A stretch of DNA of 47,504 bases, taken from assembly GCA_018333785.1 (NCBI GenBank), contig JAGXSU010000178.1, positions 1 to 47,504 of the forward strand, written 5' to 3'. Source of the stretch: Methylomicrobium sp. (GTDB lineage Bacteria; Pseudomonadota; Gammaproteobacteria; Methylococcales; Methylomonadaceae). Both the position numbers and the translations under genes were made by a program. This document shows, piece after piece, positions 1-47,504 of the stretch (its first letter is position 1; each line of letters opens with the position of its first letter). Below the pieces are notes generated by a model that was not told the DNA's origin, searched no databases, and saw only the letters and a program-made list of their open reading frames with translations.

Positions 1-1
1 C

Positions 2-709
2 ACAACAAACCTATTGGAAACGAGGGAAGTGGACGCCGGTATCGACAAGCGCACCGGCGAAATTCGCCAAACTACGCAAACCGGCTTCTATATAAATGGT
101 ACAGACGGAAAGAAAATTTGGGTTGGACCCGATGTGGGCTTTAACAGCTCGCCATTGGGCGCGCATATTTTAGATGATGTATTAGTAAAACGCGCAGCCG
201 ATCTATCCGGTGATGATGCCCTGAATCAGGTGCGCCAGGTCGTATTGAGCGAACCAAGGATGCAGGCTTGGCGCGGCTTCGTCAACAATACGCTGGAATA
301 CGGCAAGCAGCAAAAGCAAACCATGACGGTGGGCGTGATGCGGCAAGCTGAATTGGATTATGCCCGCGCTAAACAAGCCCCTATTGACTCGCCGATTATT
401 TTCATTGCTGATAATTTGCTGATTAGCCCGAAAGCTAAGCGCCACGCTGCCAGTGGCGATGCGTTGTCAGCGAATGAATGGTTAGTTTTGCCTGAACAGC
501 TGGCTACTGCTGAGATGGCGGTATGGGATACAGAGGAAAAAACCGTGGTGTATTTATTGCCGGGGCAAGCGGAAAGCCGTTTGGCTGTGCGGTTTGGGCG
601 TCTTAAGTCGGATGGCTTGGCGGTACCCGATACGGCAACGGTGTTTCATACCGCTAAAACTCAGTTTGAAGCCTATTTGCGGCAAGGCCGCTATGAAAAA
701 ATACGGTAG
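2..709 (+). CDS. Mu-like phage head protein, C-terminal part (runs in from the left edge)
   Basis: The reading frame is open to the first base of the window, so this is the 3' end of a longer gene; an internal TTG at 14 gives 231 residues. The region around residues 110-215 (PIDSPIIFIADNLLISPKAK, later VYLLPG and a FHTAKTQFEAYL segment) resembles the small Barnase/EndoU/ColicinE5/RelE-like nuclease-fold domains found at the C-terminus of Mu F-like minor head (head morphogenesis) proteins. The next gene is a gpG-type virion morphogenesis protein, which is the order expected after protein F in Mu-like phages. The role as a minor capsid protein is therefore inferred from domain flavour and neighbour; catalytic activity of the C-terminal domain cannot be judged. 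The stop codon lies inside an 11-bp inverted repeat that starts at 705. Confidence 0.5.
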   Translation, partial: TTNLLETREVDAGIDKRTGEIRQTTQTGFYINGTDGKKIWVGPDVGFNSSPLGAHILDDVLVKRAADLSGDDALNQVRQVVLSEPRMQAWRGFVNNTLEYGKQQKQTMTVGVMRQAELDYARAKQAPIDSPIIFIADNLLISPKAKRHAASGDALSANEWLVLPEQLATAEMAVWDTEEKTVVYLLPGQAESRLAVRFGRLKSDGLAVPDTATVFHTAKTQFEAYLRQGRYEKIR

Positions 710-791
710 ACAGTTCCCGGATTCGAACCGGGCGAGTCAAAAGCGTTTGCTATCGGCGGCACACCATGCGCCCGCACACAAACTGTCTACC
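705..791 (-). other. tRNA-like folded element bounded by an 11-bp inverted repeat
   Basis: The bases at 705-715 (GGTAGACAGTT) are the exact reverse complement of 781-791. Read on the minus strand, the 87-nt segment begins with this stem, contains a hairpin GCGG(G)CGCA-TGG-TGTGCCGC, and ends with a classical T-arm, CCCGG-TTCGAAT-CCGGG, placed directly before the closing strand of the stem, as in a tRNA. No good anticodon arm can be drawn between them, and the closing stem is 11 rather than 7 bp. It could be a degenerate phage tRNA, a tRNA-like structure, or a mobile hairpin. It fills the gap between the head gene and the gpG gene. Confidence 0.45.
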
Positions 792-813
792 TGCATTTAG
801 TATAGGAGTAATG

Positions 814-1305
814 ATGATTGAAATCGAGTTTAATTTAACGGACATGCATAATGATTTCGACGCCATGATCAGGCGCATTAAAAATCCATCGCCATTGATG
901 GCAGGCATTGCCCAGGAACTGGTTGCCGAAGCAGAAGATCAGTTTGATAGTGAGGCTGGCCCGCAAGGTAAATGGGCTGAACTGAAGGCCAGTACGATCA
1001 AGCGTAGGCGCAAAACCCAAAACTGGCCGGGTAAGATTTTGCAGGTTAGAGGAAATTTGGCGGCCAGTATACATGGGTTTCATTCTAGCCATGAAGCGGG
1101 GGTGCGAGCGGGTAGCGGGCCATCGGCTAAGTATGCAGCTATTCATCAGTTTGGTGGTGCAGCTGGGCGTGGTCAAAAATCAAAAATTCCAGCAAGGCCG
1201 TTTTTGCCTTTTATATTGCGGGGTAAGGAGGCCGTTCTATCGGATTCTGCGTTAGATTCTATTGTGGAGATGACGCGTTACTATGTTAATGGCCGGTTGA
1301 TATGA
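814..1305 (+). CDS. Phage virion morphogenesis protein (Mu gpG-like)
   Basis: This 163-residue protein matches the virion morphogenesis / tail completion family of Mu-like phages: an N-terminal helical region, the core GPQGKWAELKASTIKRR, the ILQVRGNLAASI segment, AKYAAIHQFGG and IPARPFLPF near the C-terminus. Family members assist head or tail assembly. An AGGAG ribosome site at 804-808 precedes two adjacent ATGs at 811 and 814; spacing favours 814. An upstream in-frame ATG at 766 falls inside the tRNA-like hairpin and is unlikely. The stop overlaps the next start (ATGA), so the phage genes form one transcription unit. Confidence 0.75.
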   Translation: MIEIEFNLTDMHNDFDAMIRRIKNPSPLMAGIAQELVAEAEDQFDSEAGPQGKWAELKASTIKRRRKTQNWPGKILQVRGNLAASIHGFHSSHEAGVRAGSGPSAKYAAIHQFGGAAGRGQKSKIPARPFLPFILRGKEAVLSDSALDSIVEMTRYYVNGRLI

Positions 1306-1619
1306 CTTTCCATATCGAGTGGACACATGGCGTGGGCAGAGTCTATGACGAGGATTTTAGTTTCAAAAATGCCGATCCATTTTTCTCGGTGATGGCTTTA
1401 GAGAAGATTGGGCCGGATGCGGTCTTAGTTTCGGCAGATTTAAGTATACGAAGGCTGAAAAAATCCGATATTGCCGATGGTTACACCAAATTGCGTGAGG
1501 CTGGATTCAAGTTAATGTATTGCTGGCGCAAGGTTGGCCGAAACGTTCCTCGCGGTGCCAAAGGCGGCAAACTGATAAGAGTGGTCGGTGAATTGGCGTT
1601 TTGGGAAGTGGAGTTATGA
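1302..1619 (+). CDS. Hypothetical prophage protein, 105 aa
   Basis: Not recognised. It begins in the ATGA that ends the gpG-like gene and itself ends in an ATGA at 1616-1619, so it is translationally coupled on both sides and belongs to the phage operon. The protein is soluble-looking with no membrane segment; its C-terminal half is basic (CWRKVGRNVPRGAKGGKLIR). Its position after gpG suggests a small head-tail connector-region protein, but nothing in the sequence proves this. Confidence 0.5.
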   Translation: MTFHIEWTHGVGRVYDEDFSFKNADPFFSVMALEKIGPDAVLVSADLSIRRLKKSDIADGYTKLREAGFKLMYCWRKVGRNVPRGAKGGKLIRVVGELAFWEVEL

Positions 1620-1675
1620 ATCACTCTTTACATTTGATTAATCATTCATATCGAGTCGCAGGGCTTTCCAAATAG
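1616..1675 (+). pseudogene. Truncated start of the next phage gene (19 codons)
   Basis: An ATG coupled to the previous stop (ATGA) opens a frame of only 19 residues, MNHSLHLINHSYRVAGLSK, then TAG. Coupling indicates a real gene start whose body has been lost. This marks the point where the recognisable Mu-like module breaks off. Confidence 0.35.
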
Positions 1676-2611
1676 CGATAAATTATTAGTTGAAAACGTG
1701 ACGGTGGATTACCTGACACGGGTTTTAAACAGCGTCCGATGATCGAATAAACGGCGTTAAATCGGTATTTATTCAGCATTTGTTGAGGCTAATTTTCCAA
1801 TATTAATAGGCATAATTACCCGTTTTCATGCCAAAACTGTCCGGAATTCAAGAATTATATGTTTTAGCCTGATTCCTGCGAATTACGCGGGTTTCAGGGC
1901 GAATTTGTGTGTTGTTATTCATCCGGTTTCTACCCCCTCCCTACTACCACGTTGGAAACCTGGATGCAAATCCGCGCCACCGCCTGGACGCTGGCGCAGT
2001 TGTTGGCCTTGACGGTCGATGAAGAATTTCCGCTGCGCGAAGTGGCGCCTTGGCGCGAAGGTCATCCCTTGACTGCGGGCCTGGTGGCGCAATGGCTGCG
2101 GATTGAATTTACAGGATTTGCCTTTCGCGACGGTTTTGACCCGAAGTCGCAGAAATTCAGCTTCCCCGAGCAGCGAGGCGATCCAAGATTGTCGTCTTGA
2201 CCATCCGGTCGCACGACAATACGCGTTCCAATCGCTACGCAGCCATTTCGGATTGGGATCAAGCCCTGGTTGTGCGGGTCGCGCTGTGTCTAAAGTTGAG
2301 TGATGAATCATCAACTTGGATATAAGGAAAAAGTTCTCTCGATCAAAAATATGAGGGGAACCCGCTACACCAGATGGCGGCGACTGGTTCCCTCTGTTCT
2401 CCGGTTCTCTGACTAAAAAAATCGGCTTTATTATCATCATTGGATTAGAAAAAATTTCTAATTACAAAGAGTTTATGGAGAAATATATAAGAACGCTCTC
2501 CCTAAATTGAAGCGATATCACCTCTTATGTTTGGCAACTTCGACGCAGTTAGTTTGTAGTTAGTAGCTTTTAAAACTATTGGAACGAATTTACCTACGAT
2601 CAATAATCAAT
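1676..2611. other. Degraded stretch between phage module and integrase
   Basis: No intact gene is visible in about 940 bp. The first 230 bp are AT-rich without coding character. A GC-richer segment, about 1950-2200 on the plus strand, can be read as a protein fragment containing PLREVAPWREGHPLTAGLVA, in the style of the C-terminal tail of DDE transposases. It ends after an apparent loss of frame. This could be a transposase remnant, but the assignment is weak. From 2300 to 2611 nothing is recognisable. Confidence 0.3.
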
Positions 2612-3862
2612 TCAGTTGGCGACGGAATGAAATAACCTCGGCCCGGCCTTCAATCTATCCAAATAATCCGCCCAGGCTTGCATCATGCGCCGGCGTTCCT
2701 CCAGATATTGAGCGCGATTGTAGGCAGCGCGTACTTGGTCCTTTGGCATGTGGCATAGTTGGCGCTCGATCGCATCAGGAGACCAGCCTTGTTCGTTGAG
2801 TAATGTCGATGCGGTGGTTCTGAAACCGTGGGCGCTCATCTCGTCGCTTGCATAGCCCAGTGTTTTTAATGCGGTGCGAATGGTGCCATCAGACATTGGC
2901 CGTTTGTCGCCTCGGCTGGATGGAAAAACGTATTGGCCGGGTCCGGTTAGCTGTTTGATGGATTCCAAAATTTCCACCGCCTGGCGTGATAGCGGGACAA
3001 CGTGTTGTGTTTCTGTTTTGGTTACAAAATAGCGCCATTCTTTCGAATCAAGGTCTATATCCTTCCATTCCATTTGGCGGATTTCTCCAGGACGTTGGAA
3101 TAAGTATGGCGACAACCTCAATGCACATTGCACAACGAAGGTGCCTTGATAGTTGGCAATGTCCCGCAACAATTGACCAACTTGCTTTGGATCAGTAATC
3201 GCTGCGTTATGCTTGACCTTTTGCGCGGGTATTTGTGCACCTACAGCTTGAGCTGGATCGTAGTCTGTAAAACCGTGGGCTATGGCGTAGGAAAAAGCGC
3301 TGCTAATGTCCGAGCGTAAACGATGGGCGGTTTCTAGTTGGTTTTTGATGATCAGTGGCCGCACGATGGTGAAAATGTCGGGTGATTTTACGTCACAAAT
3401 CGGTTTTTGGCCAATTTCCGGAAATACGTAAAGCTCGAAGCGTCGGAGTTTCTTTTGTTGAGTAATGTCGCGGACAGTGTGCGCGGAAGAAGCCAGCCAT
3501 TCTTTGGTAACGTATTCAAAACTATTAATGAGCGGCAACCCAGCATCAAGCCGTATTTGAGTATCGATAGCCTGCTGATTGTCAGCCTTTTCTTGTTTAC
3601 GAGTTGCACTGGGATCGATGCCGTTAGCAATTTGCTCGCGGGCTGCCTCGGCTTTACGTCTGGCGCTTTCCAACGATGTTTCCGGATAAGAGCCAAAGCC
3701 AAGCCTATTTTGTTTTCCACCAAACCGGTAAATAAATCGCTAAAGCTTTGATCCGTTGGTTTTGACTAGCAACGCCAAGCATTCGCCGTCATTGATAGTG
3801 TAGTCTTTGTCTTTAGGCTTTGCTGCCTTGTAGACCTTGTCTTTATTGAGATTCCTAGCCAT
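2612..3862 (-). pseudogene. P4-type tyrosine integrase with an in-frame amber codon
   Basis: From an ATG at 3862 the frame reads MARNLNKDKVYKAAKPKDKD and continues through the N-terminal DUF4102 domain. It is interrupted at codon 41 by TAG (3740-3742), in the context GSKL-stop-RFIYRFGGKQNR, where the family has SKLWRF. The rest is uninterrupted to 2612, for 416 codons in total, the usual length of P4/CP4-57 integrases. The catalytic residues are present: the Arg of PYLFQRPGEIR, the HGFRTTAST box, His in LCHMPKDQ and Tyr in RAAYNRAQY. The change is a single G-to-A (TGG to TAG). Unless an amber suppressor exists, or a shorter product initiates at the TTG at 3673, it is inactive. It lies 185 bp from tRNA-Leu, the expected attachment site. 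Confidence 0.88.
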
Positions 3863-3981
3863 TGAGTGACACCGAAAGTGATATGCAGTGATACGGTTAA
3901 GCTTAAATTTACCGCGTATAACTAACGTGTCACTGTTTCATGCGTATGTCACTGCATTTAGTTGGATTTCTTTAGACAATA

Positions 3982-4016
3982 AAAAACCCGCTAAGCCTTG
4001 CGGCTAGCGGGTTTTT
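3982..4016 (-). terminator. Rho-independent terminator after tRNA-Leu
   Basis: A near-perfect hairpin: AAAAACCCGCTA(A)GCC on one side and GGCTAGCGGGTTTTT on the other, with one bulged A and a TTGC loop. It is flanked by A/T runs on both sides, so it can act in both directions. It directly follows the 3' end of the tRNA-Leu gene. Confidence 0.85.
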
Positions 4017-4047
4017 AAATTTCTTTGGACTACCTTAAATAGGTAGG

Positions 4048-4134
4048 TGGTACCGAGGGCCGGAATCGAACCGGCACGATGTTGCCATCACCGGATTTTG
4101 AATCCGGCGCGTCTACCAGTTCCGCCACCCCGGC
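4048..4134 (-). tRNA. tRNA-Leu (anticodon CAA)
   Basis: The minus strand shows a complete class II tRNA: acceptor GCCGGGG paired with CCTCGGT, the D-loop in GGCGGAACTGGTAGACGC, an anticodon arm CCGGA-TTCAAAA-TCCGG with anticodon CAA, a long variable arm (TGATGGCAACATC), T-arm GCCGG-TTCGATT-CCGGC, discriminator A and encoded CCA at 4048-4050. The 3' side faces the integrase pseudogene, so this gene is the likely attachment site of the element to the left. The other att copy would lie outside the window. Confidence 0.95.
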
Positions 4135-4225
4135 AAAGAGCGCATAATATAATCAAAGACCGGGCGCATTGCAAGCGTATATTTAATGTATTTTTTCCTT
4201 CAATAAACTGGTAACATCGCACGCC

Positions 4226-5248
4226 ATGAAAAAAAGCGATTATTATTACCGGTTACCGGAACATCTGATAGCCCAGAGGCCTCTCCCTGAACGCAGTGCG
4301 AGCCGATTATTATGTCTTGATTCTGCGCAGGCCCAAATCAGTGACAAGCATTTCTCCGATATTATTGAGTTGGTCAGTTCTGATGATCTATTGGTTTTTA
4401 ATAACACCAAAGTCATTCCTGCCCGGTTGTTTGGTCAAAAAGCAACGGGCGGAAAAGTTGAAATTCTGATTGAACGGATTCTGGGCAACGATCAGGCATT
4501 AACTCATATCAAGGCAAGTAAATCACCTAAGCCGGATTCGGTAATTCTCTTGGAGCAGGGTTATATTTGCCGTGTTTTGGGTCGTGATAATGATCTGTTT
4601 CATTTGTCATTTCAGTCCGATAAAAGTCTGCTGGAGATACTGACACAAATTGGCCATATTCCGTTGCCGCCTTATATCGATAGAGCCGATGATCAAACTG
4701 ACATTACCCGCTACCAAACGGTTTTTGCTCAGGAGGAAGGTGCTGTTGCCGCGCCAACTGCGGGATTGCATTTCTCTGAAGCGATACTTGATGCGCTGAA
4801 AGCGAAAGGGGTTCATTCGACTTTTGTCACTTTGCATGTGGGTAGCGGCACTTTTCAACCTGTGCGGGTTGAAGACCTTTCCCAGCATATCATGCATAAA
4901 GAATATTTCGCCGTACGCGAAGAAACTGTTAAGGCAGTTGAACAGGCTCGAGCTAGGGGAGGGCGTGTCATTGCGATAGGAACTACGGTAGTGCGAGCGT
5001 TGGAATCGGCGTCGCAATCGGGCTGTTTGTCGGCGGGTTTTGGTGATACCGAGCTCTTCATAACGCCTGGCTATCAGTTTAAATCGGTGGATGCCATGCT
5101 CACCAATTTTCACCTGCCGGAATCTACCCTGTTAATGCTGGTTTCTGCCTTTTCGGGTTATGAGAACATCATGAAGGCCTATCAGCATGCAATAGAACAG
5201 CAGTACCGGTTTTTCAGTTACGGTGATGCGATGTTACTGACGCACTGA
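4226..5248 (+). CDS. queA: S-adenosylmethionine:tRNA ribosyltransferase-isomerase QueA
   Basis: QueA transfers and isomerises the ribosyl group of S-adenosylmethionine onto 7-aminomethyl-7-deazaguanine in tRNA, giving epoxyqueuosine; it is cytoplasmic. The 340-residue protein has the family start ([20 protein letters not shown]), the [14 protein letters not shown] segment, the [16 protein letters not shown] region, the signature [10 protein letters not shown] around residue 175, and the C-terminal [17 protein letters not shown]. Length is normal. The usual partner tgt does not follow; mfd starts 65 bp downstream instead. Confidence 0.97.
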
Positions 5249-5313
5249 CCCGCTGCGAACGGTTTAGGGTATACTACCGCCTTTTTGAATAACCGTTTTA
5301 AGCGCGCCAGGAT

Positions 5314-8300
5314 ATGCCCGAAAATCCCGATTTATTTCATTCCGCTCAACTTCCTAAATCTCCCACGCAACCTTTGATCTGGACTGGATTAAACGGATGC
5401 GGCGATTCGCTGGCGCTGGCTACCGCGATCAAACGTGAAAACCGTTTGTTTTTGATTGTGACTCCTGATAATCAAACGGCTTTGCGCCTTGAGCATGAGC
5501 TGGCGTTTTTTCTGCAAAATCAGCTGCCGATTCTGCATTTTCCCGATTGGGAAACCTTGCCCTACGACGTTTTTTCTCCGTTACCCGATATCGTTTCTGA
5601 ACGCCTGAAAACCCTGGCTTTGTTACCTCAGGTTTCGCATGGCGCGTTGGTTGTGTCGGTGGCAACACTGATGCACCGTTTGGCGCCTCGCGAACATGTG
5701 CTGGCCAACAGTTTTTCTATCAAATTGGGTGATCTGTTTAACCTTGAATTAAATCGTATCAAGCTGGAAAGCGTTGGTTATCAATGCGTTTCGCAGGTTT
5801 ATCAGCATGGCGAATTTGCAGTCAGGGGCTCGATTGTCGATTTGTTTCCGATGGGCAGCAAAGTGCCTTATCGCATCGAGTTATTTGATGAGGATATCGA
5901 GTCGATCAGAATCTTTGATCCGGAAACGCAGCTTTCAGTAGGCAAGGTTGAGGCGATTCATTTGTTTCCGGCCAGGGAGTTTCCCTTTACCGATGAAGCG
6001 ATCAAGCACTTCAGGCAATCGTTCCGTATTCATTTTCCCGAAAGTTCACCCAAAAACACCTTGTATCTGGATGTCAGCAAAGGCATAACCCCCGGAGGTA
6101 TTGAATACTATCTGCCGCTTTTCGTGGAAGCGACTGCCACACTGTTTGATTACCTGCCCAAGTCCACGGTTCTGGTTGCCAATGATGCCTTCGAGACCCA
6201 TGCCCAGGGTTTTTATGCGGAAGCGCAAGAGCGTTATCAGCAACGTAAATACGATGTTGAAAGGCCTTTGTTATCGCCCGACTTGCTGTTTCTGTCTGCC
6301 GAAGAGTTGCTGGATCGTAGTGGAGGCTTTACGCGTATCACGTTAAGACAAACGCTGCAGGCAAGCGAAAGTGCGGTCGACTTTAAATGCAGGCTATTGC
6401 CTGATCTTACGATCGATGCCAAGCAGAAAGAACCGGCCCAGGCATTGCGCAGCTTCGTGGATGCATTCCCGGGCAAGGTTCTGTTTGTCGCCGAAACGGC
6501 CGGACACAGGGAGGGGGTTCAGGACAAACTGGCTAAAAACGGTATCCGTGTCAAGCCGGTCGAGAGTTGGGACGCCTTTCTCAAGTCCGAACAATCGCCT
6601 TGTTTGCTGGTCGCGCCTATGGATCATGGGCTCTGGCTGGATCATCCGGCAATTGCCATTATCACGCAAAGCCAACTGACCGGCGAGAAGGTCGAACAGC
6701 GTCGGCGCAGGAAAAAGTCGGCGGCTCGTGAGCTGGAAAACATCGTCAATAATCTCACTGAGTTAACTATCGGTGACCCGGTCGTGCATCAGGAGCACGG
6801 TGTGGGTCGTTATCTGGGTTTACAGACGCTGGAACTGGGCGGAGTGACCCAAGAGTTTTTGATGTTGGAGTATGCCGGCAACGACAAGCTCTATGTGCCG
6901 GTGTCGTCACTGAATGTCATTGGTCGTTATACCGGGGTCAGTCCTGAAAATGCCCCTCTGCACAGATTAGGGGGCGATCAATGGGGTAAAGCCAAGAAGA
7001 AAGCCATGGAGCGGATTCGCGACGTGGCCGCCGAATTGCTGGATGTCGTTGCCAAGCGTGCGCTCAAAAAAGGCCATGCTTTTGCGATTGATGAAGCCGA
7101 ATATCAGTCTTTTGCAGACGCTTTTCCGTTCGAAGAAACGCCGGATCAGCAAGCCGCCATTGACGCGATTTTGGACGACATGCTCAGTTCAAGACCTATG
7201 GACCGGGTGATTTGCGGCGATGTCGGCTTCGGCAAGACCGAGGTATCGATGCGGGCTGCATTTATTGCCGTTCAGGGTGGCAAACAGGTGTCTGTTCTGG
7301 TGCCGACGACCTTGCTGGCGCAACAGCATTATCAAAATTTTCGCGATCGGTTTGCCGACTGGCCAGTGCGTATTGAAGTCATGTCCCGTTTCGTATCGCC
7401 TAAGCAGCAGCAGGTTATCATCAGCGATCTGGAGGAAGGCAAAGTCGATATCATTATCGGGACTCATAAATTACTGTCCAAAGACATCCGATACAAATCC
7501 TTGGGTCTGGTGGTAATTGATGAGGAGCACCGCTTCGGTGTGCGCCAGAAAGAGCATTTCAAAAAACTGCGCAATGAGCTGGACATCTTGACGATGACGG
7601 CCACACCCATTCCCAGGACTTTGAATATGGCCATGTCGGGCCTGCGGGATATTTCTATCATCGCCAGTCCGCCGCCCAACCGGCATGCGATTAAAACATT
7701 CATCAGCGAATGGATAGACTCGCAGATTAAAGAGGCCTGTCAACGCGAGATCAAGCGTGGCGGCCAGGTATTTTTTCTGCACAATGATGTCAAGACCATG
7801 GAGAAAATGGCCCGCGAACTGGAATCCTTGTTACCCGAAGCACGCATTGAAATTGCGCATGGCCAAATGCCGGAGCGTGAACTGGAAAAAATCATGCTGG
7901 ATTTTTACCATCAGCGTTTTAACCTGCTGCTGTGTACCACCATCATAGAAAGCGGTATCGATATCCCCAGCGCCAACACCATTGTAATCAATCGAGCCGA
8001 CAAACTGGGCCTTGCCCAGCTGCATCAGTTACGTGGCCGGGTAGGGCGCTCGCATCACCGTGCCTATGCCTATTTTATTGTGCCGCCCAAAGCCGCCATC
8101 AGCAAAGATGCCATAAAGCGGCTGGAAGCGCTGGAAGCCTCCGGCGATTTAGGGGCGGGCTTCATGCTGTCTTCTCATGATCTGGAAATTCGAGGCGCGG
8201 GAGAGTTATTGGGTGATGAACAAAGCGGTCAAATCCAGGAAATCGGCTTTACCTTGTACACTGAATTGCTGGAGCGCGCCGTCAACGCCATGAAATCCGG

Positions 8301-8778
8301 TAAACAACCGGAACTCGATGCCCCGCTGGATACCGGACCCGAAGTTGACTTACAAGCCCCGGCTTTGATTCCGGAAGATTATCTGCCGGATATTCATTCC
8401 CGCCTGGTGCTTTACAAACGAATTGCCAATGCTGAATCTGATGAGGATCTGCGCGAATTGCAAGTTGAAATGATCGATCGGTTCGGACTCTTGCCTGAAC
8501 CGGTTAAAACGTTATTCAGTGTTGCGGAACTAAAACAGCAAGCAAGCGAACTCGGCATTAAAAAAATTGAGGCTAATGCTGCCGGCGGCCGCTTTGTGTT
8601 CTCATCAGAACCGAAAATTAATACCGATCAACTGATTCGGCTCATACAAACCCAAGCGCAAATTTATAAATTCGACGGTGCTGATAAACTGCGGTTTATA
8701 AAGCCGTTTGCCGAGGTTACTGAAAAGTTGCTATTTATCATAGAATTGATGAATCAGCTTTCTCCGGTTGATGGTTAG
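5314..8778 (+). CDS. mfd: Transcription-repair coupling factor Mfd
   Basis: Mfd binds RNA polymerase stalled at DNA damage, displaces it and recruits UvrA. The 1,154-residue protein has the full domain series. An N-terminal UvrB-like module includes PILHFPDWETLPYDVFSPLP and SERLKTLALL. The RNA-polymerase-interacting domain begins near residue 485 (GDPVVHQEHGVGRYLGL). The RecG-like helicase core carries Walker A GDVGFGKTE near residue 635, the DEEH box near 735 and TATPIPRTL near 770. The second helicase lobe has GRVGRSHHRAYAYF, and the C-terminal regulatory domain follows. No breaks are seen. Start ATG 5314 gives the normal length. Confidence 0.98.
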   Translation: MPENPDLFHSAQLPKSPTQPLIWTGLNGCGDSLALATAIKRENRLFLIVTPDNQTALRLEHELAFFLQNQLPILHFPDWETLPYDVFSPLPDIVSERLKTLALLPQVSHGALVVSVATLMHRLAPREHVLANSFSIKLGDLFNLELNRIKLESVGYQCVSQVYQHGEFAVRGSIVDLFPMGSKVPYRIELFDEDIESIRIFDPETQLSVGKVEAIHLFPAREFPFTDEAIKHFRQSFRIHFPESSPKNTLYLDVSKGITPGGIEYYLPLFVEATATLFDYLPKSTVLVANDAFETHAQGFYAEAQERYQQRKYDVERPLLSPDLLFLSAEELLDRSGGFTRITLRQTLQASESAVDFKCRLLPDLTIDAKQKEPAQALRSFVDAFPGKVLFVAETAGHREGVQDKLAKNGIRVKPVESWDAFLKSEQSPCLLVAPMDHGLWLDHPAIAIITQSQLTGEKVEQRRRRKKSAARELENIVNNLTELTIGDPVVHQEHGVGRYLGLQTLELGGVTQEFLMLEYAGNDKLYVPVSSLNVIGRYTGVSPENAPLHRLGGDQWGKAKKKAMERIRDVAAELLDVVAKRALKKGHAFAIDEAEYQSFADAFPFEETPDQQAAIDAILDDMLSSRPMDRVICGDVGFGKTEVSMRAAFIAVQGGKQVSVLVPTTLLAQQHYQNFRDRFADWPVRIEVMSRFVSPKQQQVIISDLEEGKVDIIIGTHKLLSKDIRYKSLGLVVIDEEHRFGVRQKEHFKKLRNELDILTMTATPIPRTLNMAMSGLRDISIIASPPPNRHAIKTFISEWIDSQIKEACQREIKRGGQVFFLHNDVKTMEKMARELESLLPEARIEIAHGQMPERELEKIMLDFYHQRFNLLLCTTIIESGIDIPSANTIVINRADKLGLAQLHQLRGRVGRSHHRAYAYFIVPPKAAISKDAIKRLEALEASGDLGAGFMLSSHDLEIRGAGELLGDEQSGQIQEIGFTLYTELLERAVNAMKSGKQPELDAPLDTGPEVDLQAPALIPEDYLPDIHSRLVLYKRIANAESDEDLRELQVEMIDRFGLLPEPVKTLFSVAELKQQASELGIKKIEANAAGGRFVFSSEPKINTDQLIRLIQTQAQIYKFDGADKLRFIKPFAEVTEKLLFIIELMNQLSPVDG

Positions 8779-8941
8779 GCAGATCTGATCAGCCTAGGAG
8801 TCGGTTAAAATAAGCGGGTAATTGAAATGGGCTATTTTAGATGCGGCTGAAACTTTGATTTGATTTTGTCAGGCCTTCAAAACTTCGGTAAGTAAGCTCT
8901 GTTGAGGTAGAATGACTGGAAAATAATAATTATTATAAAAA

Positions 8942-10042
8942 ATGACAACACAACCAGATTTCCCCGACTTTCGCTTGATCAAGAATTATATCAAACGCAT
9001 TTTGCCAAATTCTCAGGCGGTAGCCCTGCTGCTCATCATACTGATCAGCCTGGGGCTCATTTTAACCTTATCTGATTTGCTGATGCCCGTATTTGCCTCA
9101 GTTATACTGGCCTATCTGCTGGATGGTCTGGTTGAAAAACTGGTAAAACACAAAATGTCACGATTGCCTGCTGTCTATCTGGTGTTTTCAGGTTTTTTAG
9201 CGTTGCTTGGCTTTTTTATTTTTATTTTGATGCCGATGCTTTCCGGGCAGGCAATAGAATTACTTCATCACATACCTGACATTATCAAACTCGCCCAATT
9301 CGAAATTTTGCGGCTTCCTGTCATGTATCCTCAATTTATTTCTCTGGAAAGAATCCAGGACTTTATGTACACCGTACAAAAAGAGATTTTGACCTACGGA
9401 CAAGGTGCTATATCGTTCTCAGCCGCTTCAGTAGTCGGATTGGTGACTGCGATGATTTATCTTTTTTTAGTCCCGATGATGGTGTTCTTTTTTTTAAAAG
9501 ATAAACGGGTTTTGTTGGCATGGTTTGTTCAGTTTTTGCCCAGAGACAGAGTGTTAACACAAAGCGTCTGGCGTGAAGTGGATATGCAAATTGGAAATTA
9601 TGTTCGGGGTAAATTTGCCGAAGTGATCATCTTGATGTCTATCAGTTATGTAACATTTTCGGCAATGGGTTTGAATTACTCGATATTATTATCCGTATTG
9701 ATGGGGCTTTCGGTCGTTATTCCCTATGTGGGCGCTACTTTGGTGACATTCCCTGTGCTTGGGATAGCCTATTTTCAATGGGGTATTATCAGTGACAACT
9801 TTATGTATATTGTTATTGCCTACAGTGTCATACAGGCTTTGGATGGTGTCGTATTAGTGCCTTTGTTGTTTTCGGAAGCGGTCAACCTTCATCCCATTGC
9901 CATTATCGTGGCCATTTTGTTTTTTGGTGGATTATGGGGGGTTTGGGGGGTATTTTTTGCGATTCCGCTGGCCACCGTTGTGAAAGCGGTGCTAACGGCT
10001 TGGCCTCGGATTAGCGATGCCAATGACATCATTCAAGTTTAA
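8942..10042 (+). CDS. AI-2E family (PerM/YdiK-like) membrane permease
   Basis: A 366-residue integral membrane protein with the layout of the AI-2E transporter family. Two N-terminal transmembrane helices follow a short cytoplasmic tail, a third lies near residue 75-100, a less hydrophobic region spans about 100-150, and five or so C-terminal helices contain MGLSVVIPYVGATLVTFP and ALDGVVLVPLLFSEAVNLHP, both typical of the family. Members export small molecules or act as sodium/proton antiporters; the substrate cannot be told. It is not clearly in an operon, being 163 bp after mfd and convergent with the next gene. Confidence 0.9.
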   Translation: MTTQPDFPDFRLIKNYIKRILPNSQAVALLLIILISLGLILTLSDLLMPVFASVILAYLLDGLVEKLVKHKMSRLPAVYLVFSGFLALLGFFIFILMPMLSGQAIELLHHIPDIIKLAQFEILRLPVMYPQFISLERIQDFMYTVQKEILTYGQGAISFSAASVVGLVTAMIYLFLVPMMVFFFLKDKRVLLAWFVQFLPRDRVLTQSVWREVDMQIGNYVRGKFAEVIILMSISYVTFSAMGLNYSILLSVLMGLSVVIPYVGATLVTFPVLGIAYFQWGIISDNFMYIVIAYSVIQALDGVVLVPLLFSEAVNLHPIAIIVAILFFGGLWGVWGVFFAIPLATVVKAVLTAWPRISDANDIIQV

Positions 10043-10102
10043 TCGAATAGCTATAAGCATTTTTGGCTTTGTTCCTCGCCAAGTTGGAAGAGGGGATTAG
10101 AT

Positions 10103-10120
10103 GATTGATTGAAAAGGCTT
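10103..10120 (+). repeat. 18-bp repeat, copy 1 (inverted partner at 14659)
   Basis: The bases GATTGATTGAAAAGGCTT occur here and, as an exact reverse complement, at 14659-14676. Both copies lie in intergenic DNA. The AI-2E permease and PhoH-like genes converge on this one. It may be part of a short dispersed repeat; its function is unknown. Confidence 0.5.
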
Positions 10121-10201
10121 CAGCAACAGGGCGTTTTATGCATCCTTTTAAATCAAAGACCTATACCCAATAGAAAAAAGAAGGGATGAGCAAATTTTGG
10201 T

Positions 10202-11617
10202 TTATAGAATTTCGGAAGCATAGTCAGCCAATCGCGACCTTTCGCCTTGTCTTAAAGTGATGTGCGCGCCGTGGGGCCATGTCTTAAAGCGATCGACAAT
10301 ATACGTCAGGCCTGATGTCGTTGCGGTTAAATAAGGCGTGTCAATCTGGCTCAAGTTACCGATACAGATAATTTTTGTTCCGGGTCCTGCCCGCGTAATC
10401 AGTGTCTTCATTTGCTTGGATGTCAGGTTTTGAGCCTCGTCAATAATCAGGTATCGATTAAGGAAAGTGCGGCCACGCATGAAATTAAGCGACCTGATTT
10501 TAATTCTATTCATGATCAGGTTATTGCTTACACCCTGTTGCCAGTCGGTTTGTCCTGACTGACTCCCAAGCAATTCCAGATTATCCATTAATGCGCCCAT
10601 CCAGGGTGCCATTTTTTCCTCTTCCGTACCCGGCAGAAAACCGATATCTTCTCCTACAGGCATGGTCTCGCGAGTCATGATGATCTCGTTGTAGACCTTG
10701 TTTTCCATCGTCAGGGTCAAGCCCGCTGCCAGTGCCAGCAAGGTTTTTCCTGTGCCCGCCGTTCCTAGCAGCGTGACAAAGTCGATTTCCGGATCAAGCA
10801 GAACATTGAGCGCAAAATTCTGCTCTCTATTTTTAGCCATGATTCCCCAAACATTATTATGAGAGGTTCGAAAATCCCTGGCTAGTTCCAGAACAGCCGT
10901 TTTGCCATCGCAGGAGCGCACAATCGCTTCAAAATTGGATTCGTTTTCAATGAAAAGGTATTGATTGGGGTACCATCCAGCGACAAGGGGGCCTTGAAGC
11001 TTATAAAAAGTTCTACCCAATTGCTGCCAGGATTCCATTTGGCTGCCGTGTTTTTCCCAGAAATCGTCATCCAGCGCTGAACAGCCGCTGTATAAGAGGT
11101 TGATGTCATCCAGGGTTTGGTCGTTATGATAATCTTCGGCATGAAGCGCCAGCGTGGCCGCTTTGATCCTCAGGTTAATGTCCTTGGAGACCAGGCAAAC
11201 TTTGATATCCGGATGCTGTTTGCTGAGCGCCAGAACAATAGCCAAAATTGAATTGTCAGCCAGATGTCCCGGCATAGAGTCAGGTAACAGTGACGACAAT
11301 TGACTGGTTTGAAAAAACAGCCGTCCTGCTGTCTTGTTGTCATTGTCCGGTGTATGCTCAATACGTGATAGAGGCAGGCCCTCTGATAAGGTCTGAAAGG
11401 TTGCACCCTGGATCAATTCATCAAGAAAGCGGCTGACTTGCCGGACGTTTCGGGCAACTTCAGAGAGACCTTTCTTGCCATGATCGAGTTCTTCCAGAAC
11501 AATCATCGGAATGAACAGGTTATGTTCCTGAAACCGAAAAATAGCCGTAGGGTCATGCATTAAAACATTGGTATCCAGTACGAACAGTTTTTTATGAAGG
11601 TCTAACGGCAGGTTCAT
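10202..11617 (-). CDS. PIN-PhoH fusion protein (PhoH2-like RNA helicase/nuclease)
   Basis: A 471-residue fusion. The N-terminal PIN nuclease domain spans about 1-155, with acidic residues at D15 (KLFVLDTNVLMHDP), E42 (LEELDHGKKG) and D121 (GHLADNSILA). The C-terminal PhoH ATPase has Walker A GTAGTGK at 285-291, Walker B IIDEAQN at 391-397 and the following TRAGPGTKI. Family members are proposed to unwind and cleave RNA. It is the last gene of a tight minus-strand unit, starting 6 bp after the bcp stop. Confidence 0.93.
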   Translation of the reverse strand: MNLPLDLHKKLFVLDTNVLMHDPTAIFRFQEHNLFIPMIVLEELDHGKKGLSEVARNVRQVSRFLDELIQGATFQTLSEGLPLSRIEHTPDNDNKTAGRLFFQTSQLSSLLPDSMPGHLADNSILAIVLALSKQHPDIKVCLVSKDINLRIKAATLALHAEDYHNDQTLDDINLLYSGCSALDDDFWEKHGSQMESWQQLGRTFYKLQGPLVAGWYPNQYLFIENESNFEAIVRSCDGKTAVLELARDFRTSHNNVWGIMAKNREQNFALNVLLDPEIDFVTLLGTAGTGKTLLALAAGLTLTMENKVYNEIIMTRETMPVGEDIGFLPGTEEEKMAPWMGALMDNLELLGSQSGQTDWQQGVSNNLIMNRIKIRSLNFMRGRTFLNRYLIIDEAQNLTSKQMKTLITRAGPGTKIICIGNLSQIDTPYLTATTSGLTYIVDRFKTWPHGAHITLRQGERSRLADYASEIL

Positions 11618-11623
11618 GTCTGT

Positions 11624-12097
11624 TTATGCCTTAAGTTGAGTAACGGCGTCCAAGACTTCTTCAACATGGCCTTTTACTTTGACCTTACGCCATTCCCTGA
11701 CCAGTCGGCCTTCCTTATCCAAAAGGAACGTGCTGCGTTCTATGCCTCTTACCTGTTTGCCATACATGGATTTCATCTTTATGACATCGAAGAGGTTACA
11801 CAGCGTTTCATCAGGATCCGAGATCAGTTCAAATGGAAACGCTTGTTTGCACTTAAAACCTTCATGCATTTTAACGCTGTCGCGAGACACGCCTAAAATA
11901 ACCGTGTTCAGCTTTTCAAAATCGCTGATGCGATCACGAAATGCCTGGCCTTCCATCGTGCAGCCTGGTGTGTTGTCTTTAGGGTAAAAATAAAGAACAA
12001 CATTTTTTCCCAACAGGTCCGCTGATTTAATTGTCGTATTTCCGGTTGCCGCGCCTTCAAAGGAAGGAACGATTTCACCGGGTATTGCAATTGTCAT
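11624..12097 (-). CDS. bcp: Thioredoxin-dependent peroxiredoxin, Bcp/PrxQ type
   Basis: This 157-residue enzyme reduces hydrogen peroxide and organic peroxides. The peroxidatic cysteine is C46 in YPKDNTPGCTMEGQAFRD. The second cysteine usually five residues later (position 51 here) is absent, being Ala/Phe context, so resolution must use another cysteine (C83 and C99 exist in FKCKQAF and TLCNLF) or an external thiol. The catalytic Arg is in the IERSTFLLD segment. It lies 9 bp after gcvR, the same neighbour as in E. coli, and 6 bp before the PhoH-like gene. Confidence 0.93.
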   Translation of the reverse strand: MTIAIPGEIVPSFEGAATGNTTIKSADLLGKNVVLYFYPKDNTPGCTMEGQAFRDRISDFEKLNTVILGVSRDSVKMHEGFKCKQAFPFELISDPDETLCNLFDVIKMKSMYGKQVRGIERSTFLLDKEGRLVREWRKVKVKGHVEEVLDAVTQLKA

Positions 12098-12106
12098 ATC
12101 AAACTC

Positions 12107-12631
12107 CTAACGTTTAATGGGCTCAAGAATAGCGTCAAGGTTTAGGTTATCGCAAAAATCTAAAAATTCTTCCCGCAATTGCAGTAATCGTTGATCGGAG
12201 GGGATGGTGACAATTAATTTGGTCGACAAAACAGGCATTTGTGTATACGAATCAAGATACCGGCTGCTTTTAATTTCGATAATATTGATGTTATGCGTTG
12301 ACAAGAAAGCAATTAGATTGAGCATGATGTCGCTTTGATCAATTGTCATGGCTTCAATCATATAGGGTAAGCCAGCTGGGTTGTCACCTTTCTTGTCTTG
12401 CCGTGATTTATAGATTTGGATTTTTAATTGTTTCTCTAGATTCTCGAAAACATTTTCGAGCTTTGCGATATGATTCCAGTTACCTTCTACCAGCAGATAG
12501 CCGGCGGTCATTCCTGACAGATCAGTGGCTCTGATCTCAAGGACGGAACACTTGCACTGGTTGATGGCCATAAGCAGTTGTTCAATGAATGCGGTACGGC
12601 TTTTTCCTAAGACGGTGAGGGCTAATTGCAT
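12107..12631 (-). CDS. gcvR: Glycine cleavage system transcriptional repressor GcvR-like (two ACT domains)
   Basis: The 174-residue protein has two ACT-like domains. The first begins MQLALTVLGKSRTAFIEQLL and the second near residue 85 (MIEAMTIDQSDIMLNLIAFL). No DNA-binding domain is visible, as in GcvR, which acts by binding the activator GcvA in response to glycine. The ATG at 12631 is preferred because GAGA lies 5-9 bases upstream; an in-frame ATG at 12658 has no such site. It is the first gene of the gcvR-bcp-phoH-like unit. The symbol rests on the ACT pair and on the gcvR-bcp neighbourhood. Confidence 0.82.
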   Translation of the reverse strand: MQLALTVLGKSRTAFIEQLLMAINQCKCSVLEIRATDLSGMTAGYLLVEGNWNHIAKLENVFENLEKQLKIQIYKSRQDKKGDNPAGLPYMIEAMTIDQSDIMLNLIAFLSTHNINIIEIKSSRYLDSYTQMPVLSTKLIVTIPSDQRLLQLREEFLDFCDNLNLDAILEPIKR

Positions 12632-12717
12632 AGTCTCTTTTCCATGGTTTTTGGGCAAAGTGTACCACTAAATAGAACCGATTCAGAAAATTAGTGGCGT
12701 TTTATCAGCAATCTCCC

Positions 12718-12760
12718 GGTTTGAACTTTTATGTGCTTTGGGAGTTGGCGTAAGCCTTGC
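12718..12760 (+). repeat. Interspersed repeat, copy 1 (partner at 16521)
   Basis: A block of about 43 bp beginning GGTTTGAACTTTTATGT and ending CGTAAGCCTTGC is matched in the same orientation by 16521-16565 (AGTTTGAACTTTTAATGT ... CGTAAGCTTTGC). Both copies lie between genes, this one in the gap between the divergent gcvR and SPOR genes. The sequences after the shared block diverge, though both are GC-rich. Confidence 0.5.
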
Positions 12761-12889
12761 CCGCTCCGCCGTAGCCCCCCTTCGTGGAGGATTGGCCTGC
12801 AAAATCTTAAGCCCTTTAATTTCAACATTAGTCTGAGAAATTACTATAATTCCCCTATTGTTTTTAAAGAAAAGTTTAAGAGAAAACTT

Positions 12890-14638
12890 ATGGCCGATTC
12901 AAAAGAAGTCAAACCGAATGCTTCTTCTACCCCAAAAAGAACGGCAGGCAAGCCCCCCAGTTTTGCTGAAGATCTGGATTCAATGCTGGATGACGCGGCT
13001 TCATCATTCGACGAAGTGGGCGAACTCATGGATGATGAAGACGCTATAGACAAGTTATTGATGGAAAATTCGCTGGCGACCAATGAGGCCAATGATGAGT
13101 TGGACATTGACGAAGATTTAGATGCATTATTCGATGACGATGATCTGGCGCTTGAAGAGAGTGAGGTCAATCGCTTGGAAAATGCGGTAACTGAATCGGA
13201 TGATGATGAATTAGATGCCCTGATTTCCGATGCGTTTGATGATTCTTTTGAAGAGACTCCTATGATGGCTGAAATTGATGAATTTGATGATGCGCCATCC
13301 GATAATTTGCTTGAACTTCCTGAGGCAAAAGTGGCTGAAGAAACTGCTGAAATCGATGAGTCTTCATTGAATGCTCTGGACGAAGATTTTACTTTAGCCA
13401 GCTTTGATATCGGTGATGATGACGCAGAAGAACAGGAGCCTGATGTTTTTGAGGATGAAACACAAGGTGTAATGGCAAGTGCTGAGTCCGAGTTAGATGA
13501 TTTTGATATTGAAATTGATGAATTCGCCGATGATGAATTTGCCAGTCCGGAAGAAGCGGTTCCTGCGGCCTTTGCAGATGACTCCGTCGTTGATTTTCAG
13601 GAAACTGCTGGCAGTAAAGATGATGACTCTGTATTCAATGCTGCGGTAAGTGCTCAGATCAGTCAGTTATTCAGTGAGATTGAGGCTCTCAAGCATAAGC
13701 AGGCGGCCCTACCCGAACCCGCCGTTATCGATAATTCGGAAGATATAGAGCAACTCAAAAAGGCTCAGAAACTTTTAAAATCACAAATAGATGAAAAAAT
13801 TATAAAACTGCCGACGATCAGTTATTCAGCCTTGGGTGTCGGTGTGCTGGGCTTGATTTTGGGATCGGTATCAACCTTTATGGTGGTCAGTTCACAATCC
13901 GATTTAACCACGGTTTCTGAATCGATATCGACGCTGGAAGATGACATGGGTGCACTCGTTGTCAAAACCGGCCAAAAAGAAATGGATGAGTTAAAGGCAA
14001 CCGTTGAACAATTATCACAACAGGTTGCGAGTTTGACTTCGGCTATACCACCACTGTCCGATGTATCGGTTGCTCAGTTGGGCAACGATGCCCAAAAACC
14101 GGCAGAACCTGCCCCGGTTATAGCGGCTGGAAAAGAGTCTGATCCGGCAGGTAAAGTGCCAGTTAATTCAAATGAAAAAAGCAGTGTTCCCGAAACAGCG
14201 GCGCCTGATTCAACTGTACAGACCCAAGAAAAAGAAGCGTTAACAACCAATGAGGCAGGGCCATTACCGACTGAAAAACCACCCGAGGCAAGCAAACCGC
14301 AAGCAAAACCAGCGGATCAACAAAGCCCTAAAAAAACGGTTCGGCCGGCAGTAAAGAAACCCGCCCCGAAACCGGTCGTCAAGAAAGCTAATGCTGCCGG
14401 TTCACGAGGATGGGCGGTTAATTTAGTCGCATTTCGTCAGGATTGGTACGCGGAAAGAAAGGCGGCTGAATTCACGCGTCAAGGGATACCTGTTCGAGTT
14501 GTGCCTGTAGAGAAGCAAGGTGAAATGTGGTTTAGACTTGCTGTGCCCGGCTTTGCGGAAAAAAGTGAAGCGCAGGCTTATGCAGCTCGATTGAAAAAAG
14601 CTTTAAATTTGGATTCTGTGTGGGTGGGCAGGGAATGA
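12890..14638 (+). CDS. SPOR-domain envelope protein with long acidic N-terminus
   Basis: The 582-residue protein begins at ATG 12890 (MADSKEVKPNASSTPKRTAG). Upstream in-frame codons are a chance extension through the repeat at 12718. Residues 20-260 are extremely rich in Asp/Glu with runs such as LDDDDLALEE-type segments. A coiled coil lies near 265-300, a single transmembrane helix near 308-332 (ALGVGVLGLILGSVSTFMVV), then a second coiled segment and a Pro/Ala/Lys-rich linker at about 410-500. The C-terminal SPOR domain spans about 505-582 (GWAVNLVAFRQDWYAERKAA). SPOR domains bind denuded peptidoglycan at division sites, so this is likely a bitopic inner-membrane protein reaching the septal wall. 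The acidic cytoplasmic tail is unusual. Confidence 0.85.
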   Translation: MADSKEVKPNASSTPKRTAGKPPSFAEDLDSMLDDAASSFDEVGELMDDEDAIDKLLMENSLATNEANDELDIDEDLDALFDDDDLALEESEVNRLENAVTESDDDELDALISDAFDDSFEETPMMAEIDEFDDAPSDNLLELPEAKVAEETAEIDESSLNALDEDFTLASFDIGDDDAEEQEPDVFEDETQGVMASAESELDDFDIEIDEFADDEFASPEEAVPAAFADDSVVDFQETAGSKDDDSVFNAAVSAQISQLFSEIEALKHKQAALPEPAVIDNSEDIEQLKKAQKLLKSQIDEKIIKLPTISYSALGVGVLGLILGSVSTFMVVSSQSDLTTVSESISTLEDDMGALVVKTGQKEMDELKATVEQLSQQVASLTSAIPPLSDVSVAQLGNDAQKPAEPAPVIAAGKESDPAGKVPVNSNEKSSVPETAAPDSTVQTQEKEALTTNEAGPLPTEKPPEASKPQAKPADQQSPKKTVRPAVKKPAPKPVVKKANAAGSRGWAVNLVAFRQDWYAERKAAEFTRQGIPVRVVPVEKQGEMWFRLAVPGFAEKSEAQAYAARLKKALNLDSVWVGRE

Positions 14639-14658
14639 GGAAGTAGGTTCGCAAAAGT

Positions 14659-14676
14659 AAGCCTTTTCAATCAATC
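14659..14676 (-). repeat. 18-bp repeat, copy 2
   Basis: Exact reverse complement of 10103-10120. It lies just after the SPOR gene, 13 bp before another short repeat. Confidence 0.5.
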
Positions 14677-14688
14677 AACTACACCCTC

Positions 14689-14713
14689 TATTTCAAGGTG
14701 GGCGAGCAGTTAC
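14689..14713 (+). repeat. Short dispersed motif TTTCAAGGTGGGCGAGCAGTTA
   Basis: The core TTCAAG-GGGCGAG-AGTTAC recurs at 23261-23282 (ATTCAAGCGGGCGAGTAGTT) in another intergenic gap, with a weaker relative near 25172. It is probably a degenerate member of a genome-wide interspersed repeat. No regulatory role is visible. Confidence 0.4.
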
Positions 14714-14877
14714 CCTTCACTTTTATCTTAACTACCTGCAGCGACCAATAAAATAGCCAGAGGGTCAAATATAAATTAGGGTTTATCTTAAGTTTAAATT
14801 AAGATGCCCTCACTATTTTGGATAGTATATTTTTTTAACTGGGAAAGTTGCCCTGAAATCAATCCTTAACTGTTTCA

Positions 14878-15660
14878 GTGAAATTAACAATAATAACAAT
14901 CACTTTTCTATTAAGCTCATTTGATCTTTATGCCTCGCATATTGACATGCAAAAGAGCTTCGAGCCGGATTTAATGGACGATCCGGTCTATTCAGTATTG
15001 TCCAAAGAAAATAACGTATCAATCGGTGCATTTGATCAGGTTATTATTAATGCGCAGACGGCGTCAGTTGGTTCGGACTCTAAACATCCTTCAGATAAAC
15101 CGGATAAAAAGAAAACGCTCCCAGCAAATCAAACGAATCAACCTGATTCACAAATAAGTCAAAGCTTTGCCTCTCTCTGGGGAAAAGCATTTACCAGCAA
15201 AAAGACTTCTGCGACCTCACCCAATTATTTCAGTGAATTGACGCATTTATTTCAAGCTAACGAATGGTCTGTAACCGGTTTATATGAATTTGACTTGGGG
15301 CAGTTGGGCGATATTACCGAAGTGACGATTAATAAAATGAATACATTAAAATCAGCACTGAATGATCTGGATGCTTTATTGACCTATAAGTTGTATCAAG
15401 CCATGGGTTACCTTGGCAGTGATTATTCGTTTGGCCATGAGAGCACTCGATTTGACGAGGCGTTAAAGCGAGATGAGTTTTTTAGAGAAAATCTTCAATC
15501 AGCCGGACTTTCTCATACAACAGAGGTCCCAGGCTTTTTTGCATTTTTATACGACTTGCCAAAACTGCTCACACTAACGAATATTCTTGGTGTTCTAGGC
15601 GTCATGCTCTTTTTAAGTTTGGCGTGGCGTATTTTTCGTTTCATCATTATCCGACTTTGA
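14878..15660 (+). CDS. Hypothetical secreted or membrane-anchored protein, 260 aa
   Basis: Not recognised. The GTG start at 14878 gives a clear signal peptide (MKLTIITITFLLSSFDLYAS, cleavage after about residue 20), which supports this start although the ribosome site is weak. Residues 65-110 are polar, low-complexity and Lys/Gln/Ser-rich. The middle is helical. Residues about 232-258 form a hydrophobic anchor (LTNILGVLGVMLFLSLAWRI) ending in Arg/Phe. The predicted topology is a periplasmic domain anchored by its C-terminus. It is flanked by a SPOR gene in the same direction and by gloB, which converges on it. Confidence 0.6.
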   Translation: MKLTIITITFLLSSFDLYASHIDMQKSFEPDLMDDPVYSVLSKENNVSIGAFDQVIINAQTASVGSDSKHPSDKPDKKKTLPANQTNQPDSQISQSFASLWGKAFTSKKTSATSPNYFSELTHLFQANEWSVTGLYEFDLGQLGDITEVTINKMNTLKSALNDLDALLTYKLYQAMGYLGSDYSFGHESTRFDEALKRDEFFRENLQSAGLSHTTEVPGFFAFLYDLPKLLTLTNILGVLGVMLFLSLAWRIFRFIIIRL

Positions 15661-15708
15661 CGCTTGTCCCCCTCTGTTTAAGGGTGATGAAGCGTTTCCC
15701 GGCTAAAT

Positions 15709-16473
15709 TTAGAACTTATCTTTCATCGCTCTCAGTCGGGTAAAAACGCTTAACGAAGATTGACTCCCCTTATCAACAGAAGTTTGCAACGAAGGTTTAT
15801 CCGTTCTAAAAAAAGGATTGGTTTTTTTTTCTAACCCAATTGTTGAGGGTATTGTTGGCATGTTTACTTTGCGCATTGCTTCTACGTTGAGCACTCTTTG
15901 AATTAAGTCAGGATTGCCGGGTTCTACAGTCAAAGCAAAACGGCCATTATTAAGCGTATATTCGTGCGCACAATACACTTTAGTTTTATCCGGCAAGTCT
16001 CTCAATGACTTTAGCGAGTTCCACATTTGTTCGGCCGTTCCCTCGAAAAGTCTGCCGCAACCCATGGCAAACAAAGTATCACCGCAAAACAAAAGGCCGT
16101 CCTCTATCGCATGATAAACAATATGGCCGGAGGTATGTCCGGGCGTCTCAATAACCTGCAGTCTGGCTTCTCCCAACTTTATCGAGTCACCTTCGACCAC
16201 CGTTTCATCGATTCCCGGGATGCGCTGCCTGTCCTTATAGGCGCCGATAACCCGGCAACCGGTTTGGGCTTTCAGTTCAAGATTTCCGCCTATATGGTCC
16301 TGATGATGATGGGTATTAAAAATACAGTTAAGTGTCCAGCCTTGCGCATCCAGTCGTTCCAGAACCGGAGAGGCGATTGCAGGGTCTACCACCGCAGTTT
16401 CTTGGGATGCAGGATCATGCAAAAGATAAATATAGTTATCGTTTAAAACGGGTATTTGTATGATATCCAACAT
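15709..16473 (-). CDS. gloB: Hydroxyacylglutathione hydrolase (glyoxalase II)
   Basis: It hydrolyses S-D-lactoylglutathione to lactate and glutathione in methylglyoxal detoxification. The 254-residue metallo-beta-lactamase-fold enzyme carries the metal motif THHHQDH at residues 54-60, a His in TPGHTSGHIVYH, Asp in LFCGDTLFAMGCGRLFEGT and His in YCAHEYTLNN. The C-terminal substrate-binding region has KTNPFFR. Length is normal. It is transcribed away from a repeat-containing gap shared with mtgA. Confidence 0.96.
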   Translation of the reverse strand: MLDIIQIPVLNDNYIYLLHDPASQETAVVDPAIASPVLERLDAQGWTLNCIFNTHHHQDHIGGNLELKAQTGCRVIGAYKDRQRIPGIDETVVEGDSIKLGEARLQVIETPGHTSGHIVYHAIEDGLLFCGDTLFAMGCGRLFEGTAEQMWNSLKSLRDLPDKTKVYCAHEYTLNNGRFALTVEPGNPDLIQRVLNVEAMRKVNMPTIPSTIGLEKKTNPFFRTDKPSLQTSVDKGSQSSLSVFTRLRAMKDKF

Positions 16474-16520
16474 AAATTAAACCTTGAATGAGTAAGGACA
16501 CTCTTAATGTAGCAATTTTC

Positions 16521-16565
16521 AGTTTGAACTTTTAATGTAGCCTTTAGAGATGACGTAAGCTTTGC
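16521..16565 (+). repeat. Interspersed repeat, copy 2
   Basis: Imperfect direct copy of 12718-12760, sharing GTTTGAACTTTTA and CGTAAGC with similar spacing. It lies in the 145-bp gap between gloB and mtgA. Confidence 0.5.
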
Positions 16566-16618
16566 GAGGTGCGTCGCAGACCCATCTACAGAGGCTTTTG
16601 ACGGCAGCATTCCTGCTA

Positions 16619-17305
16619 TCAATGCCTAAGATTATGCATTTGTTTGAGAATCCAGGCTTGGCGTTTGATCAAATAAGGGCTGGGATTGACCGGGCTATAG
16701 CGCCTTGGATTGGGCAAAATAGCGGCAAGTAATGCTGCATGTTTCGCAGTCAGCTGATCGGCAGGCACTCCAAAATAATAACGGCTGGCTGCGCCGATGC
16801 CAAAAACATGATCACCAAATTCGGCGATATTGAGATACACCTCAAGAATGCGCTGCTTGTCCCATACAAGCTCAATCAGGGCAGTAAACCAAAACTCCAG
16901 GGCTTTCCTTCCGATATTACGAGCGGGCGTTAAAAACAGATTTTTCGCCACTTGTTGGCTGATTGTACTGGCGCCTCGGAGTTTTCCGCCTTTCTGATAG
17001 TGTGTCAGTGCTTGAGAAATCGCTTCGGTATCAAATCCACGATGCGAATAAAAGCGCTGATCTTCGGAAGCAATAACCGCTTGTCGGGCATGGTTTGAAA
17101 TAGCTGTACGGTTTATCCATTGATATTTGATAGGACGAAAGGTCTTGCCTTTTTCAAATTCTTCTAAATGACGAACGAGCATAAAGGCCGTTGTCGGTGG
17201 TGGCAAATACTTCAGTGTTCCGATTGCGGCCAATGATAAAACAAGAAATAGGAGGCTGGCAGCAATAACAAATCGCCTGATAGCTAGTAGTAGAATTTTT
17301 GACAA
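16619..17305 (-). CDS. mtgA: Monofunctional biosynthetic peptidoglycan transglycosylase
   Basis: It polymerises lipid II into glycan strands at the inner membrane. The 228-residue GT51 protein has an N-terminal membrane helix (about 9-31), the catalytic ASEDQRFYSHRGFD (catalytic Glu in SED), the GASTISQQVAKNLFL motif, a second Glu in RILEVYLNIAEFG and the AALLAAILPNPRRYSP motif. All GT51 signatures and the normal length are present. It is monofunctional: no transpeptidase domain follows. Confidence 0.96.
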   Translation of the reverse strand: MSKILLLAIRRFVIAASLLFLVLSLAAIGTLKYLPPPTTAFMLVRHLEEFEKGKTFRPIKYQWINRTAISNHARQAVIASEDQRFYSHRGFDTEAISQALTHYQKGGKLRGASTISQQVAKNLFLTPARNIGRKALEFWFTALIELVWDKQRILEVYLNIAEFGDHVFGIGAASRYYFGVPADQLTAKHAALLAAILPNPRRYSPVNPSPYLIKRQAWILKQMHNLRH

Positions 17306-17417
17306 GATTGATGACTGACCTGAAGTTGAAAAGAAGCCACCTCATATTAATGAAGCGCATGGAATTCTTAAGACAAAACAGAATAAATTCGGCTGCCGTA
17401 TGAAAAATTCAGCGAGA

Positions 17418-18290
17418 TTATCGGCTTTTGATGACACCGTGTTCATCTGAAAGAATGATTTCCACCCGGCGATTTTGTTGTTTTCCCAATTCAGTGTCGT
17501 TGGATGCGATCGGGTAGGTTTTGCCGTAACCCACTGCATTGATTCTGCTAGGGTGAATGCCTTGGTGGTTTAAAGCAACTTTAACCGCTTCGGCTCTTTT
17601 TTCCGATAAAGTCTGATTATAACTATCAGAGCCGGTACTGTCCGTGTGACCTTCAATAAGCACATTGCGTTCCGGATATTTTTCAAGAAACTCAACCAAT
17701 TTTGTCAGAATACGCAGTCCGCCCTCGTTAATGTCTGCTTTGTTGTAATCAAATAACACGTCACCCAAGGTAAGCACCATGCCTCTGTCGGTAGCTTGTG
17801 CTTGCAACTCAGTTAACTGTCTGGCCAGATCTTCGGCTTTTTGTCTGGCTTCTTCAGATTCTCTCAAGGCTTGTTCGGCTTTTTTTTGTGCTTCTTGAGC
17901 TTGCCGTGCTCTCAAATCAGCTTCCATTGTCCGCGCTTCAAGTTGAATGTTTTTTCGTTCCGCTTGAGCTTTGGTGATGATCTCTTTGGCAACCGCACTG
18001 TCGGCTTTGTATTGAGCAATTTGAGTTCTAAGCTGGGTTTTGTAAGCCATACTCTGAAGCGCAGATTCGTCGCCTCCTTCACTCTCAAGCGCTTTTAAAG
18101 CAGAGAGAGATTCCTCGGCCTCTCTTAATGCGACAGGGGCTTTTTCTGCAATGATGGGGTCGTTCTGTACGCTTCTTACCAGAATTTCTGCTTTAACGAT
18201 GTCCTGATGAGGTTGAGTGGCACAGGCAGAGAGTAAAAAAATCAAAGAACAAACAAAAGTCAGCTTCGCGGTCATCATGATCGGTTTCAT
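17418..18290 (-). CDS. OmpA-family lipoprotein with DUF4398-like N-terminal region
   Basis: The 290-residue protein has a lipoprotein signal (LLSACATQ, lipidated Cys at about 23). A DUF4398-type helical region spans about 25-110, followed by a long Glu/Lys/Ala-rich coiled coil (about 110-170). The C-terminal OmpA peptidoglycan-binding domain has LTKLVEFLEKYPERNVLIEG, HTDSTGSDSYNQTLSEKRAE and the final IASNDTELGKQQNRRVEII. It probably links the outer membrane to peptidoglycan. A second DUF4398-type lipoprotein lies 36 bp upstream on the same strand, as is common for this pair. Confidence 0.9.
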   Translation of the reverse strand: MKPIMMTAKLTFVCSLIFLLSACATQPHQDIVKAEILVRSVQNDPIIAEKAPVALREAEESLSALKALESEGGDESALQSMAYKTQLRTQIAQYKADSAVAKEIITKAQAERKNIQLEARTMEADLRARQAQEAQKKAEQALRESEEARQKAEDLARQLTELQAQATDRGMVLTLGDVLFDYNKADINEGGLRILTKLVEFLEKYPERNVLIEGHTDSTGSDSYNQTLSEKRAEAVKVALNHQGIHPSRINAVGYGKTYPIASNDTELGKQQNRRVEIILSDEHGVIKSR

Positions 18291-18326
18291 AAAACGTTAA
18301 AAAATAAAATATGTGGTTTGGGCTGA

Positions 18327-18722
18327 TTATTGTTTAACAGATTGATATCGCAGTGACTCTTGTTTCAATACCAGGATGCTCTCCTGAATATCTTCGGCCG
18401 CTTGCTTGTTTTTAATGGCCTCTGTCTTGGATTTGGCTAATTCCGCTTCAATCTCTGCGACGGAGGCTAAATTTCTGGCTTCTTCATAACGCTCATCTTT
18501 TAGTGCCTGTTGCGCTTTTTCTAGGGTTTGATGAGCCTGTCTCAACTCCAAAGGGGCATGAGTCTGTGCTCCATCTTCCTGGGCTTCTTCAATGACATAA
18601 GAACTGCGAGTAATTTCTTCGTAAGGGGGTGGTGTAGTTGTGCAAGAGACAATCAGCGAATAAAAAGGAATAAGAAAAAAGCGATTAAGTAGGGTAGGCC
18701 GAAAAATTCGACGGATGAGCAT
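18327..18722 (-). CDS. DUF4398-type small lipoprotein
   Basis: A 131-residue protein with an N-terminal signal and lipobox LIVSC-TTTPPP. It then has the DUF4398 pattern of paired helices (APLELRQAHQTLEKAQQALK, EEARNLASVAEIEAELAKSK) ending in a charged coil. The start at 18722 is chosen because GGAGGA lies 8 bases upstream; an ATG six codons earlier overlaps that site. It is the first gene of a two-gene unit with the OmpA-type lipoprotein. Its function is not established beyond the envelope location. Confidence 0.82.
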   Translation of the reverse strand: MLIRRIFRPTLLNRFFLIPFYSLIVSCTTTPPPYEEITRSSYVIEEAQEDGAQTHAPLELRQAHQTLEKAQQALKDERYEEARNLASVAEIEAELAKSKTEAIKNKQAAEDIQESILVLKQESLRYQSVKQ

Positions 18723-19026
18723 TAAAAATTTCCTCCGCAAAGGCTGAATAATGATTCTGGGTGATTAAAACACGGTCTTGATAATCGCTGTTTATGAGCA
18801 AATTTTCAAGTTAATTTGAATCGATTGCGGGTTACAGCATCATTTGTTATCTCCAGAGTCAAGATCATGGGCTATAGTCTGAGAATAAACAAAGTGAGAA
18901 GGCAACTGTAAGTTCAGTAGTAAAAAGGTTTTTGATCCAGGGAAATTAAGCGGTGATCAATAAAAAACGCTTTACTTTGCAAAATTATCGCGATAAAAAG
19001 CATTTTTTAATTACGGAGGCAAAATT

Positions 19027-19254
19027 ATGGCCGGTTCTACGTCAGATGTATTGTCCGAAGATATGGATTATGACGACGAAGATGCTGTTGTTATCGCGGT
19101 CGACGAATCAGACGAATCAGAGGACTCGATCCAGGCAAAAGCAGGATCAAATTATGACAAAGTGGATGCGCGTAGAAAAATTGAATTGTATTGGGAGAAA
19201 CGGAGACTTAAAGAAGAATTTGGCGATATTGAAGACTTCGATCTGGACTTTTAA
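19027..19254 (+). CDS. PA3496-family small acidic protein
   Basis: The 75-residue protein has a very acidic first half (DYDDEDAVVIAVDESDESED) and a C-terminal pattern DARRKIELYWEKRRLKEEFG with an aromatic/acidic tail, as in the PA3496 family described as putative envelope-integrity proteins. GGAGG at 19016-19020 sits 6-7 bases from the ATG. It is monocistronic. The family name is by pattern and its biochemical role is unknown. Confidence 0.75.
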   Translation: MAGSTSDVLSEDMDYDDEDAVVIAVDESDESEDSIQAKAGSNYDKVDARRKIELYWEKRRLKEEFGDIEDFDLDF

Positions 19255-19490
19255 AGTTGTTTTACCTGAACCTATTTGATTGATAAGTGATTAGCACATC
19301 AAGCTAACAGACTTTATTCCTCTTAATTGTCATACCGGCATGGACGCAGGTTTGACAGTTTGTTTTTATAGACTCCCCGCCACACGCTAGACTTAAATTC
19401 CAAAAGATTGCGATTTAAATTCAGTTACAGCGGGTGTTAGAACAATTCATCAGCATTTTAACCGCTTGGATTTAACTCAATAAATAACGG

Positions 19491-20042
19491 TTATTTCATC
19501 ATCTTGTCTTGAAAAATCACATCCAGTTTTTGAGTATTATCATTATTCAGATAGGGTTCGTTATATTGAACCGGTGGTGATGGTAAAGGCGCAGGTGTAT
19601 TCACCTGTTCGGCAATTGCGGCAGGCCTGGGTCTTCTAACCTGTTCTGATTCGTCCAGTCTATAAGTTTCACCGTAAGTGGTATCCGTATCAAAATCGTC
19701 CCAGATATAAACCGGTTGAGCAATAGGTTGGGTTGGAAGTGGAAAAGTAATTAAGTCGGCAATTCCCACACCTACTCGACCTCCCATGTTTACAATCCCC
19801 TTGAATGCGCCGCCGACCAAGCCATAGAAAATATTGCTTTGGTTGGTGGTGTTGATAATATTTTTTGGGACCTCAAGAGGACTGGTCGCTATATTGGCAA
19901 AACCAATCAGCGCTTTATGACCGATTTTTTCACCATAGCTGCCGCCCGGGCGGAAAGACGTATCAGCGAGCACTGGGGAATTTAATAAGGAGCAGAACCC
20001 AAGGGTTGAGAGTCCCACAATAACGCGTCGATATTTTGTCAT
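19491..20042 (-). CDS. Exosortase system-associated protein, TIGR04073 type
   Basis: The 183-residue secreted protein has a signal peptide (about 1-26, ending SPVLA-DT), then the family core SYGEKIGHKALIGFANIATS, PLEVPKN and a Gly-rich hydrophobic segment (FYGLVGGAFKGIVNMGGRVGVG), DLITFPLPTQP and the aromatic motif QPVYIWDDF. This family travels with exosortase/PEP-CTERM genes. Two CTERM substrates and a TPR lipoprotein of that system are in this window. The C-terminal 60 residues are Pro-rich and unlike the rest. It is 56 bp from tex. Confidence 0.82.
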   Translation of the reverse strand: MTKYRRVIVGLSTLGFCSLLNSPVLADTSFRPGGSYGEKIGHKALIGFANIATSPLEVPKNIINTTNQSNIFYGLVGGAFKGIVNMGGRVGVGIADLITFPLPTQPIAQPVYIWDDFDTDTTYGETYRLDESEQVRRPRPAAIAEQVNTPAPLPSPPVQYNEPYLNNDNTQKLDVIFQDKMMK

Positions 20043-20098
20043 GTCAAATCCTGCCGGTCAGATTAATTTAGGGAAGAGTATAGCAGAGCATCTCCGTT

Positions 20099-22378
20099 TT
20101 ATTTTTTCAGCGCCTTGGCAAAAGCATTAGCCATACTGCCCTGAAGCGGTTTTTCGGATGACTGTTTGGCTTTGTGATTGTGTTGAGGTTGAGGTGTTGA
20201 TTTAACTGCTTCTATTGGCGAATCTTTTCTCATCGTCAAAGCGATACGTTGCCTGCTGACATCAACTTCCAGTACTTTGACGGATACCATATCACCGGTT
20301 TTTACAACGGTGCGCGGGTCTTTGACAAATTCATCGGCCAGATGGGATATATGGACAAGACCGTCCTGGTGAACGCCGATGTCGACAAACGCTCCGAAAT
20401 TGGCGACATTGGTGACAACACCCTCAAGGATCATGCCCGGTTTTAAATCGGTAATTTTTTCAACGCCTTCTTTATATTTGACGCTCTTGAATTCAGGGCG
20501 CGGGTCACGGCCGGGCTTTTCAAGCTCTTTGATAATATCGGTAACGGTGGGCAGGCCGAATTTTTCATTGGTAAAATTAGCAGGTTCCAGCGTTCTTAAA
20601 AAACTGCTTTGGCCTAGCAGATCACGGATGGTTTTTCCGGTTTTTCCGATAATCGCTTCAACGACCGGATAAGCTTCCGGATGGACGGCAGAGGCATCCA
20701 GAGGATTGGTACCATTCATGATGCGCAGAAATCCAGCCGCCTGTTCAAAAGCCTTTTCTCCCAATCGAGGTACTTTTTTAAGTTGTGCGCGATTTTTGAA
20801 AGGCCCATTTTGATCGCGAAAAGCGACAATATTTTCACTGACTCCGGCAGATAAACCCGAGACCTGTTTCAACAAAGCGACCGAGGCCGTGTTGACATCA
20901 ACGCCTACCGCATTAACGCAATCCTCAACAACAGTATCCAGCATTCGGGCCAGTTGCGCCTGATTGACATCATGCTGATACTGGCCCACACCAATCGACT
21001 TGGGATCAATTTTAACCAGTTCAGCCAATGGATCTTGCAGACGTCTGGCGATTGACACGGCACCTCTGAGCGATACGTCCAGATCGGGGAATTCTTTAGC
21101 GGCCAGTTCTGATGCCGAATAAACGGATGCGCCTGCTTCTGATACCGTTAATTTGCTGAATGTAAGCTCAGGATGCCGCTTCATCACATCAGCAACCAGT
21201 TGGTCTGTTTCGCGCGATGCCGTGCCATTACCGATGCTGACCAGATCGACTTGATAGTGTTTGATGTGCCGCGCCAGTTTGGCTATCGATTCATCCCATT
21301 GATTCTTAGGCTGATGGGGGTAAATGGTATCGGTTGCCAGGACTTTTCCGGTAGGGTCGACAATCGCGACTTTTACCCCGGTTCGAATGCCGGGGTCCAA
21401 ACCCATCGTTGCTTTAGGGCCGGCGGGTGCAGCCAGTAATAAATCGCGCAAGTTGTTTGCAAATACGCGTATAGCTTCAAGTTCGGCCGCTTCCCTTAAC
21501 CTCAGTTTCAAGTCCAGATCGATCCGCGTGTAAAGTTTGATTTTCCAGGCATAACGCGCGGTTTCGGCCAGCCAGGCCTCGGCAGGTTTATTGATGTCGG
21601 TGATGTTCAGGTGTCTTGCAACCCATTGTTCGCAGCGTTGATGCTCTTCTTTTTCATCGGTGCCCGGTTTGAGCGAGAGATTCAGCAAATCTTCATTGCG
21701 TCCCCGGAAAAGAGCGAGTGCACGATGAGAGGGGATTTTGTCGATGGCTTCCTGGTAATCGAAATAGTCTTTGAATTTTGCAGCTTCCTGTTCTTTATTA
21801 GGAACGAGCGTGGCATGCATGACGCCTTTTTGCCAGACTCGTTCCCTGAGTTCTGTCAGCAACGCGGCGTCTTCTGAAATGCGTTCCATGATTATTTGCC
21901 TCGCACCTTCCAATGCGGTAGCACTGTCGTTTATACCCATCTCAGTATTGAGATAACCGAGCGCCGCTTCATCGGGGATCAGGTTGCGATTTTCCAGAAG
22001 TGCGTCTGCAAGAGGTTCCAGTCCCGCTTCGCGGGCAATTTGCGCTTTTGTGCGCCGTTTGGGTTTGAACGGTAAATATAAATCTTCCAAAAGTGTTTTG
22101 GTGTCAGCATTCAGTAAGGCTTGTTCCAAATCGGGTGTGAGTTTGCCTTGGCTGCCAATACTGTCCAGAATGGTGGCTCGACGGTCATTTAACTCACGCA
22201 GATAAATAAGCCGCTCTTCCAGATTTCTTAATTGGGTATCATCCAAACCCCCCGTTGCCTCTTTTCGATATCTGGCTATGAAAGGGACTGTGGAGCCCTC
22301 ATCCAGCAGTGAAACGGCGGCATTAACCTGGTGGAAAGAAACAGCTAATTCTTCTGCGATGCGTTTTATGACGTCCAT
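20099..22378 (-). CDS. tex: Tex-family RNA-binding transcription accessory protein
   Basis: A 759-residue cytoplasmic protein with the full Tex series. The N-terminal helical region has [20 protein letters not shown]. The YqgF/RuvC-like domain starts near residue 325 ([18 protein letters not shown]). A helix-hairpin-helix region follows ([19 protein letters not shown]), and the C-terminal S1 RNA-binding domain spans about 645-715 ([36 protein letters not shown]). The ATG at 22378 is preferred to a TTG three codons earlier. No defect is seen. Confidence 0.97.
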
Positions 22379-22577
22379 GGATCTCAATAAGTGTGTTTTT
22401 TCAAGGGAGCCATTTTAACAAGAGCAGGGTATCTAAAAAACATTTCTTTATAGGGTTCAAGACTGCGAGATGTAAAACTAGTAATTTCTGATCTTCACCA
22501 TCAGAAAAGTGTATGAAATGATTTAATCGATGACGCTTTCCGAGATTACAATACACCGCATTATTCAAGGAGAACTT

Positions 22578-23114
22578 ATGAAAGTAAAAGAAAGACGCCA
22601 CGGCATTGTTCTGGTTAATACCGGTGAAGGTAAGGGTAAATCATCAAGCGCATTTGGCATGGTGTTTCGGGCAGCCGGTTGGGGTATGAAAGTCTGTGTG
22701 ATTCAGTTTATCAAAGGCCAGTGGCAGACCGGCGAGCAGAGAGCGGCCGAGCGGTTTGATAATATCGAGTGGCATGCCCTTGGAGATGGCTTTACCTGGG
22801 ATACCAAAAACCCCGAGCAGGATATAAAAACCAGTCGGGAGATTTGGGAGTTCAGTAAGCAGAAAATTCTTTCCGAAGAATTTGATTTTGTTTTGCTGGA
22901 TGAAATCAATTATTGCTGCGGCTATAACTGGATTTCCGGACAGGAAATTGCAGACTTTATAACCAATGAAAAACCCAAATGGCTGCATCTGGTGTTGACA
23001 GGCCGTAATGCATCCCCGGAAGTTATAGACCTTGCCGATACCGTTACGCAAATGATGCCGATCAAGCACGCATTTTCTAAAGGGATAAAAGCGGAGCAGG
23101 GTGTTGAATTTTGA
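22578..23114 (+). CDS. cobO: Cob(I)yrinic acid a,c-diamide adenosyltransferase
   Basis: It adenosylates the cobalt of corrinoids from ATP in cobalamin synthesis or salvage (CobO/BtuR/CobA). The 178-residue protein begins ERRHGIVLVNTGEGKGKSSS with the P-loop GEGKGKS near residue 15, followed by VIQFIKGQWQTGE, GFTWDTKNPEQD, LLDEINY and the end motif ADTVTQMMPIKHAFSKGIKA. Start ATG 22578 has AAGGAGAA just upstream. It stands alone; no cobalamin riboswitch is visible in the 200 bp before it. Confidence 0.96.
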   Translation: MKVKERRHGIVLVNTGEGKGKSSSAFGMVFRAAGWGMKVCVIQFIKGQWQTGEQRAAERFDNIEWHALGDGFTWDTKNPEQDIKTSREIWEFSKQKILSEEFDFVLLDEINYCCGYNWISGQEIADFITNEKPKWLHLVLTGRNASPEVIDLADTVTQMMPIKHAFSKGIKAEQGVEF

Positions 23115-23260
23115 TTAATCCGGATAATTTGTAGGTTTATTGTCTGGCGGCATTGCTGAGTCAACCGTAATGACATAGAATTTTCTGCCAGGTTTGAACC
23201 TGGCAAATTAAAGTTATTTTGTATCTGCTCGTCCCCTTAAATCAGTCACCCAAACACTTG

Positions 23261-23282
23261 ATTCAAGCGGGCGAGTAGTTAC
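23261..23282 (+). repeat. Short dispersed motif, second copy
   Basis: Partner of the motif at 14689-14713, sharing TTCAAG, GGGCGAG and AGTTAC. It lies in the gap before the 23329 gene. Confidence 0.4.
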
Positions 23283-23328
23283 GTTATGTTTTAAATTCAT
23301 TCTTAATCAAACTTTATGAGGACATTTT

Positions 23329-23691
23329 ATGTCTGAAACACAAAAAATAATCGGAGCCGTCTTGGGGGTCATCATTATTGGTTTTCTGATTGTGGGTACC
23401 AGTAAGGAGAAGACACCGGAAGAGATGGAAGCAGCATCGATGATGCTTTCTTACAGTTCGATGCAGACTATGGCAGGCCAGAAATGTCCTGCTGCGGTAT
23501 TGAAGGAGACTGGGGAGCAGGTCTATTTTCCTTCCGAGACAAAATCTGATAAAGCTACTTTTATCACCTTAATGTATAAAGGTGAAACCGAAAAATTCAA
23601 AAACGCCTCCTGCACACTCCATTTAAATCTCGGAGGAATTTCCGAATTAATCATTGATGACAAGGTTGTCATAAAAAAACAGGTAAAGTAA
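23329..23691 (+). CDS. Hypothetical membrane-anchored protein, 120 aa
   Basis: Not recognised. The ATG at 23329 has TGAGGA about 8 bases upstream. One N-terminal helix (residues 7-24, IIGAVLGVIIIGFLIVGT) is followed by a polar domain with two cysteines (about residues 52 and 89) that could form a disulphide in the periplasm. The C-terminal half looks beta-rich. It is monocistronic. Confidence 0.55.
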   Translation: MSETQKIIGAVLGVIIIGFLIVGTSKEKTPEEMEAASMMLSYSSMQTMAGQKCPAAVLKETGEQVYFPSETKSDKATFITLMYKGETEKFKNASCTLHLNLGGISELIIDDKVVIKKQVK

Positions 23692-23998
23692 GCCGCCTTT
23701 TTTGCCCAATGCCATAGGTTTATCTGTATTTGTTTATAGATGGAACCATAGCCTATGGCTTGGTCTTAAGAGCAGTGCGAAACGCTTTGAGTTTACCGCC
23801 GAATTCTTTCGGGGGATTTGACTGTTTTGATGCTTTGGATGGTTTGAATCCGCGCTCTTATTCATTGTAAGAATAGCCATCCTTGGCTTGCCGTTTTTAT
23901 GGTTCTGATTTGACCTGTGACTTAACAGGTCTGAAGAACCGCTGAGATAAAGTCCTTAGGTCCGGTAGAAGAACTGCTTATTTTGGAAGGGATATACT
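23692..23998. other. Intergenic region with two hairpins
   Basis: No gene is seen. A long inverted repeat pairs 23706-23718 (CCAATGCCATAGG) with 23752-23763 (CCTATGGCTTGG) across a 33-nt loop. A second composite hairpin at 23901-23940 pairs GGTTCT with AGAACC and, inside it, GACCTGT with ACAGGTC. They lie between two converging genes and may serve as transcription stops, though neither has a clean T-run. Confidence 0.4.
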
Positions 23999-24931
23999 TT
24001 AAGCTGTTTTTTCTTTTTTACGACCGAATGACATCAAGCCTACCAAGCCACTGCCCATCAACCAGACAGCTGCAGGAACGGGGACTGGCGATGTGGAAAT
24101 TTCAAGTTTGTAATCTGCAATATTTGCGTTCCAGCGGCCAACACCTGCGCCTCCTAAGTAGACAGAATAGACTTGACCGGCCAAGGCTAAGAAGGATAAG
24201 CCATTATCTGCGTCAACAGTTCCGCTATGAGTTAAATAAGTCAGGCTAGGGATTAAATTTGCGTTATTTTGATAGAAAGGATCGTTCTTATCAAAGTTGC
24301 TGGGCGTTGCACAGCCTGGGCAGTTCCATGCGCCGTGATGAGAGTAGTTTTGGGTATTTTTATCCATGCCGGTGAATACCGTGATACCAAAGTTTTGAAT
24401 ATCATAGCCGGTGCCGGTTACCACTGAGGGTTTTAACGTAACCCACATGTCTTCATCGGCTTTGATTAAGCCGATATCGGTTTGGTGCTTCCAGCCGGTA
24501 GGTCCGTTTGCTGTTGGGTTACCGTTGGCATCTATGCCTTCATCCTGCCAGGCACCCGCGCCTGTATCAATTTCCGCTTTAAAGCCGTAGCTGTTTATAG
24601 CATTTTGAGTGGATACCTCATAAGTACCGCCTACAGAATGAAGTGCTGCCGCCCAGTTTAAATGAGAGGAACCGGTGTAGCCAAAAGGCAGTCCATTGCC
24701 TGCAGTGCCAACCCAAGGCATTACCGTGCCTTTATTGCCTTGGCTTTCAGGGCCGGTTTTGATTCCATCGCCATTGGTATCGGCAATACGAACCCAGCCA
24801 TCTGTTGCGGTTGGTGAAGCAGTTTGAAAAATATTGTACATAACATGCGCAGATGCGCTTGAAACAGAACCGATTGTTAAGGCTGAACCTGCAAGCGCCA
24901 AAGATACAGCTTTTGCTAATTTAGTTGTCAT
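23999..24931 (-). CDS. VPLPA-CTERM (PEP-CTERM class) secreted surface protein
   Basis: The 310-residue protein starts with MTTKLAKAVSLALAGSALTI, a signal peptide cleaved near SSASA-HV. It has no recognised catalytic domain: it is Gly/Asn/Thr-rich with two cysteines in NCPGC. It ends with the sorting signal VPVPAAVWLMGSGLVGLMSF followed by RKK. Such tails are recognised by an exosortase/archaeosortase-like protease for release or anchoring at the cell surface. ATG 24931 is preferred; an ATG six codons upstream (24949) is possible but places GAGGA inside the gene. The 5' region carries a sigma-54 type promoter and a probable c-di-GMP riboswitch, so it is a regulated substrate. Confidence 0.85.
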   Translation of the reverse strand: MTTKLAKAVSLALAGSALTIGSVSSASAHVMYNIFQTASPTATDGWVRIADTNGDGIKTGPESQGNKGTVMPWVGTAGNGLPFGYTGSSHLNWAAALHSVGGTYEVSTQNAINSYGFKAEIDTGAGAWQDEGIDANGNPTANGPTGWKHQTDIGLIKADEDMWVTLKPSVVTGTGYDIQNFGITVFTGMDKNTQNYSHHGAWNCPGCATPSNFDKNDPFYQNNANLIPSLTYLTHSGTVDADNGLSFLALAGQVYSVYLGGAGVGRWNANIADYKLEISTSPVPVPAAVWLMGSGLVGLMSFGRKKEKTA

Positions 24932-24994
24932 CACTTTTAGTGTCCTCATGGTTTATTTGCTTATGTAGTAAGTGATGTCTGCCGGCCTCGTTAA

Positions 24995-25108
24995 AACGAA
25001 AAAGCAAAGCAGACCTCCTTTGAAAGGAGGCGACCCGGCTATCTTGAAATCAATTGATTCAAGACCCATAGGCTTTCCGACCCTGTCTCGCAACAGGTGT
25101 GGCGATCT
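24995..25108 (-). promoter_or_regulatory. Probable cyclic-di-GMP-I (GEMM) riboswitch plus terminator-like hairpin
   Basis: Read on the minus strand from 25108, the leader shows CGCCACACC, a hairpin CCTGTT-GCGA-GACAGG with a GNRA tetraloop, GGGTCGGAAAGCC, TATGGGTCTTGAA, a second stem closed by TTCAAGATAGCCGGGT, then CGCC. This order and the blocks AAAGCC, GGGTC and AGCCGGGT follow the GEMM-I consensus (GGACGCAAAGCC ... GGGTC ... AGCCGGGT). Right after it comes a perfect hairpin CCTCCTTT-G-AAAGGAGG (25014-25030) followed by a T-rich run, a plausible terminator expression platform. Deviations: GTCGGAAAGCC replaces GACGCAAAGCC, and I cannot draw a convincing P1 stem. Confidence 0.66.
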
Positions 25109-25146
25109 ACTGATATCATCGAATAAGTCAGTATGACTTCCATAAA

Positions 25147-25163
25147 AGCAATTACCGAGCCAA
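25147..25163 (-). promoter_or_regulatory. Sigma-54 (RpoN) type promoter of the VPLPA-CTERM gene
   Basis: The minus strand reads TTGGCTCGGTAATTGCT, matching TGGCACG-N4-TTGCT with one difference. GG at -24 and GC at -12 are separated by exactly 10 bases. The predicted start near 25136 lies about 28 bases before the riboswitch aptamer, which is the arrangement expected of a real leader. Confidence 0.65.
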
Positions 25164-25214
25164 TACTGACCAAGTAAGCGGGCGAGGATTTTATTTTTTT
25201 GATGAGAGAATAAG

Positions 25215-25248
25215 CAATTGATTATATTGAAATTAAAATAATCAATTG
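25215..25248. repeat. 11-bp perfect inverted repeat
   Basis: CAATTGATTAT at 25215-25225 is the exact complement of ATAATCAATTG at 25238-25248, with a 12-nt AT-rich loop. It lies about 70 bp upstream of the sigma-54 type promoter and could be a protein-binding site or a weak hairpin. Confidence 0.5.
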
Positions 25249-25329
25249 ATAGCGAAGTGACGTTTTTAAAGCCGATTTAGTTATTGAGGCTTGAAGTCAT
25301 CATATTTGGGAAAAGAGAAGATTCAATAA

Positions 25330-25345
25330 TGCGTCATATGACGCA
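25330..25345. promoter_or_regulatory. 16-bp perfect palindrome, candidate enhancer site
   Basis: TGCGTCATATGACGCA is identical on both strands. It lies about 195 bp upstream of the predicted start of the VPLPA-CTERM transcript, the usual distance for an enhancer-binding activator of a sigma-54 promoter. The PEP-CTERM systems known from other bacteria include a sigma-54-dependent regulator, PrsR; binding of such a protein here is inference. Confidence 0.45.
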
Positions 25346-25549
25346 GTCACATACAAAAAGTGTGGGATATGACCTGAGATTTTTGATCTCTGCATTTTTG
25401 TTAAAACCGAATTGACGGGAAGTGATTTAAAAATGCAGCCTTCTTGTATCAGAATGAGCTCTGAGATTTAAGTAGGGCTAACTTTTGAATAAGTTAAATC
25501 TATCAACCGCATCAGTGGCGGTGATAGATTTAACCCATTTTGGAAAGGT

Positions 25550-27937
25550 TTATGAACCTGTTTTCAGTTTTTCAAGTTCAGCTTTTGCCTTATCGGCATC
25601 ATCAAAAGCGGTATTAAGAGACAGTGATTTTTCAAATGCCTGTTTAGCGTCTTCATTACGCCCTTTTTTAAGATAAATCATGCCTAGATGGTAATGAAGG
25701 TCGGGAATTCGCGCCTCTTTCGCAACAGCTTTTTCTAACGCGGCCACTGCATCATCTGTCTGATCATTCAAATAGCTTAACCAGCCAAAGGTATCCAAAA
25801 ACGACGGGAAATCTGAGTTTTTGAAGGTTTGCGCTAACGATAATCCCCGTTTTATATTTTCTTCACCACCTTTGTTGCCCAATAATGCAGCTAAATTATT
25901 GGTTGCAAGCTGATGATTTGGCTTAAGTGTGAGTACTTTTTCATAGGTAGCCATTGCGGCATCGGTATTTTTGGTGATTTCATTGATCGCTGCAAATTCC
26001 ATTAACAGCTGAACGCTATCGGGCAAAACCCCCAATCCTTTTTGATAGACGTTGAGTGCTTTATCGGTTTGTTCCTGTCTTAAATAAACAGAAGCCAAAT
26101 CGCGATAGCCTTGTTCAAACTTAGGATAAAGTTCTACCACTTTAGAATAAAGTTTCTCGCCTTCAGCGAATTTGTTCTGTTTGAGATAGATTTCGCCCCG
26201 CATGGACAGGAAAGCACCGTTTTCGGGTTGTTTGGCTAATATCTCATCCAACGTTTTTTCAGCTTGTTTAATGTCTTTTTGCGCTAGGTAACTGTTAACC
26301 AATCCGCTGACAGCATCGATAGCAAAGGGTTTGATTTCCAATACTTTTTTGAATTCATCCGCTGCTTCTTTTGATTTGCCTTGAGCTAAATTGACTTGGG
26401 CTATTTTATAATGAGCCAATTCTTTATTATCGCTAAGATCTAGCAATGAGTTGGCTGCGGCTTCCGCTTTAGGCCAGTCTTTACGTTGTCCGTATAAGTC
26501 GACCAGCATAACGACAGTTTCGACATCTTTTTCATTATTGGATTGCGTTTTTTCCAACAGTGCTAATGCCGCGTCAGCCTGATTTTGTCTGACCATCAAT
26601 CTGGCCAGGTCACGAGAAGCAATCAGATTCTTGGGATTAATAGCCAGAATTTTCTCAAGAGATTCACGGGCCAAATCGATTTTTCCATTCTGTAGATGGG
26701 TACTTGCCAGCAATAGCAGGGCTTTTTCGGATTCCGGTTCATCACGCAATACGGTTCTTAAATCGGCCGTAGCGGCGTCAAAGTTCTTATCGTTAAGAAA
26801 TAAACCTGCTCTCATCAAAAGCGCATTGGCATTTTTCTGATCGGCTTTGATGACTTCTTCAAGAATCCCGCGGGCTTTTTCCATGTCTTTTTCACTGATT
26901 GCAATGGCGGCCAATCGAGTCTGTGCGTCAAGTCCGTGCTTACCGGCGGGATCATCAGCAACGATAGTATTCAGAACTTCTTTGATGCGGTCCGGTTGAT
27001 CCTGATAGATTCTGAGCAAAGCAAAACGCAGGCTAAAGTTTTTAGGGTTTTCCTTGATGAGGGCTTGTAATTTGCTTTCAGCAATTTCTTTGCTTCTTTG
27101 TGAGATCAAAAAATCGACCAAAGCTAACTTGGGGCCATCAGCTTCAGGCAGTTTAACTATTAAGTTATTTAATACCTGTTCGGCCTCATCGATTCGTTTA
27201 TCGGATGCATAAAACTTGGCTAGCCCATAATTTAAATTCTCATTTTCCGGAAATTGAGCGGCTAAGGCTTTCATCTCGGCTTCAACCTGATCTTTTTTGC
27301 CTTGAGCAGAAAGAATATTTATTTTAACCAGCGCAAGATTAATCGCATCAGGGTGGACTTTTAAAGCCGATTCAACCAACTGCAATGCCTCGTCAATTTT
27401 TTTCTCGTCACCCAGGATTTTGACCATTAATAAGGTCGCATCTTGTTGGCCCGGTTCCAGTGCCAAGACTTTTTCAAAAAGCGCTTTCGCTTGGGTCGGG
27501 TCTTCTTTACGGAGGAATATCGCGCCTTTTAATGCCAGAGCATCTATATTTTCAGCGGCTTTTGCCAGCACTAAATCCGCTTTTTCTTCCGCTTTCTCTA
27601 TATTGCCGCTGATTAAAAATAATTTACCCAGTTTAACTTGAGCATCGAAACGGTCCGGCTGGCCTTCGACGACTGCGGATAATAAACCGAATACTTTTTG
27701 CCAGTTTTGGCTTTTTTCTTCGACTTGAGCCAAAAGAAAATTAGCATCCATGTTTTTGGGATTGATTTGCAGAACATTTTTAAGTTCTACACGGGCTTTC
27801 TCAAGATTGTTCTGATCGTAAAATGACTGGGCTTTTTCAAGATACTTTTGCTCGCGCTCTTGTGAGCTGCCGCAGGCGGTCAACAGTGCGAGCGTGATGA
27901 CCAGCAGTAACCGGTGGATAAATTTTACAGCTATCAT
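25550..27937 (-). CDS. TPR-repeat lipoprotein of the PEP-CTERM/exosortase system (PrsT-like)
   Basis: The 795-residue protein has a lipoprotein signal (LLVITLALLTACGSS, Cys about 22) and then almost nothing but tetratricopeptide repeats, roughly twenty of them. Examples are DQNNLEKARVELKNVLQINP near the start and the last, KKGRNEDAKQAFEKSLSLNT. Length, lipobox and the repeated LARLMVRQNQADAALALLEK-type units fit the PEP-CTERM system TPR-repeat protein PrsT, proposed to work in surface-polysaccharide or sorting machinery. The exosortase cluster itself is not in the window. It is downstream of, and in the same direction as, no obvious partner; the VPLPA-CTERM leader begins after its stop. Confidence 0.8.
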   Translation of the reverse strand: MIAVKFIHRLLLVITLALLTACGSSQEREQKYLEKAQSFYDQNNLEKARVELKNVLQINPKNMDANFLLAQVEEKSQNWQKVFGLLSAVVEGQPDRFDAQVKLGKLFLISGNIEKAEEKADLVLAKAAENIDALALKGAIFLRKEDPTQAKALFEKVLALEPGQQDATLLMVKILGDEKKIDEALQLVESALKVHPDAINLALVKINILSAQGKKDQVEAEMKALAAQFPENENLNYGLAKFYASDKRIDEAEQVLNNLIVKLPEADGPKLALVDFLISQRSKEIAESKLQALIKENPKNFSLRFALLRIYQDQPDRIKEVLNTIVADDPAGKHGLDAQTRLAAIAISEKDMEKARGILEEVIKADQKNANALLMRAGLFLNDKNFDAATADLRTVLRDEPESEKALLLLASTHLQNGKIDLARESLEKILAINPKNLIASRDLARLMVRQNQADAALALLEKTQSNNEKDVETVVMLVDLYGQRKDWPKAEAAANSLLDLSDNKELAHYKIAQVNLAQGKSKEAADEFKKVLEIKPFAIDAVSGLVNSYLAQKDIKQAEKTLDEILAKQPENGAFLSMRGEIYLKQNKFAEGEKLYSKVVELYPKFEQGYRDLASVYLRQEQTDKALNVYQKGLGVLPDSVQLLMEFAAINEITKNTDAAMATYEKVLTLKPNHQLATNNLAALLGNKGGEENIKRGLSLAQTFKNSDFPSFLDTFGWLSYLNDQTDDAVAALEKAVAKEARIPDLHYHLGMIYLKKGRNEDAKQAFEKSLSLNTAFDDADKAKAELEKLKTGS

Positions 27938-28440
27938 TTGGGGAGTCCCTATGTTTTATGAAAGTAATGGTTTAAATAATTTGTCATGCAGGTCGGATGA
28001 CACGTTAGCCAAAATGTTGAATATCTGAAGAGAAGTTATCGTGACACTTTTTTCAGGTTAGGGATAAAGTGCAAGGTTTTTGGGAATCGCTAATGCCAAA
28101 TATTAAAATAGCCCCAGCGCTATTTGCAAATTAATCATTAACTAAACGATATCACTCTTCCAAAGCAAACTTAATGAAATAAAGGTCATGGTCCGTGTCC
28201 TGGAAATTCAAATGCGTATCCTATATTCTCCATAAGAAGCGGCTTCCGGGAGTGTGTATGAAATGATGAGCGCTTTATTTCTCTGGCTTCAGACAGTTTA
28301 TTTCCGAGTAATCCGTTCAATAATTTGCTGTAAACAAGGTGGCCAATGTTGTTAATCTGAAAAGGTTTTATCCTAAAATACGTTGTTAGTCTACGAAAAA
28401 CCAAGATAGACTCAAAAGAAATCAGGATGTTGAATTTATC
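27938..28440. other. Gap of about 500 bp with no supportable gene
   Basis: The first 100 bp would hold the promoter of the TPR gene, but no convincing sites are seen. A minus-strand frame at about 28186-28404 contains a protein-like stretch (SRKPLLMENIGYAFEFPG) that may be the end of a decayed gene; it has no start signal and I do not call it. Confidence 0.4.
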
Positions 28441-28465
28441 CAGTTATTCATACTATGAGTGACGG

Positions 28466-28683
28466 CTAAAGTGGACACCATTGTCCAGCCAGTAGTTTAA
28501 GCTATACCTTGTCGAAAATAAGAGGCAGGAAACGAGCGAAAGCAAACTGAAGATATTTACAGGTGCACAAAAAGCCAAGGCAGCCTTGGAAGCGGTCAAG
28601 TGCAAGAAGTCGATCAATGAAGTTGCCCAAGAGCATGGCGTGCATCCCACCTAAATCAGTCAATGGAAAAGGAATTGCTAGTA
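28466..28683 (+). pseudogene. IS3-family OrfA remnant
   Basis: From about 28532 the frame reads KIFTGAQKAKAALEAV, then INEVAQEHGVHPT, the helix-turn-helix protein of IS3-family elements. It is broken by TAA at 28652 and TAG at 28679, and the expected ATG start has become ACG. The sequence upstream (TGGACACCATTGTCCA near 28472) looks like the element's terminal region. No OrfB is present: the IS630 element begins within a few bases of the break. Confidence 0.75.
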
Positions 28684-28685
28684 GT

Positions 28686-29924
28686 TCGTTCCGTCAATAT
28701 ATTTACTAATTATGCAAGCTCCAAGTCGAATTTTTTCCATCGGAAAACGACCGGCGCGGCATTCATTTCAGCAACCCCCTTCAAGATGCGCGCCTTGAGT
28801 TCAGCCACCGAGGAGACGCGGATATGACGGAGGAAGGTTCGGGCCATTTTCGAGAAGACGCATTCGATCAGGTTGAGCCAGGAACCGTGTTTGGGGGTAT
28901 GAACGTACTCAAACCGCCCCGGTCGCGTGGCCAAATAGGCCATGGTCTCCTTGGAGATGTGCGACGAATGATTATCCAGAACAACGCGGATGACGGCCTC
29001 TGGCGGGTAGTAAGCGTCGATCGATTGGAGCAACGCAATGAATTCGCAGCTGCGGTGCCGGTCTTCCACTTGAGCAAACACATGGCCGGTATGCAGATCG
29101 ATACCCGCCAGAATCGAGACGGTGCCGTGGCGAACGTATTCGTAATCCCGGCTGAGCATCGGCGCCTTGCCAGGAACCGGCGGCAAATCGGGAGCCGTCA
29201 AGCCGATTGCTTGAACCCCAGGTTTCTCATCGACGCTGACCGTGTAAACCGGCTTAGCCCCTTCATTCTGAAGGGTGCCTTCGGTGCAGAGCGAAACGTC
29301 GCGATAGGCAATTAGCACCTCACGCATCTTCCGGTCGAAATCGGGGTCTCGCTTTTCCAAGTAGTAACGGATCTTGTGGGGCTTAAGTTCATTCTCGTCG
29401 AGAATCCGCCAAACCGTACTTTTGCCGGCCTTGGCAAGACGCGGAAACCCCGCCGACTCGGCGTGTTCGGACACATGGCGCGCCAATGCCGAGAGGCTCC
29501 ATAATTCCGCAGCCAGCCCCAGTTCCTTCGGCTGGATGCAAGCGATACTGATCACCCAGGCCTTAGCTTCCTCGGTGATCTCGGGCGGGCGGGGTCGATG
29601 ATAGGTATCTTTCAGCCCTGCCTGGACGCCTGCCGCCAGTGCCTTATCGATACATTTGTAAATCGTCGGCCGACTCACGCTCAATTGCCGCTGAATCTCG
29701 CTGATCGACAGGCCTTGCGCGTACTTCAGTAGAACCCCGGCCCGCTCCACTTCCCGAACCGGCGCCGTACGCGAGGCTGCCAGTTCAGACAATTTGCACC
29801 TTTGCTCGTCAGTCAATACCAGAGCCGCTCGCTCACTTCTACGTGCCATGATAACCCTCAATTTGAATAAATATGAGGATCATGACAATTCAGGGCATAT
29901 TTGTAAACTAATTAATGGGACGAT
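28686..29924 (-). mobile_element. IS630-family insertion sequence
   Basis: A single transposase gene is bounded by imperfect terminal inverted repeats of about 28 bp. The left end TCGTTCCGTCAATATATTTA compares with the right end, read inward, TCGTCCCATTAATTAGTTTA. IS630 elements target TA; TA dinucleotides lie 2-5 bases outside each end, so exact borders are uncertain by a few bases. The element abuts the IS3 remnant on one side and the histidine kinase 3' end on the other. Confidence 0.8.
28710..29849 (-). CDS. IS630-family transposase
   Basis: The 379-residue protein begins MARRSERAALVLTDEQR. The ATG at 29849 has GAGGG 6 bases upstream, so a TTG four codons earlier is not needed. It has N-terminal helix-turn-helix motifs (GLSISEIQRQLSVSRPTIYK) and a DDE catalytic domain: Asp in YTVSVDEKPGVQA, Asp in VIRVVLDNHSSH and Glu in KHGSWLNLIECVFSKMAR. 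It appears full length and uninterrupted, so it may be active. Confidence 0.93.
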   Translation of the reverse strand: MARRSERAALVLTDEQRCKLSELAASRTAPVREVERAGVLLKYAQGLSISEIQRQLSVSRPTIYKCIDKALAAGVQAGLKDTYHRPRPPEITEEAKAWVISIACIQPKELGLAAELWSLSALARHVSEHAESAGFPRLAKAGKSTVWRILDENELKPHKIRYYLEKRDPDFDRKMREVLIAYRDVSLCTEGTLQNEGAKPVYTVSVDEKPGVQAIGLTAPDLPPVPGKAPMLSRDYEYVRHGTVSILAGIDLHTGHVFAQVEDRHRSCEFIALLQSIDAYYPPEAVIRVVLDNHSSHISKETMAYLATRPGRFEYVHTPKHGSWLNLIECVFSKMARTFLRHIRVSSVAELKARILKGVAEMNAAPVVFRWKKFDLELA

Positions 29925-30042
29925 CTGGTAGAAGATTTATTAGAGTTTTCTGCGTATTCAATCTTGAAGTCTCTGGATTGGCTGACAACGGCTTTCAATT
30001 TGGCATCCTCGCCGCGCCCTAAAAAACGTTGATTCCTCGTGC

Positions 30043-31878
30043 TTACAGAGCCCTTAAGGGACTTGAATAGCTTCGGTGGGTTCCTGTTGCTGTCGGCAGA
30101 TCGGATGGTAATAGTCGGCATAGTAGAGCATGCAGCGCCTCCGGATCCAACGGCTTGTGCAAAACCAGATAGCCTTCCTGCTCGGCTTGCGCCAAAGCGG
30201 GCGAATCGAATTCGCCGCTGATCAGCGCCCCAGCGGCTTCCGGGCAGCGTTCCAGCAAGGCTTGCAACAATTCGAAGCCGCTTTCACCGGAGCGCAGGCG
30301 TTGGTCACAAAAGATCGCATGAGGCGCGAAGCCGGCATCAAGTGAGGCAAACGCTTCGTTGGCCGAAGCCGCGCAAGCCGCTTCCACATCCCAGGAGCTC
30401 AACAAGGCTTGCCAGGCACGGCGCACTTGCGGTTCATCGTCGATGATCAGGCAACGGCCCGTTAGGGTTTGCCCATGCCCGACCGGCAACACGGCCTGAT
30501 TGCAAGCGGTCGACCGCCATCCGATGACTTGTGCAGCTGGCAATCGCAGCCAGAAGCGTGAGCCGCGTCCTTCTCGCGAACTCAAACCCTGACTGGCATC
30601 CATTAAATCCGCGCAACGCGCCACCACAGCCAAGCCCAGGCCGTGGCCGGCATTGTCGATACGCCAGGCATGTTCCGGTCGGAAATACGGCGAATAGATG
30701 CGTTGCAGGTCTTCTTCCGCAATGCCGACGCCGGTATCCCATACCTCAAATTGCCAATCGCCGCCCCGGCGTCTGGCTGCCATCAGTACACCGCCGCGTT
30801 GGGTATAGCGCAAGGCATTTTGCATCAGGTTGATCATGGACTGGCGCAGCAACATGGCGTCGGCCGTGACGACAGCTTGGCAGCCGCTTAGCCGCACTCT
30901 GAGATCGATTTGCCGAGAGCGAGCTTCTTCCCTAAACAGCGTCGCGACATCGTTCATCAGCGGATCGAGTGCCACTGTTTGCAGATTAACCGGCTGTGCG
31001 CCCAGCTCGATTCTTGACAAATCCAGCAGCGAATTGAACATCTGGGTGATCGATTGCACGCTTTGTTTCAGATCTTGCAAGGCCGGTTGCAGTGCCGACT
31101 CCTGATTGCGCAGGGAAATGGACTCGATCAGGAAACCCATGGCATGCACCGGCTGGCGTAGGTCGTGACTGGCGGTGGTTAGAAACAGATTTTTGGCGCG
31201 TAACGCCGCTTCGGCCTCTTCTTTGGCGTTCCGGTAGTCTTCGGCTAGACGGACACTGTCTTCTTCCAGTTTGATTTGGTGCAAAAAAAATCCGTGCGAA
31301 ACCTGGGCTTGGCGGTCCAGAGTCCAGAGCATTACGCCTGACAGCGGCAGCACCAAAAGCCAGTGGTTGGGAAATGCCCACGGCGCAATCATCATGCAGG
31401 GCACCCAGGCGGCCAACGCAAAGCGGCGAAACGCAGCCAAAACCGGCGACATTTGTGAGGCGTTCGCCGCGACGATAGTAGTTAGTATCACGGCTTGCAG
31501 CAATGTGAACTCAAAAGGTACTCTACCGGCAGTAATTACCGCGGTGGCGGCTAAGCCAAATCCATGCAACGTCGCGGTTCGATAGACGATAGGCAGCCAT
31601 TTGTCGAGTGCTTGCTGGCTTGGCAAGCGTACCCGATCATCGCGGTAGGTGGCATTTTGCTTCCTTACGGCCACGCCGGCTAGCAGGTAAGACAAGGTCC
31701 AAAGCCCATAACCTTCCGGATTCAATCCCAAACTGTATTGCCAAAAGCCGAACGCAACACCGGAAATTGGCAACAAGCCGACGCCATAGACCAGCCGGTT
31801 GTATGCCATATCCAGCAGCCTGGCCTGGCCATCCGCGCTGACATCGGCGAATTTCAACTTCGGTTGTGAAGCTCTCAT
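30043..31878 (-). CDS. Hybrid sensor histidine kinase with C-terminal receiver
   Basis: A 611-residue inner-membrane kinase. Five or six transmembrane helices span about 28-190, then a short coil and HisKA with the phospho-acceptor H238 in TTASHDLRQPVHAM. The HATPase domain has N and G boxes (LMQNALRY, VWDTGVGIAEED, GHGLGLAVV). The receiver spans about 474-590 (IIDDEP at 478-483, phospho-Asp 525 in IFCDQRL, Lys 575). It overlaps the response regulator stop by ATGA, so both genes are co-expressed. No input ligand is evident. The GC content is clearly above the flanking DNA. The gene ends about 120 bp from the IS630 element. Confidence 0.92.
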   Translation of the reverse strand: MRASQPKLKFADVSADGQARLLDMAYNRLVYGVGLLPISGVAFGFWQYSLGLNPEGYGLWTLSYLLAGVAVRKQNATYRDDRVRLPSQQALDKWLPIVYRTATLHGFGLAATAVITAGRVPFEFTLLQAVILTTIVAANASQMSPVLAAFRRFALAAWVPCMMIAPWAFPNHWLLVLPLSGVMLWTLDRQAQVSHGFFLHQIKLEEDSVRLAEDYRNAKEEAEAALRAKNLFLTTASHDLRQPVHAMGFLIESISLRNQESALQPALQDLKQSVQSITQMFNSLLDLSRIELGAQPVNLQTVALDPLMNDVATLFREEARSRQIDLRVRLSGCQAVVTADAMLLRQSMINLMQNALRYTQRGGVLMAARRRGGDWQFEVWDTGVGIAEEDLQRIYSPYFRPEHAWRIDNAGHGLGLAVVARCADLMDASQGLSSREGRGSRFWLRLPAAQVIGWRSTACNQAVLPVGHGQTLTGRCLIIDDEPQVRRAWQALLSSWDVEAACAASANEAFASLDAGFAPHAIFCDQRLRSGESGFELLQALLERCPEAAGALISGEFDSPALAQAEQEGYLVLHKPLDPEALHALLCRLLPSDLPTATGTHRSYSSPLRAL

Positions 31879-32519
31879 TCCAGCCTCCTGCCGCGCAGCA
31901 TCGTGATGACCTCGATCCGGTTATGCGCGCCCAATCTCGCCAGAATACCGGTCATATGCTCCTTGACGGTTTGCTCGGATAGTGACAGATTCAGCGCGAT
32001 ACGCTTATTTGGCAAGCCCTTTAACATCATTGCCAACACTTGACCCTGGCGGGCGGTTAGCCCCAGTTCGGCGGCGGTGACCGGCAGTTCCTTATTCGAA
32101 AACTCGCGTCCGGCAAACGGTGTGCCGCCATGAAACCAACTGTCACCCTGCAACAGCGCGGCCACCGCCTGACCGAAAACATCAGGCGACTCCTGTTTAT
32201 GCAGAAATCCGTCGGCCCCTGCGATCCGTACTTTGTCCAGCACCGCTGTGTTGTCGTCGGCGCTGATGACCAATAGTCTTGTCGATGGGCAACGCAGCTT
32301 CAACTCCACCAGCAAGCTTAGTGATGCGCCATCGGGTAACCAGAAGTCTACCACCGCCAAAGAATAGGGCTTGGCAGAGTCCAGAGCGGCCCAAAAGTCA
32401 GCGACGTTGGACAACGACCGTGCAGCATCAAACCCGCAATGGGAAAGCAAAAAATCCGCGATGCCACTGGCCGACAACGGGTGGTCGTCTAAAACCAGCG
32501 CACTAGTCGTATTTGTCAT
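31875..32519 (-). CDS. LuxR/NarL-family response regulator
   Basis: A 214-residue protein. The receiver domain has acidic residues 11-12 (LVLDDHP), phospho-Asp 58 in AVVDFWLPDG and Lys 108 in GFLHKQES. A LuxR-type helix-turn-helix lies at about 150-205 (LGLTARQGQVLAMMLKGLPN, LSEQTVKEHMTGILARLG). It is translated just before the hybrid kinase, its likely partner. Targets are unknown. Confidence 0.94.
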   Translation of the reverse strand: MTNTTSALVLDDHPLSASGIADFLLSHCGFDAARSLSNVADFWAALDSAKPYSLAVVDFWLPDGASLSLLVELKLRCPSTRLLVISADDNTAVLDKVRIAGADGFLHKQESPDVFGQAVAALLQGDSWFHGGTPFAGREFSNKELPVTAAELGLTARQGQVLAMMLKGLPNKRIALNLSLSEQTVKEHMTGILARLGAHNRIEVITMLRGRRLE

Positions 32520-32619
32520 GCGAATAATCTCCCATTTTCGTCGATAGCCGACATCAGGCCGTTTTTAGGGCTGTTGGCTAGCCTAATCAGACGCGCAAAA
32601 AACATGCACCATAATTACA

Positions 32620-32740
32620 TCTTAACAAACCTCCCTGGAATTCCAACTCCGGCAAAGTTTCCTGCTGTATTCGAATTCCGATAATGCCGCCCAGGCTTGG
32701 ATTCGTTAGTCAGGTTACCGAGTACTGGCAGCTGTTTTAT
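32620..32740 (+). repeat. Promoter/leader repeat, copy A
   Basis: About 105-115 bp are shared with 33955-34070. Blocks in order are TTAACAAAC-TCCCTGGA-TTCC, CTCCGG, CGATAAT and then GGCTTGGA-TCGTTAGTCAGGTTA-CGAGTACT. GATAAT sits where copy B has the -10 box of a good promoter, but the -35 here is poor. No gene of matching orientation follows; the cassette-like lipoprotein (opposite strand) occupies the place. Copy A is probably the leader of a lost gene. Confidence 0.6.
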
Positions 32741-32814
32741 AACACGTGGTTTATGACAGCCGCTACCCATCCTAAATGGGCGCATGCGCCATCATCTTGA
32801 GGAAATGGCATGTT

Positions 32815-32880
32815 GCCTAACGAAAAGTTAAGGCGCACGGGGCGCAAGGTGAAGCCCCGTGCAGGGGATTACTTTAGCAT
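32815..32880 (-). other. attC-like site 1 (half conserved), end of the lipoprotein cassette
   Basis: On the minus strand, just after the lipoprotein stop, the sequence runs through a hairpin GCACGGGGC-loop-GCCCCGTGC. It then reads GCGCCTTAACTTTTCGTTAGGC, which closely matches the L'-R' half of classical attC sites (GGCTTAACTCAAGCGTTAGGC in form), ending in the core GTTAGGC. The opposite half, next to the stop codon, is not complementary, so the site is degenerate. Confidence 0.45.
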
Positions 32881-33266
32881 TTGCCAGCAGCTCTTAGTAA
32901 AGCATTGCAGCTTGCATCGTTGGTTTTTCCTAGATCACTTGATCCCCTAGTAAAATCCGTGCACATAGCGTCTGCCCCGCTTGCCATACCCCAAGTCGCG
33001 ACCTTACCCAACCCGGACGGCTCTAAAATTTCACATTTAAAGGTGGCACCATCATTAGTTTTAACGGTGTATTGCATTCCATTATAACCAGTGGGTGCTT
33101 CTGTTACTTGTGAATGAGTGATTTTGAAGTTGCCAATTTCACGACCAATGGCCATTGAAATTTTGTTATCGACTTTGTTGTTTCCTTGAGCGGTACTATT
33201 ATTGGCTGTTGTTGCGCAGCCGGAAAGCATCAACAAGAGAGCTACCGTCAGAAGTTTTTGTGTCAT
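32874..33266 (-). CDS. Small hypothetical lipoprotein, possible integron cassette gene
   Basis: The 130-residue protein begins MTQKLLTVALLLMLSGCATT with a clear lipobox (Cys 17). The mature part is small, beta-looking, with ITHSQVTEAPTGYNGMQYTV and three further cysteines, two near the C-terminus (ASCNALLRAAGKC). No named family is recognised. The gene is bracketed by two attC-like half sites in the same orientation, giving the geometry of a gene cassette. Its base composition and orientation differ from the CTERM remnants around it. Confidence 0.6.
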   Translation of the reverse strand: MTQKLLTVALLLMLSGCATTANNSTAQGNNKVDNKISMAIGREIGNFKITHSQVTEAPTGYNGMQYTVKTNDGATFKCEILEPSGLGKVATWGMASGADAMCTDFTRGSSDLGKTNDASCNALLRAAGKC

Positions 33267-33324
33267 TTTTGATTATCCACCGCTCCAAGTAGAGAAAACG
33301 CAGGGCATAGGAGCGTGAAGATAT

Positions 33325-33387
33325 GCCTAACGCAGAGTTAACCTAATCGGTGGCACTTTAGCGCCGACCAGTGACCGAGTTTGAGCC
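33325..33387 (-). other. attC-like site 2
   Basis: On the minus strand it begins GGCTCAAAC, has an internal stem TCGG ... CCGA, and ends GGTTAACTCTGCGTTAGGC with the perfect core GTTAGGC. At 63 bp it is the size of a short attC. Complementarity of the outer arms is weak. It lies upstream of the lipoprotein gene in the same orientation as site 1. Confidence 0.42.
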
Positions 33388-33583
33388 CATGTTATGGGGT
33401 GTCTTTCGGAGACGTCTTGATGATTACCGCATTATTCTTGCTCGCCATTACTGGGGCTGCTCGCTTTTAGTCTTCGTACAGCATGTTTTCCATAGTTGAG
33501 CGCCTGGTCAGACAGGCGGAAGCAATGGCTAGATTGCTACGACTGTCCAGTCGTCGGCATTTTTAATCCGTGAAGCGACAGAA

Positions 33584-33850
33584 TTAAGAACTCATGCGAC
33601 GCCTAATGAAGCATAGAAATACAGAACCAAACAACCAAATAGAGGCAGGTAATGGAGCAGAAGCAACCGGATGTAACAAAAAAGTACGCTGAACTCCATC
33701 TGCAGTAATACCCGCGCCAACAATTTGCCCCTTATTATTGACATCGTGAGCCGTTATCAGCGTCCAGCCATATTTGTTGCAATCAGCGTATCAGATCGGT
33801 CATGACGCCATTGATGGAAACAAAGCGCTCGTTTTTCGCCACTGTCGTTA
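33584..33850 (-). pseudogene. Decayed VPLPA-CTERM protein with HAF-type repeats (3' end)
   Basis: Read on the minus strand, the sequence gives RFVSINGVMTDLI, then after a stop and frame change GWTLITAHDVNNKGQIVGAG, DGVQRTFLLHPVASAPLPAS, then IWLFGSVFLCFIRRR and TAA at 33584. DVNNKGQIVG and NGVMTDL are HAF-repeat signatures. APLPASIWLFG with a hydrophobic stretch and RRR is the sorting tail. Upstream the frame is lost. A complete gene would need several hundred more bases, which are absent. Confidence 0.7.
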
Positions 33851-33954
33851 TCGCTTAAGTATTCAAATGGTTGTCTGGCTTACTTATGCCAAGCACCGCA
33901 CGACGTAAATTTCTCTTGAAATTTTCGACGCGAAAGTGGACTACTAAATAAATG

Positions 33955-34070
33955 TTAACAAACTTCCCTGGAGTTCCGATACCCTACTCCGGTAGGGTTG
34001 ACTGGCTTGTTACTCCTCTCGATAATACCACTCAGCCTTGGAGTCGTTAGTCAGGTTAGCGAGTACTTTC
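33955..34070 (+). repeat. Promoter/leader repeat, copy B
   Basis: Partner of 32620-32740 with the same ordered blocks. Here it directly precedes the pseudogene at 34100, so the shared part is best read as promoter plus 5' leader. The best conserved stretch, CGTTAGTCAGGTTA-CGAGTACT (about 34037-34062), is downstream of the -10 box, that is, in the transcribed leader. Confidence 0.6.
33998..34026 (+). promoter_or_regulatory. Sigma-70 type promoter
   Basis: TTGACT at 33998-34003 and GATAAT at 34021-34026 are separated by 17 bases, each one mismatch from consensus. Transcription would start near 34033, about 67 bases before the ATG of the decayed CTERM gene. Confidence 0.6.
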
Positions 34071-34099
34071 AGCCATTCAAGAACAGCTTTTTAGAGAGA

Positions 34100-34662
34100 A
34101 TGATGAAACGTAAATTTTATGCTCCCCGTTGTGAGCGCTCGGCACGCTGGCAGTCGGTAGCGCCCAAGCCGAGTTGCTATGACAACGACAGCTGATTGGC
34201 AAGAGGCGCAAGAATAGGCTATGAATTTGATTTTTTACGATAGCGTTAGCAACGTCGATTATTCGGATTGGTGCTTACCGTGTGTTGTGCCGATCAATCG
34301 TGTCAGTTTCAATTACCTGAATTTTTACGATGACAGCACCGACTGGGGTATCTTCGGCGATGGTAGTGACTACGACCATGATAGCAATAACCGTTAGTCT
34401 GAATAGAACGACGTCGGATTAGTCAAAAACCTGCAAACAACCTTGTATAGGATCGGCATTGAATTCGAGCCTGATGCGGACGACTGTGCAAGGACACTGA
34501 TGTTTGGCAACAGCATTCAAATGGCTATTCATAAATTGAGTTCTTACCCTTCTGTCTGGGCAGAACGCGACGGTGACGTCGCAGCAATGCAACCCGTTAC
34601 CTTTGCTGGCTGCTGCCTGGTTGTTCGGCAGTATGCTGACGGGATTTCCATATACCGGATGA
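34100..34662 (+). pseudogene. Decayed VPLPA-CTERM secreted protein
   Basis: The start MMKRKFYA is followed, after a frame change, by LPVVSARHAGS, stop, VAMTTTADWQEAQE, which look like a broken signal peptide and mature N-terminus. Later segments in shifting frames include FYDDSTDWGIFGDGSDYDHD. The last part reads NPLPLLAAAWLFGSMLTGF then FPYTG and TGA at 34660, a damaged sorting tail very like NPVPLPGAVWLFGSGLAGL of the intact gene 70 bp downstream. It is preceded by a good promoter and leader repeat B. At least three frame breaks or stops are needed to join the pieces. Confidence 0.65.
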
Positions 34663-34728
34663 TCTACTGCCGACAAAGTTCAACGGATTAAAATCAACCA
34701 GTTATCTAAAGTTAGCGGAGAAAAACGT

Positions 34729-35295
34729 ATGAAAAAAAAATGGGCGTCCACGCTATTGGCAGTGGTACTAAACAGCGGCGTGGCAAATGCGGCGACGATC
34801 AAAGTGGATTTCGAAGGCATTTTCGACTGGGATCTAGTCGACGGATACGGCGGTTTGTCAGGCTGGGAATCGATGGGAGGCCAAGTGTCGAGTTATTCGG
34901 AATTTGAAGCGCACGATCCGGCATTGGGCGAGAACCGGCTGCATACTCGAGCAGGCGAATTGACGTTCGATCAAGGTCCGGTGATTTTCCAAGGCATGTT
35001 TTACAACTATTGGGGATCCGACACAGACATCAGTTTTTCGCTGTTCTATCAGGGGCAAAAGGTCTATGGCTCACCGCTTGACGCCGTCAATCAACCGCTG
35101 GATATTTATTGGCTGGCATCGGGTTACGCCGGGCTGGTCGACAAAATTCAGTTCCATGGCAACTCCTCCGACGGTTTTGTCGTCGACAATCTGACTTATT
35201 CCACCAACCCGGTGCCTTTGCCGGGAGCAGTCTGGTTGTTCGGCAGCGGCTTAGCGGGTCTGATGTTCCGGGCGCGACGCAGCAAGGTCAGCTAA
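34729..35295 (+). CDS. VPLPA-CTERM secreted protein, 188 aa
   Basis: It begins MKKKWASTLLAVVLNSGVAN, a signal peptide cleaved near ANA-AT. The mature part has a beta-sandwich look (VDFEGIFDWDLVDGYGG, GWESMGGQVSSYSEFE, DKIQFHGNSSDGFVVDN). The tail NPVPLPGAVWLFGSGLAGLM plus FRARR is the sorting signal. AGCGGAG lies 7-8 bases before the ATG. No catalytic motif is seen; the fold may bind carbohydrate, which is inference. It stands just after a decayed relative and may derive from the same duplicated locus. Confidence 0.85.
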   Translation: MKKKWASTLLAVVLNSGVANAATIKVDFEGIFDWDLVDGYGGLSGWESMGGQVSSYSEFEAHDPALGENRLHTRAGELTFDQGPVIFQGMFYNYWGSDTDISFSLFYQGQKVYGSPLDAVNQPLDIYWLASGYAGLVDKIQFHGNSSDGFVVDNLTYSTNPVPLPGAVWLFGSGLAGLMFRARRSKVS

Positions 35296-35567
35296 ACGGC
35301 TGTGGTACCGTAACTGTGTGCACATCATTAGGCCGCTCGAAACGCCCCGATTTTAGGTATTCAGCAATCACACGCCTATCTCTACTCAAGGGCTAGTGCG
35401 TGTTAGGAATACTTAAGTGCCGGTCATTTTTCTTTGACATGACGCATGAAATTCAGAAGTCTTTAGTCAGAATTAACGAGGTCTGTTCAGTGGCTTTCTA
35501 TCGCTGATTCATCATTAGGCCTCCAGCAGGGTGAGGACTTGTGAGTACAAAGCCCATTAAGCGACCA

Positions 35568-35960
35568 TTATAAATTTTTAATTGGATTGGCATTTCCTTT
35601 ATGGAAGTAATGTGCAATTGATTCTCCAATATATTTATTGCGAATTGTATCCGGTGCGACTTTACCGATAAATTCCCATCTACCTTTCCATTTGTACTTC
35701 TCATTGTCCTTTGGATTTGCATCCTGCATTGCACGGGTCTCATATAATGTTATTCCTGCTGGTTGCCATTTTTGGATAGAAAAAATTTCTTGAACTACTC
35801 CGTTTGCAATACAAAAGGCATAATTTGCATTTTCTCGCCTTAAGCCAATCTTCCAAACCCCTCTTGTTATTTCGTAGAGTTCATTATCGGACATTCCTGG
35901 TCTGAATAATCTTGATGCACGGATAAGAAGGGCTGGTTCAGTGATATTAATTTTTGTCAT
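35568..35960 (-). CDS. Hypothetical protein, 130 aa, island gene
   Basis: I have no name for it. It shows a compact conserved-looking pattern: RPGMSDNELYEITRGVWKIG, RRENANYAFCIANGVVQEIF, SIQKWQPAG, then WEFIGKVAPDTIRNKYIGES and a final HYFHKGNANPIKNL. Patterns of this kind occur as stand-alone small proteins near restriction or nuclease genes. The next gene upstream on the same strand is nuclease-like, 72 bp away. AT-rich DNA compared with the core genome suggests acquisition. Confidence 0.6.
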   Translation of the reverse strand: MTKINITEPALLIRASRLFRPGMSDNELYEITRGVWKIGLRRENANYAFCIANGVVQEIFSIQKWQPAGITLYETRAMQDANPKDNEKYKWKGRWEFIGKVAPDTIRNKYIGESIAHYFHKGNANPIKNL

Positions 35961-36032
35961 AAAAAATTTTGGTAACTAAGTGAGTCGAGATCACAGGGAC
36001 GAGCCAAGGGTAACGTAAATTTTAATGATTGC

Positions 36033-36518
36033 TTAGGATTTCAATTTTGCTTCGATTAAATCCCATCTTTCACGATATATACTGATGTCCCAGCCACTAA
36101 ATGATTTATAAGGAGGTATATGTACTGTTCTAATGTTGGTTTGATTATGATCTTGCCCGTTCCTACCTGGCGTCTTGAGCCAGAGTTCATGAGCTTCTTT
36201 GACGTTGCTAGCCATTACATTCGACGGAATAATAAAGTACTCAAAATCTAGCTTGCTTTGAGGTTGTGGTATGCCGCCAAGTACCCAAAAAAAATTTTCA
36301 CCGAAGTCTTTTTCCGATTTGAGACCTACACTGCAGGTCGAATTGCCTGGTACATAGGTTTTTACCTGAATATGGACAAATCTTGTTCCTTCAATGTTGC
36401 TACAAAGAATGTCGGTATTAGGAGTATTACCGAGTGTAACTACGGCCGAATATCCCCTTCGGCATAGCTCACCCGCTACAAAAAATTGACTCGCATTCCC
36501 TCTCGTACTTTTTTCCAT
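36033..36518 (-). CDS. PD-(D/E)XK-like putative nuclease, 161 aa
   Basis: It begins MEKSTRGNASQFFVAGELCR, a helix typical of the start of the restriction-endonuclease fold (EL...G). GNTPNTDILCSN supplies the acidic residue, and FVHIQVKTYVPG the (Q/E)xK pair. That is the fold's D...QxK motif set. The C-terminal part (FEYFIIPSNVMASNV) continues in the same fold. Substrate and partner are unknown. It shares direction with the 35568 gene and may form a two-gene accessory unit. Confidence 0.6.
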   Translation of the reverse strand: MEKSTRGNASQFFVAGELCRRGYSAVVTLGNTPNTDILCSNIEGTRFVHIQVKTYVPGNSTCSVGLKSEKDFGENFFWVLGGIPQPQSKLDFEYFIIPSNVMASNVKEAHELWLKTPGRNGQDHNQTNIRTVHIPPYKSFSGWDISIYRERWDLIEAKLKS

Positions 36519-36539
36519 GGCTTTAGTTTTTAAAGGTTA

Positions 36540-37207
36540 ATATGGAATTAGGAAGTCAACTTTATATCACCAGGAAGATACTTTGCACGTTTTATCGATA
36601 AGCATACAATTGTTTAATTGCTGAAAAAGCTGATGACCGGTAATGATGGGTTATACGCCATTGAATCAGATTAAGCGAAAGACGGTAAAGGGTCGTAAGG
36701 CGTCGATTAGACAATAAAAAATAACCTATTCCGAGTGGCCGCTTTCATTATAAGAGACATTCGACTTATCGCGAATTTTAAATGGCTACTTTAGCTGATT
36801 ATACTCATTAATGGGCATTGTTCTCACAACGCCTCATTTTTATGCACTGGATAAAATCATATAAAGTGAGAAATCCTAATCGATAAAAATACTTGTTGTA
36901 ATAAAAACTGAACTCATAAAGTCAATTAATCTGAGATGAAAAAGCCGAATAAATGCAAGAAAAACCGATTATGAAGTCATGAAGCTAAAAATACCCATCA
37001 AATTAAAGTCATACGGCTAAAATTGAGCCTGGAACCATGACAGGGAAACCAGGATTTTAAAGGGGCTTAAACGCCCCTTTTTTTATGACTTCAATTTGAT
37101 AAGCCCTTATCGGTAATATGCAATAATTTGTAAACAACACCAAACCAAAGTCCATGCCGGTCTGTATATCTTACTATTCATGAATTCTGGATAGTTGGCA
37201 CGAAATC
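36540..37207. other. Long AT-rich gap in the island
   Basis: No coding sequence is supportable over 660 bp. The only structured part is the candidate small RNA with terminator at 36975-37087. The remainder is AT-rich with no repeats noticed. Confidence 0.5.
36975..37087 (+). ncRNA. Candidate small RNA ending in a strong terminator
   Basis: A terminator AAAGGGGC-TTAAAC-GCCCCTTTTTTT lies at 37058-37084 with no gene before it on this strand. Just upstream, AAAATTGAG-CCTGG ... CCAGGATTTT forms a second stem. Before that, two imperfect direct repeats, AAGTCATGAAGCTAAAAAT (36977) and AAGTCATACGGCTAAAATT (37008), are 31 bases apart. A terminator and paired repeats without an ORF suggest an independent non-coding transcript; its promoter is not clear. 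Confidence 0.4.
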
Positions 37208-37375
37208 ATGCTGATGGATTTATTGTTTCTTATTAGTAGCATATTACCGCGTTCAAATCGGCAACCGTTCCACAGCACCACGCTACAATTGTTTATAGAA
37301 AGGCTTTATGATGCATCGGTCCGGCGGGCTCTGGATGATATTCTCCATGTTAAAACCACAAAAAGAGGTGTTGTG

Positions 37376-37636
37376 ATGTATGAGGCATTAGAAGAAATTA
37401 TCCGAATAAATAAAGAGAGTAGTCCGAAATACGCAGATTACTTTACTCTTGGGTGGGCAAGAAAGTTATGCGCTGATGTTAACAAATCGCCAGATCAGGT
37501 TTTAGCAGAAATGAAGGCAAACAGTGCGGCAATTGCAAGCATTGACTACGAAGAGTTTAAAAAGGAAAGCGAGAAAAAGAAGCAAGAAACCCCGAGTATT
37601 ATGATTATTACACCGGGCATATTGATAGAATTTTAA
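37376..37636 (+). CDS. Hypothetical protein, 86 aa
   Basis: The start at ATG 37376 is chosen because GAGGTG lies 5 bases upstream and the protein becomes compact and helical (MYEALEEIIRINKESSPKYA). A longer in-frame reading from 37208 has no ribosome site. The C-terminal half is charged (EEFKKESEKKKQE) with a hydrophobic tail IMIITPGILIEF. Unrecognised; it is probably co-transcribed with the next gene, 33 bp on. Confidence 0.5.
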   Translation: MYEALEEIIRINKESSPKYADYFTLGWARKLCADVNKSPDQVLAEMKANSAAIASIDYEEFKKESEKKKQETPSIMIITPGILIEF

Positions 37637-37669
37637 TCGAATTAGAGCAAGAACACGGGAAAAAAAACA

Positions 37670-37990
37670 ATGTGGATAGTGAAAAATGACAGCTTTTTGT
37701 CTATCGTTGAGGATAGATCAAACAATGGTATGTTAATGGTAAGAGGTAGGTTGAAGGGCGATATTGAAGCCGTTTTTCCGGGCGCCAAAGTCGAAAGAAC
37801 ACCGCGCGCTGATTATCTATACCGGGCTTTTTTGCCAAGAGCTGAAGTTAAAAAAGCGATTGCTGAAAGCATTGATTCTATCGATTACGATAACTTTAAA
37901 GGTTCAGTTCAAAATCAATCGCGGTATGATATTTACATGAAGTTGTGGGAGGTTATGCATAAAGCACAAAAGCTATTAAGTAAAGTTTAA
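37670..37990 (+). CDS. Hypothetical protein, 106 aa
   Basis: It has a defined pattern (MWIVKNDSFLSIVEDRSNNG, MVRGRLKGDIEAVFPGAKVE, DYLYRAFLPRAEV, then SIDYDNFKGSV and a helical end) that looks like a conserved small single-domain family of mobile elements, but I cannot name it. The pair with the 37376 gene could be a toxin-antitoxin-like or cassette unit; the sequence does not show which. Confidence 0.55.
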   Translation: MWIVKNDSFLSIVEDRSNNGMLMVRGRLKGDIEAVFPGAKVERTPRADYLYRAFLPRAEVKKAIAESIDSIDYDNFKGSVQNQSRYDIYMKLWEVMHKAQKLLSKV

Positions 37991-38129
37991 CGACTCAAGC
38001 GGGGGGCCTTTATTAAAACAAACGCGCGTGTGCGATTTACGGAGAGACACGCCATGACCAAACCCTTAAACCGTAAAATCGACCGATGACATTTTTTTGT
38101 AAAAGGCATAGACCACAGCGTAGCACCGG

Positions 38130-38215
38130 AAAAAAGGCTCTGGCAAACCTCCTAAGGCTTGAATTTTATTTGCTTTAAAGATGAGACTCGAACCCGCGAC
38201 CGGCTAATTACAAAA
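38130..38215 (-). pseudogene. Degenerate second copy of tRNA-Thr 3' half plus its terminator
   Basis: ATGAGACTCGAACCCGCGAC and onward to ATTACAAA (38181-38214) matches the true tRNA-Thr at 39361-39394 with 2 differences in 34 bases. The flank AAAAAAGGCTCTGG ... CCTAAGGCTTG ... TTTTATT matches the terminator region of the true gene. The copy breaks in the anticodon stem and the acceptor half is changed. Both copies are in the same orientation, 1,180 bp apart. Confidence 0.8.
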
Positions 38216-38232
38216 TTTATAGGATAGAAAAA

Positions 38233-38297
38233 ATACACAACGAATAAAGTTAGATTTGGTTGGCTTTGCTCATAAAATCTAAGCTTATTCGTTAGGC
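38233..38297. other. attC-like site 3 (near-perfect palindromic form)
   Basis: CACAACGAATAAAGTTAGATTT pairs almost completely with AAATCTAAGCTTATTCGTTAGG across a 17-nt loop (the two arms are within 38236-38297). The cores are GTTAGGC on the plus strand and ACACAAC at the other end. On the minus strand this reads GCCTAAC ... GTTGTGT, with the TAA stop of the 38292 gene inside GCCTAAC, as in many integron cassettes. Size (about 65 bp), imperfect symmetry and both cores fit attC. Confidence 0.62.
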
Positions 38298-38795
38298 CAA
38301 TTGTTCATCAACGAACACCTCAAATTCCGTCTTTTCTTCGGAGCACCTCAGCACCCGTTTGAATGCTTTAAGTGGAATGGGCCCCATACTTGCCGCTTCG
38401 ATCTTCGGCATAATCGTGTGGCGATATGTCTTTTTATTTTTCCATTGCTCAAGGAGCACAGAACCCGAGACGAAGTCATCAGCAAGAATGCTGGTGTCTA
38501 TTTCTATCCATACTGACACCCCCCAATCTTTCCGAAAAGGAACAAATGTATACCAGCTCGAAAATGGATACTTCTCGCAATATGCTTGAGCATCAAATTC
38601 CCTGAAGTCGAAGAGACTTATACCCCCAAGTGTCCTGACGTACGGGTAAAACTCCATGCCTCTCCCGCTCTTCCATCTTTCAGAATCGGGGATTGCTGGT
38701 TCAGAAAGTATGTAGCCAACTTTCATAATTCCCCGATACCTTTCTATGCTGGTCGTGTGCCAAACGGACCCCAGAAGTTCAGATTGAAAGCTCAT
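38292..38795 (-). CDS. Hypothetical protein, 167 aa, probable cassette gene
   Basis: The start MSFQSELLGSVWHTTSIERY followed by RGIMKVGYI recalls the HxT...I...G motif at the entry of ADP-ribosyltransferase-fold proteins (DarT/Tpt1-like). Later features are YPYVRTLGGISLFDFREF and WIEIDTSILADDF, and a conserved-looking HTIMPKIEAASMGPIPLKAF. ART membership is a guess; no full catalytic triad can be assigned. The stop codon lies in the core of attC-like site 3. Confidence 0.6.
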   Translation of the reverse strand: MSFQSELLGSVWHTTSIERYRGIMKVGYILSEPAIPDSERWKSGRGMEFYPYVRTLGGISLFDFREFDAQAYCEKYPFSSWYTFVPFRKDWGVSVWIEIDTSILADDFVSGSVLLEQWKNKKTYRHTIMPKIEAASMGPIPLKAFKRVLRCSEEKTEFEVFVDEQLA

Positions 38796-38798
38796 GCG

Positions 38799-39203
38799 TC
38801 ACTCCTGCCCCTTGTTGAGCATGGATTTAGTATTGTCTCGAACAATTAATGGCTTTAACCTGCCTGTCAATACCCAACAAAGTGAATAAAAGAGTATTAA
38901 TGCTATAGCTGGAACTAAGTAAACAAGAAGAGCAAATAAATCAGCCTTTTCTCGTTCTTTATCCCTGCCACCAACTGCTCTGTCAAACGATTCCTTCCAT
39001 ATGCCGGTGAATTCACATGATGTTGAATCTCTATTTTTCTTACAGTCGGCCTGAGACTGTCTCATGCTCTTGGAGCTGGAGAACACCAAAGACTGCCAGT
39101 CGCTGACTTGTTTTTCCGAATACGCCCAATCACCCCCGAACCATAGTAAAGAGCCAATTACGACGAGAACCATCAATCGAAAGCATACAAGCTCAATATT
39201 CAT
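38799..39203 (-). CDS. Hypothetical protein with two membrane helices, 134 aa
   Basis: It starts MNIELVCFRLMVLVVIGSLL with a first helix (about 9-25), then a polar middle with two cysteines (DCKKNRDSTSCEF) and a second helix (about 95-115, LFALLVYLVPAIALILFYSL). A TTG ten codons earlier is possible but has no better ribosome site. The stop is 3 bp before the 38292 start, so the two genes are co-expressed and lie between the tRNA-Thr repeats. Confidence 0.55.
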   Translation of the reverse strand: MNIELVCFRLMVLVVIGSLLWFGGDWAYSEKQVSDWQSLVFSSSKSMRQSQADCKKNRDSTSCEFTGIWKESFDRAVGGRDKEREKADLFALLVYLVPAIALILFYSLCWVLTGRLKPLIVRDNTKSMLNKGQE

Positions 39204-39307
39204 TGGTATTAACCTTTGACTTGGGACACCCAACTAAAAAAAGTAACGCAGGAAGGAAAAGAAGAGAAGAAAATTTGAGGTTTATAATTTACAACGTAAC
39301 CCCGAAA

Positions 39308-39345
39308 ATAAAAAAGGCCTTGGTAAAAAACCTAAGGCCTTGATT
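39308..39345 (-). terminator. Terminator after tRNA-Thr
   Basis: AAGGCCTT-GG ... CC-TAAGGCCTT forms a stem around an A-rich loop, flanked by an A-run on the downstream side (T-run in the transcript). It follows the tRNA-Thr 3' end by a few bases. Confidence 0.7.
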
Positions 39346-39349
39346 TTAT

Positions 39350-39425
39350 TGGAGCTGGTGATGGGACTCGAACCCGCGACCGGCTGATTACAAATCAGCT
39401 GCTCTACCAACTGAGCTACACCAGC
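39350..39425 (-). tRNA. tRNA-Thr (anticodon TGT)
   Basis: The minus strand reads acceptor GCTGGTG with CACCAGC, D-arm AGCTCAGTTGGTAGAGC, anticodon arm CTGAT-TTGTAA-TCAG with anticodon TGT, T-arm CGGG-TTCGAGT-CCCA, discriminator T and encoded CCA at 39350-39352. It has standard class I proportions. It forms the right border of the accessory region. Confidence 0.95.
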
Positions 39426-39477
39426 GAAGAAGCCGCATTATACAGAACTTTTTTATCAGTGCAAACCCTTTTTTGGG

Positions 39478-40010
39478 TTAACTTTTGATGCATGTTTTCG
39501 GGACCAATACCCTTGATTTTCCTGAAAAATAATACCCGGCAAGGCCAAGCCATTCTCTTGTGCAGTAAACAAATTGCTTAAAGTGCTCTGCAAAACCAAA
39601 GTGGTTTTTACCTGTTGAGGTGGCGTTGTCCAATGATCTACCGGAAGCCGTTTCAGACCAATCAACTGGGCAAAATACTTCAACTACTCATGGCATATGA
39701 GAAGTACTCGTGATCAATAACCAGAATTCGCCATCTATCGGCTTTACCAATCTCTTTGTTAATAGTGCGTTTTCGTAGGTATTTCTTGAATTGCTTTCAA
39801 ATTGGATACTGGAAACATCCAAACCCTGTTATTGAAAAAGTTGCGCCGCGACATTCGCTTCTGATTTTTTTAGCGTTTTCAGTCCGCCAGACCCTCCGGC
39901 AAATACCTGTTTTGCCTAGGTATATTGCCTGGCTAAATGCATAAACGCCAAAGCAGGTCCCGTGTAAGCCCTTGGGCTTAAATTGTTGTCATTTGATACT
40001 GGTTTGGATC
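39478..40010 (-). pseudogene. DUF218 (YdcF/ElyC-like) protein, nonsense-riddled
   Basis: One continuous frame on the minus strand gives LSPRAYTGPALAFMHLARQY, AKQVFAGGSGGLKTLKKSEA, SIQFESNSRNTYENALLTKR, WLLITSTSHMP, VFCPVDWSETASG and REWLGLAGYYFSGKSRVLVP, the ordered signature of DUF218 proteins (GG, SEA, E-xx-SxNTYENA, TSxxHM, PVDW, REWLGL). It is stopped at TAG (39916-39918), TAA (39829-39831) and TGA (39688-39690). Each is one C-to-T change from Gln, Gln and Arg. No frameshift is needed. The N-terminus is lost. Confidence 0.82.
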
Positions 40011-40051
40011 ATGATGAGTTAGAGCCGAAACATCTTTATAATCAGGCGAAA

Positions 40052-42217
40052 TTATGACGCTATATCAACTATCAGTGAGCTGGCTTCCAATTTTAAATTT
40101 CTGGCTCTTCTCAGCATGGGATTCCGGATGCTTGGAACTTGTAACACTGCCGCTGTCGCTTCCAGTCTATAGGCGGCTTCCAATTTTTTTACCGCTTCAG
40201 GATAAGGTAATATTTGTCCTTCAGTCAGCACCTCTATCGCGTCTTCGGTATCGGCCATCGCGAGCTTAACCATTTCTCTTCCGTTTGTGGCATTAAGCTT
40301 CATTGCCTGTTCCAGCAAATGATTGGAATTACGTATATTTTCCAGAGTATTGATGCTTCTCAGGAAGAGGGCAACTGCGACTACTTGCGATGAGCCTATC
40401 TTGACTTGGCGGTCTTTACGAGAAGCAGTGAGATGGCCGGGTGAGTTGTTAAATGCGTCGGTGTTGTAATAAGCAACCGCTTCTTCTATCGTATTGACGC
40501 TGTTGTTGTGAAAGAAAGGCGCTGTGTCAGCCGCTTCAATAACTGTGGGTGTATTAAAACGTCCGTCACCATAATTGCAAGGCGCTTCTTCATCCTGTTG
40601 CGAACGTAAAAGGCTGCTGCAATCGCCATGAGGATCGGTCCCGAAGCCACCGTCCATAGGTGTGTTGGGATCAATAAGGACAGCAGCCTGATCCCTCATC
40701 ATTTCTATGCCGGTATCACGGGTTGGATTCCCATTGGTCGTGGAACTGATTGCGCCTGCATTGGAGTGGCATCCGTTACAGTTCGCTGACTTTCCGAATA
40801 CCGGTTTTCCTGACGAGTCAACCGGATTTTCTTTGGTGTCGAATAACACTTTTCCGCGTTGCACTATTTCTGATTTGAAGGTCATTTTGCTCAAATTTAA
40901 GTCTTCACTGCGGCCTAACGACAGCATATAAAGCTCAAGTGCCGTTAATTCAGCGTCAGTAGGCAAGCGAAAATCTTTACCCGGCTGTCTGTTTAACGTT
41001 TTTGGAAAATGCTGTACGACTGCGCCGATGGTAAATTCGCGTAAGGATCCGTTGCCCACTGAGCCATCACCAGACCACCCCAAAGCATGTTCAAATGCTT
41101 CATCTTGGGGGAACTCGCCTTTATTGGCCACCAATTCAGTTGCGATGCTGGTCGATAGTGCCAGCAAATGAGGGACACTGCGCATGACGCCGGGGTTGTC
41201 AAAGCCATCGATATTGCTCAATACCAAGCCCATTTCCCGCATCAGTCTGGGTTTTTCCAAATCCTTGAGAGCGGGGAGGGTCTCGGCAATAAACAAAGGA
41301 TCATTTTTTGGCAGCTTGGCTATGTATTTCGGATCAATGGTATGGTTGTTATCCAGTCTATGGCAGGTAACGCAAGTGCGGCCGTTTCCATTGAAAGTTT
41401 CATTGATAAATAGCCTGCGTCCTTCAGCGATTTCTGCACCGAGTACGCTGCCCAGATTGGTTTGTGAGGGATTGGCTGCCTGCGCGGATTTGGGTAATAA
41501 AAACTCAAAAGGTATCTGTGAACCAGGTTTTGAAATGACTTCACCCACTTGAGTCAAAGTCCATGGCTTGTCTGAATAATACAAGCGTTGTAATGCGCCA
41601 GGTGCACCGCTGATGACAATCGATTGATCCGGTCTAATGCCGGCGGGTGTTATGGCCAGCATATCTATCTTAAAATTTTGCAGTTCATCCTGCTTTAATT
41701 GAGTATTCAGTTCGGCAGAGTTGCCGTTGTGGTTCAGCTTCCCAATCCGGTAATAGCCGTCAGCCGGTTCAGGTTTTACTGTGTGTTGATCGCCTTCTTT
41801 GTTATCAACTAACCATACGTCATAGCTTTTGTTATCCAGCCCTTTTACCTGGACTGATAAATCACCCTTCATAAGATCCAGCTTAAACAGTCCGCGCGCT
41901 GATGTCGGCGTTGCAGAAAAAATGCGAGAGTAAGCCAAAGGGATTTTTAGCGTTGTAGGACTGCCGCCACTGGCTTCGTAGTTGTTTTTCCAGTTGCTGA
42001 ATATCGTGCTCAACGCGTCTTGATTGCCGTGGCCCAGTACCGGTTCATTACTGAATTCAGTTGAAGACTGCAAAGAGTAAAATGCAGTTATACCGATGAT
42101 TGTCATGACGCCTGTCAGCGTGTAAGCTCTTTTTTTAATCATACTTAAAAGTTTGGGGCTAGAAGGCAAAGTAGGGGGCTCAATAATCGGGGGTGTACAG
42201 TGCAATCTGGAAGCCAT
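40052..42217 (-). CDS. Large di-heme cytochrome c (MauG/CcpA-like peroxidase family)
   Basis: A 721-residue protein. A membrane anchor or signal lies at about 28-50 (YTLTGVMTIIGITAFYSLQS). An extra N-terminal domain at about 80-215 has GLDNKSYDVWLVDN and VISGAPGAL. The di-heme core has CVTCH at 282-286 and CNGCH at 480-484, RFNTPTVIEAADTAPFFHNN near 555-575 and VVAVALFLRSINTLE. The C-terminal tail is helical. Family enzymes reduce peroxide or oxidise proteins in the periplasm. The N-terminal domain and size (core family about 350 residues) are unusual. The ATG at 42142 (MIKKRAYTL) would also serve as a start and fits a signal anchor better. Confidence 0.82.
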   Translation of the reverse strand: MASRLHCTPPIIEPPTLPSSPKLLSMIKKRAYTLTGVMTIIGITAFYSLQSSTEFSNEPVLGHGNQDALSTIFSNWKNNYEASGGSPTTLKIPLAYSRIFSATPTSARGLFKLDLMKGDLSVQVKGLDNKSYDVWLVDNKEGDQHTVKPEPADGYYRIGKLNHNGNSAELNTQLKQDELQNFKIDMLAITPAGIRPDQSIVISGAPGALQRLYYSDKPWTLTQVGEVISKPGSQIPFEFLLPKSAQAANPSQTNLGSVLGAEIAEGRRLFINETFNGNGRTCVTCHRLDNNHTIDPKYIAKLPKNDPLFIAETLPALKDLEKPRLMREMGLVLSNIDGFDNPGVMRSVPHLLALSTSIATELVANKGEFPQDEAFEHALGWSGDGSVGNGSLREFTIGAVVQHFPKTLNRQPGKDFRLPTDAELTALELYMLSLGRSEDLNLSKMTFKSEIVQRGKVLFDTKENPVDSSGKPVFGKSANCNGCHSNAGAISSTTNGNPTRDTGIEMMRDQAAVLIDPNTPMDGGFGTDPHGDCSSLLRSQQDEEAPCNYGDGRFNTPTVIEAADTAPFFHNNSVNTIEEAVAYYNTDAFNNSPGHLTASRKDRQVKIGSSQVVAVALFLRSINTLENIRNSNHLLEQAMKLNATNGREMVKLAMADTEDAIEVLTEGQILPYPEAVKKLEAAYRLEATAAVLQVPSIRNPMLRRARNLKLEASSLIVDIAS

Positions 42218-42657
42218 CGTTCACACTTGGAATTGAGTGTTTAAAATTCTTTGAACTAAAACCTAGCAATATTGTGGCCATTATGTGAATATTAAATTAT
42301 AAAACAATGACTTATCGATTTAAATATAAGGTTTTCTAGTGTTTATTTAGTGAGATGGGTAAGCGTTATTCACGCAACAGGGCATATGACACAGGGCGTC
42401 GTGTTATTTAACCTATTTTAATTATTTATGCCCTGAAGCAAGCTTGAAATTTAAGCAATGGAATAAGATTTTTTTCGTTTATCCTGAAAAATCACAAGTT
42501 TCCCAGTTTTTATCGGTTTGTCCAGACTCTGCCGGGATGACGCCCCAGTCTTACGTGACAGCGCAGCCTTATTCAAATGATCGGCCATACAGTGAGGGCG
42601 TTCCATAAATGGAGCGCCACAACCTGACCAAGATAAATCGGATACTTTACGAAGGTA
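42218..42657. other. Gap of 440 bp, no feature recognised
   Basis: AT-rich next to the cytochrome gene, more mixed near 42500-42650. No ORF with coding character, no RNA gene and no clear terminator were seen. Confidence 0.4.
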
Positions 42658-44151
42658 TTAACTAAAAAGTTGATTTTGGTCTTGTCTGAGCTGAGCAATA
42701 TTTTCTTCAGTAAAATAAAACCGGTTTTTAAAAATCCTGTTCATGACTGCCAGAATTTGACGAAATTTGTAGGCGTTATGATGTGATTCGCCTTTCTGTT
42801 CTGAGGTTCGCCAACTTTGTTCGTCAGATATTCTGATTTCAACGCCTAAGGTATGTTGCTGGGTCATTTTGTTGATTTGATTTCTTCTGGCGTACAAAGG
42901 TGTTCCGGGTATCAGTATTTCATGCGTGTCGGTTGCCCTATGGATGGGCAAGGCGAACGTTATTTTACATTGAAATTTTCTATGGCCTTGCGAGGAGTGT
43001 TCGTTCTTTGCGGCATTGGCACTCAGTGCTGCATAAAAGGCCTGTGCCTGAGTTGCCAGTTCTTCTTCCTCCGGATCCTCTTGCCGTCCAGCGCTTCGGG
43101 ATAAGCTGATCATCAGTTTTCTGACGGCTTCTTTCATGCTTTCCGGTGTATCGAAGAGCGTTTGTGTAATCGAATGGGATGCCGTGTTCTCCTGCAAGAT
43201 AACGCCTCTTTTTTGGAGCGCATGAAAGAGTTTCAACGTATCGTTTTTATCCTTGAGAATAAAAGTTAGCGCCAAAATATCACGGATATCATAAGCTTCT
43301 CCTTCTAAGTCTTTGCCCAGTTTTGTGAACATGCTTTCCGGACTTTTCAGGCGGGCTTTGATCTCGATAATCTTCACTCTGACGCCGTCACCGCTATCGA
43401 ACACGATGTAGCCATGATTTTTATGATGGCAAATGGACTCGTTTAATTTATGGAAAAAAGTCGATATTTTGACGAAGGCATGCTGAGCTGAATCGCTTTC
43501 GGGTATATGGCGCGGATTTTCCCAGTCATAAATGAACAAATCATCCAGGCTCTGATTTTCGCCCGCTAAAAAAAAGCCTAATTGTGCGAAGTCATTAATA
43601 TCCTGGCTGTCTTCCTCGACCGATTTGATCAAATGACACATTTTTAGCAAAGCACAGGCGGTTTCTTGCCAGTGTTTTGGGACTCCCATTTGCCGGCCAC
43701 AATAACCATGAAATACCTTTGGATATTTACCCGAAGAGGCTAACAAGAATAGATGCCGGGGATCTTCAAGCGTCAAGTACTGAAACTCAGGATCATTTAA
43801 CGTTAATTCAAATTGGCCGATAGTTATAAGACACTGCCGGTAAAGTGCCTGATTATCGCCCCTTATTTCACAAAGCGCGATCAATTGGCTTTTTACAAAA
43901 GGAAACAGCCAATTGAAAAAATATTTATAAGTTTGTTTGATGTATTGAGTGGCCCTGATTTGCTCACTGGCTTGCAGTTCATCGTTGTTTACCGTATCAA
44001 AACCGCGGTTGCCCATCATTTTTGCGGCTTGTTTGAGGGCCGTTGAATAGTCTTTTGCCGGTAACAATAAATAGGGTGTCATTTCGGTTCTGTCCAGGAT
44101 GGAACCGAATATTTCATGATGCAGTTCGTGGCTTGAAGGTGTGTCATCCAT
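42658..44151 (-). CDS. Conserved protein with RelA/SpoT-like segment, TIGR04552-like
   Basis: A 497-residue cytoplasmic protein with no membrane segments. The N-terminal 200 residues are helical. The centre contains KIIEIKARLKSPESMFTKLG and EAYDIRDILALTFILKDKND, which resembles the nucleotidyltransferase core of RelA/SpoT-fold proteins (R-K-S-P ... DIRDI). The C-terminal part (KFQCKITFALPIHRATD, YARRNQINKMTQQHTLGVEI) may be a second strand-rich domain. I tentatively relate it to the TIGR04552 family of unknown function. It follows GH57 by 25 bp on the same strand, so it is in that operon. Nucleotide synthesis activity is not shown. Confidence 0.6.
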   Translation of the reverse strand: MDDTPSSHELHHEIFGSILDRTEMTPYLLLPAKDYSTALKQAAKMMGNRGFDTVNNDELQASEQIRATQYIKQTYKYFFNWLFPFVKSQLIALCEIRGDNQALYRQCLITIGQFELTLNDPEFQYLTLEDPRHLFLLASSGKYPKVFHGYCGRQMGVPKHWQETACALLKMCHLIKSVEEDSQDINDFAQLGFFLAGENQSLDDLFIYDWENPRHIPESDSAQHAFVKISTFFHKLNESICHHKNHGYIVFDSGDGVRVKIIEIKARLKSPESMFTKLGKDLEGEAYDIRDILALTFILKDKNDTLKLFHALQKRGVILQENTASHSITQTLFDTPESMKEAVRKLMISLSRSAGRQEDPEEEELATQAQAFYAALSANAAKNEHSSQGHRKFQCKITFALPIHRATDTHEILIPGTPLYARRNQINKMTQQHTLGVEIRISDEQSWRTSEQKGESHHNAYKFRQILAVMNRIFKNRFYFTEENIAQLRQDQNQLFS

Positions 44152-44176
44152 TGGATTTTCCTGTCCGTCTTCAGAT

Positions 44177-45790
44177 TTAATAGGGTGCCGTATTGTTATT
44201 TTTAGAACAGAACGTTCTGAAATTAATGTCCGGAAACAGATTATCCATGGTTTCCAAAGCTATAAGATAGCGCTCGTCAATGCGGTTTTTGCGGATACTG
44301 TCATGAAGATAATTAAACCGGGCCAAGTGATCCGTAATACGTTTGTTGGCGTATTCAACAGCTGTGCCTGATTTCATGATGAACGGCCAGTCTGACGCTT
44401 GGGCCAGTAGCACCGATCTTGCTGCCTGGTTTAATGTCCTTTCTTGTAAATTATTAACTGTCAGACGGGAAAGGTCGCAGGCCAGTTTTTCCATCTGGGC
44501 TTGGGCTTTATTAAGAAACGGGTAGATCCAGTCATTCGTCTCGTTAATCCAGTATTCGGAAGAGCCGTGTTCACCCCATGACGAGGCTTTTGGAATAATT
44601 TCATCGCTGACGGGAAATTGTTCCAAATAAGCCTGGCAATTGGTTGTCTTTAAGCCATGTTCCGGGGTATCAGCCAAGCGCAAAACCTGCTCCAGCCAAT
44701 GAGGTCCCTCGAACCACCAGTGACCGAACAGTTCGGCATCAAAAGGAGCGACGATGATCGGCGGTATTGCTGTTTCATCGGTCTGCGTATTGATTTGCTC
44801 TAGTTTTTGCTGAATAAAGTGTTGAGCATGACAACAGGCCTGGTCAAGTGCCTGCTTGGGATCATACAGTTCTTTTTCACTGTCTTTACCCGTAATGCGA
44901 TAGTATTTGATACCGGTCTGGATGCGGGTCATTCCATCCAGAATATAAGGCCCCAAATACTCCAAATCCAGATCAAAGCCAATATCTCGATAATACTCAC
45001 GGTAACTAAAGTCTCCCGGATAACCTTCCTGCGCACTCCAAACCTGTTTTGAAGAAGCGGGGTCCCTGCCAAAAACAGCGATTCCGTTATTTAACTTGTG
45101 CGCAGAATAAACCGTTTGTTTGATTGAATAGTCACTGGACGAAAGGCTGTGGCTGTCGACAAAAAAATAAGCAATGCCGGCTTCTTTCAAATGGTCTTCA
45201 AGGCCCGGATAATATCCGCATTCGGGTAACCAGAATCCGGTAGGCGCAAAACCCAAGTGAGTTTTAAATGTATCGATTCCCACCTTGATCTGATTGCGAA
45301 CGGCGGTTTCACTGATATTCAGTAAAGGAAGATAGCCGTGCGTGGCTGCTGTGGTTATCAACTCCAAATTGCCTAGCGAATGATGCCGTTTGAACTGCTT
45401 GAGCAGATCGCCTTGATAGCGATCCTGAAAATCGGAGCAGGATTTTACAAAAAATCGCCGGTAAAGTCGGGCCAGCTTTTGGTATTCGGGCTGGCTGCGG
45501 GTTCTGATGATTTCCTTTTCGGCAAGCTCTATCTGCCGGTGCAAAAATTCAAGATACCGTGCCCGCAACAGCTCATCAGTGAGCATGGATATCAATGTGG
45601 GCGATAAAGAGAGCGTCAGTTCATAATTGATCCGGTCTTTTTCCAATCGTTCTAATACATTTAACAATGGCAGATAGCATTCTGTAATCGCTTCGAATAA
45701 CCAGTTTTCTTCGAAAAAACTGTCGTACTCCGGATGGCGCACGAAAGGCAAGTGCGCGTGAAGAATGATGCTCAAGTAACCTTTTTTCAT
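44177..45790 (-). CDS. Glycoside hydrolase family 57 (1,4-alpha-glucan branching enzyme-like)
   Basis: A 537-residue enzyme. The GH57 entry motif is KKGYLSIILHAHLPFVRHPE. The catalytic Glu region is TGFWLPECGYYPGLEDHLKE. VAPFDAELFGHWWFEGPHWL holds the second catalytic acid. The C-terminal helical domain (about 405-525) has SSWGEHGSSEYWINETNDWI and LNQAARSVLLAQASDWPFIM. This matches the GH57 branching enzymes that form alpha-1,6 branches in glycogen-like glucans. ATG 45790 is preferred; a TTG at 45814 overlaps the upstream gene. DUF4912 stops 10 bp before it, indicating translational coupling. Confidence 0.92.
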   Translation of the reverse strand: MKKGYLSIILHAHLPFVRHPEYDSFFEENWLFEAITECYLPLLNVLERLEKDRINYELTLSLSPTLISMLTDELLRARYLEFLHRQIELAEKEIIRTRSQPEYQKLARLYRRFFVKSCSDFQDRYQGDLLKQFKRHHSLGNLELITTAATHGYLPLLNISETAVRNQIKVGIDTFKTHLGFAPTGFWLPECGYYPGLEDHLKEAGIAYFFVDSHSLSSSDYSIKQTVYSAHKLNNGIAVFGRDPASSKQVWSAQEGYPGDFSYREYYRDIGFDLDLEYLGPYILDGMTRIQTGIKYYRITGKDSEKELYDPKQALDQACCHAQHFIQQKLEQINTQTDETAIPPIIVAPFDAELFGHWWFEGPHWLEQVLRLADTPEHGLKTTNCQAYLEQFPVSDEIIPKASSWGEHGSSEYWINETNDWIYPFLNKAQAQMEKLACDLSRLTVNNLQERTLNQAARSVLLAQASDWPFIMKSGTAVEYANKRITDHLARFNYLHDSIRKNRIDERYLIALETMDNLFPDINFRTFCSKNNNTAPY

Positions 45791-45800
45791 GTCCTGTTGA

Positions 45801-46724
45801 TCAATGTAATTCAAAAATAAAGTGTTCAGAGCGAGTCTGGGAAAAGGATGAAAACGTCTCGTTGCGGTGCTTTTTGTCCCGTTGATTTTGCTCCAGGAGT
45901 GCGCTCATTTTTGTGAAAAAGAGATATTCATTTTGATCTTTCTTAGCGATGGAAACAAAATGCGCATTCTTTGGATAAAAATCGGTATTTAAGCGGTGTC
46001 TTTCATCAGTATCTTCGTAGTCAGGTAAATCATCATGACGGTTATTAGTATTGTAAACAGAGCGCACATGCTCAGCAGGTATCTTGACAATGTTGGATTC
46101 TGCGACCGGTTGTAGCGAATGACTGGGGCCTCTTTCTCCAATAACGGCGGAGTAAGCCGTGCCGGAGATTGGAATCCGAATTCTTTGGCTGTGTTTATTT
46201 TGAGGAAGCGGGGTATCAAAAAATAAGTTGGAATTGTTAAAAGATAGTGAATTATCGGGCAACCAGTAAATCCTGAGCGTTAAAGGCGGTGGGTCGGGTA
46301 TATTGGATTGAGCATTGAGTTGTGCGGGTTCAACAGACCATAGCGCATGTACATGATGAGGATCCACGGGCATGAGTAACAGCTCCGGTTTTTCAGTGCT
46401 GCGTGACGGAGCAAAATCCCGACTGACGGCCTGACTGATCTCCAGCAATTCATTGGTCGCTAATTTTAATCCGTGGCCTGGCGCTGAACGACCATGCTTT
46501 CGGTTGGGCGGATTGATTCGTGTGCCATTATTTATCCGTACGTTTGATACGTTTTCGTTCCGGTCCGGTGAAAATGTTTGGCTGATTTGCCGGCTGATAT
46601 CAAGCATCTCTTCTTGTGACAGATTGACTCTGGGATCGAGTCCTGATTGAGAAAGTGTCATCACCCGCCTTTGGTAGTTATTTAAGTCATCCAAGTTAAG
46701 TTGTATTTTATCGATTAAAAACAC
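45801..46724 (-). CDS. DUF4912-domain protein
   Basis: A 307-residue protein with a disordered N-terminal half rich in Asn/Arg/Ser, including two related elements, SQEEMLDISRQISQTFSPDR (about 36-55) and NELLEISQAVSRDFAPSRST. The DUF4912 domain follows from about 110: PELLLMPVDPHHVHALWSVE, LTLRIYWLPDN, RIPISGTAYSAVIGERGPSH. DUF4912 proteins are often encoded beside GH57 enzymes, as here, and are supposed to bind or regulate glucan. It is the first gene of the three-gene operon. Confidence 0.85.
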   Translation of the reverse strand: MFLIDKIQLNLDDLNNYQRRVMTLSQSGLDPRVNLSQEEMLDISRQISQTFSPDRNENVSNVRINNGTRINPPNRKHGRSAPGHGLKLATNELLEISQAVSRDFAPSRSTEKPELLLMPVDPHHVHALWSVEPAQLNAQSNIPDPPPLTLRIYWLPDNSLSFNNSNLFFDTPLPQNKHSQRIRIPISGTAYSAVIGERGPSHSLQPVAESNIVKIPAEHVRSVYNTNNRHDDLPDYEDTDERHRLNTDFYPKNAHFVSIAKKDQNEYLFFTKMSALLEQNQRDKKHRNETFSSFSQTRSEHFIFELH

Positions 46725-47154
46725 GGGATGCGAGAAGTAACAGTCAAATTAAGGTTCGATCAAGATTGATCCCGTTTTAAGGCTCAACTCGGCGTGATTT
46801 AAATTCTTTTGAAATAGGGACCTTTCACTTTTATTCACAGCTTTGGCGCTTGAACTCGAGAATGGAAAACAATGGGGGTAAGCGTTAGCTTGGAATAAGC
46901 CGCTAGTTCAAAATAGAATTAAATGCTCGACGATAATAATTCTATTAGTTTCTTAAAACACTAACCTTAGCGGATGATTTTTGCAAGGTAAATGAAAGGT
47001 TTTTCAGAAATGCATAAGGCGTAATAAATTAAAATTGTTTTTCATCAGTAAACAATCTATTAATTTATGACGTGTTGCTAAGTTTTACTTACGTACTTAT
47101 AGTTTAATCTGTGTTTTCAAACACATAGTGTAAAACTGACATGAGGATTAAATT
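46725..47154. other. Gap upstream of the DUF4912-GH57 operon
   Basis: About 430 bp with no gene. It must contain the operon promoter (minus strand) and that of the small ORF at 47155. A hairpin TGTGTTT-TC-AAACACA lies at 47110-47125, 29 bases before that ORF, and could be an operator. Nothing else is recognised. Confidence 0.4.
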
Positions 47155-47235
47155 ATGAGTTATAACAAATATGAAGTTATTATTGGTTTAATGTTTTTTA
47201 CTGGAATTTTGGCTCTTCCGGATTTTCCGTGGTAA
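47155..47235 (+). pseudogene. Small ORF cut by the ISL3 element
   Basis: ATG 47155 has TGAGGA 6-8 bases upstream and encodes MSYNKYEVIIGLMFFTGIL, a membrane-helix start, then runs into the insertion end (ALPDFPW, stop). The first 19 codons are host sequence and the rest derives from the IS terminal repeat. The intact gene would continue beyond the element. Confidence 0.5.
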
Positions 47236-47504
47236 CCCCAATATCTAGTGTTTCGCAAACAAGATCCGGTGTCCTTGTACGTCCAGCCAAATATGCTGGA
47301 ATAATCGACCCAGGTTATAAATGCCATAGCAGCGGCGCTTGATCACTTTGATTTTATTGTTCAGCCCTTCGACAAAGCCGCTAGTTTCGCGTCCAATAAA
47401 ATAGTTGGTGATCTTATCCTGCCAGTTATCCAACGTGGTGATAAAAGGCGCAAAACATTCTAAGCCTAATGCCTTGATGCGCCCCAGCCATTGCGTTAAG
47501 GCTT
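47211..47504 (-). mobile_element. ISL3-family insertion sequence, left part
   Basis: The outer end GGCTCTTCCGGATTTTCCG at 47211 is an ISL3-type terminal repeat. Transposase sequence follows 15 bp inside. The other end lies outside the window. Confidence 0.75.
47245..47504 (-). CDS. ISL3-family transposase, C-terminal part (partial)
   Basis: The frame is open to the right edge. It reads ALTQWLGRIKALGLECFAPF, then NWQDKITNYFIGRETSGFVE and GLNNKIKVIKRRCYGIYNLG, the C-terminal DDE region of ISL3 (IS204/IS1001/IS1096/IS1165) transposases, with Glu in GFVEGLNNKIK as the last catalytic residue. It stops normally after ILFAKH. Confidence 0.9.
   Translation of the reverse strand, partial: ALTQWLGRIKALGLECFAPFITTLDNWQDKITNYFIGRETSGFVEGLNNKIKVIKRRCYGIYNLGRLFQHIWLDVQGHRILFAKH

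Follow-up and report, generated by a model that had tools for sequence, protein, structure and literature searches.

A stretch of 47,504 nucleotides from Methylomicrobium sp. (contig JAGXSU010000178.1), referred to below as the window, contains the 3' half of a tRNA-Thr gene and its terminator a second time, a short distance from the intact gene. The question raised by this locus is whether the repetition is the footprint of site-specific integration, as an earlier note on this DNA had held, and what the enclosed segment represents. We consider it probable that the locus is a tRNA-Thr island remnant, nearly emptied, which holds a lone integron cassette outside any array. Every part of such a structure is of a known kind and the combination alone is unusual; in the literature that was searched we recognised no description of an integron cassette in a tRNA island or its remnant, which is weak evidence of absence.

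The repeat at the tRNA-Thr gene

The two blocks, 38130-38214 and 39310-39394, lie in direct orientation with their starts 1180 bp apart, and align without gaps over 85 nt at 79% identity (Table 1). Each spans tRNA positions 32-76 (the 3' end) plus the terminator, which confirms the initial observation of a tRNA-Thr 3' half and terminator recurring 1,180 bp away in the same orientation, including its core of 32 identical bases in 34. Only 2 of the 18 differences between the copies fall in these 34 nt, which are the ones nearest the anticodon loop; given an even spread, the probability of so few differences there is 0.004. The displaced copy is decayed in its acceptor-stem part, and its predicted terminator hairpin is the weaker one (-9.8 versus -17.3 kcal/mol, for 48-nt stretches). 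The sole intact tRNA called in the repeat region by ARAGORN and Rfam is tRNA-Thr(TGT), and neither called a tRNA at 38130-38214. The local alignment score to the displaced copy was 49, as against a best score of 15 on both strands of the rest of the window (leaving out 38001-39600), and no further displaced tRNA-Thr copy was found within the window. As in a tRNA-gene island, one end of the locus is an intact tRNA gene and the opposite end a displaced 3' fragment in direct orientation.

Table 1. Features of the tRNA-Thr locus in window coordinates
Feature	Coordinates	Strand	Basis
Far attachment block: displaced, partly decayed copy of tRNA 3' part and terminator	38130..38214	-	repeat D1, 79%
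26 bp from displaced copy to cassette	38215..38240	.	sequence
attC site; R'' box contains the ORF1 stop codon; 3' crossover G at 38241	38235..38297	-	covariance model; folding
Putative integron cassette, ~993 bp	38241..39233	-	GTTRRRY boxes at 39234 and 38878; attC at 3' end
ORF1, 167 aa, no known family	38292..38795	-	relatives on seven plasmid records
ORF2, 134 aa from ATG (144 aa from TTG at 39233), no known family	38799..39203	-	ORF list, searches
76 bp from terminator to cassette; element end or old chromosomal flank	39234..39309	.	sequence and alignment
Near attachment block: tRNA 3' part from position 32 and terminator	39310..39394	-	repeat D1; block and boundaries same in G001, G002
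tRNA-Thr(TGT), intact; putative regenerated target gene	39350..39425	-	ARAGORN; Rfam tRNA, 68.1 bits

Displaced tRNA-Thr copies and integrases in other genomes

The tRNA-Thr stretch was searched in 41 genomes (its own and 40 relatives, the latter designated by G numbers), and besides whole tRNA genes the search returned matches covering the terminator and the 3' half only. Among the matches listed, 11 displaced copies were compared: those of the window, G001, G002, G011 (of the CGT-anticodon type), G019, G050 (located through its integrase) and G031, and four from G028. All 11 end within about 10 bases of one point in the anticodon loop, with the breakpoint of G031 lying slightly before it and that of G002 ten bases after it, and ARAGORN called no tRNA at any of them.

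A tyrosine integrase lies just beyond the displaced copy in five of the ten copies fetched outside the window. Those of G001 and G002 were identified by Pfam, and those of G011, G019 and G050 by tblastn with the G001 and G002 integrases. An HMM built from these five copy-linked integrases and the one beside tRNA-Leu in the window recovered its own six members, as it must by construction, and matches the window only at 2615-3739. Neither tblastn nor this HMM found an integrase in the fetched stretches around the four G028 copies, one of which sits 24 bp from a contig end, or around the G031 copy. Integrase-less displaced copies are thus common (5/10), and the origin of such copies is not always proven.

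Two relatives preserve both ends. The G001 copies are separated by 87 kb, and the displaced one matches the tRNA block of the window without a difference over 90 bp; in G019 the displaced copy, integrase and tRNA share one contig, with the integrase between copies 7.8 kb apart. The earlier note had reasoned that relatives carrying both copies with no variation in between would point to an ancient tandem duplication, and these unequal distances do not fit that pattern. By eye, arm-like direct repeats are present at both ends in G001 and in G019; the G001 repeat is placed 132-150 bp out from the displaced copy (likewise by eye), and such repeats precede the integrase in G001, G050 and G019.

When named genomes were scanned with the G001 integrase as query, seven loci emerged, and five of them have a 3' half resembling that of tRNA-Thr upstream of the integrase. 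These are in two Methylococcaceae MAGs, a Halopseudomonas MAG, a Pseudomonas chromosome and a Rhodospirillaceae MAG, the last three having a different 3' half that was judged tRNA-Thr-like by similarity only. One of the other two loci starts at the integrase, and the second, a weak relative, shows no 3' half. The search for integrases using this tRNA, which had been proposed at the outset, found integrase-bearing elements at the site elsewhere, beside 5/10 copies and at 5/7 named loci. Site-specific integration at tRNA-Thr is supported, because the breakpoint is common to the displaced copies and integrases lie beside half of those fetched from other genomes; this bears out the original reading of the repeated tRNA 3' end as an integration footprint.

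An empty tRNA-Thr site, the other comparison suggested, was sought in relatives with a negative outcome: G001, G002 and G011 showed neither such a site nor any match to the left flank (38000-38130). In G001 the equivalents of window positions 28466 and 40016 are 617 bp apart and the tRNA-Thr gene is about 128 kb from them. A DUF218 gene that stands upstream of tRNA-Thr in G001 is here in two pieces, the 3' part in the window up to 40009 and the 5' end on contig C87. These distances and the split gene show that the lineage has undergone a relocation or rearrangement of the tRNA-Thr region; the reading of the repeat is unaltered by this, but flank comparison is limited.

Several further observations concern tRNA genes and mobile DNA. 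1) The four displaced tRNA-Thr 3' halves of G028 are at loci L115, L116, L117 and L119, and three have arm-like repeats in their outer flanks, a pattern that tandem accretion would be expected to leave. 2) On contig C105 (L034:15327-15521), the downstream flank of a tRNA-Thr(CGT) gene is 93% like the tRNA-Thr(TGT) flank in G001 and G002 and carries the same arm-like repeat; we take it for the end of an element at another tRNA-Thr gene. 3) At 2612-4134 of the window, tRNA-Leu(CAA) (4048-4134, minus strand) adjoins a tyrosine integrase ORF (2612-3673, minus strand), probably as another tRNA-gene element. 4) At 35532-36836, 29-nt inverted repeats (86%) surround two minus-strand ORFs, and the one at 35568-35960 is a match to the PADLOC defence model PD-T4-3 over the C-terminal half of that model (E 4.3e-16); the unit could be a small mobile defence module. 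5) An IS-like segment at 28679-29927 is repeated at two contig ends, as a 98% copy on C133 and as 196 bp at 100% on C31. 6) A c-di-GMP-I riboswitch (43 bits) occupies 25026-25113 on the minus strand.

The probable cassette between the repeats

No integrase gene lies between the copies, which enclose only ORF1 and ORF2, both lacking a family match, and an attC site at 38235-38297. This site was scored with a covariance model built from ten sites, nine from relatives and one from contig C61, with the window site left out; the row L035:18495, shorter and misaligned, was excluded from the model alignment. Its score is 47.2 bits (E 2.3e-9) in the minus orientation, which the genes require, and thus 13 bits above the 34.2 bits of the plus orientation. 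As DNA it folds better than shuffled sequences (z -4.6 on the plus strand, -3.8 on the minus strand). The R'' box fits RYYYAAC, and the R' box has G|TT, with its last bases deviating from GTTRRRY. A rule-based scan that demanded a 3' GTTRRRY had returned the plus orientation only; this was rejected, as the covariance model prefers minus. The model matches one place in the window and, in 241,150 bases of this genome, two places on C61 (one being a row of the model) as well as one on C39; its two matches in 271,460 bases of sequence from relatives both had E values of at least 1.8.

The attC, with its R'' and R' boxes and hairpin, stands directly after a gene in the correct orientation, as in an integron cassette. 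The 5' boundary has two candidate GTTRRRY boxes on the minus strand: the one at 39234 gives a cassette holding both ORFs, and that at 38878 a shorter cassette starting at 38877, inside ORF2. We prefer the former, the latter being possible. The ORF2 stop and the ORF1 start are 3 bp apart, and both ORFs would belong to the cassette. With the 39234 boundary the cassette fills 993 of the 1180 bp; the remainder is just the 85-nt block and two stretches of 26 and 76 bp. The initial description of the segment as two small genes and an attC-like site (its site 3) with no recombinase stands in its inventory, but the genes and the site are most likely one integron cassette and not separate contents. The 76-bp flank may be chromosomal and not element DNA, because by eye it resembles the outer flank of the G019 displaced copy over about 20 bp. 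The window has one attC, with neither an intI beside an array nor at least two attC sites, as a complete integron or a CALIN would have. Elsewhere in the window, at 32815-33341, two attC-like half palindromes (32815 and 33325), 510 bp apart, surround a small lipoprotein-like ORF (32874-33266, minus strand); they were rejected as attC sites, the left arm being absent by eye and the covariance model not matching them, and the pair resembles cassette borders without full attC sites.

The two ORFs each occupy a single place in their own genome. Neither matched Pfam, NCBIfam or PADLOC; PHROGs gave one match to ORF2, at E 0.03, and by eye ORF2 has hydrophobic stretches near both ends. Relatives of ORF1 occur on seven plasmid records, at 53% in Tritonibacter, 40% in Sulfitobacter and 34% in five from Providencia. 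None were found in 60 other genomes, and no close relatives in the genome_contigs and viral_contigs collections; ORF2 had no relatives in the 60 genomes or on plasmids. A profile of ORF1 and three plasmid relatives, compared with solved structures, gave nothing below E 0.19, and a structure prediction from the single ORF1 sequence was discarded (mean pLDDT 35.4).

As to the source of the cassette, DNA searches found attC relatives in 16 of 61 genomes, the own genome included, and in G003 one lies 374 bp from an integron integrase without stops. The own genome has two integron integrase matches over the cut-off, on contigs C61 and C23, both with an internal stop and missing the N-terminal part of the model, the second with a further piece adjoining in another frame; both resident integrases look broken. 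At the C61 locus (L035:13248-18553) an attC adjoins the N-terminal end of the stop-containing integrase, and a few kb away, at about 17240-18553, stands another lone cassette-like unit (boundaries by eye, attC by model). The cassette of the window would have entered through a non-attC site, since it is isolated and has G|TT at its 3' end; insertion of cassettes at attG sites is described in the available text of PMC12444791 and PMC12901181, and the attG paper cited there is also in the reference list of PMC11023631.

Origin and significance of the locus

In the explanation that we favour, an element with a tRNA-Thr-specific tyrosine integrase would have integrated in the anticodon-loop region of the tRNA-Thr gene. 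The tRNA 3' half and terminator that it carried would have restored the gene, leaving the displaced 3' half at the far end, 38130-38214. The integrase and cargo would subsequently have been lost, and an integron integrase would have inserted the cassette, comprising the two ORFs and the attC, between both ends at a non-attC site, so that it is now nearly all that remains between them. The lost integrase, the order of its loss and of the cassette insertion, and the mechanism of that insertion are what we infer from the observed repeat and its boundaries, the integrases beside equivalent copies elsewhere, and the attC with its orientation. Weighing against this history are the missing empty site and left-flank match, the lack of an integrase beside half of the other copies, the possibly chromosomal 76-bp flank, the second candidate for the 5' boundary of the cassette and the rearranged tRNA region.

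Other histories were weighed against this one. An ancient tandem duplication of tRNA-Thr, in which the second copy lost its 5' half and decayed and a cassette landed between the two, is quite unlikely. At just 79% likeness the copies would be old, and tandem genes do occur, G013 having two tRNA-Thr-like matches 186 bp apart; but the break falls at the anticodon loop, as in the integrase-linked copies of other genomes, and the 34 nt beside it are better kept than the remainder.

The earlier note had left the choice between a remnant and a minimal satellite-like insert. In the latter, a 1.18-kb unit of one att and the cassette would transfer, excised and integrated in trans by the integrases of other tRNA-Thr elements. 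Better preservation of the 34-nt core would suit such a unit, and integrases for the site exist in the genus. However, in the own genome nothing related to the G001 integrase was found at E <= 1e-40, a five-member profile detected just four tyrosine recombinases, all distant, at E <= 1e-15, and both cassette ORFs are missing from the 60 other genomes searched. Moreover, only 26 bp are left on the side where G001, G050 and G019 carry arm-like repeats before the integrase, which speaks against recombining ends. The remnant is favoured, and the satellite very improbable, because there is no integrase and only 26 bp where the G001 repeat lies farther out. A minimal two-recombinase transfer unit, in which an integron integrase would capture the cassette within the tRNA-Thr att pair and helper tyrosine integrases would move it, likewise deserves little credence; if it were true, single cassettes could travel between tRNA-Thr genes and settle without an integron.

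There is also scant likelihood that the displaced copy and the 76-bp flank are the ends of two successive elements, the segment never having been one element. Arm-like direct repeats, seen by eye on the outer flanks in G001, G019, G050 and three of the four G028 copies, would be expected of tandem elements, but the window is without a further displaced copy. Finally, an assembly artefact that put a tRNA fragment near the tRNA gene is next to negligible: the contig is rearranged relative to G001 nearby, at 40009/40016, but a likeness of 79% is a poor cause of misjoin, and the cassette ORFs occur at a single place in the genome.

The probable tRNA-Thr island remnant can be placed among known systems, as far as the available text of the cited sources goes. 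With the tyrosine-integrase tRNA islands of the Islander type (PMC4383910) it shares a regenerated tRNA gene and a displaced 3' fragment at its ends, and it differs in having no integrase and almost no island DNA left; we file it as a remnant, and not an island, because the integrase is missing from its interior. It is like a cis-mobilizable element, or CIME (PMC5704250, PMC3146451), in that att-like ends are present and the integration and transfer genes are gone, and unlike it in that its ends are only putative as recombining sites, with no more than 26 bp left on one side. Lone cassettes or single attC sites outside integrons (PMC9024848, PMC12444791, PMC12901181) similarly combine one attC with genes, have no adjoining attI or intI, and show G|TT at the crossover; the present one differs in lying between tRNA-island-remnant ends, and its insertion would be a deduced event.

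These results document that integration at tRNA-Thr recurs in this bacterial family, copies linked to an integrase being present in several genera. They also record an integron cassette standing alone inside what is probably an emptied island. Should cassettes prove to land frequently in the ends of islands, integrons and tRNA hot spots would each supply the other, and such events could be counted across genomes.
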